DNA of 64,000 nt, from positions 1 through 64,000 of the IMG/VR virus record IMGVR_UViG_3300028394_000055; one strand, 5' to 3'. Source of the DNA: a virus. Made by a program: the position numbers and the translations under genes. The notes under the pieces are model-generated. The model was not told the DNA's origin. It was given only the letters and a program-made list of their open reading frames with translations, and did no database searches. This document shows positions 1 to 64,000 of this stretch, one piece after another. Every line of letters starts with the position of its first letter. Within the stretch, counting starts at the first letter, position 1.

Positions 1-1713
1 CAATTACCTATACAATCAGGTGTCGGAAAAACTGCATTTATTTCTACAGGTAGTAATGGAAATCTTTTACAATATAATTTTAGTTCATCAACTAGTACTG
101 CAACCTGGGTATCTACTACTTCATTATATGTCGGATATTCTACTTCATTGGCAGGCGGCACTCTTCAATCAATACATTATCAATCTAGTACTGGTACTAC
201 ATCATTCTTAGCAGCGTCTACTAGTGGATGGATATTATCAACTAACGGAACAGGTGCTGCTCCTACCTGGATTAACCCTTCTACTCTTTCTCCAGGAGGT
301 CTTACAGTTCAGGCAAATGTTTCGGCATTTGAATATGTAGTAGGAGTAGGTGCGGCTGGATCAGCACAAACAGCTTACATTGCTACAACCAGTAGTGGTC
401 AATTTGGATTTAATGCTAGTACGGGATTTGTGGGGTTGGGAACAACTAGTCCTGTATCTAAACTAACCGTTGTCGAAACAGGTGGGTTAGCAAGTCAAAT
501 AAGAATTGAAGGTCATGAAAATTCAGGTATTGCAATAGTTACTCCCACATACGCCCAACCTGGTTTTGTAGGATATGACGGCAGCGGCAATATTGGTATA
601 AAACAAAATAATCAAACTAAAGGACTATACTTTAGCAATTATTTAGGTCCTAATCGTATATATATTACCGCCAATGGTGGTATAAGTTTTAATGGAACTT
701 CTAACTACGGATCACAATATCAAATATTACAAAGTAATGGTGATTTGCCACCAACCTGGATAAGTGTAGGTGCATTAACTGCTGTTAGTTCTGCAACACA
801 GGTTAATACTGTAGCAACTACAACTAATGCTGTATACTATCCAACATTTGTCAGTGCTAATAATAGTAGCCCTACTGCAATGGCGGAGTATACTACGAGT
901 AGTTTTACAATTAATCCAAATACTGGTTTCCTCGGTGTTAATCTAAGTTCAAATCCAAACACTGGGATGTCAAATATATTCGGTGTGGGCGGAAGTATAG
1001 TAGCAGGCATAGCAGTAAGTACAGCAGGTACCGTTTTATTACAAGGAAAGTATGGTGCAGGAGCTCTTACTACATTTGGAACTGAATATAGTAGTGGTGG
1101 TCCTGTATTGGGATGCTATGTATATCCGTCAAACGCTGCTGCCGGAGCATTCTTAAGTTCTTATGCATCATCGATAAGTAGAGGTGCATACACTATTGCA
1201 GGTGGAACGCATAACTGGTATGTTGGTGCAAGTCAAGCAATAGCCGTTGGTAGTGCGGTAACAATGACCAATCCTATGATATTAAATGCTAGTGGTTTGC
1301 AAGCAATTAGCTTAGGAGTAGGAACAGCACCAAGTGGTACAACAGGTGAAATACGTGCAACAAATGAAATTACAGCATATTATAGTTCTGATGCTAGATT
1401 AAAAGAAAATATTACACCTATTGAAGATCCTATCAAAATGTTGGAGCAAATACGTGGAGTATATTTTGATTGGACTGATGAACATATTGAACGCCGCGGC
1501 GGAGAAGATGGATATTTTGTACGCAAACACGATATTGGAGTCATAGCACAAGAAGTTGAAGCAATTTTACCAGAAATTGTAGCCACTAGAGAAGATGGCT
1601 TCAAAGCAGTTAAATACGAGAAGATGGTTCCTTTGTTAATTGAAACAATAAAGGCACAGCAAAGGCAAATTGACCAGATTCAGGCCAGCCTGGCAAAACT
1701 GGTCAATAAATAG
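1..1713 (+). CDS. Tail fibre/spike with C-terminal S74 autochaperone (5' partial)
   Basis: The frame is open from base 1, so the gene starts outside the window; at least 570 residues are present. Most of it is Ser/Thr/Gly/Ala-rich with short irregular repeats, as in trimeric fibre shafts. The last ~110 residues begin SSDARLKENITPI and continue with GVIAQEVE and a helical tail. This is the Peptidase_S74 intramolecular chaperone, which in known fibres helps trimerise the shaft and then cleaves itself off at the Ser of SDARLKENI. The Ser and the Lys of this motif are both present. The protein probably acts at the virion surface in receptor contact. Function of the domain is established knowledge; the exact fibre identity is not determined. 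Confidence 0.88.
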   Translation, partial: QLPIQSGVGKTAFISTGSNGNLLQYNFSSSTSTATWVSTTSLYVGYSTSLAGGTLQSIHYQSSTGTTSFLAASTSGWILSTNGTGAAPTWINPSTLSPGGLTVQANVSAFEYVVGVGAAGSAQTAYIATTSSGQFGFNASTGFVGLGTTSPVSKLTVVETGGLASQIRIEGHENSGIAIVTPTYAQPGFVGYDGSGNIGIKQNNQTKGLYFSNYLGPNRIYITANGGISFNGTSNYGSQYQILQSNGDLPPTWISVGALTAVSSATQVNTVATTTNAVYYPTFVSANNSSPTAMAEYTTSSFTINPNTGFLGVNLSSNPNTGMSNIFGVGGSIVAGIAVSTAGTVLLQGKYGAGALTTFGTEYSSGGPVLGCYVYPSNAAAGAFLSSYASSISRGAYTIAGGTHNWYVGASQAIAVGSAVTMTNPMILNASGLQAISLGVGTAPSGTTGEIRATNEITAYYSSDARLKENITPIEDPIKMLEQIRGVYFDWTDEHIERRGGEDGYFVRKHDIGVIAQEVEAILPEIVATREDGFKAVKYEKMVPLLIETIKAQQRQIDQIQASLAKLVNK

Positions 1714-1733
1714 GAGGCCGATAGAGGAAAATT

Positions 1734-1961
1734 ATGGCAACAGCGTTACCAGGTACAGGCAGTCCAATATCATTTGGACAAGTTAATAGGGTGTTTACAA
1801 ATAAAACCCCCGGTGTGGCTCCGGATGCACCCGGCGGCGGGCAAAATATCAAACTTAGTTCTGTATTAGGTAGTAATTCGACATATACTATTAATCAAAC
1901 TGCTGGCACACAAATTAAATTTGCAGCAACATTCGGCGGAAAAATAGGACCCTATGCATAA
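1734..1961 (+). CDS. Small structural-type protein, unknown
   Basis: A 75-residue product starting MATALPGTG, with a GAGGAAAA ribosome site just upstream. It lies 20 bases after the fibre gene and 3 bases before the next gene, so it is probably co-transcribed. It is Gly/Thr/Asn-rich, with no Cys, no membrane segment and no motif I recognise. The start ISFGQVNRVF resembles the opening of short phage virion proteins, but I cannot assign a role. Confidence 0.7.
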   Translation: MATALPGTGSPISFGQVNRVFTNKTPGVAPDAPGGGQNIKLSSVLGSNSTYTINQTAGTQIKFAATFGGKIGPYA

Positions 1962-1964
1962 ACT

Positions 1965-2435
1965 ATGAAACAAGAACAAATCAAAGATGTATTATCCAGC
2001 ATCAACTCAGGACCCAGTAAATGGGAATTGGATACCATTATATGGAATGATCGATTATCTAATCCAGAAATTCTAATAAATTTTTTATTAAGAATACAAG
2101 AATTACAAGCAATTAAAAAAAGATCTGCATCTCTTCAACAAGAATTAGATTTTTTATTAGATCTATTAGACGATATAGAAGACACCGATGTTGAAGTATT
2201 GATTAATAGAACTGATAACGATGCTCGAGATGCATTTATTGAAGAATTAGCAAAGGTTAGTGCAATTGAAGTATTAACTGGCGGAAAATTATCATTTGAA
2301 ACTATGAATACTGCTTGCAAACTCAGCCCTAATGACTTTATACTATGTGCTAAACGTACTCAAGATTTGATCAATGCTATTCAGGGATTGGCAATCAAAG
2401 GTGAAACACTTAGTAATGATGTTGCAGGCGCATGA
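1965..2435 (+). CDS. Helical acidic protein, unknown
   Basis: 156 residues, mostly predicted helix with a Leu/Asp-rich central part (LDFLLDLLDDIEDTDVEVL) suggesting a coiled coil or assembly interface. No catalytic motif is visible. The stop overlaps the start of the glycosyltransferase-like gene (ATGA), indicating translational coupling. Its position after a fibre gene makes a fibre assembly or chaperone role possible; this is inference only. Confidence 0.75.
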   Translation: MKQEQIKDVLSSINSGPSKWELDTIIWNDRLSNPEILINFLLRIQELQAIKKRSASLQQELDFLLDLLDDIEDTDVEVLINRTDNDARDAFIEELAKVSAIEVLTGGKLSFETMNTACKLSPNDFILCAKRTQDLINAIQGLAIKGETLSNDVAGA

Positions 2436-3085
2436 AAAAGAAATCAGTATTTTCAACAAGTAAATGGTCAAGTAAAAAAGGTAAATTAGCAGTCTGTATC
2501 CCATGTAGGGATACGTTGCATTCTGCCCATGCTATGGCGTTGGTTGAACTAGTTAAGTTTAACACTATGAATGATATAGACACTCATGTCTTTATGGATG
2601 CTAGTACTATATTGCTTACACAACGAGAACGGCTTGCTACTATGGCAGTTGATCTAGGAGCAGAATATACCTTATGGTTAGATAGTGATATGGTATTTCC
2701 TGCTACGACTGCTGTTCGATTACTAATGCATGAGGAAGATATTGTAGCAGCAAACTACATTCGCCGTCAATTACCGGCTAAAGGTGTAGCATACGAAACT
2801 ATTGGTGACTGGGAAAATCCTTTAGATTTTGATATATATGATGGATTAGTTCCTGTTGAGGGTGTGGGCATGGGCTGTATGTTAATGAAAACAGAAATAT
2901 TTACTGAATTACCCAAACCTTGGTTTGATTTTCAATGGAGTCCTCAATCAAATGATTTTTTAGGTGAAGATATGATATTATGCCAAAAAATTTCAAATAC
3001 AGGACGTACAATCAAAATTGATACTGTACTCAGTCAAGAAATGCGCCATTTAGGTACATGGGCATTTGGACCAGATTTAATATGA
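2432..3085 (+). CDS. GT-A type glycosyltransferase-like protein
   Basis: 217 residues. After a basic N-terminus comes a Rossmann-like start, LAVCIPCRDTLHSAHAMAL, and then LWLDSDMVFP with a DxD motif at residues 84-86, the metal and nucleotide-sugar binding signature of GT-A enzymes. The protein is short and lacks an obvious acceptor domain. It is coupled by ATGA overlaps to the genes on both sides. It may glycosylate a virion or host component; the acceptor cannot be inferred. Confidence 0.75.
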   Translation: MKKKSVFSTSKWSSKKGKLAVCIPCRDTLHSAHAMALVELVKFNTMNDIDTHVFMDASTILLTQRERLATMAVDLGAEYTLWLDSDMVFPATTAVRLLMHEEDIVAANYIRRQLPAKGVAYETIGDWENPLDFDIYDGLVPVEGVGMGCMLMKTEIFTELPKPWFDFQWSPQSNDFLGEDMILCQKISNTGRTIKIDTVLSQEMRHLGTWAFGPDLI

Positions 3086-3699
3086 CATTTTTAGTAAATT
3101 CAAATGTAATACATGCACCCGCGTATGTACATGACATTGAAGATACAGTTATTAATGATTTAATTTTTGGACCAAAGTTTCCGTGGTATTGGCAAGACTG
3201 TCAAATACCAAGAGATGATGAAACACTAAAGAATGAAGTTCCGATAGAAATACGTGATAATATAAAATTTTATAATGGTCCATATTTAAGTAATATATTA
3301 TTAAAACGTGCTGAATTAGAAACAGAAAAACATACTGAACGTCCGAATGATCACTATAGTATATATTGGAGAATGTTTTTAGAAATATTTCATAGATTTA
3401 CTATTGAAAATAATATAAAATATACAAATATATTTCGAGCAAACTTAAATCTAACTTGGCATAGCAGTAACCTACATACGGCTCCTCACTTAGATCACGA
3501 GTGGCCACATAATAATTTTATTATGTATTTGAATGATTGTGTAGATGGCGAAACTATAATATGGCCCGATAATTTTTTAACCAGTTATATTATTCCGTGT
3601 GTAAAACATACAGCAGTAACGTTTAAGCAGAATTGGCATGCACAAAGATATCCAGCGCCTGGAACAAAACGAATTTCGTTTGTTCTAACTTATATATAA
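3082..3699 (+). CDS. 2-oxoglutarate/Fe(II)-dependent oxygenase
   Basis: 205 residues from the ATG that overlaps the upstream stop (ATGA); an earlier in-frame ATG at 3058 lies inside the preceding gene. The iron triad is readable as H136-x-D138 (APHLDHEW) and H186 (WHAQRYP), with R197 (GTKRISFVL) in the position of the 2OG-binding arginine. This is the double-stranded beta-helix dioxygenase pattern; phage members hydroxylate proteins or small molecules. Substrate unknown. A second, differently built 2OG oxygenase lies at 58401-59000. Confidence 0.85.
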   Translation: MTFLVNSNVIHAPAYVHDIEDTVINDLIFGPKFPWYWQDCQIPRDDETLKNEVPIEIRDNIKFYNGPYLSNILLKRAELETEKHTERPNDHYSIYWRMFLEIFHRFTIENNIKYTNIFRANLNLTWHSSNLHTAPHLDHEWPHNNFIMYLNDCVDGETIIWPDNFLTSYIIPCVKHTAVTFKQNWHAQRYPAPGTKRISFVLTYI

Positions 3700-4140
3700 T
3701 TATAGTAGATCTAATAATAATTCAAGTTTAGCCTGAATAATTTTATTGCTAAAAGAATTCTTTACACCTCTATGTAAAGGTTTAGGCCATTGATCATAAC
3801 TTGACCAAGCATATCCTGCATGTTCGTCATTTAATGCAGGAATAAACTCTCGATCAACAAGTAATACATATGTGTTATATTGAAAATTTTGATCATTACT
3901 TACAAATAATTCTAACGGAATTACTTTTCTAATTGTGGGCGTTTTTCCTACCTCTTCTGCAATTTCTCGTTTTAGGGCATCAAATGGAGTAGTATCGTTG
4001 GGTTCTTTTTTGCCGCCAACAAATCCCCAAGTACCTGCTGTTTTAGCCTGTGTTCTTGATAGTAATAAAAAGCGTTTAGTATCTTTTGCTAGAAATAAAC
4101 CGCCACTGCAAATAATTTGATTTAAAGTATTAGACGCCAT
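3700..4140 (-). CDS. Nudix hydrolase
   Basis: 146 residues. A nudix box lies at about residues 42-65, GGKKEPNDTT followed by the catalytic helix REIAEEVG (58-65). Relative to MutT the stretch between the GG and RE parts has one extra residue, so the usual first Glu is replaced by Asp/Thr. Nudix enzymes cleave nucleoside diphosphates linked to another group. The start overlaps the 3' end of gp15 by 19 bases, so it is the last gene of the gp14-gp15-nudix minus-strand unit. Confidence 0.85.
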   Translation of the reverse strand: MASNTLNQIICSGGLFLAKDTKRFLLLSRTQAKTAGTWGFVGGKKEPNDTTPFDALKREIAEEVGKTPTIRKVIPLELFVSNDQNFQYNTYVLLVDREFIPALNDEHAGYAWSSYDQWPKPLHRGVKNSFSNKIIQAKLELLLDLL

Positions 4141-5534
4141 AATTGAGGATCATATATACCTTCATAACTCTTACTCCATGCACTATTTTCCCATTTGTAT
4201 TGAGTATTAGTATATGAATTAGTTATGTAAATTACCCCAGAATGTGTTGCTGAACTGAAAATAATATTCCATGCGGTGCCATTCCATTCTATTATATCAT
4301 TAGCAAATGCTTGAAAGTCTGATTGATCAATATTTTTCCATACAATAGAACCAAAAAACCCTGGCTGACCAAATAGAGGATTAATATCTTCTAAAATTAA
4401 ATATCGTGTACCCGCAGCAACACTAGTAGGATTATATGTGTCTGGATTTATTACAGCATCTACACTACCTCTACCAACAGGATTGTATATACTAGTAATT
4501 GTAGTATTACTAGGTATAGTATCCGGATCTATGTTTAAACGCATGGCAAAGTCATCACTTGGATCAAGACTAATATGTGCTACGACTTCATTATTATCTG
4601 CTTGTGCAAATCTTAACTGACTTAGTCCTGCTCTAAATTTTCCAGGATATAAATCTAATATTTTTAACCAAGAAGCAATATTTTTAGGAGATGTTACATC
4701 TATATTATCACCTTGTCCGTTGGGATTTATTAATCTTGCAGTATTGTTTAATACTAATAAACTAAAATTACCCGGGGTAACAGTTATAGTAGTATCAGGA
4801 GATATATTTGCAAATACACTTGATGCTCCTTCAATATCATATTTGGCTGCAATCGCACCTTGTGCAGTTTCAGAAAATATATTAGATATAATTTTAGTAA
4901 TAACACCCAATTTCTTAACTTTAGCAGGAGGCGTGATCCATATAGGCGTATGAAAAGTTAAATTCATTATATCAATATCTTCAGTTGCTCCTTGGGGTAT
5001 TTGACGACTAGACCATGTAATATTATCTAATGTAACTACACTAAGACTAGTCCAGTCAACATAATTATCTGTTGTTTGTATTTCAAAACTAGGGTTGAAA
5101 AAGACAATCAATTGTTCCCATATTTGTAATTTTTGATCAGTATTTGATGACCAAATATCCGCTGATAATGTTAGTTTAAACGGACTTGGCATTATACGTT
5201 CAATGGTGTAGTTGCTGCCTTGGGTGTTTAAATATTGATTATTATTTTCGTCAAAAGCACGTTCTTTTATGTTAATTTTACTAATAAATGTTGGATCTTG
5301 AAGTCGATCTCGGTCAAAATTTAACTCTTTTACATAGCAGGCAATAAATGGCGCACTAGGGATAGTATTCTCACTATTCTTCTTAAGTATTTGACCAACT
5401 TGTCTGGTCATATCTCCATACCTAACAGGAACCTGCACAATATTACCTTTAGAATCTTTGTATCCAAAGTTGCTTAGTATCTGAATAAATTGTGCAAGGT
5501 ATCTACGTACCTGACCGTCATAAAAATAGTCCAT
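4122..5534 (-). CDS. 15: Tail sheath terminator/stabiliser, T4 gp15-like
   Basis: 470 residues. The N-terminus MDYFYDGQVRRYLAQF, then VPVRYGDMTRQ, PFIACYV and PSPFKLTLSADIWS, follows the order of conserved blocks in T4 gp15, the ring that caps the tail at the head-proximal end. The first ~220 residues correspond to gp15. The remaining ~250 form an extension with beta-rich and Asn/Thr-rich segments not present in T4 (272 residues). It starts 1 base after gp14 and belongs to the same minus-strand unit. Confidence 0.82.
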   Translation of the reverse strand: MDYFYDGQVRRYLAQFIQILSNFGYKDSKGNIVQVPVRYGDMTRQVGQILKKNSENTIPSAPFIACYVKELNFDRDRLQDPTFISKINIKERAFDENNNQYLNTQGSNYTIERIMPSPFKLTLSADIWSSNTDQKLQIWEQLIVFFNPSFEIQTTDNYVDWTSLSVVTLDNITWSSRQIPQGATEDIDIMNLTFHTPIWITPPAKVKKLGVITKIISNIFSETAQGAIAAKYDIEGASSVFANISPDTTITVTPGNFSLLVLNNTARLINPNGQGDNIDVTSPKNIASWLKILDLYPGKFRAGLSQLRFAQADNNEVVAHISLDPSDDFAMRLNIDPDTIPSNTTITSIYNPVGRGSVDAVINPDTYNPTSVAAGTRYLILEDINPLFGQPGFFGSIVWKNIDQSDFQAFANDIIEWNGTAWNIIFSSATHSGVIYITNSYTNTQYKWENSAWSKSYEGIYDPQLWRLIL

Positions 5535-5535
5535 A

Positions 5536-6729
5536 TTAATTGTCTGCTCTTGGTTTTAGTACTTTGCTTAATGCTTGTTTTTCTACAACAACTTCACCTG
5601 CAATGGTTGCTGTATTTGTATTATTAATAAAACTTGATTTAAGTTTTCTTCTTACTAGTAATGGGTTATCAGTTTGTGTTTCACCTAATGTGCTAGTGGT
5701 CATCCTTACATTGTCTTCATACTTAATCCAATGTAATCCATCGTATCTAAATAATCTATTAGGTAAGTAATCTGTTCTTAAAAAGAATTGGCCTTCAATT
5801 GCAGTACTAGGAAATGTAATACCAAAACCATATGGTATTCCATCTGGAGGTATACCGTCACCTGTTAAGTATCCTATATAATAATTTTTATTAGGTGTTG
5901 CTAACATTGCACTAGCATCAAGTAATTCAGAACTAGCATCTATGTTTTCTATAGATGTGTCTTCTGGTGTTGCAAGTCCGTTAGTAGCAGTGCTAACAGG
6001 GACTACATAAAATTGTTCAGTTTTATATCCACTTTTTTCAACATCTGCCTGGGCCTGCTGAATAATTTGATTATTAATTTCTAAATTTTTCTTATAAGTT
6101 GATAGCATGTCACGTAATGTACTACCGTCTTCTGCTCCGCTATCGGCATCAAGTATTTCTTTAAATTCCTGACTATCAACAAGTGGAGAACATTTTGCTC
6201 TAATTAAATGAGGATACCAAGTTTGACTGTAACCACTAGAAGGGCGTGTTACTTCTGATACCACATAAAATCTTCTTAATGCTACAAGACTATCATCAAG
6301 GGCATATTCATCTTTTAAGTGGGGTAATTCTATAACATCACCTGCCATTATCTTTCTCCCCAATGCATCAACATTACCTTTAAGATGAAAGTTAATCATG
6401 ATATTATCATTGTTTAAAAACAATCCAAACTGACTTAAATTGAAGTCAAGATCTTGCATAGTATAGATGCCACGAATAACATACACATCTGGAGAATAAT
6501 GACGATCTCTATTTTCCATAAACAATAAGTCCTGTATCCCTAGTTCAGGAATAGCATTGGAATTATTAGGAACAGTGGGTGTGCTGGCTCCTTCTTCGGG
6601 ATTCATTGGACCTAGATATTTGTGTATAAACACATCTGTCCCGCCCACTTGGAATTCTTCGTTAATTATACGATCTATAAATCTATAATCATTGCCCTTT
6701 TCCGGGCGGTACATTGAAAGTCTTGGCAT
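5536..6729 (-). CDS. 14: Neck protein, T4 gp14-like
   Basis: 397 residues. The segment FGLFLNNDNIMINFH...GDVIELPHL...RRFYVVSEV matches the layout of gp14 neck proteins (FGM...V.L.I...GDLIYFP). These form part of the connector between head and tail. The C-terminal third carries a linker and a segment with PPDGIPYGFG, longer than T4 gp14 (256 residues). It is transcribed away from gp13 from a 28-base divergent promoter region, unlike T4 where 13-14-15 share one strand. Confidence 0.75.
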   Translation of the reverse strand: MPRLSMYRPEKGNDYRFIDRIINEEFQVGGTDVFIHKYLGPMNPEEGASTPTVPNNSNAIPELGIQDLLFMENRDRHYSPDVYVIRGIYTMQDLDFNLSQFGLFLNNDNIMINFHLKGNVDALGRKIMAGDVIELPHLKDEYALDDSLVALRRFYVVSEVTRPSSGYSQTWYPHLIRAKCSPLVDSQEFKEILDADSGAEDGSTLRDMLSTYKKNLEINNQIIQQAQADVEKSGYKTEQFYVVPVSTATNGLATPEDTSIENIDASSELLDASAMLATPNKNYYIGYLTGDGIPPDGIPYGFGITFPSTAIEGQFFLRTDYLPNRLFRYDGLHWIKYEDNVRMTTSTLGETQTDNPLLVRRKLKSSFINNTNTATIAGEVVVEKQALSKVLKPRADN

Positions 6730-6736
6730 AGTATTC

Positions 6737-6744
6737 TATTTATC
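6737..6744 (-). promoter_or_regulatory. Late promoter box (gp14-gp15-nudix)
   Basis: GATAAATA on the minus strand ends 7 bases before the gp14 start codon; no Shine-Dalgarno lies between. It sits next to, and diverges from, the gp13 box. Confidence 0.6.
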
Positions 6745-6745
6745 G

Positions 6746-6752
6746 CTAAATA
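6746..6752 (+). promoter_or_regulatory. Late promoter box (gp13)
   Basis: CTAAATA, 5 bases before the gp13 ATG, matching the core of the T4 late consensus TATAAATA. With a start site about 6 bases downstream the mRNA would begin at or near the start codon. Confidence 0.6.
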
Positions 6753-6757
6753 TTAGT

Positions 6758-7516
6758 ATGACTGAGAACGAAAACGAACGCCAAAAAATAGTAGAATACG
6801 TCAAAACAATGTTAGGTTCGGGCATGGTTGATGTTGAACTTGATCCTGTACATTATAATACTGCTATTGATAGGGCATTGGCTAAATTCCGCCAACGCAG
6901 CAGCAATGCCGCCGAAGAAAGTTTTGGATTTTTAACATTGGAATTAGACCAAAATGAATATACACTTCCTCGAGAAGTAACTAATGTACGTCAGATTTTC
7001 CGTCGTAGCATTGGTAGTAGAAGTGGTGGCGGGCAGGGCGGCTCACTATACGAGCCATTTAATCTAGCATATTCTAATACATATTTACTAACTTCGAGTA
7101 ATATGGGAGGATTGGCAACATATTATGCTTTTGCTAGTTATCAAAAGTTAGTAGGTAAGATGTTTGGTAGCGAAATTAACTTTACATTTAATAAAACTAC
7201 TAAAAAACTTACTATAATGCAACGTCCAAGGGCGGAAGAAGAAGTCATGCTGTGGTTATATAACTATCGCCCAGATTTTAATTTAATGCAAGATCAGTTT
7301 GCGGGACAATGGCTTAAAGATTATTCATTAGCAACCGCTAAACTTATGTTAGGCGAGGCTCGTGAAAAGTTTGCCAGTATTGCTGCACCATCCGGGACCA
7401 CACAATTAAACGGTGCCTCCTTAAAAGGTGAAGGCAAGGCTGAAATTGAAAATCTTGAACTTGACCTAGTAAATTACAAAGACGGCGGCACTCCGTTGAC
7501 ATTTGTAATCGGCTAA
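6758..7516 (+). CDS. 13: Neck protein, T4 gp13-like
   Basis: 252 residues from the ATG at 6758 (MTENENERQK). A longer in-frame start at 6692 would run back into the oppositely oriented gp14 gene and is rejected. Blocks typical of gp13: a helical N-terminus with Ala/Arg repeats, the central ATYYAFASYQK, and a C-terminal WLKDYSLATAKLMLGEAREKF followed by TTQLNG and GKAEIENL. Gp13 forms the ring that joins the portal to the tail. Confidence 0.75.
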   Translation: MTENENERQKIVEYVKTMLGSGMVDVELDPVHYNTAIDRALAKFRQRSSNAAEESFGFLTLELDQNEYTLPREVTNVRQIFRRSIGSRSGGGQGGSLYEPFNLAYSNTYLLTSSNMGGLATYYAFASYQKLVGKMFGSEINFTFNKTTKKLTIMQRPRAEEEVMLWLYNYRPDFNLMQDQFAGQWLKDYSLATAKLMLGEAREKFASIAAPSGTTQLNGASLKGEGKAEIENLELDLVNYKDGGTPLTFVIG

Positions 7517-7524
7517 TAAAAATA

Positions 7525-7553
7525 TTGACATTGTAGTCTAAATGTAATAAATT
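7525..7553 (+). promoter_or_regulatory. Probable sigma70 promoter (dNMP kinase)
   Basis: TTGACA at 7525-7530, 17 bases, then TAAATT at 7548-7553 (4 of 6). The start codon follows at 7575 with GGGGATGCT upstream. Confidence 0.5.
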
Positions 7554-7574
7554 GTAGTATTACTTGGGGATGCT

Positions 7575-8201
7575 ATGATCATAGGTTTTGTAGGGTTAAT
7601 TGGCGCAGGCAAAGATACTGCCGCTGATTATTTGGTTAATACACACGGGTTTAGGCGAGATAGTTTTGCCAATACACTTAAAGATGCTGTTTCAGCCGTA
7701 TTTGGATGGGATCGAACTCTACTCGAAGGCCGCACAACAGAAGCCCGAGAATGGCGTGAACAACCCGATGAATGGTGGAGCAATCGACTAGGTAAACCTA
7801 TTACTCCACGCTGGGTTTTACAATATTGGGGCACAGAAGTTTGCCGCCATGGATTCCACGATGATATATGGATTGCCAGTTTAGAAAATAAGATGCGTAA
7901 AACTGGCGATAATATTGTTATTAGTGATGTTCGATTTCCCAATGAAATTAAAGCAATTCACAATGCTGGCGGAAAAGTTATCCGTATTAAACGAGGAGAC
8001 GATCCAAAATGGTTTGACGCCGCTATTGCTTTTAATCGAGGACCTGATGGAAATTCTAGATGGGCCCTTAGTAAACAAAAATTAGAAAAAATGAATATCC
8101 ATGCAAGTGAATATTCATGGGCAGGCAGCAACATTGATCACATGGTTTACAATGATACTACAATTGATTCACTGTTTTTACAAATAAAAAATCTATTATA
8201 G
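7575..8201 (+). CDS. 1: Deoxynucleoside monophosphate kinase, T4 gp1-like
   Basis: 208 residues. A P-loop GLIGAGKDT lies at residues 7-15, followed by the helix AADYL. WVLQYWGTEVCR and IVISDVRFPNEI are hallmark blocks of the T4 gp1 dNMP kinase family. The enzyme phosphorylates dNMPs, including modified dCMP in T4, to supply phage DNA synthesis. It ends tail-to-tail with the HNH-type gene with a 6-base overlap. Confidence 0.9.
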   Translation: MIIGFVGLIGAGKDTAADYLVNTHGFRRDSFANTLKDAVSAVFGWDRTLLEGRTTEAREWREQPDEWWSNRLGKPITPRWVLQYWGTEVCRHGFHDDIWIASLENKMRKTGDNIVISDVRFPNEIKAIHNAGGKVIRIKRGDDPKWFDAAIAFNRGPDGNSRWALSKQKLEKMNIHASEYSWAGSNIDHMVYNDTTIDSLFLQIKNLL

Positions 8202-8534
8202 TCGATCAGGAATAAGATCCCCTTGCCGCCAAGTCAGTTTAAGTTTGTGTAGTATGCGTTGACAGTTGGCACATACTGTTTTAAGATTGGTATATCTACA
8301 ATTAGTTGGATTTCCATCAATGTAGAATACATTAAATTGTTCAATATATTTAGAAGTAAAACCACATTTATCGCATGCGGTTTTCTTTTTGTAGCCTGCT
8401 TTTTCCCATAGTGGAATTCCTTCCTTACGATGACTAGCACAATGGTCACATTTTGATCTATAAAATGTACGACCTTCTTTATAGTAGTTTATAGCAACAG
8501 GTCTTTGACCACATTCTTTACAAAGATTTCTCAT
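8196..8534 (-). CDS. HNH-type endonuclease / zinc-ribbon protein
   Basis: 112 residues. Two Cys pairs occur early (CKEC at 5-8, CDHC), a third in CDKCGF, then FNVFYIDGNPTNCRYTNLKTVCANCQ. The D-G-N...N-L-x-T-V-C-x-x-C order is the HNH metal core with structural zinc Cys. Free-standing HNH proteins of this size are common between T4-type late genes. A DNA-nicking or homing role is likely but not shown. Confidence 0.8.
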   Translation of the reverse strand: MRNLCKECGQRPVAINYYKEGRTFYRSKCDHCASHRKEGIPLWEKAGYKKKTACDKCGFTSKYIEQFNVFYIDGNPTNCRYTNLKTVCANCQRILHKLKLTWRQGDLIPDRL

Positions 8535-8574
8535 TTACGCCCTTTTCACCGCCCTTTTCATTTGTATTTAACCC

Positions 8575-8581
8575 CGTATTT
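8575..8581 (-). promoter_or_regulatory. Possible late promoter box (HNH gene)
   Basis: TTAAATA on the minus strand, 40 bases upstream of the HNH start. The leader between carries a direct repeat of GAAAAGGGCG. Confidence 0.35.
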
Positions 8582-8594
8582 TTTCATATACCTG

Positions 8595-8601
8595 CTAAAT
8601 A
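8595..8601 (+). promoter_or_regulatory. Late promoter box (tail sheath)
   Basis: CTAAATA, 31 bases upstream of the sheath ATG. AGGAG at 8618-8622 gives a normal ribosome site, so this late mRNA has a conventional leader. Confidence 0.65.
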
Positions 8602-8632
8602 AATGAAGCAATCCAATTAGGAGATAGTATAT

Positions 8633-11578
8633 ATGGCAACATTGAATTCACCAGGCGTAAGCGTATCAGTTATCGACGAGAGTTTTTATACCCCGTCTGC
8701 ACCGGGTACCGTACCTATGATATTTATAGCGTCTGCACAAGACAAAACAAATCCAAGCGGCACAACCGCTTTAGGAACCACAGCGGCTAATGCTGGCAAA
8801 GTATGGTTAATGACTGGCCAACGTGATCTAACAGACACGTTTGGTACTCCACATTTCTATACCGATGCTAGTTCAAATCCGTTGCATGGTGACGAATTAA
8901 ATGAATATGGTTTACAAGCAGCATACAGTTTACTAGGAGTTAGTAGCCGTGCATATGTTGTAAGAGCAAATATTGATACAACACAATTACTTCCACGTTC
9001 AAGCGTGCCTAAGGGTGCTCCGACTAATGGACAACTTTGGGTAGACACTGCATCTACTGTGTTTGGTATTAAAGAATGGGATAATACTAAAAAAACTTTT
9101 ACAGTTAAAACTCCTTTAGTACTAGATGATGCCGCTATTGGTACTATTAATTTATCTGGCAGCGACCCTAGTAATACTATTGGTCAACCTGGCGATTATT
9201 GCATGGTTTTATCAGTTAGCAAAGGAATCAAACTGTACTACAAGGGTAGTGGTTTTTCATGGATAGAAGTTAAAAACCCATTTGATGGTGGTAAGAATTT
9301 ACAAATAAGTGAACACTATAACTATCCTGTATTCACTGTAGATAAAAGTGTTTGGATTACAACTACAACTCCTACTGACGGAGCAAATTGGAAAGTAAAA
9401 CGTTATAGCAGTGCAACAAAAAGTTGGAGCACTATACCAGCACCAATTTATAGTATTTTGCCGGCTGCAACTTATGCATATGACTCAACTGGAGGCAAGT
9501 CTATTCCTGCTGGAGCAATATTTGTAGAACCAAATATTGAAAATGGTAATGATTCGATGGCAGATTTTAAAATATGGACACGTAGTAAAACTGGTCCTAC
9601 TGTTATTACTGGTACTGCTGCTATAGATCAAGCAGTAGCAGGTACATATACATTTAATATTAGGGAAACTATTGCAGGTAGTGGTGCTTGGAGTTCATCA
9701 AGAGTAGTTACATGGAATCCAAATGATAATACAAAAACTATTGCATCTTATATTCCAGCAGCCCTAGCAGCAGCAGGCTTAACAAATGTTTCAGCAACTT
9801 ACGACCCTGAATCATTTAAATTAACATTTACTCATAGACTAGGTGGCGATATTGAAATTAATGATGTAGCAGATTCTCCTGTTCAATCATCTGGATTTAG
9901 CAACTCTATTGCTGGTGTATATACTGCACCGGGTGGAGATACTGATTATGAATATCTATTAACTAACTGGAGACTTGCAACATATAAATCAAGTATAAAT
10001 GCACCATATAATGTTCCTGCAGATGGACAATTATGGTACAGTTCTATACATGATGAAGTTGACATTATGGTTCATGATGGAGCAAATGGTTGGGTTGGTT
10101 ATAGAACCAAATACGGCTCTACAGATGAAAATGGTCCTATTGTAGCAGCAACCGAACCGGCTTTACAAAGTGGCGGTGGCGCCCTAGTTGATAAAGATAT
10201 TTGGATTGATACTTCTGATATGGGTATGTATGGTAAAAACATATATGTTTACAGTGTGGCCAACGGTTGGGTCAAACAAGATGTTACAGACCAATCAACA
10301 CCTGACGGTTGGTTATTTGCTGACGCTCGTGCTGGAACATCTGGCGGTACTGCTACTATTCCACCAGCTGGAACAATTAAACAACTATTATCAAGTAACT
10401 TCTTAGATCCAGATGCACCTGATCCTGCTATCTATCCAGCAGGTATGCATTTGTTTAACACCCGTCGTAGCGGATTTAATGTCAAGATGTACATGTCTGG
10501 ATATATTGACAAGTATGCAAACGGTGGAATAAATCCTCGTTTCCCACACAGTAGTGGTGAATCAATGGCTTCATACCAAACAGATCGTTGGGTAAGTCAA
10601 CACAATGTAGCGGCAGACGGTTCTGGTGTATTTGGTCGACATGCTCAGAGAGCACAGATTGTTGCAGCATTTAAATCAACTATTGATACAAACTCTGCAA
10701 TCAGAGATACAGATACCGTTGTGTTTAACTTAATTGCAACTCCTGGCTATCCTGAAGCAATTCAAAACATGGTTGGATTTAATACTGATCGTGGTATTAC
10801 AGCATTTGTTGTTGGTGATACACCGTTCCGTTTAGAGCCAAACGGCACAGCATTAAATGCATATGGTCTAAACACAAACAAAGCACTTGATAATAATGAT
10901 GATGGTGCGGTTACATATGACGAATTTATGGCCATGTATTACCCAAGTGGTTATACAAACGATAATACAGGTAACTATATTGTTGTTCCACCAAGCCACA
11001 TGATGTTGCGTACCATCATTAACAGTGATGCTAAGAGTTTCCAATGGTTTGCCCCAGCAGGAACACGTCGTGGCGGAGTTGATAATGCTACAGCAGTAGG
11101 TTATATTACTGAAGAAGGCGAATTTAAAGCCACAGCATTATATCAAAGTTTAAGAGATGTATTGAGCGAAGTTAAAATTAATCCTATTGCATCACTAACA
11201 GGTGTAGGTTTAGTAGCATATGGTCAACGTACTCGTGCTAAAAATGATAGTAGTTTAGATAGAATTAATGTTGCTCGTTTAGTTTGCTATCTACGTCGCC
11301 AGTTAGATATTCTTGCAAGACCATTCTTATTTGAACCTAACGATGCACAGACTCGTCGTGAAATTAAAGCAGCAGCAGAAAGTCTAATGCTTGAATTGGT
11401 GGGATCACGTGCATTGTATGATTTTGTTGTAGTTTGCGACGAAACTAACAATACACCTTCGAGAATTGATCGCAGCGAATTATATATGGATATCGCTATT
11501 GAACCTGTAAAAGCAGTTGAGTTTATTTATATTCCTCTAAGACTGAAAAATACTGGTGATATCAAAGCCGGTTTATAA
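8633..11578 (+). CDS. 18: Contractile tail sheath protein, T4 gp18-like
   Basis: 981 residues, much longer than T4 gp18 (659). The N-terminus MATLNSPGVSVSVIDES and the C-terminal block (RRQLDILARPFLFEPND, RREIKAAAESLML, AVEFIYIPLRLKNTGD) are diagnostic of the sheath family. The middle (about residues 130-560) contains beta-rich segments such as NGQLWVDT and DGQLWYSS that repeat the same theme and look like inserted surface domains. The sheath contracts to drive the tube through the host envelope. Confidence 0.95.
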   Translation: MATLNSPGVSVSVIDESFYTPSAPGTVPMIFIASAQDKTNPSGTTALGTTAANAGKVWLMTGQRDLTDTFGTPHFYTDASSNPLHGDELNEYGLQAAYSLLGVSSRAYVVRANIDTTQLLPRSSVPKGAPTNGQLWVDTASTVFGIKEWDNTKKTFTVKTPLVLDDAAIGTINLSGSDPSNTIGQPGDYCMVLSVSKGIKLYYKGSGFSWIEVKNPFDGGKNLQISEHYNYPVFTVDKSVWITTTTPTDGANWKVKRYSSATKSWSTIPAPIYSILPAATYAYDSTGGKSIPAGAIFVEPNIENGNDSMADFKIWTRSKTGPTVITGTAAIDQAVAGTYTFNIRETIAGSGAWSSSRVVTWNPNDNTKTIASYIPAALAAAGLTNVSATYDPESFKLTFTHRLGGDIEINDVADSPVQSSGFSNSIAGVYTAPGGDTDYEYLLTNWRLATYKSSINAPYNVPADGQLWYSSIHDEVDIMVHDGANGWVGYRTKYGSTDENGPIVAATEPALQSGGGALVDKDIWIDTSDMGMYGKNIYVYSVANGWVKQDVTDQSTPDGWLFADARAGTSGGTATIPPAGTIKQLLSSNFLDPDAPDPAIYPAGMHLFNTRRSGFNVKMYMSGYIDKYANGGINPRFPHSSGESMASYQTDRWVSQHNVAADGSGVFGRHAQRAQIVAAFKSTIDTNSAIRDTDTVVFNLIATPGYPEAIQNMVGFNTDRGITAFVVGDTPFRLEPNGTALNAYGLNTNKALDNNDDGAVTYDEFMAMYYPSGYTNDNTGNYIVVPPSHMMLRTIINSDAKSFQWFAPAGTRRGGVDNATAVGYITEEGEFKATALYQSLRDVLSEVKINPIASLTGVGLVAYGQRTRAKNDSSLDRINVARLVCYLRRQLDILARPFLFEPNDAQTRREIKAAAESLMLELVGSRALYDFVVVCDETNNTPSRIDRSELYMDIAIEPVKAVEFIYIPLRLKNTGDIKAGL

Positions 11579-11581
11579 TAG

Positions 11582-11588
11582 GTAAATA
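11582..11588 (+). promoter_or_regulatory. Late promoter box (tail tube)
   Basis: GTAAATA just after the sheath stop, 22 bases before the tube ATG, with AAGGAG close to the start codon. Confidence 0.55.
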
Positions 11589-11610
11589 ACATAGATTAAG
11601 GAGCATTTAT

Positions 11611-12258
11611 ATGCCAATTGCAAGTTTAAATAGATTTACAGTACCATTAGCAGGGTCACAGTCAGCAGCTACTCAGGGACTGTTAATGCCAAAACTAGCG
11701 TATCGCTTTCGCGTTACGTTAGATCAATTTGGAGTAGCAGGCACACCAACTACAGAATTAACCAAACAGGTTATGACTGTAAGTCGTCCTGAACTTACAT
11801 TTGATGACATGACTTTAGATGTTTACAACAGCAGAGTTAAAATGCTCGGTAAACACAAGTGGGGCGATCCGAAACTAAAAATACGTGATGATGCCAGTGG
11901 AGTGGTTAGCAAGAAAGTCGGCGAACAGTTACAGAAACAGTTTGACTTCTTTGAGCAAGCAGGTGCGGCATCAGGTATTGATTACAAATTCAGAATGCGT
12001 GTAGAAATACTTGACGGTGGTAACGGCGCTTACGAGCCTGTAACACTAGAAAGTTTTGAATATCTAGGGTGTTTTGTTAAAGCGGTAACATACTCAGGTG
12101 GCGATTATGCTAAGAACGATCCATTAGAAATTGAGATGACAATCTCTATTGATAACGCAATCCAATTAGAAGCACCTGGTGGAACAGCCAGCGGCATTGG
12201 CTTAGATATTGGTCGTGTTGTAAGACCACCGACAGCACAGGGATTAACAACAGGTTAA
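11611..12258 (+). CDS. 19: Tail tube protein, T4 gp19-like
   Basis: 215 residues. AYRFRVTLDQFG, QVMTVSRPELTFDD, YNSRVKMLGKHKWGDPKLKIRDD and PLEIEMTISIDNAIQ match the tube-protein beta-barrel of T4 gp19 in order and length. It forms the inner tube of the tail. It follows the sheath gene with its own late promoter box and ribosome site and is followed by a terminator. Confidence 0.92.
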   Translation: MPIASLNRFTVPLAGSQSAATQGLLMPKLAYRFRVTLDQFGVAGTPTTELTKQVMTVSRPELTFDDMTLDVYNSRVKMLGKHKWGDPKLKIRDDASGVVSKKVGEQLQKQFDFFEQAGAASGIDYKFRMRVEILDGGNGAYEPVTLESFEYLGCFVKAVTYSGGDYAKNDPLEIEMTISIDNAIQLEAPGGTASGIGLDIGRVVRPPTAQGLTTG

Positions 12259-12276
12259 TCACATTAACTAAATTAG

Positions 12277-12306
12277 AAAACCCTGGTTTAATAGCCAGGT
12301 TTTTCT
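12277..12306 (+). terminator. Intrinsic terminator after gp19
   Basis: AAAACCCTGG and CCAGGTTTTT form a stem with one bulged base around an 8-base loop, running into a T-rich stretch. Confidence 0.8.
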
Positions 12307-12310
12307 TTGG

Positions 12311-12317
12311 CTAAATA
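12311..12317 (+). promoter_or_regulatory. Late promoter box, leaderless type
   Basis: CTAAATA ends 5 bases before the ATG at 12323; no Shine-Dalgarno. It follows the gp19 terminator directly. Confidence 0.6.
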
Positions 12318-12322
12318 TTATT

Positions 12323-13564
12323 ATGAGCGACGGAAATGCATTTAACAACTTTTTAACTGGTAAGGGATATGGTCCTATAATGAAGGACTATCAGCATGCC
12401 AGCGGTTTGTATGTCGACAGTACATATGCTAGAGCCCCTAAAATGGGGTTTTTGTATTTTGTAGAATTAGATATCAATCGTTCTGGTATAAGTCCAGAAT
12501 ACGATTGGTGGGCAAATAACGATTGGTTAGATGTAGGATTGCTTGCTAAAAAAGCAGATCTTCCTAAATTTACAATTGCTAATGAAACATTAAATCAATA
12601 TAATAGAAAAACACAAGTTGCTACTAAAATTACCTATAACAATGTTAGTATAGAGTTCCATGACGATAACAGTGATATTACACATAATATGTGGGTAAAT
12701 TATTATAAGAATTATGTTAATGATAGCAATTTAAATGCTCGGGCATTTAGTGATACAAAATATTCAGAAAGTGATTATAGATATGGATTATATGATAATG
12801 GCAAATTGACTCCGTTTTTTAATCAAATACGTTTATATGTTTTACATCAACATCAATTTACTAGATATACTTTAGTTAATCCTAAAATTATTAATTGGGA
12901 TCATGATGCAATTGATCAAGAAGGTACTAAAATTTTAAAAAATAAAATGACACTTGCATACGAAAGTGTTATATATGATGGTGGGATTATTCAACCTACT
13001 CAAAATCCACCGGGATTTGCAACACAGTATTATGACACCGAGCCAAGTCCCTATAATGTTGCAGGGTTACTCGATTCGCCTGTATACGATCCCAGAGGAG
13101 AATCGTCATTTGACGCAGAAACTGGTCAACCGGTATTTAAAACTCCACCCAGACAAGGTAATCCAGGGTTTGATCAACGAGGTAAAGATACTGTATTTGG
13201 AACACCTCCTAGACAGGGTAATCCTGGCTACGACCAGCGTGGAAACTCTAGAGCCTATGGAGTAATTAGACCACAAACAGCAGGATTACTTCAACAACTT
13301 GGAACAATACTTGCTAAAAATTATATAAATCAAAGTGGACTAACAAGACAAAAAGCCACTGTATACAATATTGCTGGCAGTGTAATGGGACAAATAGGCA
13401 GTGGTCCGGGAAAATATGCAAGCCCACCAAGCGAAGAAGATCAACCGGGTGTTTTTACATTACCCGGTGGCGTTGGTATCAATATATTTAAGGGATTTAA
13501 TACAACAGTAGATGGGAAGATCAGAGCAAATCCTGCTGCAATATTATTTCCGCCTAGAGGTTAA
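12323..13564 (+). CDS. Tail-tube-fold virion protein (gp48/gp54 class suspected)
   Basis: 413 residues. Residues ~35-225 read like a tube-type barrel: GFLYFVELDIN, LPKFTIANETLNQYNRKTQ, YNNVSIEFHDDNSDITHNMW, RLYVLHQHQFTRYTL, LKNKMTLAYESVIYDGG. The C-terminal part has two tandem 20-residue repeats (60-bp units starting at 13142 and 13202) built on TPPRQGNPGxDQRG. T4 uses tube-related proteins gp48 and gp54 to start the tube on the baseplate, and this protein could have that role. Identity as gp48 or gp54 is not settled. Confidence 0.65.
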   Translation: MSDGNAFNNFLTGKGYGPIMKDYQHASGLYVDSTYARAPKMGFLYFVELDINRSGISPEYDWWANNDWLDVGLLAKKADLPKFTIANETLNQYNRKTQVATKITYNNVSIEFHDDNSDITHNMWVNYYKNYVNDSNLNARAFSDTKYSESDYRYGLYDNGKLTPFFNQIRLYVLHQHQFTRYTLVNPKIINWDHDAIDQEGTKILKNKMTLAYESVIYDGGIIQPTQNPPGFATQYYDTEPSPYNVAGLLDSPVYDPRGESSFDAETGQPVFKTPPRQGNPGFDQRGKDTVFGTPPRQGNPGYDQRGNSRAYGVIRPQTAGLLQQLGTILAKNYINQSGLTRQKATVYNIAGSVMGQIGSGPGKYASPPSEEDQPGVFTLPGGVGINIFKGFNTTVDGKIRANPAAILFPPRG

Positions 13565-13566
13565 AA

Positions 13567-14139
13567 ATGGCTCAACGATTTACTAATGTGCCGCCCGCTG
13601 AACAAGCAGAATATAATTCAACAGTTCAAGCGTTTGATAATTATCAAACATCTTCAATAGAAATTAGTTCATTGGTACTAGCCGCCATGAAAAGTTATTT
13701 TGTTAATAGAGGGTTTGGAGATGTTTCAGCAGAATCTATTGCTATAACCATTATAACTCAGGCCAAACAAGATGGGTACAATCCCATGCAAATATTAGAT
13801 ACATTAAGGGGATTAAGTAATGTTGAGTTATCAGGGCTTGTATCTGAAATATTAAATTATAATAGATTTAAAACAAGTTCATTGGGTTATGCTCAAACAT
13901 TTAAACCTAATCTACAAATACAACGAAATATTATAGACGGTTATATACCATTTATTCCAAATCCTCCACCGCCACCTCCTGTACGTAGTACAATTATATT
14001 AACTGATGAAAATGGAGAAGATATAACAGACGAACTCGGCGATATTTTAACAACAGAAGAATTTGGCCCAGAAGCCTTACTTGATGAAAATAATATGGTA
14101 TTAACTGATGAAAATAATGATTTATTAATAACAGAATAA
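13567..14139 (+). CDS. Virion-associated protein with polyproline hinge, unknown
   Basis: 190 residues. A helical N-terminal domain (residues 1-115, including VELSGLVSEILNYNRFKTSSLG) is followed by a run of six prolines and a C-terminal tail with repeats of the type LTDENGxDITDE (ILTDENGED, VLTDENND). It starts 2 bases after the tube-fold gene, suggesting a partner of that protein. No enzymatic motif seen. Confidence 0.7.
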   Translation: MAQRFTNVPPAEQAEYNSTVQAFDNYQTSSIEISSLVLAAMKSYFVNRGFGDVSAESIAITIITQAKQDGYNPMQILDTLRGLSNVELSGLVSEILNYNRFKTSSLGYAQTFKPNLQIQRNIIDGYIPFIPNPPPPPPVRSTIILTDENGEDITDELGDILTTEEFGPEALLDENNMVLTDENNDLLITE

Positions 14140-14153
14140 ATAAAGAATAAATA
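14136..14153 (+). promoter_or_regulatory. Tandem late promoter boxes
   Basis: ATAAATA occurs twice, at 14136-14142 (overlapping the upstream stop) and 14147-14153, 17 bases before the next ATG at 14171. Confidence 0.5.
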
Positions 14154-14170
14154 AAATGGAATAAACAATA

Positions 14171-14902
14171 ATGCCAAATATTACAACATTAGCAACGGTA
14201 TCAAATATAACATCTTCTACAACTTTTGTTGTAATTAATACCGGTCTTACACGTAGATATTCTTATCAAGATTTAAAAAATAAATTAACAAATGATGGAT
14301 TAGGTGGTGGTGCTGGTGCATTATCTAATCTATCAGATGTTACATTTACTACTCCTACATCAGGACAAGTTTTAAAATATAATGGAGCAAAGTGGGTTAA
14401 TGGTACTGGTGGCGAGATATACACATTAAATACCGCAACTGGCTCAGTACTGGGAGGAGTTAAAATTGGTACTGGTATATCAATCACTGGCGATGGTACT
14501 ATTAGTGCAGCAGGTGGTAGTACTCCGTCTCGTAGTTCTGCATCAGTTACTAGTGCAAGTTTAAATACTGGTACAAGTGGAAATTATGAAATAACAGGGT
14601 TTAAAGGATACGGTTTACTATCTATTCAAACAAGTGTAGCAGCATGGGTAACAGTGTATTCAAGTGTTGCCGCTCGAACAGCAGATTCTGCAAGGATTAT
14701 AACAGCAGACCCTAATCCAGGTAGCGGAGTTATTGCTGAAGTAATTAACACAAGTGGAACAACCCAATACTTTAGTCCTGCTCTAATAGGATATAGTAGT
14801 GAAAATGTACCCTCGGCTTCTATTCCGATTAAAATTTATAATAACGGTGATAATTCTGCGGCAATAACAGTAACACTAAAGTTAATTCAATTAGAGGCTT
14901 AA
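14171..14902 (+). CDS. Fibre-like structural protein
   Basis: 243 residues, Ser/Thr/Gly-rich. It contains LSNLSDVTFTTPTSGQVLKYNGAKWVN and LGGVKIGTGISITGDGTISA, repeat types that recur in T4-type and other phage fibre proteins. The C-terminal ~110 residues form a probable beta domain. It is followed after 4 bases by the subtilase gene, so the two are likely co-expressed and may be virion partners. Confidence 0.75.
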   Translation: MPNITTLATVSNITSSTTFVVINTGLTRRYSYQDLKNKLTNDGLGGGAGALSNLSDVTFTTPTSGQVLKYNGAKWVNGTGGEIYTLNTATGSVLGGVKIGTGISITGDGTISAAGGSTPSRSSASVTSASLNTGTSGNYEITGFKGYGLLSIQTSVAAWVTVYSSVAARTADSARIITADPNPGSGVIAEVINTSGTTQYFSPALIGYSSENVPSASIPIKIYNNGDNSAAITVTLKLIQLEA

Positions 14903-14906
14903 TTTT

Positions 14907-17639
14907 ATGCATCTACCATTAGGTCCAAATGGATTACCTTTAGCAAACCTAGGTAATCCGTTATTTGAAGGCAACCGAAGATTTGTTGTAACTCTTAAAA
15001 ATTGGGAAGACAACGAAAGTTTATATTTGGATATGGAAACTTTAGGTGGACCATTACATATACCTAACAGAGTGGTTGAATGTTTAGATCGGAGACCATT
15101 AGAAAGAAATACCGATTATCTTTTAACATATGAAGAAGCCGTAGCATTATCCCATGATCCGAGAGTTTCTGCTGTTGAATTAAATCCTACTGATAGGAAG
15201 ATATCAATAACACGGCATAATTGGGCAACTACTTCAACTTTTAGTAAGGCATTTGCCCTTACCGGTACTGATAAAGATTGGGGATTATTTAGAACAAGAG
15301 CAAAAGTTAATCCTAATAATTGGGGTGGTGGATTATATACTCTGAACACCACTACTGTTTTATCAGATGCTTCGGGGAAAAATGTAGATGTAGTTATAGT
15401 GGACGGGGGACTACCATATCCTGTAACACTAGAATACGCACAAAATCCAGATGGTACTGGATATCCTAGAATGGTACAATATAATTGGAGGAATTACACT
15501 TTTCAAAATTATAGTTATGAAACTCATGAAAACGGTCACCAAGCACATACATCTGGAACAGTAGCAGGTAATACTCAGGGTCATGCTCGTGATTCTAATA
15601 TATATAATCTTACATATAACGATGGAATTGTACCAGTTACAAATTTTCATCAACGTAAACCTGTTAATCCTTTAACAGGATTTAAAAATCCCACAATAAC
15701 AAACAACAGTTGGGGATATTCAAGCAGTATTACTTATAGTGATTTAAAATCATTTACATCAAGAATTCATTATAGAGGAGTTGATTATTATCCCGTTAGT
15801 GGTAGTCTAGGTACCTATGTATGGAATGATGCAGATATTCAAAGTTATGGAATACCTCGACTATTTGGTAATGGATTTCCTGCGAGAGATTCAGGAACAG
15901 ATGCTAATTTTATTGATGCTGCTAAGGCAGGAGTTATTAATGTATGTTCAGCTGGAAACAGTTTTTTTCATATAGCCAAACCTAGTTCTAATCCAAATGA
16001 TGATTATAATAATTATGCAGTATACGACGGTAATGTTGTCTATTATCATAGAGGATCTAGTCCGGGTTCTGCGGATGAAGCAGCTAGCTCCAACTACAGT
16101 TTAGATTATTCTCCTATATGTGTTGGTGCCGCCGGAGCAGTAAAAACAGGACCAACAAGTAGTCTTACCATTAACTATGTATTTGGTCTTGGAGGAGGCT
16201 ATACAGGGTTACTGTCAACTGATTATAAATCAGAATTTTCAAACTATGGACCACGAGTCGATGTATTTGCTCCAGGAGAATGTACATTAAGTGTAATTGA
16301 TACTACTTCTTATGCATCAGGAGTCGTTAATGATCCACGAGCAGCAACATTAGGAATTACAGATACCTATAATAAATTTGGCAGAGATGCAGGCACTAGT
16401 ATGTCATGTCCGCATGTTTGTGGAGTACTAGCATGTGTATTAGAAAAATATCCAAGGATGCGTCAACCTGAAATTCGTAAATGGATAGCATCTGTATCGT
16501 TACCTACTTTAGGTAGCACTACTGGCGGCGCCGGAGATGGCACCGATGCGGGATTTCTATCTTGGTCAACTTCTAGTAATCAAAATATGATATTTCAACA
16601 AGGAACACGAGTAAAGGAAGCAGAAGTTGGAGGATTATATCCTACTCCCTATCCTATAGCAAATTCTAGTTATAGAAGAACTAGCGGACAAGTATGGCCA
16701 AGAACTTCGACTCTTTTTGCATACAATAATAAAGCAACCTTATCGTTAACTTCAGATAAAATGAACTTAACTACTGGCGAGTCCGCTACAATTAGTTTAG
16801 CAACAACAAATTTACCTAATGGTACCCTTGTTTCTTATATTATTTCAGCTAGAATGTTAATAAGCTCAACTTTAGTAGAAACCAACGCAGTTTCAGGAGT
16901 TGCTACTGCTAGTAGTTTTATGACTGGATCAATTACAGGCTTTAAAACATCTCCAAACACTGGTAATAGAATTACTACCACAGGTTCTGGTATAGGAACA
17001 AGAACTTCAATTACAAATAGTTTGCTAGGTGCAGCATCACTAACTGCATCAACTACTCCGAGTAGCGGAAGCGTTGATGATGGATATTGGACATTAAGTT
17101 TGCCTTTTAGTATCACATTTGATGGTACTAGTTATTCTTCAGTATACGTAGGAACAAATGGTTATATAACATTTGGTAGTGGATCAACCGCGTTTCAGTC
17201 TATTAGTAGCAGTAATCCAATATACCCAAAAATATTAATATCTGCAGCAGATCACTCAACTCAACGTATATATTATGGTATAGAAGGTTCTTCTCCTAAT
17301 AGAACATATAGAGTAAGAGTGGAAGGATCTACTGGATACTCTGGCACCATAGGATCCCCTACTAAACTTTATGAGGCAATATTTTATGAAAATACTCCTA
17401 ATCAGATAGATATTCAAATGGGAGTAAATAATGCTTGGGGCATACAAGGAGCAGCATATACTTTCTTACCCGGTGACATAAATAATGACCCGCTAACTGG
17501 AGTGTTTACTGTTGATGCCAACGGTGCTGCCATTCTTCCGTATCCTTTAACAATAACGACTGGTAATTCATATGAGTTGTATGTACGCACAGGCACATTT
17601 CCGGCTGCGTCAGTGAAAATAATAGTTAATCAGCACTAA
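14907..17639 (+). CDS. Subtilisin-like serine protease with adhesin-like C-terminus
   Basis: 910 residues. The S8 catalytic triad can be placed: D166 in VVIVDGG, H211 in ENGHQAHTSGTVAG, S498 in GTSMSCPHVCG. The oxyanion Asn lies in VCSAGNS. There is no signal peptide or clear prodomain cut. Residues after ~600 are beta-rich and Ser/Thr-rich (YVGTNGYITFGSGS, YRVRVEG), resembling surface adhesion modules. Next to structural genes, it may be a virion protease acting on host surface proteins or on virion maturation. The triad is direct observation; the role is inference. Confidence 0.88.
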   Translation: MHLPLGPNGLPLANLGNPLFEGNRRFVVTLKNWEDNESLYLDMETLGGPLHIPNRVVECLDRRPLERNTDYLLTYEEAVALSHDPRVSAVELNPTDRKISITRHNWATTSTFSKAFALTGTDKDWGLFRTRAKVNPNNWGGGLYTLNTTTVLSDASGKNVDVVIVDGGLPYPVTLEYAQNPDGTGYPRMVQYNWRNYTFQNYSYETHENGHQAHTSGTVAGNTQGHARDSNIYNLTYNDGIVPVTNFHQRKPVNPLTGFKNPTITNNSWGYSSSITYSDLKSFTSRIHYRGVDYYPVSGSLGTYVWNDADIQSYGIPRLFGNGFPARDSGTDANFIDAAKAGVINVCSAGNSFFHIAKPSSNPNDDYNNYAVYDGNVVYYHRGSSPGSADEAASSNYSLDYSPICVGAAGAVKTGPTSSLTINYVFGLGGGYTGLLSTDYKSEFSNYGPRVDVFAPGECTLSVIDTTSYASGVVNDPRAATLGITDTYNKFGRDAGTSMSCPHVCGVLACVLEKYPRMRQPEIRKWIASVSLPTLGSTTGGAGDGTDAGFLSWSTSSNQNMIFQQGTRVKEAEVGGLYPTPYPIANSSYRRTSGQVWPRTSTLFAYNNKATLSLTSDKMNLTTGESATISLATTNLPNGTLVSYIISARMLISSTLVETNAVSGVATASSFMTGSITGFKTSPNTGNRITTTGSGIGTRTSITNSLLGAASLTASTTPSSGSVDDGYWTLSLPFSITFDGTSYSSVYVGTNGYITFGSGSTAFQSISSSNPIYPKILISAADHSTQRIYYGIEGSSPNRTYRVRVEGSTGYSGTIGSPTKLYEAIFYENTPNQIDIQMGVNNAWGIQGAAYTFLPGDINNDPLTGVFTVDANGAAILPYPLTITTGNSYELYVRTGTFPAASVKIIVNQH

Positions 17640-17643
17640 TGCT

Positions 17644-18087
17644 ATGAGTTTAAAATTTGCTCAAAGTGTCTATCAGGTAAAAAATCTTGAAAAATATATT
17701 GGGACAAAACCCCCCTATTGCAGAAGCAGTTGGGAAACAACATTCTGCATGTTTTGTGATAATAATCCTAGTGTACAACAATGGGCTAGCGAACCTGTAA
17801 AGATACCATACAGAGATCCGCTAACAGGAAAGCCCACTGTTTATGTTCCTGATTTTTTAATTTCTTATATTGATAAGAATATGAAAAAACATGCAGAACT
17901 TATAGAAATTAAACCTGCTAATCAAATGCTAATAGAAAAAGTTGGTAAAAACGCCTACAATCAAGCACAATACGTTAAGAATATGGCCAAGTGGGCTGCT
18001 GCTAATAAATGGGCACAACAGCAAGGATTAAAGTTTAGGGTAATTAACGAGCACGATATTTTTTCCAACACTAAAAAAACGAAATAA
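17644..18087 (+). CDS. 4: Head completion protein, T4 gp4-like
   Basis: 147 residues. KYIGTKPPYCRSSWETTFCMFCDNNPSVQQWASEPVKIPY, PDFLI and LIEIKP match the T4 gp4 (gp50/4) family, including a PD-(D/E)xK-like arrangement (E in SSWE, D in VPDF, ExK in EIKP). In T4 the protein is needed to finish the DNA-filled head before tail attachment. It lies between the subtilase and terminase small subunit genes. Confidence 0.85.
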   Translation: MSLKFAQSVYQVKNLEKYIGTKPPYCRSSWETTFCMFCDNNPSVQQWASEPVKIPYRDPLTGKPTVYVPDFLISYIDKNMKKHAELIEIKPANQMLIEKVGKNAYNQAQYVKNMAKWAAANKWAQQQGLKFRVINEHDIFSNTKKTK

Positions 18088-18095
18088 GTAATGTT

Positions 18096-18578
18096 ATGAC
18101 TAAAAAACTTGAAGACCTGCTTAACATTGATTCAGTTGAAGAACCTATAATAGTTCCAACTAGTGTAGATGCCGAACCTGTAACTACTATTAATTTACAA
18201 GATAAATTAGAAGAATTTGATAAAATTGCCGCAGCATTACCACAAGTAAAAGGGCTAGGGGATATTAGTGATAGTGAGTTTGATGCCCTTGCTGCCAAGG
18301 CAGAACAATCATATGATGATTTAATGGACTTGGGTATGAATGTAGAAGCACGTCATGGTGCAAAAATGTTTGAAGTTGCTGCTAATATGCTTAATGCGGC
18401 AATTACTGCTAAAAGTGCTAAAATTGACAAGAAATTGAAGATGATTGATCTTCAGATCAAGAAACTAGCCATTGATAAAAAGAACGGTGACAAGAACGGT
18501 GACACTATAGAAGGCGAAGGCTATATTGTTACAGACCGTAATAGTATCCTGGAAAAACTTAAGAATATGAATAAATAA
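18096..18578 (+). CDS. 16: Terminase small subunit, T4 gp16-like
   Basis: 160 residues. An acidic N-terminus is followed by long helices: YDDLMDLGMNVEARHGAKMFEVAANMLNAAITAKSAKIDKKLKMIDLQIKKL. This central coiled coil with the AAxMxNAAxxAKxAKIDKKLxMIDLQ pattern is typical of gp16-type small terminases. They form rings that stimulate gp17 and recognise packaging substrate. Size fits T4 gp16 (164). The large subunit is three genes downstream on the same strand, past accessory genes. Confidence 0.72.
   Translation: MTKKLEDLLNIDSVEEPIIVPTSVDAEPVTTINLQDKLEEFDKIAAALPQVKGLGDISDSEFDALAAKAEQSYDDLMDLGMNVEARHGAKMFEVAANMLNAAITAKSAKIDKKLKMIDLQIKKLAIDKKNGDKNGDTIEGEGYIVTDRNSILEKLKNMNK
18571..18577 (+). promoter_or_regulatory. 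Late promoter box, leaderless type
   Basis: ATAAATA overlaps the gp16 stop region and ends 5 bases before the ATG at 18583; no Shine-Dalgarno. Confidence 0.5.
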
Positions 18579-18582
18579 TACT

Positions 18583-19152
18583 ATGAAAACATTTACTCAA
18601 TACCTATCCGAGTCAACTAAAAAGTATGACTTCCGTGTGAAAGTTGCTGGGGAGTTTACAACTGAGCAAGAATCTTCAATGAAATCATTGTTGAGCAAAT
18701 TTGCAGTTAGCGGCTTTAAGAAGACCGGTACTACTCCCATCCAAACATTACCATTAGACTTTCCTCAAGTTAAAAACTGTGAAGTGAATATCTATGAAGT
18801 AAGTTTAGATTACCCTACAACACAACAAGAACTAACAGAATACCTAAGTTCATCATTGGGGGTAAACAAGAGCCATCTTGTAGTACGTAGTCCATTTGAA
18901 CATACTGAAGAATACCAACATAATGATCCAAAGCGTGAAGGTGCATTGTTAAACGATGTGAATTATTCAGAAGCAGGTGATCCTAAATTTGAAGATTACT
19001 ATGGTGATAAGTACAATAGTGGTTTTGTTAAAGAATTAAATGATATTCTTAAACTCCAACGTAAAGCACGTGGTGAAGAGATACCAACTGAAGGTGCCGC
19101 TAAGTTTAACACTGATAGCCCAGCAGGTACACAAAGTCCAATAAGGAAATAA
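18583..19152 (+). CDS. Prohead/virion-associated protein, unknown
   Basis: 189 residues starting MKTFTQYLSESTKKYDF. The MKxFxxYLxE-type start is frequent in T4-type prohead and virion proteins and may be a short targeting or assembly tag. The rest is mixed alpha/beta with an acidic middle and a basic, Pro-rich end. Next to an acidic prohead-core-like gene, so a scaffold or internal role is plausible. No enzyme motif seen. Confidence 0.65.
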   Translation: MKTFTQYLSESTKKYDFRVKVAGEFTTEQESSMKSLLSKFAVSGFKKTGTTPIQTLPLDFPQVKNCEVNIYEVSLDYPTTQQELTEYLSSSLGVNKSHLVVRSPFEHTEEYQHNDPKREGALLNDVNYSEAGDPKFEDYYGDKYNSGFVKELNDILKLQRKARGEEIPTEGAAKFNTDSPAGTQSPIRK

Positions 19153-19154
19153 TT

Positions 19155-19943
19155 ATGCAAATGATCGATGTAATGAAACGTTTAGCAGAGTTGGATAGTA
19201 AAAATCCTAGCATTGTTAAAGAAAACCAACAAGTAGAAGAATGTGGTATTATGCCTGAAATGGGTATGATGGGCGGCATGCCCGAGCGTCCTCCAATGCC
19301 AGCAAGCATCAATATGACAGCAGGTAGCGGTGATGAACTAAGCGACATGCTAGCAACTATTATGCAACTAGCAGGAAGAAAAGCACCAGGTGCTGAAGAG
19401 CCAATGGGTGCCGAACCGGCAATAGCATTAACTGCTGAACCAGAAATGGGCGGCGGCGATCCTGCATCTGATATGCGTTCCATGATTGATAAATTAAATC
19501 CTATGGATGGCGACGATCAGGGCCCGGACCAGGGAGGCGATGATGTTAGCGTAGCACACGGCGACTTTGACAATGACGGCGATCACGACATGGATGATCA
19601 CAAAGCAGAAAAAGATGAAGAAGAAACAGATGAAGGTCAGTACGATAATAGTCCATCTGATCCACGTAAGCCTCCTCCATTTGGTGCTAATCAGTTTGCA
19701 AATCAAGAAAATCAACCTGGCCAAGGTGATAGAATGGATGGCAATATGCCTAAGGCCACAATGGAACAACAATTGATGGCTGATTATAAAAAGTTTGTAA
19801 ATGAAGGCGAAGGAAAGACCATGAGTCGTGCAGCCAAAGGCAATGAAAAGTATGGTAAAGATGGTATGAAGGCACTGGCCAAATCTGGTAAAGAGGGAAA
19901 AGATCTTGATAAAATAAGAGACAAGTACAACAAGTACGATTAA
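19155..19943 (+). CDS. Acidic core-type protein with EF-hand-like loop
   Basis: 262 residues with three parts: a Met/Gly/Pro-rich first half (MMGGMPERPPMPAS), a strongly acidic centre, and a basic Lys/Gly-rich tail (KGNEKYGKDGMKALAKSGKEGKD). The centre contains GDFDNDGDHDMDDHKAE, where Asp spacing resembles a calcium-binding EF-hand/dockerin loop. Acid-rich, low-complexity proteins are typical of T4 prohead cores (gp67, gp68, IPs). A terminator follows. Confidence 0.7.
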   Translation: MQMIDVMKRLAELDSKNPSIVKENQQVEECGIMPEMGMMGGMPERPPMPASINMTAGSGDELSDMLATIMQLAGRKAPGAEEPMGAEPAIALTAEPEMGGGDPASDMRSMIDKLNPMDGDDQGPDQGGDDVSVAHGDFDNDGDHDMDDHKAEKDEEETDEGQYDNSPSDPRKPPPFGANQFANQENQPGQGDRMDGNMPKATMEQQLMADYKKFVNEGEGKTMSRAAKGNEKYGKDGMKALAKSGKEGKDLDKIRDKYNKYD

Positions 19944-19961
19944 TAGTTAATAGCAAATCCG

Positions 19962-19989
19962 AATAGCCTCTTCGGAGGCTATTTTTTTT
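19962..19989 (+). terminator. Strong intrinsic terminator
   Basis: AATAGCCTC and GAGGCTATT form a perfect 9-bp stem with a TTCG tetraloop followed by seven T. Confidence 0.93.
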
Positions 19990-19990
19990 A

Positions 19991-19997
19991 TTAAATA
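19991..19997 (+). promoter_or_regulatory. Late promoter box, leaderless type (PP-loop gene)
   Basis: TTAAATA directly after the terminator, 6 bases before the ATG at 20004. No Shine-Dalgarno. Confidence 0.55.
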
Positions 19998-20003
19998 TGC
20001 TCT

Positions 20004-20885
20004 ATGATACCGTTATATAAAAATAATTATGTTAGAACATCCGGCCACGGCACCTCTTTTACTGTAGAAATAGATCCGCTTTTTTCCAAAGTTGATAATT
20101 TTTATGTTGAAAGTTGTAAAGCGGCTAAAGAATTATACGATCTTAAACAAGGAAAATTTCATATACTTTATAGTGGGGGACTCGATAGCGAGCATTGTTT
20201 AAGTGTTTTTTTATCTTTAGGGATGGATGTAACTCCTGTTATTGTAAAATTAAATTCCGATTATAATTATCACGATATTAAATATGCTTTTGATTTTTGC
20301 AAATCAAAAAATATTAAGCCATTAATTATAGATATTGATTTTGATAAATTTGTAGAATCGGGGCAAATCTTCGATATATGTACAAAAATGAAATCAAGTG
20401 CGTTTGGAAGAGCACCAATAGCGTATGCTGCGGGACTATTAGATGGCACCGTAATTTCAGGAGACGGTGAACCATACGTTAAAAAAAATGAAGAAGATAA
20501 CATTTGGTATCTAACTGAAGAAGAAAATGATTTTTCTATATATAATTATTTTAAATTATATGGTATACATGGCACAACGCATTACAGTAGATTTACTCCA
20601 GAAATGTTTGCAGCCTTTATGATAGATCCAAGAATGGTAGAACTAGCAAATAATCAACATGTAGGAAAATTAAGCACATATTCGAGTAGAACAATTATCT
20701 ACAATAGATACAGTAATTTTGATCTGCAGCCGAGAACTAAGTATACTGGATTTGAAAAAATAATAGGGCACGATAATTTTAAAAATCACCCTGTTCTTGA
20801 AGAAATTGAAAAATTTGGAAAAAGCCATCAAGGAAATTATAAAATAAGTTATCAAGAATTTATGAAGAATTTTTATTTTCCTTAA
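20004..20885 (+). CDS. PP-loop ATP pyrophosphatase (N-type, QueC/AsnB-like)
   Basis: 293 residues. LYSGGLDSEHCLSVFL carries the SGGLDS PP-loop at residues 57-62, which binds ATP pyrophosphate and adenylates a substrate carboxyl or base. The family includes asparagine synthase, 7-cyano-7-deazaguanine synthase and thiouridylases. No QueC zinc-Cys cluster or tRNA-binding domain is seen, so the substrate is open. It overlaps tail-to-tail by 26 bases with the Rieske oxygenase gene, forming a two-gene metabolic island between packaging genes. Confidence 0.82.
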   Translation: MIPLYKNNYVRTSGHGTSFTVEIDPLFSKVDNFYVESCKAAKELYDLKQGKFHILYSGGLDSEHCLSVFLSLGMDVTPVIVKLNSDYNYHDIKYAFDFCKSKNIKPLIIDIDFDKFVESGQIFDICTKMKSSAFGRAPIAYAAGLLDGTVISGDGEPYVKKNEEDNIWYLTEEENDFSIYNYFKLYGIHGTTHYSRFTPEMFAAFMIDPRMVELANNQHVGKLSTYSSRTIIYNRYSNFDLQPRTKYTGFEKIIGHDNFKNHPVLEEIEKFGKSHQGNYKISYQEFMKNFYFP

Positions 20886-21702
20886 CCCATTTGCCAAAAT
20901 GAACACAATGATCTTCGTATCGATTCATTGGTTTTATTAATGGAAAATAATTACCTTTTTGCAATTCAGTAGTAGCAACATCTTCTTTAAATACCTGCTC
21001 AAGGGTTTCAAATAGATATCTCCTATCTGGACTTACAGATGGATCGTAATAAAATTGTGTAATCCATTTATAGCCATATTCGCTATTATAGTCGTCTGGA
21101 ATAACTGTATTAACCATTACAGCACCCGAAGCACCGTATTCAACAAATGTAAAAGGAAAAATATATAACCACCATCCACCGGGATGATGTTGTAATATCC
21201 AACCGTCTCCTTGATCTAATTTAATATCTTCTAAATTAATTTGCTGAGATAAAAACGGATGAATTCCGTTTTTGGAAACATGAAGTAAATCGGCTTCGGC
21301 GTCCATTAACCATAACCAACTACCTTTGCTTTCTCCTTGATATGAGTGACTATATACTAGATTTTTTTCTTTTTCTAAGTCATCAACCCATCGGTGATTG
21401 GGCTCTTGAAAATTTTTAAATACCAGTCCAGAACGTCCAACTGTAGCGTTGCCACATTGTAATTTTTTTGGATTATTAATAGGAGTACCATCTGCACTCC
21501 ATTTAAAATTATGAAATTTACAAGTTATATCTGTTACTTGATCACCTGTTGAATGCAATGGATACATCCTGTGAGGACAAAATCTATGAAATAAATTTGC
21601 TGTATTGTTGGTATAATTTAGAATATATTCTGGTAATACAAAATTACTATTCTTAGCAGATGATATATGTGCTAATATTTTTGGAGGATTATTGAATAAC
21701 AT
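20860..21702 (-). CDS. Rieske [2Fe-2S] non-haem iron oxygenase
   Basis: 280 residues. The Rieske centre is C42-x-H44 ... C61-x-x-H64 (FCPHRMYPLH, CKFHNFKW), with 16 residues between the halves as in ring-hydroxylating oxygenase alpha subunits. A second metal site is suggested by MDAEADLLHVSKNGIHP, with D138, H141 and H148. The His-His spacing is two residues longer than usual. Such enzymes hydroxylate or demethylate small molecules using an electron donor from the host. Substrate unknown. Confidence 0.82.
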   Translation of the reverse strand: MLFNNPPKILAHISSAKNSNFVLPEYILNYTNNTANLFHRFCPHRMYPLHSTGDQVTDITCKFHNFKWSADGTPINNPKKLQCGNATVGRSGLVFKNFQEPNHRWVDDLEKEKNLVYSHSYQGESKGSWLWLMDAEADLLHVSKNGIHPFLSQQINLEDIKLDQGDGWILQHHPGGWWLYIFPFTFVEYGASGAVMVNTVIPDDYNSEYGYKWITQFYYDPSVSPDRRYLFETLEQVFKEDVATTELQKGNYFPLIKPMNRYEDHCVHFGKWVKENKNSS

Positions 21703-21706
21703 AATA

Positions 21707-21713
21707 TATTTAT
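21707..21713 (-). promoter_or_regulatory. Late promoter box, leaderless type (Rieske gene)
   Basis: ATAAATA on the minus strand, 4 bases before the Rieske start codon, diverging from the terminase box at 21736. Confidence 0.55.
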
Positions 21714-21735
21714 TTTACACTATTAATTAGAAATA

Positions 21736-21742
21736 GTAAATA
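21736..21742 (+). promoter_or_regulatory. Late promoter box, leaderless type (terminase)
   Basis: GTAAATA ends 5 bases before the terminase ATG; no Shine-Dalgarno. Confidence 0.55.
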
Positions 21743-21747
21743 AGATT

Positions 21748-23334
21748 ATGGGATCAAAAAACTTAGACGGGCAACTGGTAAAACGAGCCCACGCAACACA
21801 AAAATTTACAGAGCAAGATTTATTAGACCTCGCCTCTTGTCAAGATCCAATTGACGGCCCACACTACTTCTTAGAACATTTTTTCTATATTCAACATCCT
21901 ACTAAAGGTAAGTTATTATACGAACCTTTTGAATACCAAAAAAGATTAATTGATAGTTATCATCAAAATAGATTCAACGTAAATCTACTACCTCGTCAAA
22001 CTGGTAAGACAACTACAGCAGCAGGATATCTACTCTGGTTTGCTATGTTTGTGCCTGATAGTACTATTCTAATTGCAGCACACAAATATACAGGTGCTCA
22101 AGAAATTATGAATCGTATTAGATATGCGTATGAATTATGTCCTGACATGATTCGTGCAGGTGCTACAAGTTATAATAAACAAAGCATTGAATTTGAAAAT
22201 GGATCACGTATTGTTGCACAGACAACCACTGAAACAACCGGTCGTGGTATGTCATTATCATTACTATACGCTGATGAGTTCGCATTCGTTCCGCCTAACG
22301 TAGCCAGTGAATTTTGGACTTCAATATCACCTACGCTAGCAACTGGTGGTAAGGCAATTATTACATCAACTCCTAATAGTGATGAAGATCAATTTGCACA
22401 AATATGGAAAGAAGCCAACTATAAGTTTGACGAGTTTGGTGAAGAACAACGGGTAGGACGTAATGGATTCTTTCCATTTAGAGCATTTTGGCATGAGCAT
22501 CCAGACCGTGATGAAGAATGGGCAGCAACTGAACGTAGCCGTATCGGTGAAGAACGATTTAAACGAGAACACGATTGTGAATTCTTAGTCTATGACGAAA
22601 CACTGGTCAGCAGTATGAAAATGGCTGAGATGGTGGGAGATGAACCTAGTATGCGTATGGGCCAATGTCGTTGGTATAAAAAAATAAATCCAATGAGTAC
22701 CTATATGATAGCATTAGATCCTAGTCTAGGTACGGGCGGAGACCCTGCTGCAATTCAAATAGTTGAAATACCTAGTTTTGAACAAGTAGGTGAGTGGCAG
22801 CATAATTTAACAATTGTACAATCACAAGTCAGAATTCTTAGAGATATTTGTAATTACATTAATGATGAATGTGCAGCAAAAGGTGTACAATCTAGTATCT
22901 ATTACAGCATAGAAAATAATAGTGTAGGTGAAGCGGCACTAGTAGCACTTGAAGAAATAGGTGAAGAAAGTGTGCCGGGATTATTTCTCAGTGAGCCTAT
23001 TAAGAAAGGACATGTACGCCGCTTCCGTAAGGGATTTAACACCACACATTCTAGTAAAATTAATGCTTGTGCCAAGTTAAAATACCTATTAGAAAGTGAT
23101 AGATTACGCATACATTCTAAACCATTTATTAGTGAATTAAAAACTTACATTGCTAAAGGTATGAGTTTTGAAGCCAAAGTAGGGCATCATGATGACCTTG
23201 TTAGCAGTATGTTATTGGCAATACGTATGATATTGGTGCTACAAGAATGGGATCCTGCTATATATGACCGTATGCGTGAGGAAAGAGATGACGAATTTCT
23301 CATGCCCATGCCCATATATATTAGTCAGCATTAA
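21748..23334 (+). CDS. 17: Terminase large subunit, T4 gp17-like
   Basis: 528 residues. ATPase: Walker A LPRQTGKTT at residues 81-89, Walker B LLYADE at 172-177, coupling motif TSTPNS. Nuclease half: MIALDPSLGTGGDPAA with the first catalytic Asp, and HHDDLVSSML near the C-terminus. It docks on the portal, pumps DNA into the prohead and cuts concatemers. Length is a little below T4 gp17 (610). Confidence 0.96.
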   Translation: MGSKNLDGQLVKRAHATQKFTEQDLLDLASCQDPIDGPHYFLEHFFYIQHPTKGKLLYEPFEYQKRLIDSYHQNRFNVNLLPRQTGKTTTAAGYLLWFAMFVPDSTILIAAHKYTGAQEIMNRIRYAYELCPDMIRAGATSYNKQSIEFENGSRIVAQTTTETTGRGMSLSLLYADEFAFVPPNVASEFWTSISPTLATGGKAIITSTPNSDEDQFAQIWKEANYKFDEFGEEQRVGRNGFFPFRAFWHEHPDRDEEWAATERSRIGEERFKREHDCEFLVYDETLVSSMKMAEMVGDEPSMRMGQCRWYKKINPMSTYMIALDPSLGTGGDPAAIQIVEIPSFEQVGEWQHNLTIVQSQVRILRDICNYINDECAAKGVQSSIYYSIENNSVGEAALVALEEIGEESVPGLFLSEPIKKGHVRRFRKGFNTTHSSKINACAKLKYLLESDRLRIHSKPFISELKTYIAKGMSFEAKVGHHDDLVSSMLLAIRMILVLQEWDPAIYDRMREERDDEFLMPMPIYISQH

Positions 23335-23341
23335 ATAAATA
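23331..23341 (+). promoter_or_regulatory. Late promoter box (two overlapping TAAATA)
   Basis: TTAAATA and ATAAATA overlap at the gp17 stop; the second ends 5 bases before the ATG at 23347. Confidence 0.55.
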
Positions 23342-23346
23342 ACAAT

Positions 23347-26217
23347 ATGAAACCTATACAAATTATCAGCCAAGACCTTTTTGACAAAGTACGCAGTCGT
23401 TTTACCAATTTAGAAATGGGTGACGAAACTGGTGCAGTTACCATTGACCCAGCACAAGCACGTTTCTTTGATTTTGACTTTGTTAATGAAGGTGTTAATC
23501 TTGGTCGTGTTAGCATCAGTTTAAACGATCTCGGCAGTTTAAAAATCTATTACAGCCAAGGTATTACAGAAAATCAAGACGATGTTGCTACACAAATGTG
23601 GTTTAATTTCCTTAAAGAAATGAGACTATTTTCTATGCGTAGATTGCTGAGATTTGACACAAGAGACATTGCTAAGAATAATTTAGATAAGAACGATTTT
23701 CAACATTTGGCCGCAACACAAGGCCCTAAGGAAGAACCAGATATGAATACTATGAACGAAAATAAAAAAACTAAAAACAATAGACAAGCAGGCACTATTA
23801 ATGAAAATGATCCTTTAAACAAATTTCGTCAGCGTGTTCAAAGTCAAGGTTTTACTGATAGCCCAGAAGAAAGAAATGCTGATCGTTTAGAACGCAAACG
23901 CCGTCATAATGAGAAATTAGATAAAATGCACGCCGACTTTATGAATCGTGGTAGCCTTGGCGGCGGACCACTTAGCGGCCCTAGCGACCTTGACAAAGCC
24001 CATACTCAACACGAAATTGATGTTTTAGCATATAGACTTGAGCGAATGAAACGAGATGACGACCAATATGATACAACTGCTGACATGTTAAGAGATCGTA
24101 TCAACAGAATGCAATATGCAAATCAAAGAGATGTCGATCCTGAACAATTAGCAGCCATTTCTAATATCAAATACGAACCTAGAAAGAAAACTGAAGGAAG
24201 CGGCCAAGCCAAGACTGATGACAAGTTATTGGCATACTATGCAAAACTCAAAGCAGAAAAAGAAAAACAAAAACAACAAGGTGCTGCGGCCGACGATAAT
24301 AAAATGAACGAATCACGTTGGAACCACAAGAGTTCCAGCAAAACCAGCCGTGCTGTACAAGGCAAAACAGAAGTTATTGTACGTCACGCAAAAGCAGTAG
24401 AAGAAACATATCCAGGCGCACGTAGCCAAAGCAAAAACATCAAGGCAATCTTTATACAAAACCACGATGGCGAACGTTTCAAGTATCCATTTATACATAC
24501 AGCAGGTGCGTTTGCAATGGCACAACACGTAGATCATGGTGGTGTTCCACATGATCCAGCAGGCAAAGCAATTATTAAAATGAGTGAGAATATTGCGAAG
24601 TTAGGCGAATTCCAACGACATATACAACGTAGTTCCTTGCACGCCGATGCACATGGGATTGCGGAACGAGCCATAGGCCACATGAACGAACTTAAAGCAC
24701 GAGTAGCAGCACTTGGAAAACGTCACCACTATCAAGCATGGAGAGAAGATTTTGAAATGGCAAGTCAAGGCGGCGGAGCACCAGAAGAAATGGTCCTTGA
24801 CGCAGTAACATTAGAAGATTATAAAAGTAAATTTACAGAAATAAATTTCCAAGAAGAACTAACTAGTTTCTTCCCACTACTACACAGCATCATGAGTGAG
24901 ACTAACGCAGTTGATCTTGAAGAATATGTTGGAGAAGCAGCAGCACCTTGGGAAGATGAAGATAAAGAAGATGATAAAAAAGACGAACCTACAAATACCA
25001 AAGGCTCAGATGGTGCAGAGCACGGCGGTCATTCTAGAGCAAGACATTTAGCAAGACAGGCAATTCCAAAAGAAAAATCAGCAGCAGAAAGTATTGATAC
25101 ATTTGAAGAATGGGCAGAAGCAACAGAACAAGGCAAACTTACAGACGATCAAATAATGGAATTAAAACAGGCATTAAGTGATTTACAAGCATCAGGCAAT
25201 CCTTTACAATTAGGTCCAGACGGACAAACAGCAATACAATTTTTTAGTGAGTTAGGTTTAGATGACGCCGATCTTAAAGATAAATTAGAAGCAGCAACTC
25301 AATTAGATCCATCAGGCGACGGTATTGAAATTATGAAATTATGGGCTCAAGAAAGTTATCCAGAATTATTAGTAGCATTGGGCATGAGTGGTACTGGTGA
25401 AGAGCCTCCACCCGAGGCAGCACCTCCTGCACCTGAGGCGGGCGCTGCACCTGCACCGGCAGCACCTCCTGCACCTGAAGTTCCAGTAGCAGAAGGTAAG
25501 AGCAGTATGGTTCAAGAAGTAGCCAAGATTGTTAAGAGTTTTTACAATCAATCCAACGAAAGCGTTGGTCCATTCCGTGCTCCAGAGAACATTGCATTGG
25601 ATTGCAAAAAACAAGTTACTGAAAAGTTCGGAGAAAAAGCAGGCGAACAAGCATACGAAATGGCAGAGGCATTTATTAATAAACTAACACAAGAATGGCA
25701 CCAAAAACATGGCAGTATAAAACACAAACCAGTAGACCAAGGTGATGGTTTAAGTGTTGATGGTTTGAAAGAAATCTTAGGCAGAATTAAACAAAAGGTG
25801 GAAGGCATTGGACAACCTGAAATGGAAGAAAAAGATGATTGGCATCCATCAAAACATGTAACCGATCCACAAAAACAAAAAGAACTTGAACCGCATAATA
25901 AGAATGTGCATCGCGACAGTTATGCTGACCGCGCAGCATATTTAGATGCTGCTGGTGTTAAACGTGACCAAGAACAACATGAAGACGGTCCAAAGGCAAG
26001 TGAAGTACCAGCATGGAAACGTAAAGAGCAAGGTAAGGCACCATTGACTACTCAAGACTTAGAAAAAGAACGCGACCAAAGTAGAACAACTCAGAAAGGT
26101 TTAGATGCCCACGCAGACAAAATGGGCGTAGGTCAGAAGCATCAACATGAAAGTGCTGAATTAGCAAGTATTAGAAAATTAGCCGGTCTTGGTGAGGGTT
26201 CTGGTCCTAAAGTTTGA
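23347..26217 (+). CDS. Large virion/prohead-type protein, unknown
   Basis: 956 residues. The first ~115 form a mixed domain (FDFDFVNEGVNLGRVSISL). Then comes a long charged, Gln/Lys/Glu-rich helical region, a middle block with an N-terminal RWNHKSSSKTSRAVQGKTEVIVRHAKAV, an Ala/Pro/Glu-rich flexible linker near residues 680-715, and a highly charged tail. Low-complexity charge and linkers suggest an internal or scaffold-like protein with several short interaction domains. No enzyme motif recognised. Its stop overlaps the next start (ATGA). Confidence 0.78.
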   Translation: MKPIQIISQDLFDKVRSRFTNLEMGDETGAVTIDPAQARFFDFDFVNEGVNLGRVSISLNDLGSLKIYYSQGITENQDDVATQMWFNFLKEMRLFSMRRLLRFDTRDIAKNNLDKNDFQHLAATQGPKEEPDMNTMNENKKTKNNRQAGTINENDPLNKFRQRVQSQGFTDSPEERNADRLERKRRHNEKLDKMHADFMNRGSLGGGPLSGPSDLDKAHTQHEIDVLAYRLERMKRDDDQYDTTADMLRDRINRMQYANQRDVDPEQLAAISNIKYEPRKKTEGSGQAKTDDKLLAYYAKLKAEKEKQKQQGAAADDNKMNESRWNHKSSSKTSRAVQGKTEVIVRHAKAVEETYPGARSQSKNIKAIFIQNHDGERFKYPFIHTAGAFAMAQHVDHGGVPHDPAGKAIIKMSENIAKLGEFQRHIQRSSLHADAHGIAERAIGHMNELKARVAALGKRHHYQAWREDFEMASQGGGAPEEMVLDAVTLEDYKSKFTEINFQEELTSFFPLLHSIMSETNAVDLEEYVGEAAAPWEDEDKEDDKKDEPTNTKGSDGAEHGGHSRARHLARQAIPKEKSAAESIDTFEEWAEATEQGKLTDDQIMELKQALSDLQASGNPLQLGPDGQTAIQFFSELGLDDADLKDKLEAATQLDPSGDGIEIMKLWAQESYPELLVALGMSGTGEEPPPEAAPPAPEAGAAPAPAAPPAPEVPVAEGKSSMVQEVAKIVKSFYNQSNESVGPFRAPENIALDCKKQVTEKFGEKAGEQAYEMAEAFINKLTQEWHQKHGSIKHKPVDQGDGLSVDGLKEILGRIKQKVEGIGQPEMEEKDDWHPSKHVTDPQKQKELEPHNKNVHRDSYADRAAYLDAAGVKRDQEQHEDGPKASEVPAWKRKEQGKAPLTTQDLEKERDQSRTTQKGLDAHADKMGVGQKHQHESAELASIRKLAGLGEGSGPKV

Positions 26218-26942
26218 TGTTTAATATATTACGTTCAGTCCCTGAGCAAGATAAGATAGGCAAGGTTGAGTTCTACGGTTGGGATAGCCTTGAAAATTTT
26301 GAAAATAATCGAATTAAACAATCCATATACTGGACTTATCATACTAAGGAAATACAGTATACACTTAACAGCCACGGGTATCGTGCGGCTGAGTTTAACT
26401 CTATAGATTGGGCTAACAGCATATTAGTGTTTGGCTGTAGTTTTATTTTTGGGGTTGGAGTAGATGATATTGACACATTACCATCCCGCCTTAATAGCCT
26501 TGTAGATTATCCTGTAGTCAATATGGGTATTGCTGGTGGCAGTGCCATGCACATGTGGGCCTTGACTACCCAACTAGTTGATCACAACATAACACCCAAA
26601 GCCTGCGTGTATATATGGCCAGGCCTTAGCAGGGTAGCCTGCTTTGAAGCGAATAACTTGCACAGATGCTGGGGCCCTTGGACTACACCTGACACGGGTA
26701 ATTTGGGCCCTTGGAATTATGAGCATCACGGTAACGCCTACTTCAATTTAACCAAGGCCAGCGTCATGCAACAGTGGCCTAATGTACAACAGCAGCATTG
26801 GACTTGGAATGATTACACTTATAAGATTGGGGGTAAATTCACAGGCCCGTTACTAACCTGTTATGATAAGGGGCGTGATTTAACACACCCTGGGCCTGTT
26901 AGTTTAGATAACTGGGCTCATTTAATATATGAAAAATTATAA
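26214..26942 (+). CDS. SGNH/GDSL hydrolase-like protein
   Basis: 242 residues. LVFGCSFIFGVGVDD at 71-85 corresponds to block I with nucleophile S76. NMGIAGGSAMHM gives the oxyanion Gly region. DLTHPGPVS near the end supplies the Asp222-x-x-His225 pair of block V. SGNH enzymes are esterases or acetyl-hydrolases, often acting on polysaccharide acetyl groups. The protein overlaps the 956-residue gene and is followed by a terminator. Target unknown. Confidence 0.78.
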   Translation: MMFNILRSVPEQDKIGKVEFYGWDSLENFENNRIKQSIYWTYHTKEIQYTLNSHGYRAAEFNSIDWANSILVFGCSFIFGVGVDDIDTLPSRLNSLVDYPVVNMGIAGGSAMHMWALTTQLVDHNITPKACVYIWPGLSRVACFEANNLHRCWGPWTTPDTGNLGPWNYEHHGNAYFNLTKASVMQQWPNVQQQHWTWNDYTYKIGGKFTGPLLTCYDKGRDLTHPGPVSLDNWAHLIYEKL

Positions 26943-27002
26943 GATTATACAAGATAACAGAATTGGCAAAAATAAGCAGCCATCGAGGTTGCGATGATAA
27001 AT

Positions 27003-27042
27003 AAAACTGTGTATAGTTAATGCTATGCACAGTTTTTCTTTT
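27003..27042 (+). terminator. Intrinsic terminator before gp32
   Basis: AAAACTGTGTATAG pairs with CTATGCACAGTTTT (one internal mismatch) around a 6-base loop, followed by TCTTTT. Confidence 0.85.
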
Positions 27043-27048
27043 AGTCAG

Positions 27049-27077
27049 TTGGCTTTAAGAAAGCGGCATGATACATT
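27049..27077 (+). promoter_or_regulatory. Possible sigma70-type promoter (gp32)
   Basis: TTGGCT, 17 bases, TACATT (each 4 of 6 matches) between the terminator and the gp32 start at 27096. Confidence 0.4.
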
Positions 27078-27095
27078 TTATAAAGGCAAAACATT

Positions 27096-28091
27096 ATGGC
27101 AACATTAGCAGAAATTAGAGCAAAACTTCAAGCAAGTTCTCAACAAAACACCGGTGGCTCAGCAGGTGGAGACAACGCAATTTACCCCCATTGGAATATG
27201 CCAGAAGGTTCAACTACCACAGTTCGATTCCTACCTGACCAAGATCCAAACAACACATTCTTCTGGATTGAACGTGCAATGATCAAATTGCCCTTCGCTG
27301 GAATTAAAGGTGAAACAAATAGCAAACCTGTTACTGTACAAGTTCCTTGTATGGAAATGTGGGGCGAAACATGTCCAGTATTGACAGAAGTCCGTCCATG
27401 GTTCAAAGACAAGTCTTTGGAAGATATGGGTCGTAAGTACTGGAAAAAGAAATCTTACTTGTTCCAAGGGTTTGTCGGTGACAGCAAACTACAAGAAGAT
27501 GGAAAATTACCTGAGAATCCAATCCGTCGTTTCATTATCGGATCACAAATTTTTAACATTGTTAAGAATGCGTTGATGGATGCTGAGATCGAAGAATTGC
27601 CAACTGACTATGTTCGTGGCTTGGATTTCAAGATTGCTAAAACTAGCAAAGGTGGATACGCTGACTATTCTACATCAACTTGGGCTCGTCGCGAACGTGC
27701 TCTTGCTGAGGCAGAACAAGCAGCAATTAAACAATATGGTTTATTTGATTTGAAATCGTATTTGCCTAAGAAGCCAGGTGAAGTTGAACTCAAGGTTATC
27801 GCAGAAATGTTTGCAGCATCAGTTGATGGTGAAGCATATGATGGCGATCGTTGGGGTCAATACTTCAAACCAGCAGGCTTTGGTGGTAGTGGTTCGGCAA
27901 CTGGTAGCGCCAGTACAGCAGCGCCAAAAGCAGCACCAGCAGCAAAAATTGAGGAAGATGACATCCCTTTTGAACCTGCGGCAGCAACACCCGCTAAAGT
28001 GGTTGCAGAAGAAGCACCAAAGAACGAAGCAGGATCACGTGCAGCAGATATTATTGCAATGATTCGTAATCGTAACGCAGCCACAAACTAA
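27096..28091 (+). CDS. 32: Single-stranded DNA-binding protein, T4 gp32-like
   Basis: 331 residues. Conserved gp32 core: YPHWNMPEGSTTTVRFLPDQDPNNTFFWIER, VQVPCMEMWGETCPVL (C85 and C93 as possible zinc ligands) and YLFQGFV...NPIRRFIIGSQIFNIV. A Gly/Ala/Pro-rich linker leads to an acidic patch (IEEDDIPFEP), the usual partner-binding C-terminus. It coats ssDNA during replication and recombination and is followed by UvsX after 10 bases. Confidence 0.93.
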   Translation: MATLAEIRAKLQASSQQNTGGSAGGDNAIYPHWNMPEGSTTTVRFLPDQDPNNTFFWIERAMIKLPFAGIKGETNSKPVTVQVPCMEMWGETCPVLTEVRPWFKDKSLEDMGRKYWKKKSYLFQGFVGDSKLQEDGKLPENPIRRFIIGSQIFNIVKNALMDAEIEELPTDYVRGLDFKIAKTSKGGYADYSTSTWARRERALAEAEQAAIKQYGLFDLKSYLPKKPGEVELKVIAEMFAASVDGEAYDGDRWGQYFKPAGFGGSGSATGSASTAAPKAAPAAKIEEDDIPFEPAAATPAKVVAEEAPKNEAGSRAADIIAMIRNRNAATN

Positions 28092-28101
28092 GGAGTAACA
28101 A

Positions 28102-29160
28102 ATGGGAAAAGCATTTGATATTTCTAAGTTTAGAAAGTCAATTACTAAGTCCATTGATGGTCTTGGTATTGGCTTTAATGATCCAACTGATTGGATCTCA
28201 ACTGGTAACTATGCTCTTAACTATCTTATCTCTGGGGACTTCTTTAGGGGAGTCCCCCTTGGTAAAGTTACAGTATTTGCCGGTGAAAGTGGTGCTGGAA
28301 AGAGTTATATTTGCTCTGGAAACATTATCCGTCACGCACAAGAACAAGGCATTTTTGTTATCTTAGTTGATAGCGAAAACGCTCTTGATGAAAAGTGGTT
28401 GTTGGATTTAGGTGTTAATACCAGTGAAGATAAACTGCTTAAACTCAATATGGCTATGATTGATGATGTGGCAAAAACCATATCGGAATTCATGAAAGAA
28501 TATAAATTAATGCCTGAAGAAAGTCGTCCTAAGATTTTGTTTGTCATTGATAGTTTAGGTATGTTGCTTACTCCAACTGATGTAAATCAGTTTGAAGCAG
28601 GTGAAATGAAAGGTGACATGGGTCGTAAGCCTAAAGCACTTACATCACTTGTTCGTAACTGTGTTAATATGTTTGGCTCGTGGAATGTTGGTATGGTTTG
28701 TACAAATCACACATACGCAAGTCAGGACATGTTTGATCCAGATGATAAAATTTCAGGTGGTCAAGGCTTCATCTACGCTAGTTCTATTGTAGTTGCTATG
28801 CGTAAATTGAAACTAAAAACCGACGAAGATGGTAATAAAACTACCACCGTAAATGGTATTCGTTCAGCCTGTAAGATTATGAAAACCCGCTATTCTAAAC
28901 CTTTTGAATCAGTACAAGTTGAGATTCCATACTCAACAGGTATGAGTCCATTTAGTGGTTTAGTTGATTTGTTTGAAGCCAAAGGTAAGTTAAAGAAAGA
29001 AGGCAATAGTCTTGTTTATACAACCAAGGATGGCGAGATCATCAAGCAATTCCGCAAAGCATGGAATAGTAATGACAAAGACGGTTTAACCGTAATTATG
29101 GCTGAGTGGGATGATAGTATTATTATGCCTGTAGAGGCAGTGGAAACAGAGGAAGCATAA
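28102..29160 (+). CDS. uvsX: UvsX recombinase (RecA/Rad51 family)
   Basis: 352 residues. Walker A GESGAGKS at 61-68, IVLVDSENALDE-type block (FVILVDSENAL), KILFVIDSLGML as Walker B, and the loop region TNHTYASQDMFDPDDKISGGQGFIYASS. Strand-exchange protein for recombination-dependent replication and repair. GGAGTAAC ribosome site 5' of the start. The next gene begins 1 base after the stop. Confidence 0.96.
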   Translation: MGKAFDISKFRKSITKSIDGLGIGFNDPTDWISTGNYALNYLISGDFFRGVPLGKVTVFAGESGAGKSYICSGNIIRHAQEQGIFVILVDSENALDEKWLLDLGVNTSEDKLLKLNMAMIDDVAKTISEFMKEYKLMPEESRPKILFVIDSLGMLLTPTDVNQFEAGEMKGDMGRKPKALTSLVRNCVNMFGSWNVGMVCTNHTYASQDMFDPDDKISGGQGFIYASSIVVAMRKLKLKTDEDGNKTTTVNGIRSACKIMKTRYSKPFESVQVEIPYSTGMSPFSGLVDLFEAKGKLKKEGNSLVYTTKDGEIIKQFRKAWNSNDKDGLTVIMAEWDDSIIMPVEAVETEEA

Positions 29161-29161
29161 T

Positions 29162-29407
29162 ATGGAAGAAGATCAAATTATCGGTGTATGGGACACTTTT
29201 AAGGACTATATCCCCGAGAAAAATCGTGAAACAGCAGCAACACATTTTGTAGATTTTCTAATTGCACAAGATGTAGAGTTGTCAGTTCTTGAGTCAGTTA
29301 TGGGTTTTGATTCACATCTTGATTCTGCAATACAACTTATTGTAGATGAATTCAATGAAGAAAATCAGATAGACGAAGACGATATTTACGACGAAGACGA
29401 GGAGTAA
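29162..29407 (+). CDS. Small acidic protein downstream of UvsX
   Basis: 81 residues, helical, ending in a very acidic tail (DEDDIYDEDEE). No motif recognised. Tightly placed between UvsX and the UvsY-like gene, so it likely belongs to the recombination operon. Confidence 0.75.
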   Translation: MEEDQIIGVWDTFKDYIPEKNRETAATHFVDFLIAQDVELSVLESVMGFDSHLDSAIQLIVDEFNEENQIDEDDIYDEDEE

Positions 29408-29409
29408 TT

Positions 29410-29865
29410 GTGAATTGGTACAGCAAAGTAAGCAAAGATATTGCTCACTTGCCAGGCTGTATTGATTACTATTACCTTGAATTAGACTCAGCAAGAGCAG
29501 AGGTTAAAATCCACGGAAACGTGGAAAAATCCTCTGCTGCTTTGCCTGGTATTGTTGCTCATCGATTTAATCAACTTCAAGAAATTGAAGGCATCTTAGA
29601 ATATCTAAACATTGAACTACGCCGTCTGCGTTCCAAAACTTTTAAGAAATATTTGGAAAACTATCAACGTGCTCTCAGCAGTAGAGACGTGGAAAAGTAT
29701 GTAGAAGGCGAAGCAGATGTGGTTGATATGGAAAAGATCATCAATGAGTTTGCACTACTACGCAATCAATGGCTAGGTATCATCAAGGGCTTAGATATCA
29801 AGCAATGGCAACTAAGTAATATTATCAAACTCCGAACAGCGGGTATGGAAGACGTTGTTATTTGA
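29410..29865 (+). CDS. uvsY: UvsY-like recombination mediator
   Basis: 151 residues with a GTG start at 29410 preceded by GACGAGGAG. The helical block IEGILEYLNIELRRLRSKTFKKYLENYQRALSSRDVEKY, followed by VVDMEKIINEFALLRNQWLGIIKGLDIKQWQLSNIIKLRTAG, has the layout of UvsY-type mediators that load UvsX onto gp32-coated DNA. Assignment rests on this pattern and on position two genes after UvsX. Confidence 0.65.
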   Translation: MNWYSKVSKDIAHLPGCIDYYYLELDSARAEVKIHGNVEKSSAALPGIVAHRFNQLQEIEGILEYLNIELRRLRSKTFKKYLENYQRALSSRDVEKYVEGEADVVDMEKIINEFALLRNQWLGIIKGLDIKQWQLSNIIKLRTAGMEDVVI

Positions 29866-29895
29866 CACAGAAGGACTTGAGTCCTTTTGTGTTTT
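29865..29895 (+). terminator. Intrinsic terminator after UvsY
   Basis: ACACAGAAGGACT pairs with GTCCTTTTGTGT around TGA, followed by TTTG. It overlaps the -35 of the next promoter. Confidence 0.85.
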
Positions 29896-29905
29896 GTAGT
29901 ATAAT
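29877..29905 (+). promoter_or_regulatory. Sigma70-type promoter overlapping the terminator
   Basis: TTGAGT at 29877-29882 inside the terminator loop and stem, 17 bases, TATAAT at 29900-29905. The start codon is 6 bases after the -10, predicting a leaderless mRNA. Confidence 0.6.
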
Positions 29906-29911
29906 AATTGT

Positions 29912-31084
29912 ATGTATATTGAAGATCTACTCCCAACTTTATATCTGTCAGTTAAAACCAATCGTTATGATTCAACATTGATACAGAGTTTCTACGAGCA
30001 GGTAAATTACAGAAATTTAGGTTTTACAGAAAAACAATCTGTCATAATGCTAAAAATTTCAAAAACATACAAGCAACAAATCAATGCCCATTTAGGCAAA
30101 GATATAACAGCATTGTTGGACAATCCAAAATTTAAATTTAGTATCAGAACTATCAGTATGGTAAAACATATATCCACACATATTTCTGAAAGAATTATTA
30201 AAGTCAAGTTTCCTTATGAGGAAACACTTGTAAATGAGATTAAAAAAGTAAGAGGTGAGTTTTTACAAGCAGAATGGCAGTCCGATGACAAATTATGGAT
30301 TTTTTCTCTGGAAGATAAAGTTATAAATTTCTTTTCATCTTGGATTGAAAATTATAATTTCACAGCCGATGACGAATTTAAAAATTTTATTATTCAAATT
30401 GAGGCCATAACTTCAAATATTGAAAAACATATCCCCATGCTTATGTATGATGGCAAAAATACCAAATATTCCAACGTACATAGTAGTGTTCCGACGCTTA
30501 CCAGTAACGATATTTTGACATCTATATTTGAAGCAAGACGTGCTGGCATTACTACATGGGATAATAATGTTAATAATGAATTGGATAATTGTAATAAAAA
30601 TGAAATAGTCAAAAATTTCATAAAATCTGACCCATCCGACAATTTTTCCATAAATTTGGAAGAAAATTCAATTTTAGATTTAAAATCAATTGTGAAAAAT
30701 TTGTTGCCTTGTATTGTAACCGTGCCCGGTGGCAATGAATTAACTAAAATGCAACAGGCATTAGAATTATTAAAAGACATTGGTATTGAAAATCATGAAA
30801 TTAGCGTTTTGTTCCGGTTACCCAGCGATACTGGTGGAGATTTTAACAAATTTGTCAAAGAAGAAAAATTAAATTCTCCCATATCTGAAAAAACTAAAGT
30901 GGTAGTCCTTAGTGGAAAACTTCCTAAGACTATATTTGATTCTGAATTGAAATTTAATTGTGTTTTAAACTTTAATTTTTACAATGTGCATTATACTCTT
31001 GCTAATTTCATGAAAAACAGGCATAATGTTATTAACGTGTTAGCAGATAAAAAAACAAAGAGCCCGCAAATTGAGTACATGTAA
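29912..31084 (+). CDS. HARP-domain-like protein preceding UvsW
   Basis: 390 residues. Residues ~95-145 (IIKVKFPYEETLVNEIKKVRGEFLQAEWQ...KLWIFSL) resemble the HARP domain of SMARCAL1-type annealing helicases (hydrophobic-x-FPYxxxLVxxxKKxxGxxW...WxF). No Walker motifs are present. The C-terminal third (LLPCIVTVPGGNELTKMQQALELL, KTKVVVLSG) looks like a degenerate alpha/beta helicase-type domain. It overlaps UvsW by 14 bases, so the two may form one fork-remodelling unit. The family call is tentative. Confidence 0.6.
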   Translation: MYIEDLLPTLYLSVKTNRYDSTLIQSFYEQVNYRNLGFTEKQSVIMLKISKTYKQQINAHLGKDITALLDNPKFKFSIRTISMVKHISTHISERIIKVKFPYEETLVNEIKKVRGEFLQAEWQSDDKLWIFSLEDKVINFFSSWIENYNFTADDEFKNFIIQIEAITSNIEKHIPMLMYDGKNTKYSNVHSSVPTLTSNDILTSIFEARRAGITTWDNNVNNELDNCNKNEIVKNFIKSDPSDNFSINLEENSILDLKSIVKNLLPCIVTVPGGNELTKMQQALELLKDIGIENHEISVLFRLPSDTGGDFNKFVKEEKLNSPISEKTKVVVLSGKLPKTIFDSELKFNCVLNFNFYNVHYTLANFMKNRHNVINVLADKKTKSPQIEYM

Positions 31085-32525
31085 AGTTATTATTAAAGAT
31101 GAAGTTAATGTTAAGATTGAAAATTTAGATCTCGACATTCGTAAGGCTCTGGTTAAAAAATTCAAGTACGAAGACCCTACTGCCCGCTTCAGACCCAGCT
31201 TCAAATTGGGTCGATGGGACGGTAGCATCAGTTTCTTTGGTCTTGGTGGATCGACTTATCTCAGTATGTTGGGTCCGGTGTTAGAGTACATTGAAAGTAA
31301 GAATTATTGCATTGAAGTTGAAGATCAACGTGTTCCAACTACCCTGGAATTTAGTGAGATTTTTGAGGATTTTTGGGGTGAAAAAACATGGCCTTTAGGA
31401 CATCGTTTTGCAGGTCATCTTATTCGATTACGAAATGACCAAGTTGATGTTATTAATAAGTTTTTAGAAAATCCTCAATGTCTCCAAGAAATTGCCACTG
31501 GTTTTGGTAAGACAATTACCACCGCAACTTTGGCGAAAATTTGTGAAAAATACGGTCGAACAATAACCATTGTTCCTAACAAAAGTCTAGTGGAACAAAC
31601 TGAAGAAGACTTTGTTAACGTTGGTTTAGACGTTGGTGTATACTACGGAGATAGAAAAAATCTCAACAAAACACATACAATCTGCACTTGGCAAAGTTTA
31701 AATATTTGGGATAAAAAAAGTAAAAATGATGACGAAATTTTACAAATTTCTGAGTTTTTAGCAGACGTAAGAACTGTCATGGTTGATGAGGTACATATGG
31801 CCAAAGCCGATGTATTGAAGAAATTACTCACACAGAATCTAAGTCATGTGCCAATCCGTTGGGGGTTGACCGGAACTATTCCAAAAGCAGAACATGAGTA
31901 TCAAGCATTACGTGCAAGCCTAGGAGAAGTGGTAAATGTGGTAAAAGCACATGAATTGCAAGAAGCGGGTATATTAAGCAATTGTCATGTGAATGTTGTA
32001 CAAACAGCAGAGTGGAAAGAATTTGGAAGTTATGCAGAAGAATTGAAATATCTTGTTACTGATAGCACAAGGATGACACATATCAGTAATATGATTCGTA
32101 ATATTGCAGCATCGGGAAATACCTTAGTCTTGGTTAATAGAATTGACTCAGGTAAATTTATTATCGAACAAATACCAGAAGCGGTGTTTGTTTCAGGTCA
32201 GGTTAAAACTAAAGACAGGAAAGAAGAGTATGATGAGATTAGAACAAGTGATAACAAGATTATTGTGGCGACTTTTGGTGTGGCCGCTGTGGGTATTAAT
32301 ATTCCTCGTATTTTTAATCTGGTTCTTTTGGAACCCGGAAAAAGCTTTGTTAGAGTTATACAATCGATTGGACGCGGTATTCGAAAAGCAGACGACAAAG
32401 ACTTCGTACAGATCTGGGATATAACCGCAGCCAGCAAATACGCTAAAAGACACTTGACAGAAAGAAAGAGGTTTTATAAAGAAGCCAAATACCCATTTAA
32501 CATTGAGAAAGTAAAATATATATAA
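31071..32525 (+). CDS. uvsW: UvsW SF2 DNA/RNA helicase
   Basis: 484 residues from a TTG start overlapping the upstream gene (no ATG in a suitable place). The N-terminal domain ARFRPSFKLGRWDGSISFF is typical of UvsW. Walker A ATGFGKT at 142-148, DEVH box at 239-242, GLTGTI motif III, and GRGIRK motif VI. UvsW branch-migrates recombination intermediates and unwinds R-loops, switching origin use to recombination-dependent replication. Confidence 0.93.
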   Translation: MSTCKVIIKDEVNVKIENLDLDIRKALVKKFKYEDPTARFRPSFKLGRWDGSISFFGLGGSTYLSMLGPVLEYIESKNYCIEVEDQRVPTTLEFSEIFEDFWGEKTWPLGHRFAGHLIRLRNDQVDVINKFLENPQCLQEIATGFGKTITTATLAKICEKYGRTITIVPNKSLVEQTEEDFVNVGLDVGVYYGDRKNLNKTHTICTWQSLNIWDKKSKNDDEILQISEFLADVRTVMVDEVHMAKADVLKKLLTQNLSHVPIRWGLTGTIPKAEHEYQALRASLGEVVNVVKAHELQEAGILSNCHVNVVQTAEWKEFGSYAEELKYLVTDSTRMTHISNMIRNIAASGNTLVLVNRIDSGKFIIEQIPEAVFVSGQVKTKDRKEEYDEIRTSDNKIIVATFGVAAVGINIPRIFNLVLLEPGKSFVRVIQSIGRGIRKADDKDFVQIWDITAASKYAKRHLTERKRFYKEAKYPFNIEKVKYI

Positions 32526-33028
32526 TGCAGATCTTGACACTAAACAATGAGATATTTTATCTCAACGAACTACCAGAAGAAGTAGATGACGATTTGAGAT
32601 TCGCAGTATTGGATAATAGTGATAGTAGTAACCCGGACTATTTTTTTATTCCACTAATATTCCTTGAGTCATTTACTGGCCCAGCAGCAGTATTAAAAAT
32701 AGGTAAACATGAACTTACTATGCCATTAGATTGGTGTGCTATTGTTGGTGATCCCGAAGGACCTGATATGGAAGTGCTGCCATTAACTAGTTTAAATGAT
32801 CGCGGTTTCAAAACATTCTGCTTTAATCCATTAAGTAGCTTTAGACCCGAATTTCATGAGATTGATATCATCGATGTCTATCAAGATGTTAAATGGTATT
32901 TTCCAAAGATGAAACCGGGACAATTATTATGTACACCATTAGAGCCAGGCCCAAAACCTACCTGTGCATATTTTGTTAAAGAAGTTAGTCGTCAAAGTGA
33001 ATTAGTGGATTATACAAGGTGCTGGTAA
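32525..33028 (+). CDS. Conserved phage protein, unknown
   Basis: 167 residues, starting within the UvsW stop (TAATG). Recognisable blocks are LTMPLDWCAIVGDPEGPDMEVLPLTSLNDRGFKTFCFNPLSSFRPEF. Similar proteins occur beside UvsW or replication genes in other T4-type marine and freshwater phages as far as I recall, but without known function. Mixed beta/alpha, no membrane segment. Confidence 0.75.
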   Translation: MQILTLNNEIFYLNELPEEVDDDLRFAVLDNSDSSNPDYFFIPLIFLESFTGPAAVLKIGKHELTMPLDWCAIVGDPEGPDMEVLPLTSLNDRGFKTFCFNPLSSFRPEFHEIDIIDVYQDVKWYFPKMKPGQLLCTPLEPGPKPTCAYFVKEVSRQSELVDYTRCW

Positions 33029-33029
33029 C

Positions 33030-33314
33030 ATGGGAAATCTTAAGCCTGGTGCTGTGTACACTTACACACAAAGAAATGGGATAACTTATGCAGAAGAATT
33101 CGGATCTAATGAAAATATTGCAGTAGGATGGAAATGGGATAACCGAACTAGTGACGGTAGACCACTGCACGATCATATAATGGATGATAAACTGTGGGGA
33201 GATATACGTAGAGAATCTAAGACCAATCCGGCTTTACATAATGCATTAGAACGTGTTAAAATAATATACTACCTAAGCAAAGATAAAGACAATATTAATC
33301 ATCATCCGGTATAA
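33030..33314 (+). CDS. Small conserved protein, unknown
   Basis: 94 residues, rich in aromatic and charged residues (VGWKWDNRTSDGRPLHDHIMDD). Starts 1 base after the previous gene and ends 2 bases before the gp62-like gene, so it is part of the same replication operon. No motif recognised. Confidence 0.75.
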   Translation: MGNLKPGAVYTYTQRNGITYAEEFGSNENIAVGWKWDNRTSDGRPLHDHIMDDKLWGDIRRESKTNPALHNALERVKIIYYLSKDKDNINHHPV

Positions 33315-33316
33315 TT

Positions 33317-33775
33317 ATGGCACTTGATATTAAGCGAGAACTTAAAGCAGTAGATCAAAAGACCTACAACTTTTATGATAATCTCACAGACGAAGAAAAG
33401 AAAGCATTTAGCCCTTATATCTTAATGAGATATACCGCTAGTGTACAGATGCCTGATAGGGACATACAAGAATGGTACGTTGAAATGACCAACGAAATGG
33501 TTAATAAAAATCACTGGGATCTTAGTAAGAAACATAAAGCATTATTGTGGAAATTGTTTGCTGCAACTGGAACTGGAGTTAACTGCTATCACCCATATCT
33601 AGCAGCAGGAAAAAAAGAAAAAGCAAATAAGATTGAACGACTATTATGCGAACTATATCCAGCAATGAAAATGAGTGATATTAAATTAATGGCTTCTATG
33701 ATGGAGAAAAAAGACAAAGAAGAACTCTTTGATAAAATGGGGTTTGATAAAAAGCAACGGAAAGACTACGAATGA
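33317..33775 (+). CDS. 62: Clamp-loader small subunit, gp62-like (tentative)
   Basis: 152 residues. FSPYILMRYTASVQMPD...YVEMTNEMVNKNHWDLSKKHKALLWKLFAATGTGVNCYHPYL resembles the gp62-type small clamp-loader subunit of T4-like phages, with its R-Y/W-x-S core and W-D-L helix. Gp62 works with gp44 to load the sliding clamp. Gp44 and gp45 are not in the window, so context support is limited to the operon. Confidence 0.52.
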   Translation: MALDIKRELKAVDQKTYNFYDNLTDEEKKAFSPYILMRYTASVQMPDRDIQEWYVEMTNEMVNKNHWDLSKKHKALLWKLFAATGTGVNCYHPYLAAGKKEKANKIERLLCELYPAMKMSDIKLMASMMEKKDKEELFDKMGFDKKQRKDYE

Positions 33776-34467
33776 TAGCATTGGTGGAACAACCATATAC
33801 TTGCGTACATTGCGGTAAGAGTTTTATGAAAGATAAAACTCTAGTAGCGCATATGTGCGAACGTAAACGTCGTGCTCTACAAAAAGATGAGAAACGTGTC
33901 CAAGCGGGTTTCATGGCATTTAATCGCTTTTGGCAATTGACACAAAATGCCAAGAAATCTAAATCATATGACGACTTTGCTGACAGCAGTTACTATAATG
34001 CCTTTGTAAAATTTGGTAGTTTTATTAATAATGTTAATCCATTATATCCAACTAAATTTGTAGATTATGTAATCAAAAGTGGCGTTAAATTGGACCACTG
34101 GTGCAGAGATGAAATGTATGAAAAATACCTATTTGATATACTAAAAGTTGAACCAGTGGAAAGTGCTGTACAAAGAAGTCTACAAACTATGATGGAATGG
34201 GGTGACTCACATAATGCAAATTTTGCACATTACTTTTCTTATGTTAGTCTAAACAAAGCGGTGCATGATATACTTAATGGTCATATTAGTTTTTGGATTA
34301 TAATGAATAGCAATACAGGCAAAACAATGATTGCCAACATGAGTGATGAACAATTGGTCATGATTGCTCCAGTATTTGATGTGCCATTTTGGATGAAGAA
34401 ATTTAAACAAAGCCCGGCGGATGTTGCACTGGTAAAAGAAATATGTTCGGAGGCAGGAATAAAATGA
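33772..34467 (+). CDS. C2H2 zinc-finger phage protein
   Basis: 231 residues. The N-terminus YTCVHCGKSFMKDKTLVAHMC is a single zinc finger with C-x2-C and H-x-C ends. The remaining helical domain (KFGSFINNVNPLYPTKFVDYVIKS, LDHWCRDEMYEKYLFD) belongs to a family that recurs in T4-type phages. It is coupled on both sides (ATGA). DNA binding is likely; role unknown. Confidence 0.75.
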   Translation: MIALVEQPYTCVHCGKSFMKDKTLVAHMCERKRRALQKDEKRVQAGFMAFNRFWQLTQNAKKSKSYDDFADSSYYNAFVKFGSFINNVNPLYPTKFVDYVIKSGVKLDHWCRDEMYEKYLFDILKVEPVESAVQRSLQTMMEWGDSHNANFAHYFSYVSLNKAVHDILNGHISFWIIMNSNTGKTMIANMSDEQLVMIAPVFDVPFWMKKFKQSPADVALVKEICSEAGIK

Positions 34468-34853
34468 GTCAAGAAAATATTAAAAAATTTCTACAGTATC
34501 ATCATATACAAGTTATTGATGATAACAAACGTGCCCATAAAATGACACGTATGCATGTGAAATATTTTAACAACCCTGCTGACTATAACGAATTAACAGC
34601 AATGAATGCTATGAATTTTGAAACTGAAAGATTACTGACAGTGGAAATTGCAGAGAGTGAGTTAGAACGTATCGCAGATATCGAAGCAGAAGTTTTTAAT
34701 AACTTACATGAGCGTGGTCATTATAGAATGTTTGAACATATGACTGAATTAAAAGAACGTGAAAAGTATATTAAGAACAAATATCCAGCAGTAAAGAAAG
34801 CCTACGAACATTATAGCCTACTGTTAAAACTAGCAGAGAGCGGCGAACTATGA
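34464..34853 (+). CDS. Small helical protein, unknown
   Basis: 129 residues from the ATG overlapping the previous stop (ATGA); GGAGGCAGGA lies upstream. An earlier start at 34443 is inside the zinc-finger gene. Almost entirely charged helix (ELERIADIEAEVFNNL, ELKEREKYIKNKYPAVKKA). No motif. Confidence 0.75.
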   Translation: MSQENIKKFLQYHHIQVIDDNKRAHKMTRMHVKYFNNPADYNELTAMNAMNFETERLLTVEIAESELERIADIEAEVFNNLHERGHYRMFEHMTELKEREKYIKNKYPAVKKAYEHYSLLLKLAESGEL

Positions 34854-35023
34854 AAATACCAAAAGAAGGAAGTAGGTGGGCCACTATTACCGAAACATTT
34901 GTTGTACTACATACAATTGAATTAAACGGGCATATGTGGATTCATTATAGACTAGAATCTAGTGATCGAGAATATAGTTGCTATGTGGAAAGTTTCTTAG
35001 AAAGATTTACACCCGTATTATGA
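34850..35023 (+). CDS. 57-residue protein, unknown
   Basis: 57 residues, MKIPKEGSRW to FLERFTPVL. Coupled by ATGA overlaps to the gene before it and to the dCMP deaminase after it, which supports it being a true gene. Probably a small beta domain. No motif recognised. Confidence 0.75.
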   Translation: MKIPKEGSRWATITETFVVLHTIELNGHMWIHYRLESSDREYSCYVESFLERFTPVL

Positions 35024-35547
35024 AACAAAAGTTTATTGACCTATATATGGACTGGGCTACTCGTACTGCCCAACTTAGCCATGCCCGACGATTACAGGTA
35101 GGTGCGGTCATTGTCAAGGACGACAGTGTGATCAGTTATGGATATAATGGTATGCCCGCAGGTTGGGATAACAACTGCGAGAATAAAGAATATATGGGCG
35201 GTAGTGCCGGTGGTTGGCTCGATCCTGAAGAGATTTACGAACAGTGGCCATTTGAAGAAACCGTAGTAGTCGCAAACGATAATGAAAGTTTTGAAACTAC
35301 TCGTCGATATAAACTAAAAACTAAACCAGAGGTATTACATGCAGAATCTAATGCAATTGCAAAATTGGCGAAGTCTAATAACAGTGGGGCTGGGGCTGAC
35401 TTATTTGTTACTCACGGTCCTTGCCTCGAGTGTGCCAAGCTCATTCATCAGTCAGGTATTAGTCGGGTATGGTATAGTAAAAACTATAGAGATGATGCGG
35501 GAATCAAATTCTTAGTCATGTCGGGTGTAAAGGTTGAACAAATATAA
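35020..35547 (+). CDS. cd: dCMP deaminase
   Basis: 175 residues from the ATG overlapping the previous stop. Catalytic zinc site H107-A-E109 (VLHAESNA) and P-C135-x-x-C138 (GPCLECAK). The enzyme converts dCMP to dUMP, feeding thymidylate synthesis. Size and internal GYNGMPAGWDNNC block match T4-type dCMP deaminases. An upstream in-frame start at 34978 lies in the 57-residue gene and is not used. Confidence 0.93.
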   Translation: MKQKFIDLYMDWATRTAQLSHARRLQVGAVIVKDDSVISYGYNGMPAGWDNNCENKEYMGGSAGGWLDPEEIYEQWPFEETVVVANDNESFETTRRYKLKTKPEVLHAESNAIAKLAKSNNSGAGADLFVTHGPCLECAKLIHQSGISRVWYSKNYRDDAGIKFLVMSGVKVEQI

Positions 35548-36122
35548 TGGACATAGATATAGACTTTCCTGATAGAAAGAAAATACTTGATATAATCAAG
35601 CATATTCCAGCACGTCTCGAAGATGGAAAGAAACATAACACAGGTGTGTATTGTCACGAAATTCCTTACAACCCATTAACTGATACCGCCAGTATTGATT
35701 ATAAATCTGCAGAGGAACGTGGATACTTTAAGATCGATTTCTTAAATGTTGGTGCTTATGTTGGTGTCCGAGATGAACTACATCTTACTCAATTACTTGA
35801 CACAGAACCATTATGGGATTTACTATACGAGAAAGATGTATGTAATCAACTGTTCCATATTAATGGATATCACAATTTATTAAATGAATTGAGACCTAAA
35901 AGTATATTAGAACTAGCCATAGTCCTTGCCATGATCAGACCTGGTAAGAAACATCTCATTCCAATATGCAAGGACAAGGGATTCCAATCCATCAATGATG
36001 AAATATGGATTAAAAGTGAAGATTCCTATTTCTTTAAGAAGGCTCATGCTGTTTCCTATGCTAGTGTTATTGTGGTACAGTTGAATCTAATATGTGAACA
36101 ACTTAGTTACGGATATTCTTAG
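35547..36122 (+). CDS. Compact C-family (DnaE-like) polymerase palm protein
   Basis: 191 residues. Motifs of the PolIII alpha active site appear in order: DIDIDFPDR at 2-10 (catalytic Asp pair), GYFKIDFLNV at 59-68 (third Asp, D64), LELAIVLAMIRPG at 121-133, and FFKKAHAVSYASV at 162-174, corresponding to the F-x-K-S-H-A-x-x-Y-A block. DnaE proteins exceed 1,000 residues; PHP, beta-binding and OB domains are absent here. It may be a reduced polymerase or a decoy/regulator. Activity is not established. Confidence 0.75.
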   Translation: MDIDIDFPDRKKILDIIKHIPARLEDGKKHNTGVYCHEIPYNPLTDTASIDYKSAEERGYFKIDFLNVGAYVGVRDELHLTQLLDTEPLWDLLYEKDVCNQLFHINGYHNLLNELRPKSILELAIVLAMIRPGKKHLIPICKDKGFQSINDEIWIKSEDSYFFKKAHAVSYASVIVVQLNLICEQLSYGYS

Positions 36123-36480
36123 GATTTCTGACTAGTTGTATTGATTTTCTTTTTATTCTTTTCTCGGCAATTTCACGTAGATTAACTATGGGTCCAAACA
36201 TTATTTCAACATCCTTACTGTTGAATGTCTTTATGTAACTTCTAAAAACTTGCATCTCCCTTTTTAAAAATATATTGATTGGTATTTTACGATTGCTTTC
36301 CCACCACCATACTTCACCTAATTCTAAAAAAGATTTACGCTGAGTTTCATTGATTATCATGGCCAAATCATACATGCTGGTCACATATTCATCACAATTG
36401 ATAATGATACCCACATACTCTTTGTCGTTAGACTTTAGGCATGATACAAAGGGAAAGTTGTCCTGAAACTGGTTACTCAT
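36103..36480 (-). CDS. Conserved phage protein, unknown
   Basis: 125 residues, overlapping the DnaE-like gene tail-to-tail by 20 bases. The C-terminus is very basic (EIAEKRIKRKSIQLVRNPKNIRN), the centre acidic with WWWES. A nucleic-acid or protein contact by the basic tail is possible. No family recognised. It starts 21 bases from the divergent structural gene. Confidence 0.7.
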   Translation of the reverse strand: MSNQFQDNFPFVSCLKSNDKEYVGIIINCDEYVTSMYDLAMIINETQRKSFLELGEVWWWESNRKIPINIFLKREMQVFRSYIKTFNSKDVEIMFGPIVNLREIAEKRIKRKSIQLVRNPKNIRN

Positions 36481-36485
36481 TAGGG

Positions 36486-36497
36486 TTTAAATAAATA
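36486..36497 (+). promoter_or_regulatory. Late promoter box, leaderless type
   Basis: TTTAAATAAATA; the second TAAATA ends 4 bases before the ATG at 36502. No Shine-Dalgarno. Confidence 0.55.
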
Positions 36498-36501
36498 CAT
36501 T

Positions 36502-37335
36502 ATGCAAATTTTACCAATCTATTTATACGCAAACAAACTCGATGTAACACTAGATTTGGACGCTACAATCAGGGGAGTAAATCAGGTTATGTATCAACGA
36601 GACCTAACAATACAAAAAGGGATCAGAAATCAAATTAGGATCCAATTTAAAAATAGCGACCAAAAACGTGTGTCTGTTGCTACTACACAAACTGTTATCT
36701 TCAGTATGTTTGATGCTATAAATCAACGTATGATGGTGGAGAAAGTACTGGAAGTATTACCTGAAACTACTAGCACTAAAGGTATGGCACTGCTTACCCT
36801 AGACGAAAGCGATACACTAGATTTAGATAAATCCAGTTATACCTACAGCGTAAAATTGAGAACACTAGACGGAACTTATATTCCTGCTTATTCTAATACT
36901 TACTATGGTATGAATGGTACATTACATGTGGCTAATGATGTATTTCCTGTGTTGAAAGATAGTACTAAAATTACTAGTTTCCTTCCTACATATAATTCAT
37001 CCACTCGTTTGTATGAATATAAAAGCGGAAATATATATGCTAATTCAGAATATAACGGAAACTCCGGACTGCATACTGTTGCACTTTATATGACTGCATA
37101 CAAAGGATTGGTGCTTATACAAGGCACTTTGGATAATAATCCAACTGATGATCGCAGTTACTATACTATCAACACCAAAGTATATGCTGGCTTTACTGGT
37201 ATTGATCATGCTAACTTTAATGGCGTATATACCTATATCCGAATTGTATACATCCCCGCTAAAGGACCTATTGACCCAAATAACGATAATCCTAATTTCT
37301 TCGGATCTTTTGACAAAGTACTATATAGAAGTTAA
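36502..37335 (+). CDS. Virion structural protein (baseplate/fibre type)
   Basis: 277 residues. ILPIYLYANKLDVTLDLDATIRGVNQVMYQRDLTIQKGIRNQIRIQFKNSDQKRV describes a beta-sandwich start seen in T4-type structural proteins from environmental phages. The rest is beta-rich with YSNTYYGMNGTL. It sits alone, with a late promoter box, inside the replication cluster. Exact location in the virion unknown. Confidence 0.68.
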   Translation: MQILPIYLYANKLDVTLDLDATIRGVNQVMYQRDLTIQKGIRNQIRIQFKNSDQKRVSVATTQTVIFSMFDAINQRMMVEKVLEVLPETTSTKGMALLTLDESDTLDLDKSSYTYSVKLRTLDGTYIPAYSNTYYGMNGTLHVANDVFPVLKDSTKITSFLPTYNSSTRLYEYKSGNIYANSEYNGNSGLHTVALYMTAYKGLVLIQGTLDNNPTDDRSYYTINTKVYAGFTGIDHANFNGVYTYIRIVYIPAKGPIDPNNDNPNFFGSFDKVLYRS

Positions 37336-37343
37336 AATAGTGC

Positions 37344-38345
37344 ATGACTGAAATTCAGGCTGCACTACAGGCTCTACTACCACCTAATCGAAAACTTACA
37401 TCCGGAGGCTGGGTAAGTTTTAATGCCGTCTGCTGCCATAATAGGGGCGATCGCCCAGATACTAAAAAACGTGGCGGCGTTCTATTCACCGATGAAGGAT
37501 TTACTTATCATTGTTTCAACTGTGGATTTAAAGCAGGGTGGAGTCCGGGCAAACTACTCAGTGCCAATACTAAATCATTATTCAAATGGTGTGGTATGGG
37601 CGACTCTGATATAAGCCGATTGGGTTTGATAACACTGAAGTTTAAAGAAGATCAACCCCAAACTAAAAAGGCATTAAATTTTGTACTAGAGGAACGACCA
37701 TTGCCGGAAGGCGCCATGCTACTCAAAGAGTGGGCACTGGCAGTTTGGAAGCCCGGCGCCGAAGAAGACATGATTCGAGTGTTTGAATACCTAGTGAGCA
37801 GAGGTATGGATCTAGATTGGTATGATTGGATGTGGACTCCTGCTCCTGGATACAAAGATCGATTGCTTATACCTTTCTATCAGGATGGCAAGGTGGTAGG
37901 ATATACTGGTCGTAAGATCACTGAGGGTAAACCTAAATATCTTACAGATAGTCAAAACGGCTACGTGTTTAACCTAGATAGACAGACCTATGATAGGTCA
38001 TGTGTTATAGTAGTAGAAGGACAGTTTGATGCTATTGCTATAGATGGTGTGGCCATAATGACTAATGACCCTAACGAAACTCAATGCGCTAGATTAAATG
38101 CTTTGGGTAAACAAGTTATTGTGGTACCAGATAGAGATCGCCCTGGCGCTAAACTAATAAAGGCAGCACTGGCAAATGGGTGGGATGTGAGCTTACCACC
38201 TTGGGAAGATGATATTAAAGACGTTGCTGATGCTGTGAAGCGATATGGTAGAGTTTATACACTAACCACAATCTTACACTACCTCGAAACAAATAAGATA
38301 AAAATACAACTACTACAGAAAAAATTAGAGGCGCTAAATGAATAA
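37344..38345 (+). CDS. 61: DNA primase, T4 gp61-like
   Basis: 333 residues. Zinc-binding start with C30/C31-H and C57-x-x-C60 (YHCFNCGFKAGW), then the TOPRIM domain: VIVVEGQFDAIAIDG with the catalytic Glu and VVPDRDRPG with the DxD. It makes RNA primers for lagging-strand synthesis with gp41, whose gene overlaps its 3' end by 8 bases. Confidence 0.93.
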   Translation: MTEIQAALQALLPPNRKLTSGGWVSFNAVCCHNRGDRPDTKKRGGVLFTDEGFTYHCFNCGFKAGWSPGKLLSANTKSLFKWCGMGDSDISRLGLITLKFKEDQPQTKKALNFVLEERPLPEGAMLLKEWALAVWKPGAEEDMIRVFEYLVSRGMDLDWYDWMWTPAPGYKDRLLIPFYQDGKVVGYTGRKITEGKPKYLTDSQNGYVFNLDRQTYDRSCVIVVEGQFDAIAIDGVAIMTNDPNETQCARLNALGKQVIVVPDRDRPGAKLIKAALANGWDVSLPPWEDDIKDVADAVKRYGRVYTLTTILHYLETNKIKIQLLQKKLEALNE

Positions 38346-39822
38346 AAAAGAAAAACAACCAAAACCAAACTATAATGCAGAGATGCAGAAACTATATTTG
38401 GAAATGTTTATGTCAGATGCTGAAACTTTTGTACGCTGCCAAAATATCTTTGATCCATTGAATTTTGATCAACGCTTCCAGGATACAGCAGAATTCATTA
38501 CCAAATACGTTGATGAATATAAGATCATGCCCGAGGTGGCAATTGTTAATGCAAGTTGTAGATCTGAACTGCAATCTATACAATTACCCAAAGAAAACTA
38601 TGAATGGCTGATGGACGAGTTTGAAAACTTTAGTAGACATAAAGCACTTGAACGTGCCATCATTGAGAGTGCCGATCTGCTGGAAGCAGGTGACTATGGA
38701 CCAGTTGAGAAACTGATCAAAGACGCTATACAGATATCACTGAACAAGGATATGGGTACAGATTACTTTGAAGATCCAAGAGCACGACTTACTAAACTTA
38801 AAGACGGTAATGGTCAAATATCCACAGGTTGGCCCAGCATTGATCGCAAGTTGTATGGTGGATTCAATAGAGGTGAACTCAACATCTTCTGTGCAGGATC
38901 AGGTGGTGGTAAAAGTTTGTTTCTTGCAAATTTAGGCGTGAACTGGGCACAACAAGGTCTTAATGTATTGTATCTAACTTTCGAATTGGCAGAAGGATTA
39001 GTATCAATGCGTATAGATAGCATGATGACAGGTATTGGTACTAGAGAGATCTTTAAAAGCCTTGACGAGGTTGAACTTAAAGTAAAAATACTAGGAAAAA
39101 AATCTGGTAACTTGCAAATCAAATATATGCCCAGTGGTAAGAACTGTAATGACATTAGGGCATATCTAAAAGAATATCAGGTTAAGAAAGGATGTAAACC
39201 TGACGTTATCTTAATTGACTATTTGGACTTGATGATGCCATTATCAGTTAAAGTTAGTCCAAGTGATTTGTTTGTTAAAGACAAATATGTAAGTGAAGAG
39301 ATTCGCAATCTAGCAATGGAAACACAATGTATTACTGTTACTGCTAGTCAATTGAATCGTAGTGCTGTTGAAGAAATTGAGTTTGATCATAGTCATATCT
39401 CAGGGGGACTTAGTAAGATCATGACAGCGGATAATGTGATCGGCATCTTTACAAGTAGAGCAATGAAAGAACGTGGACGTTATCAAATACAGTTTATGAA
39501 GACACGTAGTTCAAGCGGTGTTGGACAGAAAGTTGACTTGGAGTTTAATGTTGATACCCTACGCATTACTGATCTAGGTGAAGATAGCGATAGTATTAGT
39601 TTTAGTCAGGGCGGTGGACAATCTAATGCTAGCGGTGGTAGTTCTATGATGAATGGGTTTAAACGTACTAGTACAGTATCTACTTCAACTGAAGAACCAG
39701 TTAAATGGGAAAGGCCTACACCTGCTGAAGGGTGGAGTATCGATAAACCTAATCGAACTCCTATTAAGGTAGCCGGCGACATCCGCAGTATGCTTAGTTC
39801 TTTAAATAGCGAAAAGGACTAA
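38338..39822 (+). CDS. 41: Replicative DNA helicase, T4 gp41-like
   Basis: 494 residues, DnaB family. GELNIFCAGSGGGKSLFLANLG contains Walker A; DVILIDYLDLMMP is Walker B; TASQLNRSA and GRYQIQFMKTRSSSGVG complete the RecA-like core. A flexible Ser/Gly-rich stretch and a C-terminal tail follow. It unwinds DNA 5'-3' on the lagging strand together with the primase. Confidence 0.94.
   Translation: MNKKEKQPKPNYNAEMQKLYLEMFMSDAETFVRCQNIFDPLNFDQRFQDTAEFITKYVDEYKIMPEVAIVNASCRSELQSIQLPKENYEWLMDEFENFSRHKALERAIIESADLLEAGDYGPVEKLIKDAIQISLNKDMGTDYFEDPRARLTKLKDGNGQISTGWPSIDRKLYGGFNRGELNIFCAGSGGGKSLFLANLGVNWAQQGLNVLYLTFELAEGLVSMRIDSMMTGIGTREIFKSLDEVELKVKILGKKSGNLQIKYMPSGKNCNDIRAYLKEYQVKKGCKPDVILIDYLDLMMPLSVKVSPSDLFVKDKYVSEEIRNLAMETQCITVTASQLNRSAVEEIEFDHSHISGGLSKIMTADNVIGIFTSRAMKERGRYQIQFMKTRSSSGVGQKVDLEFNVDTLRITDLGEDSDSISFSQGGGQSNASGGSSMMNGFKRTSTVSTSTEEPVKWERPTPAEGWSIDKPNRTPIKVAGDIRSMLSSLNSEKD
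39802..39808 (+). promoter_or_regulatory. Possible late promoter box inside gp41 3' end
   Basis: TTAAATA, 18 bases before the GTG start at 39827, with AAAGGA in between. Confidence 0.35.
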
Positions 39823-39826
39823 CATA

Positions 39827-40624
39827 GTGAAAACATATGTGGTAAAATTCTGGGGAGGAGCAGGCGGTCATTTTATACAAGAACTTATATTATGTTGCGA
39901 AACTCAGACAGACAAAATTCTAGATTACCCACAAGGTCATGCACATACATTTTTAGGTGAATGGATTAATGAAAATATAGAAAATGCTAAAGAAACCTCT
40001 GATCAGCAACAATTAAAAAAGAATAGTGATTATGATTTTATTATTATTCACGGCGGAAACCCCGACCATATAAAACGTATATATAATAGAGATCCAAAAA
40101 ATTTTAGCATGATTAGAGTAGTTGTAGAAAATATACTTGATGTGGCTCTTTCCGAATATAATCATTTTTATAAGAATCAATATATAGAACCATATAATAA
40201 AGATTATGGACTATTTGAACATTATCAAAGACTGGTAAAAAATAATGTAATTGATAAACAACAAGACTCGATTGAAATGCCCATATGGAAAGATATGTCT
40301 ACAGACAATATAGTGCATATACTTAAAGAAACAACGTTAAAAACATATAATAATAGAGATGATCTAATTAATAAAAAAAATCAATTTACAGAACTTAAAA
40401 AAGAAATAAGTTACGAAGAACTAACAATTAAAGAAATCATGTTTGGTAGTCCAAAAGTTTTAGAAATAATTTCAAAAGTGGTGGGTAAACCCATTACATC
40501 TGCTATGAAAATTAATTTTGACAGATATCATAAAGCCCAGATTGAATTACATCAAATGTATCCCGCTTATACAATTTTGCGGGATACATTTGATCAGTGG
40601 AATCTAGAAATTAAAACCAACTAG
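39827..40624 (+). CDS. Sulfotransferase-like GGxGGxF protein
   Basis: 265 residues with a GTG start. The N-terminus VVKFWGGAGGHFIQELIL has a hydrophobic strand, a Gly-rich loop and a helix. The same pattern begins three other proteins here (42499, 43229, 59013) and resembles the PAPS-binding loop of sulfotransferases. The middle is charged helix. Overlaps tail-to-tail with the AlgH gene. Enzyme activity is inference. Confidence 0.6.
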   Translation: MKTYVVKFWGGAGGHFIQELILCCETQTDKILDYPQGHAHTFLGEWINENIENAKETSDQQQLKKNSDYDFIIIHGGNPDHIKRIYNRDPKNFSMIRVVVENILDVALSEYNHFYKNQYIEPYNKDYGLFEHYQRLVKNNVIDKQQDSIEMPIWKDMSTDNIVHILKETTLKTYNNRDDLINKKNQFTELKKEISYEELTIKEIMFGSPKVLEIISKVVGKPITSAMKINFDRYHKAQIELHQMYPAYTILRDTFDQWNLEIKTN

Positions 40625-41171
40625 ATATTTGCTGTTTGCTTGAATCGGCAATGATCCTATGCCACTGATCCACTTCAGTTAACCCAAATACTATCTCAGG
40701 ACTGGCAGGAATAAAACTCCAACTATGATTAATGGTCCACGGATCTTCACCTAATATTTCACCCTCTATATGCCCGGGCAACCAACGTGTGAATCCCGCT
40801 ACTGCCCTAAAATAAGTAGGACCTTCATTCTTACTAATGGCTGTTAATACTGATATATCACTACTGATTCCAATTTGATCCGTTATCTTATTTGTTGTGG
40901 GACTGAACCAATCTAATGTGTGTATGACGTGTATACGGTTGGTGCTTTCGTGTCCCCCATTATATAACGCTTGATCATTATCCGCTTGTAATCCCACATT
41001 CTTCATGACAGTATTAAATGTTATAGCATCTGAATAAGGCTTGTTGACCTGTAGTCCAATAGCACCCGAACTGTCGTGATCTATAACTAATATAGAACCC
41101 CTACGCAATGTAGACTCCATTCTTTTAGGATGGGCCGCTAACAAATGCCCTTTGTAATTTTGCTCAATCAT
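40611..41171 (-). CDS. YqgE/AlgH family protein (UPF0301)
   Basis: 186 residues. GHLLAAHPKR...RRGSILVIDHDSSGAIGLQVNKP, YNGGHESTNRIHVIHT, AVAGFTRWLPGHIEGEIL and PWTINHSWSFI follow the whole YqgE/AlgH fold in order and length. The bacterial proteins are conserved but of unclear biochemical role; AlgH is linked to alginate regulation in Pseudomonas. A phage copy is unusual. Late promoter box lies 5 bases before the start. Confidence 0.85.
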   Translation of the reverse strand: MIEQNYKGHLLAAHPKRMESTLRRGSILVIDHDSSGAIGLQVNKPYSDAITFNTVMKNVGLQADNDQALYNGGHESTNRIHVIHTLDWFSPTTNKITDQIGISSDISVLTAISKNEGPTYFRAVAGFTRWLPGHIEGEILGEDPWTINHSWSFIPASPEIVFGLTEVDQWHRIIADSSKQQISSWF

Positions 41172-41176
41172 ACAGA

Positions 41177-41183
41177 TATTTAA
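41177..41183 (-). promoter_or_regulatory. Late promoter box, leaderless type (AlgH)
   Basis: TTAAATA on the minus strand, 5 bases before the AlgH start codon, back-to-back with the box at 41186. Confidence 0.55.
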
Positions 41184-41185
41184 CT

Positions 41186-41193
41186 GATAAATA
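41186..41193 (+). promoter_or_regulatory. Late promoter box, leaderless type (nucleotidyltransferase)
   Basis: GATAAATA, 7 bases before the ATG at 41201. Confidence 0.55.
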
Positions 41194-41200
41194 ACTTGTT

Positions 41201-41890
41201 ATGACTATACTTGACTTTAAATTGGGATTTGAACCACATCAAACACTAAACACTAAATTGTGGAAAGGTGATCAACTACAACCCGAGATTGAATCAGCCT
41301 TGATTAAAGTGGCTAAAGACTTTAAGAAATTTATTGGCGTACCATTTGATGTGGTAGATGTACGTGTTACTGGTGGACAGGTCAGTTACTACTATACAGA
41401 ACATAGCGATTTGGATCTGCATCTTATAGCAGATTATTCCTCTGTTACTTGCGATAGAGAAGCCGCTGAACTGTTTGATGCTAAACGATTACTATACAAA
41501 GCCAAATACGATGTTACAGTTAAAGGCATACCCGTAGAACTATATGTGGAAGATCTGGATCATCCCGCTGTTAGTGCCGCTTATAGTGTGATGAAAAGAA
41601 CTTGGATTACTCATCCAAAAAAAGATATCGGACCCTTTGATGTTAACGAAATAGAACGTATGTCACATATATGGTCCACTGTGATAGGCTACAGTTTAGA
41701 GTCAAATAATGTCGAAACTGCTAAAAAAACTATGAATTTATTACGTAAATTCCGTCATTTAGGCCTCAAATCAGGCGGAGAATATTCTACGGCTAATCTA
41801 GTATATAAAACACTACGTAACAGTGATCTTATTCGTAATCTACAAAATTATATAGATCAAGCACATGATCATAATTTGAGCGTGAGATAG
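41201..41890 (+). CDS. Nucleotidyltransferase-fold protein
   Basis: 229 residues. VRVTGGQVSYYYTEHSDLDLHLIAD contains the Pol-beta nucleotidyltransferase signature GG/GS...SDLDLHL, with the two metal Asp. VKGIPVELYVEDL supplies a candidate third carboxylate. The C-terminal half is helical. Related phage proteins are of unknown substrate. Convergent with the HAD gene; the gap holds a short GCG-rich stretch followed by seven A. Confidence 0.75.
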   Translation: MTILDFKLGFEPHQTLNTKLWKGDQLQPEIESALIKVAKDFKKFIGVPFDVVDVRVTGGQVSYYYTEHSDLDLHLIADYSSVTCDREAAELFDAKRLLYKAKYDVTVKGIPVELYVEDLDHPAVSAAYSVMKRTWITHPKKDIGPFDVNEIERMSHIWSTVIGYSLESNNVETAKKTMNLLRKFRHLGLKSGGEYSTANLVYKTLRNSDLIRNLQNYIDQAHDHNLSVR

Positions 41891-41953
41891 ATTGAAGACG
41901 CTTACCTCGCGAAGCGAAAGCGCAAAAAAATTATTCTAGGCTATTAAAACCCA

Positions 41954-42502
41954 CTATAATAGTTCAACTATAAGTCTACGTGTATTCATAGCATGATCTA
42001 TCCTAGCCTGTAGATCCAATTGCAATTGCTCTATAGTAACATCCAAGGTTAATCCCACTTTGAAGGCTAATCCACCGGCAGCAGACCACGAATCACAATT
42101 ATCCACCCTGTCATCAACTAATATATCATTGGGCTGACAATGCTTATATTTGTCCTCACTATAGGGACCAAAATGCACTGCTATATCGGGAAAATACTTT
42201 TTAACCCACTCGATCTTATCATAGAACGTCCAGGGCACATCATTGTTATGGGGTATAGCCGTTAAAAATAATAACTCCCAACCTAATCGGTCTCTATACT
42301 CTCGCGCTATATCCACTAATTCATTAGCACGGGACATTAGGGGTAAGTTTAAAAATATATGTGGATCACTACGTAACTTGTCCCAATCAACAGCATTATA
42401 TCTTTGTTTTGGATCAAAACAATCATATCCTATTACACGTACAGCGTTGGCCCGCCAATCCGCTACTACTCCATCCATGTCTAAATATATTGTATTGGTC
42501 AT
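41954..42502 (-). CDS. HAD-family 5'(3')-deoxyribonucleotidase-like
   Basis: 182 residues. YLDMDGVVADW with catalytic D8 and D10, FLTAIPHN as motif II, and DILVDDRVDNCDSW as the final HAD acidic motif. This is the pattern of 5'(3')-deoxyribonucleotidases, which dephosphorylate dNMPs. Last gene of a four-gene minus-strand unit, overlapping the previous gene by 4 bases. Confidence 0.85.
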   Translation of the reverse strand: MTNTIYLDMDGVVADWRANAVRVIGYDCFDPKQRYNAVDWDKLRSDPHIFLNLPLMSRANELVDIAREYRDRLGWELLFLTAIPHNNDVPWTFYDKIEWVKKYFPDIAVHFGPYSEDKYKHCQPNDILVDDRVDNCDSWSAAGGLAFKVGLTLDVTIEQLQLDLQARIDHAMNTRRLIVELL

Positions 42503-43248
42503 ATTATTGATTCCATTGCCTTATTACGCTGATCTACATATCTCTTATAATTATCTCTAACCTGTGGATCTACATGGCTAACTTGAGTATATTCAATCAG
42601 TTGATCCAATACTAGCCACGAATCTACCCCTATAGGGGTGTATATGTCACTGTAATTGATTACTAGTTGATTGGGGGTGGATGTTCTATTATAATTGATA
42701 AACTTCCAATAATTTGGATCATTTAACATCCATTTGTGTGTAAGTGCTACCATACGGCGACTTTCTTCACCACTGATATTGTCGATTGAACCTTTTAACC
42801 AATCAAAACCTATGGCCTCTAGATATATGCCCTTGAACTTATCTTCTGCACCACTGGTGAATTTATCCCAGGGCCAATCTCTATAATCTATTGATTGCTG
42901 GTCTACATATTTGTGTAAATTTAGAATTTTCTGCTCTCCAACTCTAAAGTCATCCACAATATTCTTTTGAAAATTATTGTAGGCAATTTCTTCTAAATCA
43001 TCAGCATTGATGACTATTATTATATACTTTATTTCGGGCCGAATTACTTCAGGCAATTGATGCCAACTGCGATACTTTGAACCAGTATAATAAAAAAAAC
43101 TTCCTGGATTGTTATTTTGAAAATCATGAGCCGAATTGTTACTATATTCAACAGGTGCAGGGTCTACTAGTAATCCATATAATATGGTCATTATGAATCT
43201 ACCACAAGAACCTGGTAAAAAATGAACACTATATTGAAACTTGCTCAT
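42499..43248 (-). CDS. Sulfotransferase-like paralogue A
   Basis: 249 residues. The start VHFLPGSCGRFIMTILYGLL and the C-terminal block SDIYTPIGVDSWLVLDQLIEYTQ...YVDQRNKAME are closely matched in the next gene upstream, so the two are a tandem duplication. The Gly-rich loop after strand 1 resembles a 5'-phosphosulfate loop. It overlaps its paralogue by 20 bases. Confidence 0.65.
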   Translation of the reverse strand: MSKFQYSVHFLPGSCGRFIMTILYGLLVDPAPVEYSNNSAHDFQNNNPGSFFYYTGSKYRSWHQLPEVIRPEIKYIIIVINADDLEEIAYNNFQKNIVDDFRVGEQKILNLHKYVDQQSIDYRDWPWDKFTSGAEDKFKGIYLEAIGFDWLKGSIDNISGEESRRMVALTHKWMLNDPNYWKFINYNRTSTPNQLVINYSDIYTPIGVDSWLVLDQLIEYTQVSHVDPQVRDNYKRYVDQRNKAMESII

Positions 43249-43993
43249 GATGTTCTACTGCTTGATTACGCTGACTTACATATTGCCTATAATTACTTAA
43301 CACTATTGGATTTACATCTTTAACTTGAGCATACTTTACTAATTGATCTAATGCAATCCATGAATCACTGCCAGTTGCTCGAAATATATCACCATACTCA
43401 ATAACTAATAAGTTTTTAGCAGTGATCTGTATTGGATCTAAAAATGCATTAACTTTTGGATCATTTAACATCCATTCGTACATCTGCTCTTCCATTGCTT
43501 GTTGTTCATCTACTGTAAGATCATCTGTTGAGTTTTTAACCCACTTGATGCCTGTAGCCTCTTGATATAAATCACGAAATATCTTTAGTGCATTATTTTC
43601 ATATCGTTCTATGTCCCAATTTGAATAATCTATATTTTTATTGTTTAGATAGTTTTTTAAATTTTTTCTTTTCTTTTCAATATTTTGAACATTGTATATG
43701 ATGTTTTTGTACATCATATTTCTGGCTATTTCTTTTAATAAACTGGAATTATAACTGATTATGATGTATTTGGTGTCAGGAGAAAAATTTTTGGGAAAAT
43801 CATGCCAGGTGGCAATCCCTTCAACAAAATAATAAAAACGATTTGGATTACAACTTTGAAAATCATGTGCTGAATTATGTGTGTATTTGATTTCTATCGG
43901 ATCTCTTAATAAACCATCTAAGATGGTCATTATAAATCTACCACTGGCCCCCGCTGGAAAATATACACTATACTTTACTTGTTGATTATTCAT
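43229..43993 (-). CDS. Sulfotransferase-like paralogue B
   Basis: 254 residues. VYFPAGASGRFIMTILDGLL at the start; GDIFRATGSDSWIALDQLVKYAQVKD and NYRQYVSQRNQAVE at the end mirror paralogue A. Both keep the AHDFQ motif after the loop (NSAHDFQSCNP versus NSAHDFQNNNP), probably part of the active site. Overlaps the GNAT-like gene by 8 bases. Confidence 0.65.
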   Translation of the reverse strand: MNNQQVKYSVYFPAGASGRFIMTILDGLLRDPIEIKYTHNSAHDFQSCNPNRFYYFVEGIATWHDFPKNFSPDTKYIIISYNSSLLKEIARNMMYKNIIYNVQNIEKKRKNLKNYLNNKNIDYSNWDIERYENNALKIFRDLYQEATGIKWVKNSTDDLTVDEQQAMEEQMYEWMLNDPKVNAFLDPIQITAKNLLVIEYGDIFRATGSDSWIALDQLVKYAQVKDVNPIVLSNYRQYVSQRNQAVEHHEQVSI

Positions 43994-44426
43994 AACTGTA
44001 ATTTACACTGTCCTCATTGACGTTTAATACGCTGGCACCATTACGTAAATGAAATACTCGAGCCATCTCAGTGGGTGGACTTAATGTTACATACTTCTTT
44101 ATATAACTCCTACTACTCTCTATGTGCCGTTTTGCCGCAACTATTAACTTCCTGCCTGCTCCTTGTTGATAACTCCATATGGTGTAGAACACTGCTACAC
44201 TGGGCTTATACGATGCAAACTCTAATAACTCTTCTCGACTTCTGGGCACTGCGTCTCTATATAATACACATACTACTGCTGTGGGCTTACCATACTCATC
44301 ACTGGCAACTATGATTTCACTGACTTCACTGACCCGAAAATCAGCACTAATTTCCGGACGTACTGGATCATCCTTTATTAAGACTAATAATGGATCTGAT
44401 AATGAATTGATGGTGTGTAATGACAT
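43986..44426 (-). CDS. GNAT-like acetyltransferase (tentative)
   Basis: 146 residues. TAVVCVLYRDAVP, AVFYTIWSYQQGAGRKLIVAAKRHI and TEMARVFHLRNGASVLN follow the GNAT order: central strands, a Q-x-x-G-x-G-like acetyl-CoA loop (QQGAGRKL) and a terminal strand with R-x-G-A. The first gene of the four-gene minus unit that ends with the HAD nucleotidase. Confidence 0.55.
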   Translation of the reverse strand: MSLHTINSLSDPLLVLIKDDPVRPEISADFRVSEVSEIIVASDEYGKPTAVVCVLYRDAVPRSREELLEFASYKPSVAVFYTIWSYQQGAGRKLIVAAKRHIESSRSYIKKYVTLSPPTEMARVFHLRNGASVLNVNEDSVNYSYE

Positions 44427-44459
44427 AATACACGTACTTATCTAAATTGGTGGAAAAAT

Positions 44460-44489
44460 GTGTATATATAGGTCAACAACTATATACAC
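44460..44489. repeat. Inverted repeat upstream of the 44518 gene
   Basis: GTGTATATA and TATATACAC, perfect 9-base arms separated by 12 bases (44460-44468 and 44481-44489). The right arm overlaps a possible -35 (TATACA, 44483-44488), so it may be an operator. Confidence 0.6.
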
Positions 44490-44511
44490 AGTGAATGATA
44501 CATTGTATACT
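44483..44511 (+). promoter_or_regulatory. Possible sigma70-type promoter, leaderless
   Basis: TATACA, 17 bases, TATACT at 44506-44511. The ATG at 44518 would be at the transcription start. Confidence 0.4.
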
Positions 44512-44517
44512 ATGTGT

Positions 44518-44742
44518 ATGAACAATACAAATAAAACTTTTATCAGTCTTACCAATAGTACTCCAGCACATAGAGGTAATCGAATTGCTATAGCTAACGA
44601 ACTGGTGGTCACTGTACATAACGCTTTGGCTACTAGAGAAGATGGATTGACCGAAATGGTTACTTATGTGTTTTGCCCTCCTCACGGTACTTGGGAAGTG
44701 AGCGAAACTTACGAAGAAGTTATGGCGCAATTGACGACATAA
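44518..44742 (+). CDS. Small FlbD-like protein
   Basis: 74 residues from ATG 44518 (MNNTNKTFISLTNS); longer starts at 44458 and 44512 would place the promoter inside the coding region. Layout FISLTN...IAIANELVVTV...TYVFCPPHGTWEVSETYEEVMAQL is that of short beta proteins related to FlbD. Function in phages unknown. Confidence 0.6.
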   Translation: MNNTNKTFISLTNSTPAHRGNRIAIANELVVTVHNALATREDGLTEMVTYVFCPPHGTWEVSETYEEVMAQLTT

Positions 44743-44744
44743 CT

Positions 44745-45011
44745 ATGTCATTGTGCTATGCTTGTAGATCTACTATAGACAGTTTGGCTATACGTTGCCC
44801 TTACTGTACTAGTGAGGTGGCGGCATATTCAGGTAATCAACCTACAATATCAAAATTGATTACAATACCTAGACAAGTATCAAAAACAGAATTAACTTTC
44901 CAAACAATATCGGCTATTGTGATCGCTGCTGGAGTTTCATGGGTTTTCCACTCTTGGTATTGCTTTTGTATTTTGATCTTTATTATAGTGTGGATGAATT
45001 TAACAGAATAA
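44745..45011 (+). CDS. Small zinc-ribbon membrane protein
   Basis: 88 residues from ATG 44745, 2 bases after the previous stop. Two Cys pairs (CYAC at 4-7 and CPYC) form a probable zinc ribbon. The C-terminal ~35 residues (TISAIVIAAGVSWVFHS...CILIFIIVWMNL) are one or two membrane helices. Probably an inner-membrane early or accessory protein. Confidence 0.65.
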   Translation: MSLCYACRSTIDSLAIRCPYCTSEVAAYSGNQPTISKLITIPRQVSKTELTFQTISAIVIAAGVSWVFHSWYCFCILIFIIVWMNLTE

Positions 45012-45196
45012 CAGCCCGAGACCTATATAGCAATACAAAAAAATTGCCGCGCAAAATTTTAGAGAGTTGGAGATCTCGGCCCCTGGTGATCTAGTCTAAC
45101 TCGACTTTTTTAGGGGGTGAAAATCGCTTGCTCAAACTTGCTTGCTAGGGCTTGCGGGCAGAGACACCACCTGGTGCCCCACCACCACCCCACCGG
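45012..45196. other. Convergent junction between late plus and early minus blocks
   Basis: No gene. It contains a 6-base CCGAGA/TCTCGG pair about 50 bases apart, a run of CTTGC repeats (45128-45156) and GC-rich CACCACC segments. No classical terminator with a T-run was found on either strand, though termination is expected here. Confidence 0.4.
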
Positions 45197-45466
45197 TCAG
45201 GCATCTTCAAGATCGAAAGTTTGCTCCGGTTGAGTCAATTCTGAATCACCGTAGACATCAAAGCCTTCAGCCTCCAGTTGATCGCAAGCCTCGTAGAATA
45301 GTTGTTGGACCATGCGTACCTTAGCGGCTATCAGCGTGTCCTTCTTACGCTTACGCCCGCTACCTACCTTGTAGACTACAGCGTAGTGATCAGCGCAGTA
45401 ACTACGACCCTCTAGTGCAGGATGTGTACAGCGTGGGCCTGAGCCTATGTATGTGCATGTAGTCAT
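45197..45466 (-). CDS. Small Cys/His zinc-binding early protein
   Basis: 89 residues. CTYIGSGPRCTHPALEGRSYCADHY has the C-x8-C-x-H...C-x2-H spacing of a compact zinc finger. A basic stretch GRKRKK follows, then an acidic tail. Starts within the stop of the membrane gene (TAATG), so translation is coupled. Last gene of the P1 operon. Confidence 0.75.
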   Translation of the reverse strand: MTTCTYIGSGPRCTHPALEGRSYCADHYAVVYKVGSGRKRKKDTLIAAKVRMVQQLFYEACDQLEAEGFDVYGDSELTQPEQTFDLEDA

Positions 45467-45714
45467 TAGTCTTCCGTCCTTGCTTTGATTACCAGTTCGA
45501 TCATGTCCTTGCGCTGTTCTTCAGTCATGTCCACCCACATCTCTACAGCAGTGGCCACACCGGACTCAACACCGTCTCGGTAGTGTAGTAGATTACTACA
45601 CATCATCATAGCAAAGATACACCAGAACTCCCAGGTGTCTATGGTATGGCCCATGGCCACTAGGGCCAAGCCCAGTGTAGTGGCTATGGCCAATCGTTGT
45701 AGTGTTTCGTTCAT
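45466..45714 (-). CDS. Small membrane protein
   Basis: 82 residues from the ATG that overlaps the AAA gene's stop (TAATG); a start at 45729 would lie inside that gene. Two hydrophobic helices (LAIATTLGLALVAMG, WCIFAMMMCSNLL) with a charged, cytoplasmic C-terminus. Role unknown. Confidence 0.7.
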   Translation of the reverse strand: MNETLQRLAIATTLGLALVAMGHTIDTWEFWCIFAMMMCSNLLHYRDGVESGVATAVEMWVDMTEEQRKDMIELVIKARTED

Positions 45715-46583
45715 TAGCGTTTCATACAAGTGGTCTTTACCATTGCGGTCCAGTTGTTGGGGAAGCCTTTGCGTAGGTCAGCGATCTTCAACACCATACG
45801 CAGGCTCAGTTCACGTAGACGATCTTGATTCTGTTCTACGAACTCAATCAGTTCGTCCTCTACACAGGGTTGGAACTCATAGCGTTCCAGCATCTGTCCT
45901 TGCTTGACCACTTGCCGGATACGTAGGATCTTCTCACGATTGGTATCCATTTGGAGATCAATGTAGTGGCAACGGCTTTCCAATGCATCCAAGTGATCGC
46001 GTAGTTTCTTTGATCGTACGTGTTCGAACTTGATGTTAGTGATAAAGATAGCAGCACCTTTGAACTCAAAGCGATCTGGGATACCTTCACTACGCAGGAT
46101 GCGACTGTCAGTGTTCCAGCTGATGAACCTGCGACTACCGCTGTCCAAAGCACCCTTAAGGATGTTGAGGCTCAGGTCTTCCATAAGGATTGAGTCACAG
46201 TCGTCAAAGACCACAACGTTGCCTTCAGCGGCAAACTCATAGAGTTTAGAGTAGAGTCCGATGCTGGACATGGCACCCTTGACTACTTCGAACTTGGGTT
46301 TCTTCTCTGCTAGGATGTTGAACAGTTCGCTTTTTAGCAGGACCTTCTCAACGCCGAAGCTTTTGCCCACACCTGGAGGGCCACTGACAATCATAGCACG
46401 GATCTGTCCGTCTTTGACTGCCTTGGTCATCAGGTCCAGGATCTCAAAGCGTTCGCCCAGTCGTTGGTAGATCTGCTCGTCTGTTTCTTTAGCCACAGCG
46501 GCTTCGGTACGACGGATTGCATCTGTGTCGAACTCTAGTACTGTAGCGCCTTTGCTGGGTTTCTGTGATGCTTTGGTTGCCAT
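45714..46583 (-). CDS. AAA+ ATPase
   Basis: 289 residues. Walker A GPPGVGKSF at 68-76, Walker B VVVFDDCD at 123-130, an Asn/Thr sensor-1 region (AAIFITN) and an arginine-bearing C-terminal lid (LRELSLRMVLKIADL). A single AAA module of this kind occurs in many phages without known function. First gene of a three-gene operon with the membrane and zinc proteins, suggesting they act together. Confidence 0.88.
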   Translation of the reverse strand: MATKASQKPSKGATVLEFDTDAIRRTEAAVAKETDEQIYQRLGERFEILDLMTKAVKDGQIRAMIVSGPPGVGKSFGVEKVLLKSELFNILAEKKPKFEVVKGAMSSIGLYSKLYEFAAEGNVVVFDDCDSILMEDLSLNILKGALDSGSRRFISWNTDSRILRSEGIPDRFEFKGAAIFITNIKFEHVRSKKLRDHLDALESRCHYIDLQMDTNREKILRIRQVVKQGQMLERYEFQPCVEDELIEFVEQNQDRLRELSLRMVLKIADLRKGFPNNWTAMVKTTCMKR

Positions 46584-46609
46584 GTCTTGCCTTTCTGTTT
46601 AAAAGTGTT

Positions 46610-46638
46610 ATTGTAACAGGGAGTTGCCTCCCTGTCTA
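46610..46638 (-). promoter_or_regulatory. Early promoter P1 (AAA operon)
   Basis: TAGACA-N17-TACAAT. The spacer and -35 hold a perfect 8-bp hairpin with a GCAA loop (ACAGGGAG/CTCCCTGT, 46616-46635). Confidence 0.8.
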
Positions 46639-46641
46639 TGT

Positions 46642-46986
46642 TCAATCTGCCCGACCGCCTGCGTAGGCTGTGACACCCAGTCGTTCTTTCAAAATCTTTG
46701 CAGCCGCCGATGCACCTGCTTCTTTCACTGACATGCTCTGGGTACCGTGACCACTTGGGTTCCACCATTGCAGGCCGCCACCGTAGGCTTTCTTAAAGCC
46801 TGCTTTGATCAATGCGCGGCCCAGTTTGGTTGAGCCTTTCTCGTAGACGTTAACCCAGGCAAAGCCGCAGTACCAATCTTCACCGTGTTTGGTGATGTAG
46901 TCCTGAGCGGCCTGGGCGGCGGCTTGTTGGGCTTCGCGGATAGCGTCGTTGACGATCTTCTGTACTTGAGTTGCTGTGAGTCCCAT
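46642..46986 (-). CDS. Conserved early protein, unknown
   Basis: 114 residues. An Ala/Gln-rich N-terminal helix (IREAQQAAAQAAQDYI) is followed by WYCGFAWVNVYEKGSTKLGRALIKAGFKKAYGGGLQWWNPS and an Ala-rich end. Aromatic-rich core suggests a small folded domain. Own early promoter P2 and standard AAGGAGCA leader. No family known to me by function. Confidence 0.78.
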   Translation of the reverse strand: MGLTATQVQKIVNDAIREAQQAAAQAAQDYITKHGEDWYCGFAWVNVYEKGSTKLGRALIKAGFKKAYGGGLQWWNPSGHGTQSMSVKEAGASAAAKILKERLGVTAYAGGRAD

Positions 46987-47013
46987 TTAGTGCTCCTTAG
47001 TGTGTAAGTAAGT

Positions 47014-47042
47014 ATTATAAGCGAGAACAGCACACTTGTCAA
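47014..47042 (-). promoter_or_regulatory. Early promoter P2
   Basis: TTGACA-N17-TATAAT, followed by the shared leader CTTACACACTAAGGAGCA. The -35 lies at the centre of a 21-base palindrome (47029-47049). Confidence 0.9.
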
Positions 47043-47060
47043 GTGTGCTAGTAATAACCC

Positions 47061-47231
47061 TTAGGCTGTCTGGGTCTCTACAAATTGCATAAGTTCCTCG
47101 TATGTAAGTTCGTATGCATTTGCAAGTTCCGCGTCCAATTCCTCAAAATTGTCCCCTAAATAGTTAATAGTTTGTACTAGGGACATTCCGCTGTCTTTTG
47201 CAAACTGTGCAACAATTACTAAGTGTTTCAT
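47061..47231 (-). CDS. 56-residue early protein
   Basis: 56 residues, MKHLVIVAQFAKDSGM to FVETQTA. Acidic helix-rich protein (NFEELDAELANAYELTYEEL). Strong promoter P3, AAGGAA ribosome site. Unknown function; one of the shortest early cassettes. Confidence 0.75.
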   Translation of the reverse strand: MKHLVIVAQFAKDSGMSLVQTINYLGDNFEELDAELANAYELTYEELMQFVETQTA

Positions 47232-47257
47232 ATGTGTTCCTTTTTGTTTATGTGTGT

Positions 47258-47286
47258 ATTATAGCAGTTTAGTCTGCTGCTGTCAA
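47258..47286 (-). promoter_or_regulatory. Early promoter P3
   Basis: Perfect TTGACA-N17-TATAAT. The -35 lies inside the last codons of the upstream gene (K-D-L-T). Confidence 0.9.
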
Positions 47287-47436
47287 GTCTTTTTGTGTAA
47301 AGTTAAACAGTTTGTTGTATGTAGCAACCAACTCGTCGTCGGTCATTTTATAGCAAACACTATTTGTATCGTATTCCATTTTAATATTATACATCATTTG
47401 CCAACGTGTTAGTCCGTTACTTAATACTTTTCTCAT
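47269..47436 (-). CDS. 55-residue early protein
   Basis: 55 residues, MRKVLSNGLTRWQMMY to LTAAD. Its 3' end doubles as the -35 of promoter P3 and its stop is within the P3 spacer. P4 drives it; AAGGAACATAATG start. A mixed charged protein; no motif. Confidence 0.75.
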   Translation of the reverse strand: MRKVLSNGLTRWQMMYNIKMEYDTNSVCYKMTDDELVATYNKLFNFTQKDLTAAD

Positions 47437-47461
47437 TATGTTCCTTTTTGTTTAAGTGTGT

Positions 47462-47490
47462 ATTATAACGCAAAAAAGCACATTTGTCAA
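47462..47490 (-). promoter_or_regulatory. Early promoter P4
   Basis: Perfect TTGACA-N17-TATAAT. The -35 is the centre of a 21-base palindrome (47477-47497). On the minus strand the palindrome is followed by six T. Confidence 0.9.
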
Positions 47491-47497
47491 ATGTGCT
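47471..47497 (-). terminator. Terminator fused to promoter P4
   Basis: Arms AGCACATTTG/CAAATGTGCT followed by TTTTTT: an intrinsic terminator for the gene upstream whose central bases are the -35 of P4. Confidence 0.7.
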
Positions 47498-47522
47498 GTT
47501 AATAACCCTGAGGGCAGTGTGG

Positions 47523-47693
47523 TTATTTCTTGGTCGTTGGAGCCTGCTGTATCTGCACACAGGTGCCTTTGAATTGCTGTTTCTGCAGGTCTTGTAGTGC
47601 GGCTTGACACACCGCCTGCTGTTCAAACTGCCCTATGTAGGTCACGCTGGGTGCTGTGGTTCCTATGCCGATGAGTGCTATTGCCCAGAACAT
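47523..47693 (-). CDS. 56-residue protein with hydrophobic N-terminus
   Basis: 56 residues. MFWAIALIGIGTTAPSVTYIG is signal- or anchor-like. The remainder has two Cys (VCQAALQDL, GTCVQIQ) that could pair in the periplasm. Starts just after the next membrane protein gene (1-base gap), so they are expressed together. Confidence 0.7.
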   Translation of the reverse strand: MFWAIALIGIGTTAPSVTYIGQFEQQAVCQAALQDLQKQQFKGTCVQIQQAPTTKK

Positions 47694-47694
47694 A

Positions 47695-47925
47695 TCAATC
47701 CTTCTTGGTTAGGGCGGCCTTGAACAGGGTGGCCTTGAACAGGATGCCGCATAGGAACTGGATGCCCCAAGCCTGTAGCCACGTGACTTCTTTAACGCCA
47801 TCTACAGCACCTACCAAGCATCCATTCCACAGCATCATCACGGGCCAGGATAGCACAAAGGATAGGAACAGCAGGGTGGCAACGCCGACTACCATTGCGG
47901 TGAGTGCTACAATTACGTCTTTCAT
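47695..47925 (-). CDS. 76-residue membrane protein
   Basis: Two predicted membrane helices: VIVALTAMVVGVATLLFLSFVLSWPVMM and WLQAWGIQFLCGILFKATLF. Placed between two other small membrane genes, forming a three-gene membrane cassette under P5. Function unknown; host envelope modification or superinfection exclusion are possibilities, not shown. Confidence 0.75.
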   Translation of the reverse strand: MKDVIVALTAMVVGVATLLFLSFVLSWPVMMLWNGCLVGAVDGVKEVTWLQAWGIQFLCGILFKATLFKAALTKKD

Positions 47926-47934
47926 ATTGACCTC

Positions 47935-48036
47935 TTACAAAAATATGTACACGATGGCATAACCTACGGGCAACAGGCAAAGTGTTCCCACAGTTAGAAC
48001 AATGGCAAAATCTAGTGTGTCTTTTAACAGTTGCAT
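47935..48036 (-). CDS. 33-residue single-helix membrane peptide
   Basis: MQLLKDTLDFAIVLTVGT to YIFL: a short amphipathic start and one membrane helix. AGGAGATAGAG lies before the ATG and P5 lies upstream, which supports expression. Confidence 0.7.
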   Translation of the reverse strand: MQLLKDTLDFAIVLTVGTLCLLPVGYAIVYIFL

Positions 48037-48055
48037 CTCTATCTCCTAAAAATGT

Positions 48056-48084
48056 ATTATAACACTAAATGCGGAATTGGTCAA
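48056..48084 (-). promoter_or_regulatory. Early promoter P5
   Basis: TTGACC-N17-TATAAT. The -35 overlaps the last codons of the upstream gene (LDQFRI). Confidence 0.85.
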
Positions 48085-48283
48085 GCATTTCTTTTGCCTC
48101 ATTGACCTCAGTGATCTCATCGGCAAAGGCCATGATCATCAACTGGATCAGTGATCGGCACTCAAGACGTTCTGCCCGGGGCAGGGTAGCGATGAATGCT
48201 TCCACAGCATTGTATTCCTCCAAGGACCACATGATGTCGCATAGGGCCTTTTGCTTGTGGGTTAGTCCAGTAATTAGTTTCAT
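48065..48283 (-). CDS. 72-residue early protein
   Basis: Helical protein, MKLITGLTHKQKALCDIMWSLEEYNAVEAF...EMLDQFRI. No motif. Its 3' end carries the P5 -35. Leader TTTTAGGAGACGACGATG. Unknown function. Confidence 0.75.
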   Translation of the reverse strand: MKLITGLTHKQKALCDIMWSLEEYNAVEAFIATLPRAERLECRSLIQLMIMAFADEITEVNEAKEMLDQFRI

Positions 48284-48302
48284 CGTCGTCTCCTAAAATT
48301 GT

Positions 48303-48331
48303 ATTATAGCAGGGTTCTAGGGTTCAGTCAA
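48303..48331 (-). promoter_or_regulatory. Early promoter P6
   Basis: TTGACT-N17-TATAAT. The -35 overlaps the stop of the upstream gene (V-D-stop). Confidence 0.87.
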
Positions 48332-48518
48332 CCGGTTTGAATGTCCGGCCTTTTAGGTCAAGTACCAAGGGTGTCTTGAACTTGAACACTTGGTTTGATC
48401 CTTGTGGCACGTAGGCCAAGGCACTTGCACTTCGTTCTCCGGGCTTGCCCTTGAAGATGTAGATGTGATTGCCACCTTGCCCATCGGGCCACCGGGTGGT
48501 CTCTTGTAGGACGATCAC
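48324..48518 (-). CDS. 64-residue early protein
   Basis: MIVLQETTRWPDGQGGNHIYIFKG to TFKPVD; a small beta protein (NHIYIFKGKPGERSASALAYVP). Coupled to the upstream gene by ATGA. No motif recognised. Confidence 0.75.
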   Translation of the reverse strand: MIVLQETTRWPDGQGGNHIYIFKGKPGERSASALAYVPQGSNQVFKFKTPLVLDLKGRTFKPVD

Positions 48519-48736
48519 AGGGCACCGGCCTTGCGGAACATGTCCATGAACGCCGTGTTGATCAAGTCCATCTCCTCTTGCTCTACGTAGAAGTCCGTGG
48601 TGGGATCGTAGTACATGCCTTCCTTGTTGTCGTAGTACAGAACACGACCTGAGAAGTTGAACGGACCTTCCAGTCCCTTGCGGGGACCATACTTGTCACG
48701 CATACGATCTACGGTGTCCATTACGCGATATCCCAT
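48515..48736 (-). CDS. 73-residue early protein
   Basis: MGYRVMDTVDRMRDKYGPRKGL with an aromatic middle (RVLYYDNKEGMYYDPTTDFYV). Promoter P7 and standard AAGGAGCA leader. First of a two-gene unit. No known function. Confidence 0.77.
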   Translation of the reverse strand: MGYRVMDTVDRMRDKYGPRKGLEGPFNFSGRVLYYDNKEGMYYDPTTDFYVEQEEMDLINTAFMDMFRKAGAL

Positions 48737-48763
48737 GCTGTGCTCCTTAGTGTGTAAGTATGT

Positions 48764-48792
48764 ATTATAAGGTCAAACACCCACTATGTCAA
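48764..48792 (-). promoter_or_regulatory. Early promoter P7
   Basis: Perfect TTGACA-N17-TATAAT with the shared CTTACACACTAAGGAGCA leader. Confidence 0.9.
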
Positions 48793-48949
48793 CCAGTTCT
48801 TCCCAGGCTTCTTCGATGGTGTCAAAGCCGCAGACATCATAGGATCCATCGTAGAGTCGAACATAGAACTTGCCGTTGCCCGGACTGGCTTCTGTATCCA
48901 AGCCCGCTTCGCCCACGCTGGGGATAACTCGCATGGTCTGATCAGTCAT
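48773..48949 (-). CDS. 58-residue early protein
   Basis: Start chosen at 48949 (MTDQTMRVIPSVGE), overlapping the upstream stop by ATGA; a start at 49042 would lie inside that gene. Acidic, with KFYVRLYDGSYDVCGFDTIEEAWEEL. Its 3' end overlaps P7. No motif. Confidence 0.72.
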   Translation of the reverse strand: MTDQTMRVIPSVGEAGLDTEASPGNGKFYVRLYDGSYDVCGFDTIEEAWEELVDIVGV

Positions 48950-49305
48950 ACAGCCGCCTTGGCAAAGTAGCGATAGGGCAAGCCAACCAGGTAGCAGAGG
49001 AACTCGTCGTCCCCATTCGAACCTTCTGCCTCGTGGATCCAACGCAGGGCCATCTCACGGTCCTTAGCACCGCAGGCCATTACGGATTGGATCCGCATCT
49101 CAAAGGCGTGTGCGGCTTTTTCCTCTGCGGCCTTACGCAGGAGTTCATTGTCAGCGATGATGACCTGCAGACGATCCAAGTCTGCTTCAATCTCTGCTTC
49201 AGTGCAGAGGTCCAAGCGGATGTGACGTGGGCGGAAGCCGTGTGCGTCCTTGTACATATCCCAGAAGATGCTCTGTAGTTCTTCCATGCGGGTCATTGTT
49301 TCCAT
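48946..49305 (-). CDS. 119-residue helical early protein
   Basis: Start at 49305, preceded by GGAGCACACT; an earlier in-frame ATG at 49335 is just after the -10 and lacks a ribosome site. Long charged helices (AEIEADLDRLQVIIADNELLRKAAEEKAAHAFEMR). No family recognised. Confidence 0.75.
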   Translation of the reverse strand: METMTRMEELQSIFWDMYKDAHGFRPRHIRLDLCTEAEIEADLDRLQVIIADNELLRKAAEEKAAHAFEMRIQSVMACGAKDREMALRWIHEAEGSNGDDEFLCYLVGLPYRYFAKAAV

Positions 49306-49338
49306 AGTGTGCTCCAGTGTGTTGCTGTTCATGTGTGT

Positions 49339-49367
49339 ATTATAGCAGGAAACAATGCCCTTGTCAA
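49339..49367 (-). promoter_or_regulatory. Early promoter P8
   Basis: Perfect TTGACA-N17-TATAAT; CCCTT and AAGGG flank the -35 as a short inverted repeat. Confidence 0.9.
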
Positions 49368-49378
49368 CCAAAGGGTCT

Positions 49379-49612
49379 TTACAGATTCTCACCAGAGACC
49401 GTATCAATGGCACCAGTGTAGACAGCAACGACGCCGTTGCCTTCCTCAAGCCAGCCATTTATGTTCCAGACGTCACGATGTCGATTGTAGGATTCCACCC
49501 ACATGAGTGCATCCTCACGGGTGTCGAACTCTTCCTCTCCGAGCACCTTGTGATCATTCACATGACCGGCATAGATAGGGTAGATTTGAACATTGTGTAC
49601 GATTGCCATCAT
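49379..49612 (-). CDS. 77-residue early protein behind the structured leader
   Basis: MMAIVHNVQIYPIYAGHVNDHKVLGEEEFDTREDALMWVESYN: a small alpha/beta protein with an acidic centre and an aromatic end. GGAGCAC directly precedes tandem ATGs at 49612 and 49609. Its leader holds the 210-base inverted-repeat element, so its translation may depend on that structure. Function unknown. Confidence 0.75.
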   Translation of the reverse strand: MMAIVHNVQIYPIYAGHVNDHKVLGEEEFDTREDALMWVESYNRHRDVWNINGWLEEGNGVVAVYTGAIDTVSGENL

Positions 49613-49619
49613 GTGCTCC

Positions 49620-49829
49620 AGTTAGGAAAAAGTTAGAGGAACTTTGCTGATCAATTCTGAGCTAGCTACTCTCAGATCAATCGCCGTCATTACTGCCTGC
49701 CTATTTCGTCTGCTTCTCCTTGCGGATTGCCATCTTGTAAGTGGAGGAGTAGCCTGCTAAGGCGGGGCTCAAACCCATAATCCCATCACTCACCTAACGA
49801 TGCAGGTAACCTCTAACTCTTTCCTAACT
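49620..49829 (-). ncRNA. Structured leader element with 20-bp terminal inverted repeat
   Basis: Arms 49620-49639 and 49810-49829 are complementary over 20 bases with a single G-U-compatible mismatch. On the minus strand the element begins about 20 bases after the P9 -10 and ends just before GGAGCACATG of the next gene. Inside, further helices can be drawn: CCTGC/GCAGG, GCTACTCCT/AGGAGAAGC with one A-A mismatch, a GGGTTTGAGCCC hairpin and CTGAG/CTCAG. It matches no riboswitch, tRNA, tmRNA or intron I recognise. It could also be a short inverted-repeat mobile element. Confidence 0.6.
49622..49690 (-). CDS. Possible 22-residue ORF in the structured leader
   Basis: ATG at 49690 gives MTAIDLRVASSELISKVPLTFS, with AGGCAGG upstream. 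It ends in the terminal repeat, 4 bases before the GGAGC of the next gene. It may be a leader peptide or chance. Confidence 0.25.
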   Translation of the reverse strand: MTAIDLRVASSELISKVPLTFS

Positions 49830-49859
49830 GTCTATGTGTGTATTATAACGCACATAGAC
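49830..49859. repeat. Palindrome flanking the P9 -10
   Basis: GTCTATGTG and CACATAGAC, perfect 9-base arms, 12 bases apart, centred on the TATAAT of P9. Operator-like. Confidence 0.65.
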
Positions 49860-49870
49860 AGCCTTGTCAA
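49842..49870 (-). promoter_or_regulatory. Early promoter P9
   Basis: Perfect TTGACA-N17-TATAAT feeding the structured leader element. Confidence 0.9.
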
Positions 49871-49873
49871 CCT

Positions 49874-50137
49874 TTATTTGTCACTGCCCCAATCTTTTTT
49901 CTCACCAAACGATTCATTGTCGTTGAAGCCTGCGGTGTAGGCTGTGATCTCAGCGGCAGTCATGTTCTCCAAGTCCACACGAGGTGTGGTGCTTGTGGCA
50001 CCTTCAAAGTAGTGCGGATGATATCCACGACCGTAGTAACTGTCGGCACTGCCCCGATCATAGGGGCCACCATGCCGTGGGTCATAGTTAGGTTGGCTGG
50101 TGTGGTTACCAGCCACTGCGTCCATATATGAGGCCAT
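49874..50137 (-). CDS. 87-residue Gly/Tyr-rich early protein
   Basis: Start at 50137 after AAGGAGCAGACA; an earlier start at 50173 is in the preceding gene. Disordered, Gly/Tyr/His-rich first half (GGPYDRGSADSYYGRGYHPHYF) and an acidic helical end (ENMTAAEITAYTAGFNDNE). No own promoter; it is read from P10. Unknown function. Confidence 0.7.
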   Translation of the reverse strand: MASYMDAVAGNHTSQPNYDPRHGGPYDRGSADSYYGRGYHPHYFEGATSTTPRVDLENMTAAEITAYTAGFNDNESFGEKKDWGSDK

Positions 50138-50147
50138 TGTCTGCTCC

Positions 50148-50348
50148 TTAGTAAGATTGGTGACTGTGACCAATGCGGTACATCACAGTGGGCACATTCT
50201 CTTCTGTGTCCGGTGTGTAAGGCTCTGGCAACATGATCGTTGCGAATTCGCCATAGCAGTAATAACCGCTTTCGGTCACTACCAACTCTGCGTCGCCGGG
50301 CAAACGGCTCAATGCCTCTATCATCGCTGCTACTGTTATTACTGTCAT
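50148..50348 (-). CDS. 66-residue early protein
   Basis: MTVITVAAMIEALSRLPGDAELVVTESGYYCYGEFATIML: the LIEALxxLPGDAEL-type start is shared with many small phage proteins. Its stop codon overlaps the ribosome site of the next gene (TAAGGAG). Function unknown. Confidence 0.77.
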   Translation of the reverse strand: MTVITVAAMIEALSRLPGDAELVVTESGYYCYGEFATIMLPEPYTPDTEENVPTVMYRIGHSHQSY

Positions 50349-50384
50349 CTTCTGCTCCTAGTGTGTGTTGCTGTCTATGTGTGT

Positions 50385-50413
50385 ATTATAGCAGGATCCT
50401 AAGACCCTGTCAA
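50385..50413 (-). promoter_or_regulatory. Early promoter P10
   Basis: Perfect TTGACA-N17-TATAAT; spacer carries an imperfect CAGG/CCTG palindrome. The upstream gene's TGA stop is inside TTGACA. Confidence 0.9.
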
Positions 50414-50619
50414 CCGGAAGTGTATTCTCTAACCCACTCAAATTGGCTAGCCACCGCAAGGGCCGGCACCCACTTGAACTCAGAGCGCTTGCCATACATC
50501 TTGTCAAAGTCCAAGCAGACCAAGACCCAACCTGGCTCAGGGCTGAAGCCCACGGTCTCTGCAGTCCGAACGATTTCAACGATCCTACCGTCTCTCATCT
50601 TTGCTACTTTGATCATCAT
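50410..50619 (-). CDS. 69-residue early protein
   Basis: Start at 50619 after AAGGAGCAC (second ATG 3 bases on). MMIKVAKMRDGRIVEIVRTAETVGFSPEPGWVLVCLDFDKMYGKRSEFKWVPALAVASQFEWV: a small beta-rich protein. A longer start at 50691 would precede the promoter. Function unknown. Confidence 0.75.
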   Translation of the reverse strand: MMIKVAKMRDGRIVEIVRTAETVGFSPEPGWVLVCLDFDKMYGKRSEFKWVPALAVASQFEWVREYTSG

Positions 50620-50643
50620 GTGCTCCTTGCTGTCTATGTGTGT

Positions 50644-50672
50644 ATTATAGCAGGTTTGGAGAACCCTGTCAA
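50644..50672 (-). promoter_or_regulatory. Early promoter P11
   Basis: Perfect TTGACA-N17-TATAAT with an AGGGTT/AACCT palindrome in the spacer. Confidence 0.9.
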
Positions 50673-50681
50673 CCTCTAAGG

Positions 50682-51032
50682 TTATCGGCAATCAATGTAA
50701 GCAGATTGGATCCATTGACCCCAAGGGTTACGAACCCAACCACGCTGTTCAAAGGGCATGGTTCCAGGAGGGCATTGAACGAACCCTTGCGGTGCTTGTG
50801 GTTGAACATAGACTTGGGGTTGTTGTTGAATTACAACAGGTTCCTGACGATTGGCATTAGCGATCGCTGCACCAAAGATGCCGCCGATGATCAAGGGCAC
50901 TAGGACGTCTCCGCCGGTCTGAACTCGCTCAACGATCACGGTGCGTGGCTGATGGCGGTATTCACGGTAGTAGTCTGCTTGAGCAGCACCGACTAAGGTT
51001 AATCCGATTGCAAGGGCGATGATCTGTTTCAT
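50682..51032 (-). CDS. Secreted glycine-zipper protein
   Basis: 116 residues. A clear signal peptide, MKQIIALAIGLTLVGAAQA, with cleavage before DYY. The mature part has LVPLIIGGIFGAAIANANR, a glycine-zipper membrane segment, then a Gln/Pro-rich linker and a C-terminal domain with two Cys (VQCPPGTMPF, IDCR). This resembles bacterial envelope glycine-zipper proteins. A phage early protein exported to the host envelope is suggested. Confidence 0.78.
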   Translation of the reverse strand: MKQIIALAIGLTLVGAAQADYYREYRHQPRTVIVERVQTGGDVLVPLIIGGIFGAAIANANRQEPVVIQQQPQVYVQPQAPQGFVQCPPGTMPFEQRGWVRNPWGQWIQSAYIDCR

Positions 51033-51055
51033 AGTGTTCTCCGTTGTATGCTATT

Positions 51056-51084
51056 ATTATAGTCTCAAAGTATTTACCTGTCAA
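51056..51084 (-). promoter_or_regulatory. Early promoter P12
   Basis: Perfect TTGACA-N17-TATAAT for the secreted protein gene. Confidence 0.9.
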
Positions 51085-51107
51085 CCTGTAGGGTCTTTCA
51101 AAAGAGG

Positions 51108-51136
51108 TTGACAACCATAGATGAACCCCGTACACT
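51108..51136 (+). promoter_or_regulatory. Opposed plus-strand sigma70 promoter
   Basis: TTGACA-N17-TACACT, the only near-consensus plus-strand promoter noticed in the early region. CCCCGTA/TACGGGG arms surround the expected start. Confidence 0.65.
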
Positions 51137-51142
51137 TTGGGC

Positions 51143-51215
51143 ATACGGGGTTCTGGGGGTTTGCCCGGGACACTACCCCCGGGACTTTTGTCCAGTACGC
51201 GATGCTGGACTTCGG
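51143..51215 (+). ncRNA. Putative short hairpin-rich transcript
   Basis: Downstream of the plus-strand promoter: CCCGGG...CCCGGG hairpin (51164-51183) followed by ACTTTTG, then GTCCAG/CTGGAC. No convincing reading frame. It could be a small RNA or a bidirectional terminator. Extent is a guess. Confidence 0.4.
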
Positions 51216-51223
51216 AGCGTTCT

Positions 51224-51499
51224 TTAGACTAGGCCAAGAGCCATTGCCCGGTAACCGGCTGCGATCAACTTGCGTGAAGGCTGTCCGATTACGTATTCTT
51301 TAACTTCTACGTGATTACCAGCGACACGAGTGTTACCGTACACTGCAAAGCCAGCAGCACGGATGCGGCTAACTTCAGCACTGATGTTCTTGATACCGAA
51401 ACGCTTCTCTGCTTGGCTAGCGGTAACAGACTCTCCGGACTTCAATGCGCTGAATAGTTTGTGGGTCTTGGTGCCCTGGTTGATGTTATAAGTTGTCAT
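51224..51499 (-). CDS. Winged-helix/HTH early protein
   Basis: 91 residues. THKLFSALKSGESVTASQAEKRFGIKNISAEVSRIRAAGFAVYGNTR reads as helix-turn-helix plus wing, the layout of a small family frequent in T4-type phages. YVIGQPSRKLIAAGYRAMA ends the protein. It likely binds DNA and could be the regulator of early promoters; this is inference. Confidence 0.78.
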   Translation of the reverse strand: MTTYNINQGTKTHKLFSALKSGESVTASQAEKRFGIKNISAEVSRIRAAGFAVYGNTRVAGNHVEVKEYVIGQPSRKLIAAGYRAMALGLV

Positions 51500-51513
51500 T
51501 TGTTTTCCTTAAT

Positions 51514-51542
51514 GTTATACTGTTCACACAGTTACAACAATA
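51514..51542 (-). promoter_or_regulatory. Weak promoter candidate (HTH gene)
   Basis: TATAAC as -10, but no good -35 at 17 bases (TATTGT). Unlike the other early promoters. Confidence 0.35.
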
Positions 51543-51547
51543 TTACA

Positions 51548-51805
51548 TTAATCCTTGATCAATGTCAATGTCCTTTGGAACTTCTTGGCTGGTTTCTTTT
51601 TGCCAAACTCTTGATCAGTGTAGAACTCAATCAACCTACGCTGAATCATAGTCAGCAAGTCACCGTGCTCGTTGTCAATGATGAACCTAACAGGGCAATG
51701 AGCCCAAGACTTACGTGCTTGGAACTCTGCAAACCACTGTCGGTGTTGTTTGGATTGGGCGTCAAACACTACCCATTGTCTGCCATATAACGAAAGCCTA
51801 CTCAT
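51548..51805 (-). CDS. 85-residue conserved early protein
   Basis: MSRLSLYGRQWVVFDAQSKQHRQWFAEFQARKSWAHCPVRFIID...DLLTMIQRRLIEFYTDQEFGKK: a basic alpha/beta protein of a type common in T4-type environmental phages. Preceded by AGGAGACACA and a 16-bp hairpin. No own promoter recognised, so probably read from P14. Function unknown. Confidence 0.78.
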   Translation of the reverse strand: MSRLSLYGRQWVVFDAQSKQHRQWFAEFQARKSWAHCPVRFIIDNEHGDLLTMIQRRLIEFYTDQEFGKKKPAKKFQRTLTLIKD

Positions 51806-51820
51806 TGTGTCTCCTAGTGT

Positions 51821-51875
51821 CTTAGTTAAACAGAGTACTCATTTTCTTCGATGCCCGGCACTCTGTTTAACTAAG
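51821..51875 (-). repeat. Perfect 16-bp inverted repeat in an intercistronic leader
   Basis: CTTAGTTAAACAGAGT and ACTCTGTTTAACTAAG, 23-base loop, located just before AGGAGACACAATG of the next gene. No T-run follows, so a processing or translation-control hairpin is more likely than a terminator. Confidence 0.75.
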
Positions 51876-51876
51876 A

Positions 51877-51891
51877 GGGGCATATAGCCCC
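51877..51891 (-). repeat. GC hairpin next to the 16-bp repeat
   Basis: GGGGC-TATAT-GCCCC on the minus strand, perfect 5-bp stem. Confidence 0.55.
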
Positions 51892-51908
51892 AATACCCCG
51901 CTATTAGA

Positions 51909-52298
51909 TTAGTAGGGTGCGTCTTCCATCTGGGCAACGATCGCTGCCTTGGAGACAGTGCTCTTAGGAGCGGCCTTGACCTTAGCCTTGATGGATTCCA
52001 TCGTAGGTTTGGCCTTAGCAGCCTTAGGAGCCTTGGCGGGCTTAACGGCACGCTTGTCTACAGCCTCGAACAATGCTGCTTCAACTTCGGCATTGGTAAC
52101 GCCGTTTTGAGTAGCGAAGTCAATGCTCATAAGATACGCAATGGCATCTTCTTTAGTCATTGGCTCTTTGAGCTCGATGATGTCAATGTCCTTGTGACCA
52201 TTCTTGGCCAAGACCTTGACGCGAAGAGCATCATTAGCGAAACGAACTTTGAACTCACCGTTGAGACGGGAAACACCTGCATGTGTAAAAACTGACAT
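51909..52298 (-). CDS. Basic-tailed early protein
   Basis: 129 residues from 52298 (MSVFTHAGVSRLNGEFKVRF); a start at 52337 would be in the leader hairpin. An N-terminal folded domain (~90 residues) is followed by a Lys/Ala/Pro-rich tail (KPAKAPKAAKAKP, IKAKVKAAPK) like those of nucleoid-associated proteins. Host or phage nucleic acid binding is possible. Promoter P14, AGAGG ribosome site. Confidence 0.75.
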   Translation of the reverse strand: MSVFTHAGVSRLNGEFKVRFANDALRVKVLAKNGHKDIDIIELKEPMTKEDAIAYLMSIDFATQNGVTNAEVEAALFEAVDKRAVKPAKAPKAAKAKPTMESIKAKVKAAPKSTVSKAAIVAQMEDAPY

Positions 52299-52325
52299 AA
52301 TAAACCTCTTTCTCTGTGTGTAAAA

Positions 52326-52353
52326 ATATGGATGCATAATTGCGTGTCCATAT
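52326..52353 (-). repeat. Leader hairpin, attenuator-like
   Basis: ATATGGA/TCCATAT stem with a 14-base loop followed on the minus strand by TTTTT, between P14 and its gene. Confidence 0.5.
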
Positions 52354-52357
52354 GTTA

Positions 52358-52386
52358 ATTATACAACGGTTATGGTCCGTTGTCAA
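52358..52386 (-). promoter_or_regulatory. Early promoter P14
   Basis: Perfect TTGACA-N17-TATAAT. CAACGG/CCGTTG palindrome fills the spacer and overlaps the -35. Confidence 0.9.
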
Positions 52387-52394
52387 CCATTATT

Positions 52395-52577
52395 TTAAGA
52401 ATTTATTGTTTCGAATGGGCTCAGCTCCTCCTGTGGCGTATCTGCCACAAAGTTGCTTTCGATCCAACCATATACAATCTCTATAGGGCACTCTAATTGA
52501 ACTGCAATGCTACGGGCACTGAACCCTGCAATGTACATCTGCTCAATGTCGTATGATAGTTCGCTCATCTTACTCAT
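52395..52577 (-). CDS. 60-residue HTH-like early protein
   Basis: MSKMSELSYDIEQMYIAGFSARSIAVQLECPIEIVYGWIESNF: a helix-turn-helix pattern of the kind used to recruit small DNA-binding domains. Start 52577 follows GGAGG. Coupled to the preceding gene by an 8-base overlap. Confidence 0.7.
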   Translation of the reverse strand: MSKMSELSYDIEQMYIAGFSARSIAVQLECPIEIVYGWIESNFVADTPQEELSPFETINS

Positions 52578-52782
52578 CGTAGGCCTCCTCGCCCATTTCG
52601 GTTACTGTTTCTTCAAACACCCGAACATCAACGATGCGGGCTGTTTGATCTTCATTGCTAACACCTTCAAAGGCATCTCGGAAACTTTGGCACTCTGCCA
52701 AGAAGTTGAAAACATCTTGTCGATCCCAAGTGCCCGGCACTTCCAATACCTGTACCAGTTCTGTGCGTACTGTGACTTTCAT
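52570..52782 (-). CDS. 70-residue early protein
   Basis: MKVTVRTELVQVLEVPGTWDRQDVFNFLAECQSFRDAF...GEEAYDE: small acidic alpha/beta protein. Overlaps the preceding gene's stop by ATGA. Function unknown. Confidence 0.75.
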   Translation of the reverse strand: MKVTVRTELVQVLEVPGTWDRQDVFNFLAECQSFRDAFEGVSNEDQTARIVDVRVFEETVTEMGEEAYDE

Positions 52783-53246
52783 GCTGTTTCCTTTTCTAAT
52801 GCTTCTGTTAATAGTGTCAAACGCTTGCTCAAAGGCGTGCTTGTGTATGTGTCACCACAATACCAAACACCGTCCTTGATAATGTAGTAGTACTCAGCAC
52901 CACAGCCGTCTGCTTGCTCCAGGAACTCTTCGAAGGTGTGTGCTACTTGGAACTCAGTACCAGTCTCGCCGCGGTCACGTGCGTAGAACGTGCAGTAGCC
53001 TGCTTCTTTGGCTGCTTCGTATGCCAACTTGTCTAATTCGCTAGTGTGTGGGCTGAACGGATGTGCTTCACCAATTACCCGGCCCAACGAACTCATGTCG
53101 CCTAATGCTACAAGGTTGTTGGCTCGAGCACTGTCGTAATGCTCTTGGAGGATTGCTCCGTTGTGTGCGAGATAGCCATCCCAGTGGCAATAAACGCTTT
53201 TGACCTTGTCACCGTGCATGACTCCAATGCGTGATCGTGTTCCCAT
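52779..53246 (-). CDS. MGTRSRIG-family conserved protein
   Basis: 155 residues. MGTRSRIGVMHGDKVKSVYCHWDGYLAHNGAIL belongs to a family found in many unrelated phages, recognised by YCHWDGY. C-terminal DGCGAEYYYIIKDGVWYCGD. Function unknown. First gene of a three-gene unit under P15. Confidence 0.82.
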   Translation of the reverse strand: MGTRSRIGVMHGDKVKSVYCHWDGYLAHNGAILQEHYDSARANNLVALGDMSSLGRVIGEAHPFSPHTSELDKLAYEAAKEAGYCTFYARDRGETGTEFQVAHTFEEFLEQADGCGAEYYYIIKDGVWYCGDTYTSTPLSKRLTLLTEALEKETA

Positions 53247-53277
53247 AGTGTGCTCCAGTTAGTGTGTGTAAGTGTAT

Positions 53278-53306
53278 ATTATAACAGGGTTCTTAGGCCC
53301 TGTCAA
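53278..53306 (-). promoter_or_regulatory. Early promoter P15
   Basis: Perfect TTGACA-N17-TATAAT with a perfect ACAGGG/CCCTGT palindrome overlapping -35 and -10 edges. Confidence 0.9.
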
Positions 53307-53309
53307 CCA

Positions 53310-53519
53310 TTATTTGAAATAAACTACCAAATTCCGTGTAGCAGTCTTTACGAATGCACAGTTGCCATCTACCGTGTGCTTGGGGTTGTTCATTACTTTA
53401 TTGTATATAATTTTGACACTGCGAGCGCTTTGCTCGGGTGTAGTGTACTTGCCCTGGCACCCGCACATACAGCCGCGGTTGCCGCTATAAACTTCCTCTA
53501 CGTTGGCTAGTGTAAACAT
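53310..53519 (-). CDS. 69-residue early protein with CMCGC motif
   Basis: MFTLANVEEVYSGNRGCMCGCQGKYTTPEQSARSVKIIYNKVM: the GCMCGCxGKY motif recurs in a small phage family and could bind metal. Ends NLVVYFK. Promoter P16. Confidence 0.78.
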   Translation of the reverse strand: MFTLANVEEVYSGNRGCMCGCQGKYTTPEQSARSVKIIYNKVMNNPKHTVDGNCAFVKTATRNLVVYFK

Positions 53520-53545
53520 GAACGCTCCTTAGTGTGTAAGCATTA

Positions 53546-53574
53546 ATTATAACAAGGTTTTACCACTTTGTCAA
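53546..53574 (-). promoter_or_regulatory. Early promoter P16
   Basis: Perfect TTGACA-N17-TATAAT. Its 17-base spacer is identical to that of P23. Confidence 0.9.
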
Positions 53575-53604
53575 CCAACCCTACACACCGTAGGGTCTTT
53601 GTTG

Positions 53605-53952
53605 TTAATCTACAACAACCAGTTGTCCGAACTTAGCAGTCCAACTCTTGAGGAACTTTGGACCCACATCACATGACACATAGTCATTGCCCTGCATACC
53701 CTGCTCGCTATAACTGACATCCAAGCCCAACTTGTGCTCGACTAGGAAGTTGGTCACATCTTCAAAGAACTGACCATCTGTGTAGATCAAACCGTCTTTG
53801 CGTGTATCCCAAGTCTCGGTGTTGAAGTAGATACGCAGTTCGCCAAAGTCTAGTTCGTCACTGACATAGCCCAACTGCATATCAACGATCTCTACAGCCT
53901 TTCGGGCTCGACTCCAGTAGCCATCGCCTTTGGTGTTGAAAATTACTGTCAT
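53605..53952 (-). CDS. 115-residue conserved early protein
   Basis: MTVIFNTKGDGYWSRARKAVEIVDMQLGYVSDELDFGELRIYFNTETWDTRKDGLIYTD: alpha/beta protein of a family common in phages, C-terminus QGNDYVSCDVGPKFLKSW. Promoter P17. Function unknown. Confidence 0.78.
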   Translation of the reverse strand: MTVIFNTKGDGYWSRARKAVEIVDMQLGYVSDELDFGELRIYFNTETWDTRKDGLIYTDGQFFEDVTNFLVEHKLGLDVSYSEQGMQGNDYVSCDVGPKFLKSWTAKFGQLVVVD

Positions 53953-53978
53953 TGCTGCTCCTTAGTGTGTAAGCATGT

Positions 53979-54007
53979 ATTATAGCACCAAATAGAAACC
54001 CTGTCAA
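53979..54007 (-). promoter_or_regulatory. Early promoter P17
   Basis: Perfect TTGACA-N17-TATAAT with the shared AAGGAGCA leader. Confidence 0.9.
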
Positions 54008-54015
54008 CCGTAGGG

Positions 54016-54060
54016 TTATTTGGTTAGGATCTTGACCATCCACTCAATTGCATCACTCAT
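54016..54060 (-). CDS. Possible 14-residue coupled peptide
   Basis: MSDAIEWMVKILTK starts inside the end of the DUF1281-like gene and ends near the P17 -35. Amphipathic. May be chance. Confidence 0.25.
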   Translation of the reverse strand: MSDAIEWMVKILTK

Positions 54061-54544
54061 TTTCGTTCTCCTCTTCTTGCTCTGCTTCGTACTCTGCTAC
54101 AGACTCGCTGATGCCAAAGGTCTCATCCAAGTCATCGGGTAGCAGGGCTTCGATCTCCTCGGCACTCATGTCACCATATTCATAGTAGTCATCATCACCG
54201 TTCTCCCACTTGCCGCAGAAGGCCATACCAGGTTCGTAGTAGTAGGCCAGTATCTTGAAGCCCTGCTCCATCAACTGCTCATAGGCACTAGTAGGGGGAG
54301 CCCAGGCACTATCAAAGTTGAACACAACACCATTGGCATCCTGCTCTACCATGTGAGCATCTTCACCGCCCACATCCCACTTGGTGCCCCAGTTCTGGAC
54401 ACACCAATTGTAGTCCCACTCACCGTTGGGGAATGGTACGAACTCTTGTAAGAACCTGCCTGCTTGATAGGCCGTCTTAGCCCGCTCAATCATAGCAGGG
54501 TCGTTGTGGCTGATGTTCAGCGTGTTATTGCACCAATTTGGCAT
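54053..54544 (-). CDS. MPNWCxN-family (DUF1281-like) protein
   Basis: 163 residues. The start MPNWCNNTLNISH and the central NWGTKWDVGGEDAHMV...FDSAWAPPTSAYEQLMEQ are the hallmarks of a family seen in many phages and plasmids with a ferredoxin-like fold. A strongly acidic tail follows. Function unresolved. Confidence 0.85.
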   Translation of the reverse strand: MPNWCNNTLNISHNDPAMIERAKTAYQAGRFLQEFVPFPNGEWDYNWCVQNWGTKWDVGGEDAHMVEQDANGVVFNFDSAWAPPTSAYEQLMEQGFKILAYYYEPGMAFCGKWENGDDDYYEYGDMSAEEIEALLPDDLDETFGISESVAEYEAEQEEENENE

Positions 54545-54545
54545 G

Positions 54546-54818
54546 TTATTCTCCAGTGTAATATTCGTAAAAGGATTCTTTAACAGCGGGATCCAACCGG
54601 ATCAACTCTGTTACACATTGATTCAAGTAGTCCTGCTTCTTACGCAGTTCTACACCACGTACCTCGCCATCACAGGTCAAGTTCTCTGGGCTTAGGTCTG
54701 CATCCAACGATTGGGCAACCCGCCGGCGACCTGAGGCACTCTGCACCTCAAACTGCTCACCTTTGAAGATAGCGTTCCAACGGTTCTTCTGCTCTACATA
54801 GGCTGTCAATGCTTTCAT
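54546..54818 (-). CDS. 90-residue early protein
   Basis: MKALTAYVEQKNRWNAIFKGEQFEVQSASGRRRVAQSLDADLSPENLTCDGEVRGVELRKKQDYLNQCVTELIRL: helix-rich, moderately basic. First gene of a unit with the DUF1281-like gene, 1-base gap. Promoter P18. Confidence 0.77.
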   Translation of the reverse strand: MKALTAYVEQKNRWNAIFKGEQFEVQSASGRRRVAQSLDADLSPENLTCDGEVRGVELRKKQDYLNQCVTELIRLDPAVKESFYEYYTGE

Positions 54819-54844
54819 CTCTGCTCCTTAGTGTGTAAGTAAGT

Positions 54845-54873
54845 ATTATAGCAGGGGATTGCTCCCCTGTCAA
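54845..54873 (-). promoter_or_regulatory. Early promoter P18
   Basis: Perfect TTGACA-N17-TATAAT. Spacer is a 7-bp perfect hairpin with GCAA loop (CAGGGGA/TCCCCTG). Confidence 0.9.
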
Positions 54874-54876
54874 CCA

Positions 54877-55161
54877 TTACATTGTGTGAAACAGTTCGCG
54901 ACTCGGGTCGTTGCAGGTTCCCTGGCACTCACGGCGGATCTCAACTTCCTTACCAGTCAAACAGTTCTTCACAGTCACAAGCTGGCGACCGTTGAATGCG
55001 GCAACCTGCTTGACGAACTCTTTCTGCTTGCGTTTGGGCAATAGGCGCAACATCTCCTGCGCCATCTGGTTGGTGTAGCCTGCTGTGAATGCGGCACCTT
55101 GCTCGCTGAACATGAGGTTCAGTTCTTCTTTGAGTGCAGTTTGATTGTCTGTGGTAAACAT
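54877..55161 (-). CDS. 94-residue early protein
   Basis: MFTTDNQTALKEELNLMFSEQGAAFTAGYTNQMAQEMLRLLPKRKQKEFVKQVAAFNGRQLVTVKNCLTGKEVEIRRECQGTC: helical first half, small beta end with two Cys. Promoter P19. Unknown function. Confidence 0.77.
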   Translation of the reverse strand: MFTTDNQTALKEELNLMFSEQGAAFTAGYTNQMAQEMLRLLPKRKQKEFVKQVAAFNGRQLVTVKNCLTGKEVEIRRECQGTCNDPSRELFHTM

Positions 55162-55187
55162 GAGTGCTCCTTAGTGTGTAAGCAGTA

Positions 55188-55216
55188 ATTATAACAAGGT
55201 TTTACCAGTCTGTCAA
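55188..55216 (-). promoter_or_regulatory. Early promoter P19
   Basis: Perfect TTGACA-N17-TATAAT with the GGTAAAACC spacer core shared by P16, P21 and P23. Confidence 0.9.
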
Positions 55217-55461
55217 GCCAGTGCTCGGAATAACCCTACAGCCATTGTGGCTAATGCTGCAACGTTAACTGCCATCTGTGGCTTATTTGCCACACGTATG
55301 GTCCATGTCAAGAACAATATAGTTCCCACAGCAAAGGCCGCAATGTTCCAAACGTCCTTATGATAGGCACTGCCCATGGTGTTGAGTACGTGCCCTGCTG
55401 TGATAAAGAACGCCCCTGTCCATTGTAGTACTTCGTCTTTGTTAATATTAAGCACAGGCAT
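55213..55461 (-). CDS. 82-residue membrane protein
   Basis: ATG at 55461 (MPVLNINKDEVLQ) preferred over an upstream TTG. Three hydrophobic stretches: WTGAFFITAGHVLNTMG, WNIAAFAVGTILFLTWTI, AVNVAALATMAVGLF. Overlaps the preceding gene by 14 bases. Function unknown. Confidence 0.72.
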   Translation of the reverse strand: MPVLNINKDEVLQWTGAFFITAGHVLNTMGSAYHKDVWNIAAFAVGTILFLTWTIRVANKPQMAVNVAALATMAVGLFRALA

Positions 55462-55822
55462 TCTCTCGGTCAACCTGATCGCTTAACTCAGCAAACTTCT
55501 TGCTCATACGATATACTTGACTCTTAGCCTCAGTCATAGCCTCAGCAATGAAGTCCTCGGCAGTCCCGTCAGTAAGCACCTCACGGGCATCTTCGTATAA
55601 GCATCCGCCCAAATAGGCACTGCCAAGTTCGAGCCCTTCGACGAGTACACGTACCCGCAACATGAACCATTCGTAGGTCCCGTTGTCAATCTTACGGAGG
55701 ATCTCGTCCATGTCGTCTGATTCGAAGTGATCCCTGGGGTTAAAGTCTTCATAGGTCTTATCCACAATAACGGTGTAGCCGTCACGTTCAAACTCAGCGA
55801 TTGTGTCGTAATATTGTGTCAT
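55448..55822 (-). CDS. 124-residue conserved early protein
   Basis: YEWFMLRVRVLVEGLELGSAYLGGCLYEDAREVLTDGTAEDFIAEAMTEAKSQVYRMSKKF: an alpha/beta family frequent in T4-type environmental phages. Acidic N-terminus. Coupled to its neighbours on both sides. Function unknown. Confidence 0.78.
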   Translation of the reverse strand: MTQYYDTIAEFERDGYTVIVDKTYEDFNPRDHFESDDMDEILRKIDNGTYEWFMLRVRVLVEGLELGSAYLGGCLYEDAREVLTDGTAEDFIAEAMTEAKSQVYRMSKKFAELSDQVDRENACA

Positions 55823-56109
55823 TATGCCAATTCCTTTTCAACGATGGTGAGCATGTTAGCAGGCACTCTCCACATGCCAGTGGTTGTGCATACTGTGACA
55901 AACTTGATAGCGATCTTCATCACGGTGCCCTGCATAGTGCGGCCTGTCTTAGAACTAGTGAAACTGACCTCGTCGCCGTAGCGTAGGCTTCGTTTGGTGT
56001 TTTCACGCAGGCGTGCTTGTGCAAAGCGGACAGCGTCCACAATGCTAACCAGTTGAGCGTTGGTAAAGCCACCCTGCAGGATCTCAGTGTTAATCTGCGT
56101 AATATTCAT
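55822..56109 (-). CDS. 95-residue protein with SH3/KOW-like region
   Basis: Helical N-terminus (LVSIVDAVRFAQARLRE) and a beta C-terminus LRYGDEVSFTSSKTGRTMQGTVMKIAIKFVTV that resembles an SH3/KOW-type barrel. Promoter P20 and AAGGAGCATGAG leader. RNA-protein binding is possible. Confidence 0.75.
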   Translation of the reverse strand: MNITQINTEILQGGFTNAQLVSIVDAVRFAQARLRENTKRSLRYGDEVSFTSSKTGRTMQGTVMKIAIKFVTVCTTTGMWRVPANMLTIVEKELA

Positions 56110-56136
56110 CTCATGCTCCTTAGTGTGTAAGTAAGT

Positions 56137-56165
56137 ATTATAACGCCGTTAGGCACTCTTGTCAA
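56137..56165 (-). promoter_or_regulatory. Early promoter P20
   Basis: Perfect TTGACA-N17-TATAAT with shared leader. Confidence 0.9.
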
Positions 56166-56401
56166 CCTAAAACTATCACGCGGCGAGCACCTTCGAAGTC
56201 GCCTTCTTCTTCGTACATCTCGTCCTCGTCTAAGAGCCGGTCCATACGGTGATATTCACTGTACTTGACCATGCCCTCTAATACGCTGCCTACTTTGGGG
56301 GCAACCTCTGTGCGCCAGTGATCGCCATAGTTATAACTGAAGTGAACTTCAGCATTGGGATCTAAATCCATCAATTGCTCGATTAGTTGAAAGACTTGCA
56401 T
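56162..56401 (-). CDS. 79-residue early protein
   Basis: MQVFQLIEQLMDLDPNAEVHFSYNYGDHWRTEVAPKVGSV followed by an acidic segment (LLDEDEMYEEEGDFEGARRVIVLG). The LIxxLxxLDPxAEV start resembles the 50148 protein family. Stop is next to the P20 -35. Function unknown. Confidence 0.77.
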   Translation of the reverse strand: MQVFQLIEQLMDLDPNAEVHFSYNYGDHWRTEVAPKVGSVLEGMVKYSEYHRMDRLLDEDEMYEEEGDFEGARRVIVLG

Positions 56402-56428
56402 CTCATGCTCCTTAGTGTGTAAGCGTTA

Positions 56429-56457
56429 ATTATACAATGGTTTTACCACTAGGTCAA
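56429..56457 (-). promoter_or_regulatory. Early promoter P21
   Basis: TTGACC-N17-TATAAT with the GGTAAAACC spacer core. Confidence 0.87.
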
Positions 56458-56481
56458 CCAAAGACCCTACAATGCCTAGGG

Positions 56482-56697
56482 TTAATACTTGACCACGCGA
56501 TCCACTTGTGTCAAGTAAGCCCATGAGTCATCGTAGTCAATGCCCGGGAGTCCATTCTTGATATCCTCATCTACGCCCGTTACAGTAACAGTCTTTGGGC
56601 TACCCGTGCCAAAGTTATCACGCACACGCACGATGGATCCCTCGCGAATGTCGCTGAGCATGACTCGCTTGAGAACTGTTGAGTATTGTGTAAACAT
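56482..56697 (-). CDS. 71-residue SH3-like early protein
   Basis: MFTQYSTVLKRVMLSDIREGSIVRVRDNFGTGSPKTVTVTGVDEDIKNGLPGIDYDDSWAYLTQVDRVVKY: short beta-barrel type protein. AAGGAGCACTT before the start. Second gene of the P22 unit. Confidence 0.75.
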   Translation of the reverse strand: MFTQYSTVLKRVMLSDIREGSIVRVRDNFGTGSPKTVTVTGVDEDIKNGLPGIDYDDSWAYLTQVDRVVKY

Positions 56698-56708
56698 AAG
56701 TGCTCCTT

Positions 56709-56921
56709 TTAGCAGTCAGCGTCAAAGTCTGCCCACTCTTGGGCTTCATCGGGCTGACCGTCATCATCTTCTTCTTCGAAGCGCTCGCTCAACTCGTTGG
56801 CATCCAGCAGGTCTTCAACTTCGCTTTCGCTCATGAAACCCATGCACATGTCAACCACTTGCTCATGAGTGATCATACCCTGATCTAGCAAGTCGTATAG
56901 TCTCTCTCTGGCTTTAGTCAT
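56709..56921 (-). CDS. 70-residue acidic early protein
   Basis: Start 56921 (MTKARERLYDLLDQGMITHEQVV) after AAGGAGCATGAG; an earlier ATG at 56969 precedes the promoter -10. Acidic C-terminus (FEEEDDDGQPDEAQEWADFDADC). Function unknown. Confidence 0.75.
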   Translation of the reverse strand: MTKARERLYDLLDQGMITHEQVVDMCMGFMSESEVEDLLDANELSERFEEEDDDGQPDEAQEWADFDADC

Positions 56922-56948
56922 CTCATGCTCCTTAGTGTCTATGCGTGT

Positions 56949-56977
56949 ATTATAGCGGACATCCGCCACTATGTCAA
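56949..56977 (-). promoter_or_regulatory. Early promoter P22
   Basis: Perfect TTGACA-N17-TATAAT with GCGGA/TCCGC palindrome in the spacer. Confidence 0.9.
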
Positions 56978-57313
56978 GTCGCCGCGAATGTCCGTGTTCA
57001 GCGCAGGGTTAATCAAGCGACGCAGTTCAACTTCCCGCTTGTGAGCAGCAGCCTTACCACGTATGATCTCATGCACACGAATCTCAATCTCGCTCTTGTC
57101 ATTCAAAGAGCGCAAAGCCACGCACAGGGCCCAGTCCTTGTTCTCAGTCTTGGCACGATAGAAGTGCTTGGCTGCACGAGCACGAACTGACTTCAATACA
57201 GTGGTCTCTGTCTTAGCAGTGACACCAATGTAGTTGAGGCCGTTGACCACTAGTTCATACACTATGTGATTGCGGTCTACACGCTTCTTACGAGTAACAG
57301 TTTCTTTGTTCAT
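56969..57313 (-). CDS. GIY-YIG nuclease-like protein (leaderless)
   Basis: 114 residues from ATG 57313. HIVYELVVNGLNYIGVTAKTE matches the GIY-YIG strand pair (residues 17-32, with Y-x-x-V and NYIG). R43/R45, a helix HFYRAKTENKDWAL, EVELRRLINPALN as the C-terminal Glu/Asn block. Likely a DNA-cleaving domain; homing role not shown. The -10 of P23 ends only 6 bases before the ATG and no ribosome site exists. Confidence 0.75.
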   Translation of the reverse strand: MNKETVTRKKRVDRNHIVYELVVNGLNYIGVTAKTETTVLKSVRARAAKHFYRAKTENKDWALCVALRSLNDKSEIEIRVHEIIRGKAAAHKREVELRRLINPALNTDIRGDLT

Positions 57314-57319
57314 GTATGT

Positions 57320-57348
57320 ATTATAACAAGGTTTTACCACTTTGTCAA
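57320..57348 (-). promoter_or_regulatory. Early promoter P23 (leaderless)
   Basis: Perfect TTGACA-N17-TATAAT directly abutting the start codon region; first promoter of the early block. Confidence 0.9.
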
Positions 57349-58027
57349 TAACTTTCTTTCTGTAGGGTTATTCGTTGTTTTCCCACAACATGACCGGCAC
57401 TCCTGTGAAACTTAACATAATGCCAAAAGAAAACCCTATTACCACAAGGGTCTTAGGGTCTCTTAGTCAGTACATTCAGCAAGTCTCTGTCGTACTGCCC
57501 GATCAGCTTGTTCCAATGTAGTCTCCTACACGTGCCTTTACCACCGGATGTTTACGTGGTCACTGATTCAACTCCAGTAGCATATAGTCTATGACTGTAC
57601 TCAATACCGCTTATAGAACTCCCAGGCATCCGGCCCCTGTTCTAGGTCACTGTATCTATCCTGGCGTTTACGGTTTATATATACACTACCCACAGTGGAG
57701 TTATACTCTACGAGTACATGTCTTAGCATACATGTATATAGTATAACATACTCTCACACTTTGGACAACACATGATCTCGTGTGTGTTGCACTAGTACAA
57801 CATTGACTACACAGTAGTTATACACGTAGATTACCGTGGCAGAATCGTCACGAAACGATGCAAAAACGGTCTAATTAGAGTGGAAATTGTCCCGATCTCC
57901 ACCATTTTCACACTGAATCATAGTGATTTTTATAGTGTTTTTAGAATGGAACAGGGTGGGGATGAGAGGCTATCGTAAGATACTCTACCATACTTTCACA
58001 GTAGTCTCACAGTGTTTTCATAGTGTA

Positions 58028-58061
58028 ATACCAAAGTAGATTTAGAGGCTATACCAAAGTA
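58028..58061. repeat. Direct repeat ATACCAAAGTA
   Basis: Two copies at 58028-58038 and 58051-58061, 23 bases apart, each followed by a similar (A/G)ATTT/ATCT stretch. Confidence 0.65.
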
Positions 58062-58149
58062 AATCTCAACCTTAGACTACGGTCCAGAGGACCCCTGAAG
58101 GGGAGGATCGACTTCTATATAGGTGTTTGTTTTGAGTGTCGGCCCCTAT

Positions 58150-58288
58150 AGCGGGGTATTTGGCACTAGGCCTACAGCGGGGTATTTGGCACTAGGCCTA
58201 CAGCGGGGTATTTGGTATATAGTGTATATACACAGTGGTGATCACGCTGTGCATATACTCAATTCAAAGAGTGTTCCAGCGGGGTATT
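58150..58288. repeat. Tandem 26-base iteron-like repeats
   Basis: Unit starts AGCGGGGTATTTGG. Full copies at 58150-58175 and 58176-58201, partial copies at 58202-58215 and 58278-58288. Confidence 0.85.
58224..58258. repeat. Palindrome between repeat copies
   Basis: GTATATACACAG and CTGTGCATATAC (one mismatch) separated by 11 bases. Confidence 0.7.
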
Positions 58289-58290
58289 CA

Positions 58291-58371
58291 TTACCAGTTA
58301 AGTCTATGGCATATATGGTAAGCAATGCCCAAGATGATCATAGGTCCGCTAATGGCGAGTAGTTCTAGCAT
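58291..58371 (-). CDS. 26-residue membrane peptide
   Basis: MLELLAISGPMIILGIAYHI ending CHRLNW: a single short membrane helix with a charged end. AAGGAGA lies 8 bases before the ATG and a TTAAATA late box 26 bases before it, so the small gene is credible. Confidence 0.6.
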   Translation of the reverse strand: MLELLAISGPMIILGIAYHICHRLNW

Positions 58372-58397
58372 GTTATATTCTCCTTATATTCAAGTAG

Positions 58398-58404
58398 TAT
58401 TTAA
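58398..58404 (-). promoter_or_regulatory. Late promoter box (26-residue peptide)
   Basis: TTAAATA on the minus strand overlapping the stop of the upstream oxygenase gene. Confidence 0.45.
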
Positions 58405-59000
58405 CGCCAAGGGGGTCCAGCCACCCAGCCCACCAAACTTGCACGTTGTCCTGTAAGTAAGGGAGTAACGCGATGCATCTGGAAACTGGGGAATACATGT
58501 AAAGCGCCCTGTTCTCTGCCCGCTAGATGTGTTTCCTCATGTCCCAGCATCATTTCCAGATCGCATCCTGTATACAGTGTAGGGTCAGTCAGTTGTAGAC
58601 TAAAGCTAAGTTTTCTATTGTGCATACCTTTGTAGTACCACATATCCACATGTGATTCATTAGCATCGTTAGGATGTAGATATTCTGTATATTGTAAGCA
58701 TTCTATGTAGTCCAAATCGTATTTAAAAGCCTGTTCATTAACGGTCATTATTTGGTCAGTCAATCGTTTGTATATCCATTGTGTATCGATATTACCGCTA
58801 TCAAACCAACGTATAGTACTTCTTCTTATATTATTATCAATGCTATCAGTTCTACCCACACGGGCGGGTATTCTAGGATATTGTTCAGCCAGTTGTTGGA
58901 TTGTTTGGCATTCCATTGGAGTAAACGCTGGATTAAGGGTAACCCAGGGATTGTGGGTAGTTTGTTTAAGATACCATTGTGAGTGGAAGTAGTTGTTCAT
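58401..59000 (-). CDS. 2OG-Fe(II) oxygenase, PKHD-like
   Basis: 199 residues from ATG 59000 (a TTG at 59006 is less likely). Iron ligands H117-x-D119 (ESHVDMW) and H176 (QMHRVTP), 2OG-binding R186 (GQRASLVGW). The C-terminal FPSFQMHRVTPLLTGQRASLVGWVAGP block is typical of PiuC/PKHD-type hydroxylases seen in T4-type phages. Last gene of the glycan operon. Substrate unknown. Confidence 0.87.
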   Translation of the reverse strand: MNNYFHSQWYLKQTTHNPWVTLNPAFTPMECQTIQQLAEQYPRIPARVGRTDSIDNNIRRSTIRWFDSGNIDTQWIYKRLTDQIMTVNEQAFKYDLDYIECLQYTEYLHPNDANESHVDMWYYKGMHNRKLSFSLQLTDPTLYTGCDLEMMLGHEETHLAGREQGALHVFPSFQMHRVTPLLTGQRASLVGWVAGPPWR

Positions 59001-59012
59001 AGTCAAGTGTGT

Positions 59013-59810
59013 TCAGTATCGTGAAAAAAAGCCCAGTGGAATACCGTTTGGAAACATAATCTGCGCTGAGCGCTCCGCGCTTGGTTCAGTATTTTTTAAA
59101 GTTATCAGCATTGATTTAGTAAGTTCAACGCCTGCACTAGTAGATTTTCTCCATTCAAGTAACGTATCAGTATGGAAATCTACCTCGGGTATATCAGTAA
59201 ACCTACTCAATTTAGATATAATAATAGAGGGATTCAGTGTAAACATTTCTTTCCAAGTAACATTAATGGAGTTATCATCTGTTACAAAGGTTGAAGAGTC
59301 AAACAAGTAGTTATTAAATCTAAAGTGACCTGCCCAAATTTTTATCAATTTTCCGGGTGGAGTATTAAGTAAATCCATTGATTGGTCAAATCGTTGAGCA
59401 TGTTCATTTTCGTCAAGTCCCCATTTGCCCAACAAGACCAATCCCAAACAAACGCAATCTGTTTGATCAAAGGTAATATTAATAACTTTAGGATATCTAG
59501 TTCTAAGTATGTTCAAATTTACATTTTCCGAGCAAACAAAGTAAGGTGGTTGGGTAATACCTATCAAATCAGGGGAATGCACCAGTTCTACTATGCCCTC
59601 CATTTGATTTTTAAAGGGCATCCATGGCCAAAAAGGTTTTTCGTGCAGCCTATATTCTCTTTTACTGTAATGGCAGTTACCGTGTCGACTGAATTCAAAT
59701 CCATCTTGAGATTTAGTTTTAGCCTGTGTAAGCCATGAAGCAAGGAAATTACCCCCTGTGCCTCCTAAAAACCTCACGGGTATAAATTCAAATTTTATCT
59801 CCTGTGTCAT
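59013..59810 (-). CDS. Sulfotransferase-like GGxGGxF protein (fourth copy)
   Basis: 265 residues. IPVRFLGGTGGNFLASWLTQ near the start shows the same strand-loop-helix signature as the 39827, 42499 and 43229 proteins; the middle is divergent (PWMPFKNQMEGIVEL). Location inside a sugar operon would fit a transferase acting on glycan, but this is inference. Overlaps the DUF6165 gene by 23 bases. Confidence 0.6.
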   Translation of the reverse strand: MTQEIKFEFIPVRFLGGTGGNFLASWLTQAKTKSQDGFEFSRHGNCHYSKREYRLHEKPFWPWMPFKNQMEGIVELVHSPDLIGITQPPYFVCSENVNLNILRTRYPKVINITFDQTDCVCLGLVLLGKWGLDENEHAQRFDQSMDLLNTPPGKLIKIWAGHFRFNNYLFDSSTFVTDDNSINVTWKEMFTLNPSIIISKLSRFTDIPEVDFHTDTLLEWRKSTSAGVELTKSMLITLKNTEPSAERSAQIMFPNGIPLGFFSRY

Positions 59811-60180
59811 GATATTTCTCTTCTATAATAGCACTACCGCAAATCAAATTAATCTCATATTTAATTGTGGCTCTTGCATCGTTTTTCAAGTATACATTTC
59901 GAGCAGCATCTATAAAGGCTTGATCAAAGCAGGCCTTATGTTCACACGCACGTTTGTAGTTCTCTATATGCCACAGTTCTAAATTAGTGGTGTATAGTTC
60001 TTGTTCTTTGTATTTAATTTCTGTTGGCAGGGTTAGTTGTTCGTATATAAGGGCAAGTTCTTCTCGTTCTTTGCGTACATTGGCCAATTTAAATGGATTA
60101 ATGACTTCTTTGAGTTTAATATCTAGGATAGTGATCTTATCGATCAGTTCGCCTACAGATATTGGAGCAAACACTATCAT
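59788..60180 (-). CDS. DUF6165-like protein
   Basis: 130 residues, FAPISVGELIDKITILDIKLKEVINPFKLANVRKEREEL: the ISVGELIDKxTIL start is the mark of a family that commonly neighbours glycosyltransferases. Helical, no membrane segment. Overlaps both neighbours. Function unknown. Confidence 0.8.
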   Translation of the reverse strand: MIVFAPISVGELIDKITILDIKLKEVINPFKLANVRKEREELALIYEQLTLPTEIKYKEQELYTTNLELWHIENYKRACEHKACFDQAFIDAARNVYLKNDARATIKYEINLICGSAIIEEKYHDTGDKI

Positions 60181-60935
60181 CCCGGAGTACCCACTGTCTT
60201 ATGCTGTGCTGGTAGTGTGGGATTAGCGAGCCAAGTCCACTGTGTGCCAAACACTGGTTGCCAATTCAAGTGGTGTAATGGTATAAAGTATTTGTCTTCG
60301 CCCAATTTCAGTTGATCTGTCATATTAGCAAACACCGAATTAGTCATAATAATGCTCTGAGCGCCTTCGATGATCTTAATCCAATCAAATATGTAGCCAT
60401 CATCGTCGATATTAACTATATCCCAGCCCTCGGGTACTGTGCTAGTGTCAAATGGTGCTGTAAAAGCAGAGGATTTCAAGTGTGTGACCACATAGTTAGG
60501 GTTTTTAACCTTACGATCGTAAAGTGCTTGTTCTCTCTCTGAGTCACGTTTAATACATTCGTTCAAGCGCCATTTCTCTAAGAATGGAACACCTGCCTGT
60601 ACATATTTGTATTGATCAAACGTGGTAAATTGGAAGAAGGGTTCGTTTGAGAATTCAGGGTGGCCAGTTAGGGCATTGTATAAGCAGATAATCTCATCGC
60701 ATTTAAAGTTCTTCAGACGTTCCAAGGGTATATCGTAGAAGAATGGGCCAGCATCAGCAGGAATAGGAATCCATTTAACCCAAGGAGCATAGTGTTTCAT
60801 TTGTTCAACCCAAACATCTGTAATGGGCCAATGGATATCGTATCCTTGTTCTTGATAGTGTAGGGCTATGGGTAGGGCAATAATAATATCACCCAGGCCT
60901 CTACTCTGTATAATTCCTAATCTTTTATTTGCCAT
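60177..60935 (-). CDS. Heptosyltransferase-like glycosyltransferase (GT-9)
   Basis: 252 residues. LGIIQSRGLGDIIIALPIALHYQEQGYDI is the GT-9 N-terminal nucleotide-sugar region; KIIEGAQSIIMTNSVFANMTDQL is the C-terminal donor-binding half with the short SxxxN pattern. GT-B fold; adds a sugar to LPS core in bacteria. Overlaps the GMD gene by 11 bases and may use its product, GDP-sugar, or ADP-heptose from the host. Confidence 0.82.
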   Translation of the reverse strand: MANKRLGIIQSRGLGDIIIALPIALHYQEQGYDIHWPITDVWVEQMKHYAPWVKWIPIPADAGPFFYDIPLERLKNFKCDEIICLYNALTGHPEFSNEPFFQFTTFDQYKYVQAGVPFLEKWRLNECIKRDSEREQALYDRKVKNPNYVVTHLKSSAFTAPFDTSTVPEGWDIVNIDDDGYIFDWIKIIEGAQSIIMTNSVFANMTDQLKLGEDKYFIPLHHLNWQPVFGTQWTWLANPTLPAQHKTVGTPG

Positions 60936-61953
60936 TTTGAGCGTTCCAATCGTTTGTACACATATCGTTAACTAGAGTTTCTAGTGTATGTTTAGGAGTC
61001 CAACCCATTTTTGTACGGGCTTTAGTACTATCACCTAGTAGTGTATTAACATCAGCAGGTCTATAGAATTCTGGGTTAACTTTATATATGGTGTTGCCTG
61101 TATTGAGATCAATGCCTATTTCGTCTGTGCCCTGTCCTTGCCATTGTAAGTTCATACCATGCCATTTAGCCACAAGTTCGCAGAATTCGCGGACGCTATG
61201 TTGTTTACCGGTGCTGAGGATATAGTCATCGGGTTTATCTTGTTGTAGCATAAGCCACATGCCATTGACAAAGTCTTCAGCATGGCCCCAATCTCTAAGG
61301 GCATCAATGTTACCTAGTTCAACGCAAGGTTGTAGGCCAGCACGTACACGGGCCACACCCAGGGTGATCTTACGTGTAACAAATGTTTCGCCTCTACGTG
61401 GGCTTTCGTGATTGAATAGTATACCTGAGCAGCCGTATAGGCCATAACTTTCTCTATAGTTAACAGTAATCCAATGTCCAAACAGTTTGGCTACCCCATA
61501 AGGGCTACGTGGGTAGAATGCAGTAGTTTCCTTTTGTGGAACTTCCTGCACCTGTCCAAACATCTCACTAGTACTTGCTTGATAGAATTTAACATTTTTC
61601 TTTTTGTTCAGTGTACGTATAGCTTCAAGCATACGTAGCACCCCTATAGCATTTGATTCTGCTGTAAGACTGGGTAGAGCAAAACTCACATGTACATGGC
61701 TTTGGGCTGCTAAATTATATACTTCATCGGGTTGAGTTTCTAATAGCACATTCATAATATTACCAGAATCGGTAACATCGCCATAGTGTAGTTTTAGTCT
61801 ATGTCGTATATGTTGTATATTGGGCATAACATCCCAATTAGTTGTTTTACGCACCATACCGTAGACATCGTATCCTTTATTCAGTAGTAGTTCTGCCAAA
61901 TAGGATCCGTCTTGTCCGGTAATACCTGTTATCAATGCTGATTTGTTTGTCAT
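60925..61953 (-). CDS. gmd: GDP-mannose 4,6-dehydratase
   Basis: 342 residues from ATG 61953, preceded by AAAGGTG. Short-chain dehydrogenase features: TGITGQDGSYL for NADP binding, STSEMFG with catalytic Ser/Thr and Glu, YGVAK with Tyr and Lys, FNHESPRRGETFVTRKI substrate block. It makes GDP-4-keto-6-deoxymannose, the precursor of GDP-fucose, -rhamnose or -perosamine. No downstream epimerase/reductase gene is present in the window. Confidence 0.94.
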   Translation of the reverse strand: MTNKSALITGITGQDGSYLAELLLNKGYDVYGMVRKTTNWDVMPNIQHIRHRLKLHYGDVTDSGNIMNVLLETQPDEVYNLAAQSHVHVSFALPSLTAESNAIGVLRMLEAIRTLNKKKNVKFYQASTSEMFGQVQEVPQKETTAFYPRSPYGVAKLFGHWITVNYRESYGLYGCSGILFNHESPRRGETFVTRKITLGVARVRAGLQPCVELGNIDALRDWGHAEDFVNGMWLMLQQDKPDDYILSTGKQHSVREFCELVAKWHGMNLQWQGQGTDEIGIDLNTGNTIYKVNPEFYRPADVNTLLGDSTKARTKMGWTPKHTLETLVNDMCTNDWNAQNGK

Positions 61954-61988
61954 AGTCACCTTTGTGTGAGATTGTTTTATTATATACG

Positions 61989-61995
61989 TATTTAA
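61989..61995 (-). promoter_or_regulatory. Late promoter box (glycan operon)
   Basis: TTAAATA on the minus strand, 35 bases upstream of the gmd ATG, with a normal ribosome site. Confidence 0.5.
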
Positions 61996-62027
61996 TGTTT
62001 AAGTCAATGTTATCAAAAGGATATTGA

Positions 62028-62034
62028 CTAAATA
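62028..62034 (+). promoter_or_regulatory. Late promoter box (62058 gene)
   Basis: CTAAATA, 23 bases before the ATG at 62058; diverges from the glycan operon box. Confidence 0.5.
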
Positions 62035-62057
62035 TTATATTAATAATATCATACATC

Positions 62058-62855
62058 ATGACTGTAACTACATTAACCACCATCAATTCTAATGATTATA
62101 ATACTGATGTCAATCTAATAGAGGATATACTAGGGTTAGGTGAAAACGGTTGGGGATTGCCGTTAATATCGTCAAACCCCACCCCATCAGGTAGAAAAAT
62201 ATATGCCTCTAGTTATAACAATTTACTCAAAGATATAAACGTAGCGCATTTACATATAACCAACGCCTCTAGTAGCACCGTTGCCGCTACAAGTTCTACA
62301 ACTATTAGAGCCAACTACACCAATGAATTATCCGATATAGTAAATTGGTTGTATGATGACACTAGGAGATATACATGTCATCCACAGCAATATTTTCGAA
62401 TCAACAAAGCGGGTGGTGGAACCACTTCTACACTCATTGCTTCATCGGCTACTAGTATTAGGACATACTCATGGGGTGCCAATGATACCACACAAATATC
62501 GCATGAAGTAACATGTAGATTTCGTAGTAGATTAGCGGCTCGATACTATTTCAATCAAGGTAATTATCTATCTTGGTCGCCGTTTTATACAACTGGATTT
62601 ATAAATGATCTTGATGCCGAGTGGGCTACTTTTATTGATTATCTAGCAGTAAACGGTGTTGTACATTATGGACGAGAAGAATATATAACCGGAGACAGCC
62701 TTGTAGAATACACTAGCGGAACACTATATGTTAGTGTATATGCCAACCGATCCGATGATGAAGCCGCAGTGGATTTCAAAATACTTTATGGTAATGTCGC
62801 AACTCCAAATTTATTAATAACTCCAGCAGTCGGAGTTTACAACATAATATTATAA
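62058..62855 (+). CDS. Structural protein (tail/fibre type)
   Basis: 265 residues. ILGLGENGWGLPLISSNPTPSGRKIYASSYNNLLKDINVAHLHIT and a beta-rich C-terminal half (RRYTCHPQQYFRIN, FRSRLAARYYFNQG, DDEAAVDFKILYGNV) recall neck- or fibre-associated proteins of T4-type environmental phages. It is followed after 1 base by another structural gene. Confidence 0.65.
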   Translation: MTVTTLTTINSNDYNTDVNLIEDILGLGENGWGLPLISSNPTPSGRKIYASSYNNLLKDINVAHLHITNASSSTVAATSSTTIRANYTNELSDIVNWLYDDTRRYTCHPQQYFRINKAGGGTTSTLIASSATSIRTYSWGANDTTQISHEVTCRFRSRLAARYYFNQGNYLSWSPFYTTGFINDLDAEWATFIDYLAVNGVVHYGREEYITGDSLVEYTSGTLYVSVYANRSDDEAAVDFKILYGNVATPNLLITPAVGVYNIIL

Positions 62856-62856
62856 T

Positions 62857-64000
62857 ATGTCTACACCAGCAACCCCAATCACATTCACATTACATAATAA
62901 TAGTACAAGTAGCATTGCTATACGTAGTATAAGTTATGTTGATGCTGCCGAAATTCAACATGTATCAGATTATACAGGTATAGGTGGCACCTCCGGAGAC
63001 ACTCGGGGAGATACAATTGTAAGACATACAAAGTTGTATGAGTATGGTGACTATCTGCAAAAGAATTTTGTAAGAGACACAAAACCTGCAAGTGCAAGAT
63101 ATACCACAATGACTGGTGTGACATTGACAGTTGAAAGCGTATTAAACATACAACCGGGTTGGATTGCTTCGGGAAATGGATTAACTGGAAGATCAGTTGT
63201 AACAGTAACCCCACCTACCACTTTAACACTTGATGGCACATATTCTAGTCCGCCCCCTCCTACAATTGGTGGAACTGTTACTTTTTCTACAACTACCAAG
63301 GCTATTATAGTAAACAATTCCACTAATCTAGGATTAGGTTGGAAAATTATAGGTAATGGTTATGAATTAGCAGACAATGCAATAATCACATCTATAAATG
63401 GTAGCACATTAGAAGTTAATGTGTTATCAGGAACTAATTCGGTAGTAGGAAGTCCCTTTACCTTTTCATCTTCAACAAATTATCTAACACTCAATAACAA
63501 TACAAGTCTTGAAACCGGATTTAGTGCAAAAAACAATGGTTATAATGATACACAAAATATAATATCTGTTTTAATAGATGGTAAAACAGTTCAAATGAGT
63601 GCACCTCCTGGTAGTCTTCCTACAGTGGGTAATCCTATTACGTTCACATCTAATGCAAATCTAGTTGTAATACCAGCCTACAGTGAAGTTACTTTCTCAA
63701 TCAATTATACAAGTGGTGGACCAGTAGGTACAAACTATTATTCAGCGATAACCATAAATGCTACTCAGTTGCCATCCACTCCATTAGTGGGTCATATAGA
63801 TAATTATGTAAATATAGCAACTCCTGCTGCACCCCCTCCTGCACCAGGCTCACCAACTACAACATACACAACAACATATACCGGTGGTGGACAAGGTGGT
63901 AATCGTCAAACTTACGTAACAACCACTTATGGTTATGCAGACGGCTCTACACTCTCCATTACAACTAATGAAAATGGTACTATAACATCACAAAGTTCAA
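62857..64000 (+). CDS. Beta-rich structural/adhesin-like protein (3' partial)
   Basis: ATG 62857 opens a frame that runs to the window end (381 residues shown). It contains repeated ~55-residue beta modules with a shared pattern (VNNSTNLGLGWKIIGNGYELADNAIITSI; LNNNTSLETGFSAKNNGYNDTQNIISVL) and a Pro/Thr-rich linker (PAAPPPAPGSPTTTYTTTYT). Such modular Thr/Ser/Gly-rich proteins are typical of virion surface fibres. Confidence 0.72.
   Translation, partial: MSTPATPITFTLHNNSTSSIAIRSISYVDAAEIQHVSDYTGIGGTSGDTRGDTIVRHTKLYEYGDYLQKNFVRDTKPASARYTTMTGVTLTVESVLNIQPGWIASGNGLTGRSVVTVTPPTTLTLDGTYSSPPPPTIGGTVTFSTTTKAIIVNNSTNLGLGWKIIGNGYELADNAIITSINGSTLEVNVLSGTNSVVGSPFTFSSSTNYLTLNNNTSLETGFSAKNNGYNDTQNIISVLIDGKTVQMSAPPGSLPTVGNPITFTSNANLVVIPAYSEVTFSINYTSGGPVGTNYYSAITINATQLPSTPLVGHIDNYVNIATPAAPPPAPGSPTTTYTTTYTGGGQGGNRQTYVTTTYGYADGSTLSITTNENGTITSQSS

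Follow-up and report, generated by a model that had tools for sequence, protein, structure and literature searches.

A Rieske oxygenase gene paired with a PP-loop enzyme gene in uncultured aquatic phages, often among fatty-acid-type biosynthesis genes

A convergent gene pair in the structural block of a T4-like phage

The stretch of DNA analyzed here (the window) comprises the initial 64 kb of an IMG/VR virus record of 92,631 bases. The gene content of the record is T4-like and includes tail sheath, tail tube, head closure, the terminase large subunit and UvsX. No DNA polymerase-like ORF was found in the 92,631 bases, as judged by ORF length and by eye, and the record is therefore probably a fragment. 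Within the structural gene block of the window, the plus strand encodes a PP-loop (N-type ATP pyrophosphatase-like) enzyme of 293 amino acids (20004–20885), and the minus strand encodes a Rieske non-heme-iron oxygenase of 280 amino acids (20860–21702). Both ORFs lie where an earlier note on this DNA had placed them and, as described there, their 3' ends share 26 bp (20860–20885). An acidic-looking ORF (19155–19943) flanks the pair on one side, and the terminase gene (21748–23334) adjoins it on the other. The G+C content of the two genes is 0.30 and 0.32 compared with 0.38–0.44 in the flanking genes, as expected for inserted cargo. We regard the pair as phage metabolic cargo, of a kind already known; as a rule, an auxiliary gene in a phage is a single copy of a host gene.

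A hairpin resembling an intrinsic terminator, with a 10 bp stem and a T tract, lies on the plus strand at 19961–19984. It has the longest stem of six terminator-like sites in 5.8 kb (2.9 expected), and to judge from its sequence it may end the upstream structural operon and separate the pair from it. Each gene of the pair is preceded by the hexamer TAAATA, at 19992–19997 on the plus strand (6 nt before the ATG of the PP-loop gene) and at 21707–21712 on the minus strand (4 nt before that of the Rieske gene). Of the 91 genes of the phage, 17 have this hexamer in the 30 nt upstream, where 1.2 would be expected from its genome frequency, an approximately 15-fold enrichment, and it is mostly positioned 4–9 nt before the start codon. 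The exact T4 late consensus, TATAAATA, was rejected as the element at the pair genes, as it occurs only five times in 92.6 kb and at neither start. The earlier description of late promoter boxes at both starts is thus correct if the box is taken to be TAAATA, but not in the sense of the exact T4 sequence. By analogy with T4-like phages we take the TAAATA box to be a late promoter, and the pair is probably expressed late.

Two other regions of this phage were noted. A 910-amino-acid subtilisin-like protease is encoded between the tail genes and head closure (14907–17639), and a dozen further loci have similar protease ORFs next to PP-loop genes (for example L115, 6157–7767). Positions 66367–83774 of the record (L038 and the start of L039), following tail-fibre-like genes, appear to form a second biosynthetic region, with genes that by eye resemble those for radical-SAM, carbamoyltransferase, NDP-sugar and methyltransferase proteins.

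The Rieske protein

The window Rieske protein matches the Pfam Rieske domain above its cutoff (29.8 compared with 20.3 bits). In an alignment of 25 sequences the [2Fe-2S] ligands, C42-x-H44-x16-C61-x2-H64, are invariant, and their spacing fits the C-x-H-x15–17-C-x2-H requirement. The mononuclear-iron motif, D138-x2-H141-x6-H148...D241, is likewise invariant in this alignment. Its iron ligands H141, H148 and D241 and the bridging D138 align with the site of carnitine monooxygenase CntA in a profile alignment. The H-x6-H spacing is unusual and characterizes the clade of the window protein, while the most divergent clade has H-x4-H.

The AlphaFold2 model (mean pLDDT 93) contains both the Rieske and the catalytic-domain folds, and its best Foldseek match in the PDB is CntA (E 3e-14, TM 0.71), with which the sequence also aligns over its full length in a profile search (E 1e-12). 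On the basis of the intact ligands, the full-length alignment and the fold match, the sequence and the model identify the protein as a complete oxygenase component rather than a Rieske ferredoxin alone. At E < 0.001 the fold is shared by just two other predicted structures of viral proteins.

CntA (PDB 6y9d) and the window protein have in common a Rieske domain and a catalytic domain with mononuclear iron. However, they are only ~17% identical, CntA is longer (~390 compared with 280 amino acids), and its mononuclear site has H-x4-H spacing where the window clade has H-x6-H. Unlike CntA, the phage enzyme is accompanied by no reductase partner gene and always lies beside a PP-loop gene. The second-best fold matches are SxtT and GxtA of the saxitoxin pathway, which are also short Rieske oxygenases and belong to a biosynthetic pathway. 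However, they are cyanobacterial enzymes with alkaloid substrates and are more distant (TM ~0.5, 15–19% identity).

Neither a Fer2-type ferredoxin (0 of 27) nor a CntB-type reductase domain was found in the virus records that carry the pair, and a phage-encoded Fer2 ferredoxin was accordingly rejected as the electron donor. If the Rieske enzyme is active, its electrons would thus come from the host. Rieske oxygenases often rely on redox partners whose genes are located elsewhere in the cell; with host donors thus possible, the lack of a phage Fer2 protein does not exclude membership in this enzyme class.

CntA being the closest solved structure by both sequence profile and fold, a CntA-like enzyme might break down quaternary amines of the host, or compounds like them, while the PP-loop enzyme recycles the nitrogen. 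The presence of TctC-type solute-binding proteins near 14 of 39 Rieske loci would fit such nutrient salvage. However, the low identity to CntA and the missing ferredoxin and reductase domains argue against it, and degradation would leave both the constant PP-loop partner and the acyl genes described below unexplained. We consider salvage very unlikely.

In the window phage, a gene for IscU (NifU_N) is located between those for two A-type Fe-S proteins (record positions 85940–86982; L039, 2940–3982), and these assembly genes could help mature the Rieske cluster. Among the matches listed, IscU genes were found in 10 of 110 loci without a Rieske gene versus 2 of 39 with one. IscU homologues recur in other phages with PP-loop genes.

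The PP-loop protein

The second protein of the pair carries the SGGLDS motif at residues 57–62 and an invariant lysine, K246. The SGGxDS signature is present in all listed partners of Rieske proteins with the exception of that in L012, which reads SGGSES. The AlphaFold2 model (mean pLDDT 91) has an alpha/beta HUP-like core. Its Foldseek matches include beta-lactam synthetase, LarE, asparagine synthetase, TilS and NMN/NAD synthetase, and profile and fold searches also return NAD synthetase and TtuA. Judged by its sequence and model, the protein is a member of the ATP pyrophosphatase superfamily, and the name PP-loop ATPase given in the earlier note is appropriate. Enzymes known from this superfamily transfer nitrogen or sulfur to a carbonyl that has been adenylated. 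However, the structural matches are distant (TM ~0.3–0.5), and the family is too divergent for a substrate to be assigned.

The best Pfam match is QueC (7-cyano-7-deazaguanine synthase), which falls below the cutoff (18.9 compared with 22 bits, E 1e-3). The two share the PP-loop core. However, the window protein has a longer C-terminal region and no cysteine after residue 126, and hence none of the C-terminal zinc-site cysteines that we take to be a feature of QueC. With the C-terminal domains of asparagine and beta-lactam synthetases it shares SGGxDS and a Foldseek alignment over its whole length, but at TM 0.4–0.5. The window protein is a single domain of 293 residues with no glutaminase domain and no match to the Asn_synthase Pfam domain; weak Asn_synthase matches occur in 14 of 29 members of the family.

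Conserved pairing in viral loci

A search with the Rieske alignment alone yielded 26 viral loci, and each of the 24 complete Rieske genes in them lies within 1 kb of a PP-loop gene. When the PP-loop family served as the query, further and more divergent Rieske genes came to light, every one of which is next to a PP-loop gene. In total, a PP-loop gene is no more than 1 kb away from each of the 41 complete Rieske genes, which come from 38 non-redundant uncultured viral loci; for 37 of these genes it is the immediate neighbour, and in the other four it is two or three genes away. Far from never co-occurring in relatives, the two genes are together in every case, which strongly supports the earlier proposal that they form a linked metabolic pair. 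The proposal also called the pair convergent. This describes the window, but it does not hold as a rule: ten of the 41 are convergent and most are co-directional. Among the 37 adjacent pairs the PP-loop gene is downstream and co-directional in 21, convergent in ten, upstream in five and divergent in one.

The phage regions in question are rich in PP-loop genes (56 of 468 ORFs in the regions from the Rieske search), which raises the question of whether both genes are simply cargo of variable regions with no joint function. The absence of co-divergence between the partners, described below, would also be consistent with this. However, 21 of 25 Rieske genes are immediately adjacent to a PP-loop gene compared with 65 of 387 other ORFs (a local background of 17%; p = 4e-12), and in the window the two lie together though the 64 kb contain no other PP-loop gene of the family. 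Conservation of the pairing in relatives and adjacency this far above background exclude a chance neighbourhood, and the lack of any joint function is the least likely of the explanations considered here. Among the matches listed, 39 of 149 non-redundant loci contain a Rieske gene, a proportion of these matches and not a population rate. As most of the loci lack it, the PP-loop family must have a wider role.

The identities among Rieske proteins and among their PP-loop partners are uncorrelated (Mantel rho 0.075, p 0.11, n = 42), and the two trees disagree. The window Rieske protein groups with those of L014, L015, L016 and L018, whereas its partner groups with PP-loop proteins of L122, L123, L040 and L126. 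In L012 the Rieske protein is 75% identical to that of the window while the PP-loop protein is only 25% identical, and the nearest PP-loop relatives of the window protein (46–55%) adjoin Rieske proteins that are only 35–37% identical, or none. Co-divergence was therefore rejected as proof of partnership. The uncorrelated identities and discordant trees indicate instead that the two enzyme classes have been brought together more than once, and such repeated re-pairing supports a complementary chemistry of the two enzymes. Perhaps the partner subfamilies set the substrate.

Distribution

No relatives of either protein were identified among 50,697 phage records, which include cultured phages, and plasmid searches gave no match. 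A pattern-limited scan of 84,980 cellular species genomes revealed no Rieske relatives, and in cellular genome contigs the PP-loop family gave only weak matches or probable phage contigs. On these grounds a cellular origin or operon context was rejected. Two weak Rieske matches labeled 'Acinetobacter phage' were set aside, as they look like bacterial contigs. Within the collections searched, the Rieske family appears to be confined to uncultured phages. Open-access full texts contained nothing relevant on Rieske oxygenases as phage auxiliary genes, and the remark in the earlier note that such enzymes are rarely reported in phages holds in the sources searched.

Phage-encoded lipid desaturases are already known from cyanophages (PMC5776448 as cited in PMC11480375) and from viruses of Lake Baikal (PMC7678222), and pelagimyophages carry fabF together with a desaturase (PMC7029224). 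These systems resemble the loci described here in placing fatty-acid-type genes in T4-like or aquatic phages. However, a search of PMC11480375, PMC7678222 and PMC7029224 found no mention of a Rieske gene, and these systems have no link to a PP-loop enzyme.

Acyl-type genes around the pair

The pair is carried by many uncultured aquatic phages, often inside fatty-acid-type biosynthesis gene clusters. Of 27 virus records with the pair, 24 encode a fatty acid desaturase (FA_desaturase), compared with 10 of the 31 that have the PP-loop gene but no Rieske gene (one-sided p 1e-5, or 6e-5 once near-duplicates are removed). The records with the pair but no desaturase include G002 (240 kb) and G005 (171 kb). 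In a less sensitive single-protein search, the desaturase query matched three of the 50,697 deposited phage records. Of 190 distinct PP-loop genes, 14 have an acyl carrier protein (ACP) gene directly upstream, and ACP is found in seven of the 27 records with the pair. The fullest set is in L136, where ACP, desaturase, AcpS, Rieske, PP-loop, FabZ, a second ACP and ketosynthase are encoded within 6 kb; every protein other than the PP-loop protein scores above its Pfam cutoff. Other neighbours of the pair or of PP-loop genes include radical-SAM enzymes, TauD, NMO-like proteins, a fatty-acid hydroxylase, and an AMP-ligase with SDR and BKACE. No desaturase, ACP, AcpS or ketosynthase was found in the 92.6 kb of the window phage, whose record is apparently incomplete, so the acyl reading applies to this phage by analogy.

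In the group of L014, L018 and L032 the pair instead sits by QueD and QueE. The earlier note suggested a link to DNA modification, and the pair might indeed supply phage DNA or tRNA with a modified nucleobase or a 7-deazaguanine derivative, with the PP-loop enzyme replacing QueC. The weak QueC similarity of the PP-loop domain fits this reading, as do QueD genes directly beside the PP-loop gene in three loci and preQ0-type genes (both QueD and QueE) near the pair in four of 39 Rieske loci. However, most pair loci have no preQ0 genes, and a TGT/DpdA-type gene was detected in none of 13 whole records, those with QueD and QueE included, although distant DpdA types may be missed. No QueC above the Pfam cutoff was found in the QueD/QueE records, the window PP-loop protein lacks the zinc site of QueC, and the window phage has neither TGT nor a complete preQ0 pathway. 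DNA base modification by a QueC/preQ0 route thus has little in its favour, and we consider it unlikely. The missing TGT argues against DNA modification, and the desaturases, ACP, AcpS, ketosynthase and FabZ point towards acyl or lipid-type chemistry.

Several related arrangements were observed. L066 (7756–10311) contains an operon of ACP, PP-loop, a small conserved protein (A7) and desaturase with no Rieske gene, and similar operons occur in L059, L060, L063 and L076–L082. The small proteins A7 and A8, encoded downstream of PP-loop genes, resemble GNAT acyltransferases by eye, but neither has a clear Pfam match (best E 0.012) or matches a solved structure, and the resemblance is given no weight here. 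TctC/Bug-type periplasmic binding proteins lie near PP-loop genes in L009 (8031–8762 and 9916–10725), L028 (4546–5529) and many other loci, some with signal-peptide-like starts. A single 52-kb phage record (G006) has ten desaturase-like matches (L027, 1–16828).

A proposed tailoring module

We propose, at a probability of roughly 0.45, that in these tailed phages the pair is a two-step tailoring module for an acyl or lipid-like molecule made by the phage, and we rank this ahead of virion-protein and nucleobase modification. Both enzymes keep intact sequence signatures. We infer that they act on one common molecule, and likewise its acyl origin, the formation of an amide, the order in which the enzymes act and the purpose of the module. 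The Rieske enzyme, with its CntA-like architecture, would hydroxylate, dealkylate or desaturate a small acyl or lipid-like molecule, perhaps while this is bound to acyl carrier protein, using electrons presumably supplied by host ferredoxin or flavin reductases. The PP-loop enzyme would then activate a carboxylate or carbonyl of this molecule by ATP-dependent adenylation, and the adenylated group would be replaced with nitrogen. An amide would be the most likely product.

A serious rival, albeit a somewhat improbable one, is that the pair modifies a virion protein such as a tail fibre and thereby alters adsorption or stability; the Rieske enzyme would oxidize a side chain and the PP-loop enzyme would form an amide or isopeptide bond. 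The asparagine-synthetase-like PP-loop enzymes include lasso cyclases, which form isopeptides. The genomic positions are also suggestive: in the window the pair has late-type boxes and lies in the structural block next to the terminase gene, in loci of the L009 and L026 type it follows small genes that by eye resemble tail-fibre repeats, and in phage Mosig a comparable island of hydroxylase, desaturase, acetyltransferase and MoaA-like genes lies by the tail fibres. However, many loci have no structural gene close by, and tailoring of a protein has no need of ACP, AcpS, ketosynthase or FabZ. Moreover, to our knowledge the substrates of Rieske oxygenases are small molecules.

The Mosig island, in the cultured T4-like Pelagibacter phage Mosig EXVC030M (L206), occupies 54–71 kb of its record, also contains a nitroreductase gene, and is a possible experimental model.

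Returning to the acyl or lipid-like product, a broader and more doubtful proposal is that large aquatic phages possess a hitherto undescribed biosynthetic system, its components shuffled into different combinations, with which they produce acyl natural products or modified lipids specific to phages during infection; the pair would be the most conserved tailoring unit of this system. The parts are ACP, ketosynthase, desaturases, PP-loop ligases, Rieske oxygenases and radical-SAM enzymes. In these phages a whole Rieske family is linked to a PP-loop family that is just as enriched in phages, and the partners are shuffled in the manner of natural-product pathways. Should the acyl-product reading prove right, phages would make their own lipids or signalling molecules via dedicated carrier-protein pathways. 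Such pathways would be a largely unexplored part of infection, and the pair would provide a compact, testable two-protein system.
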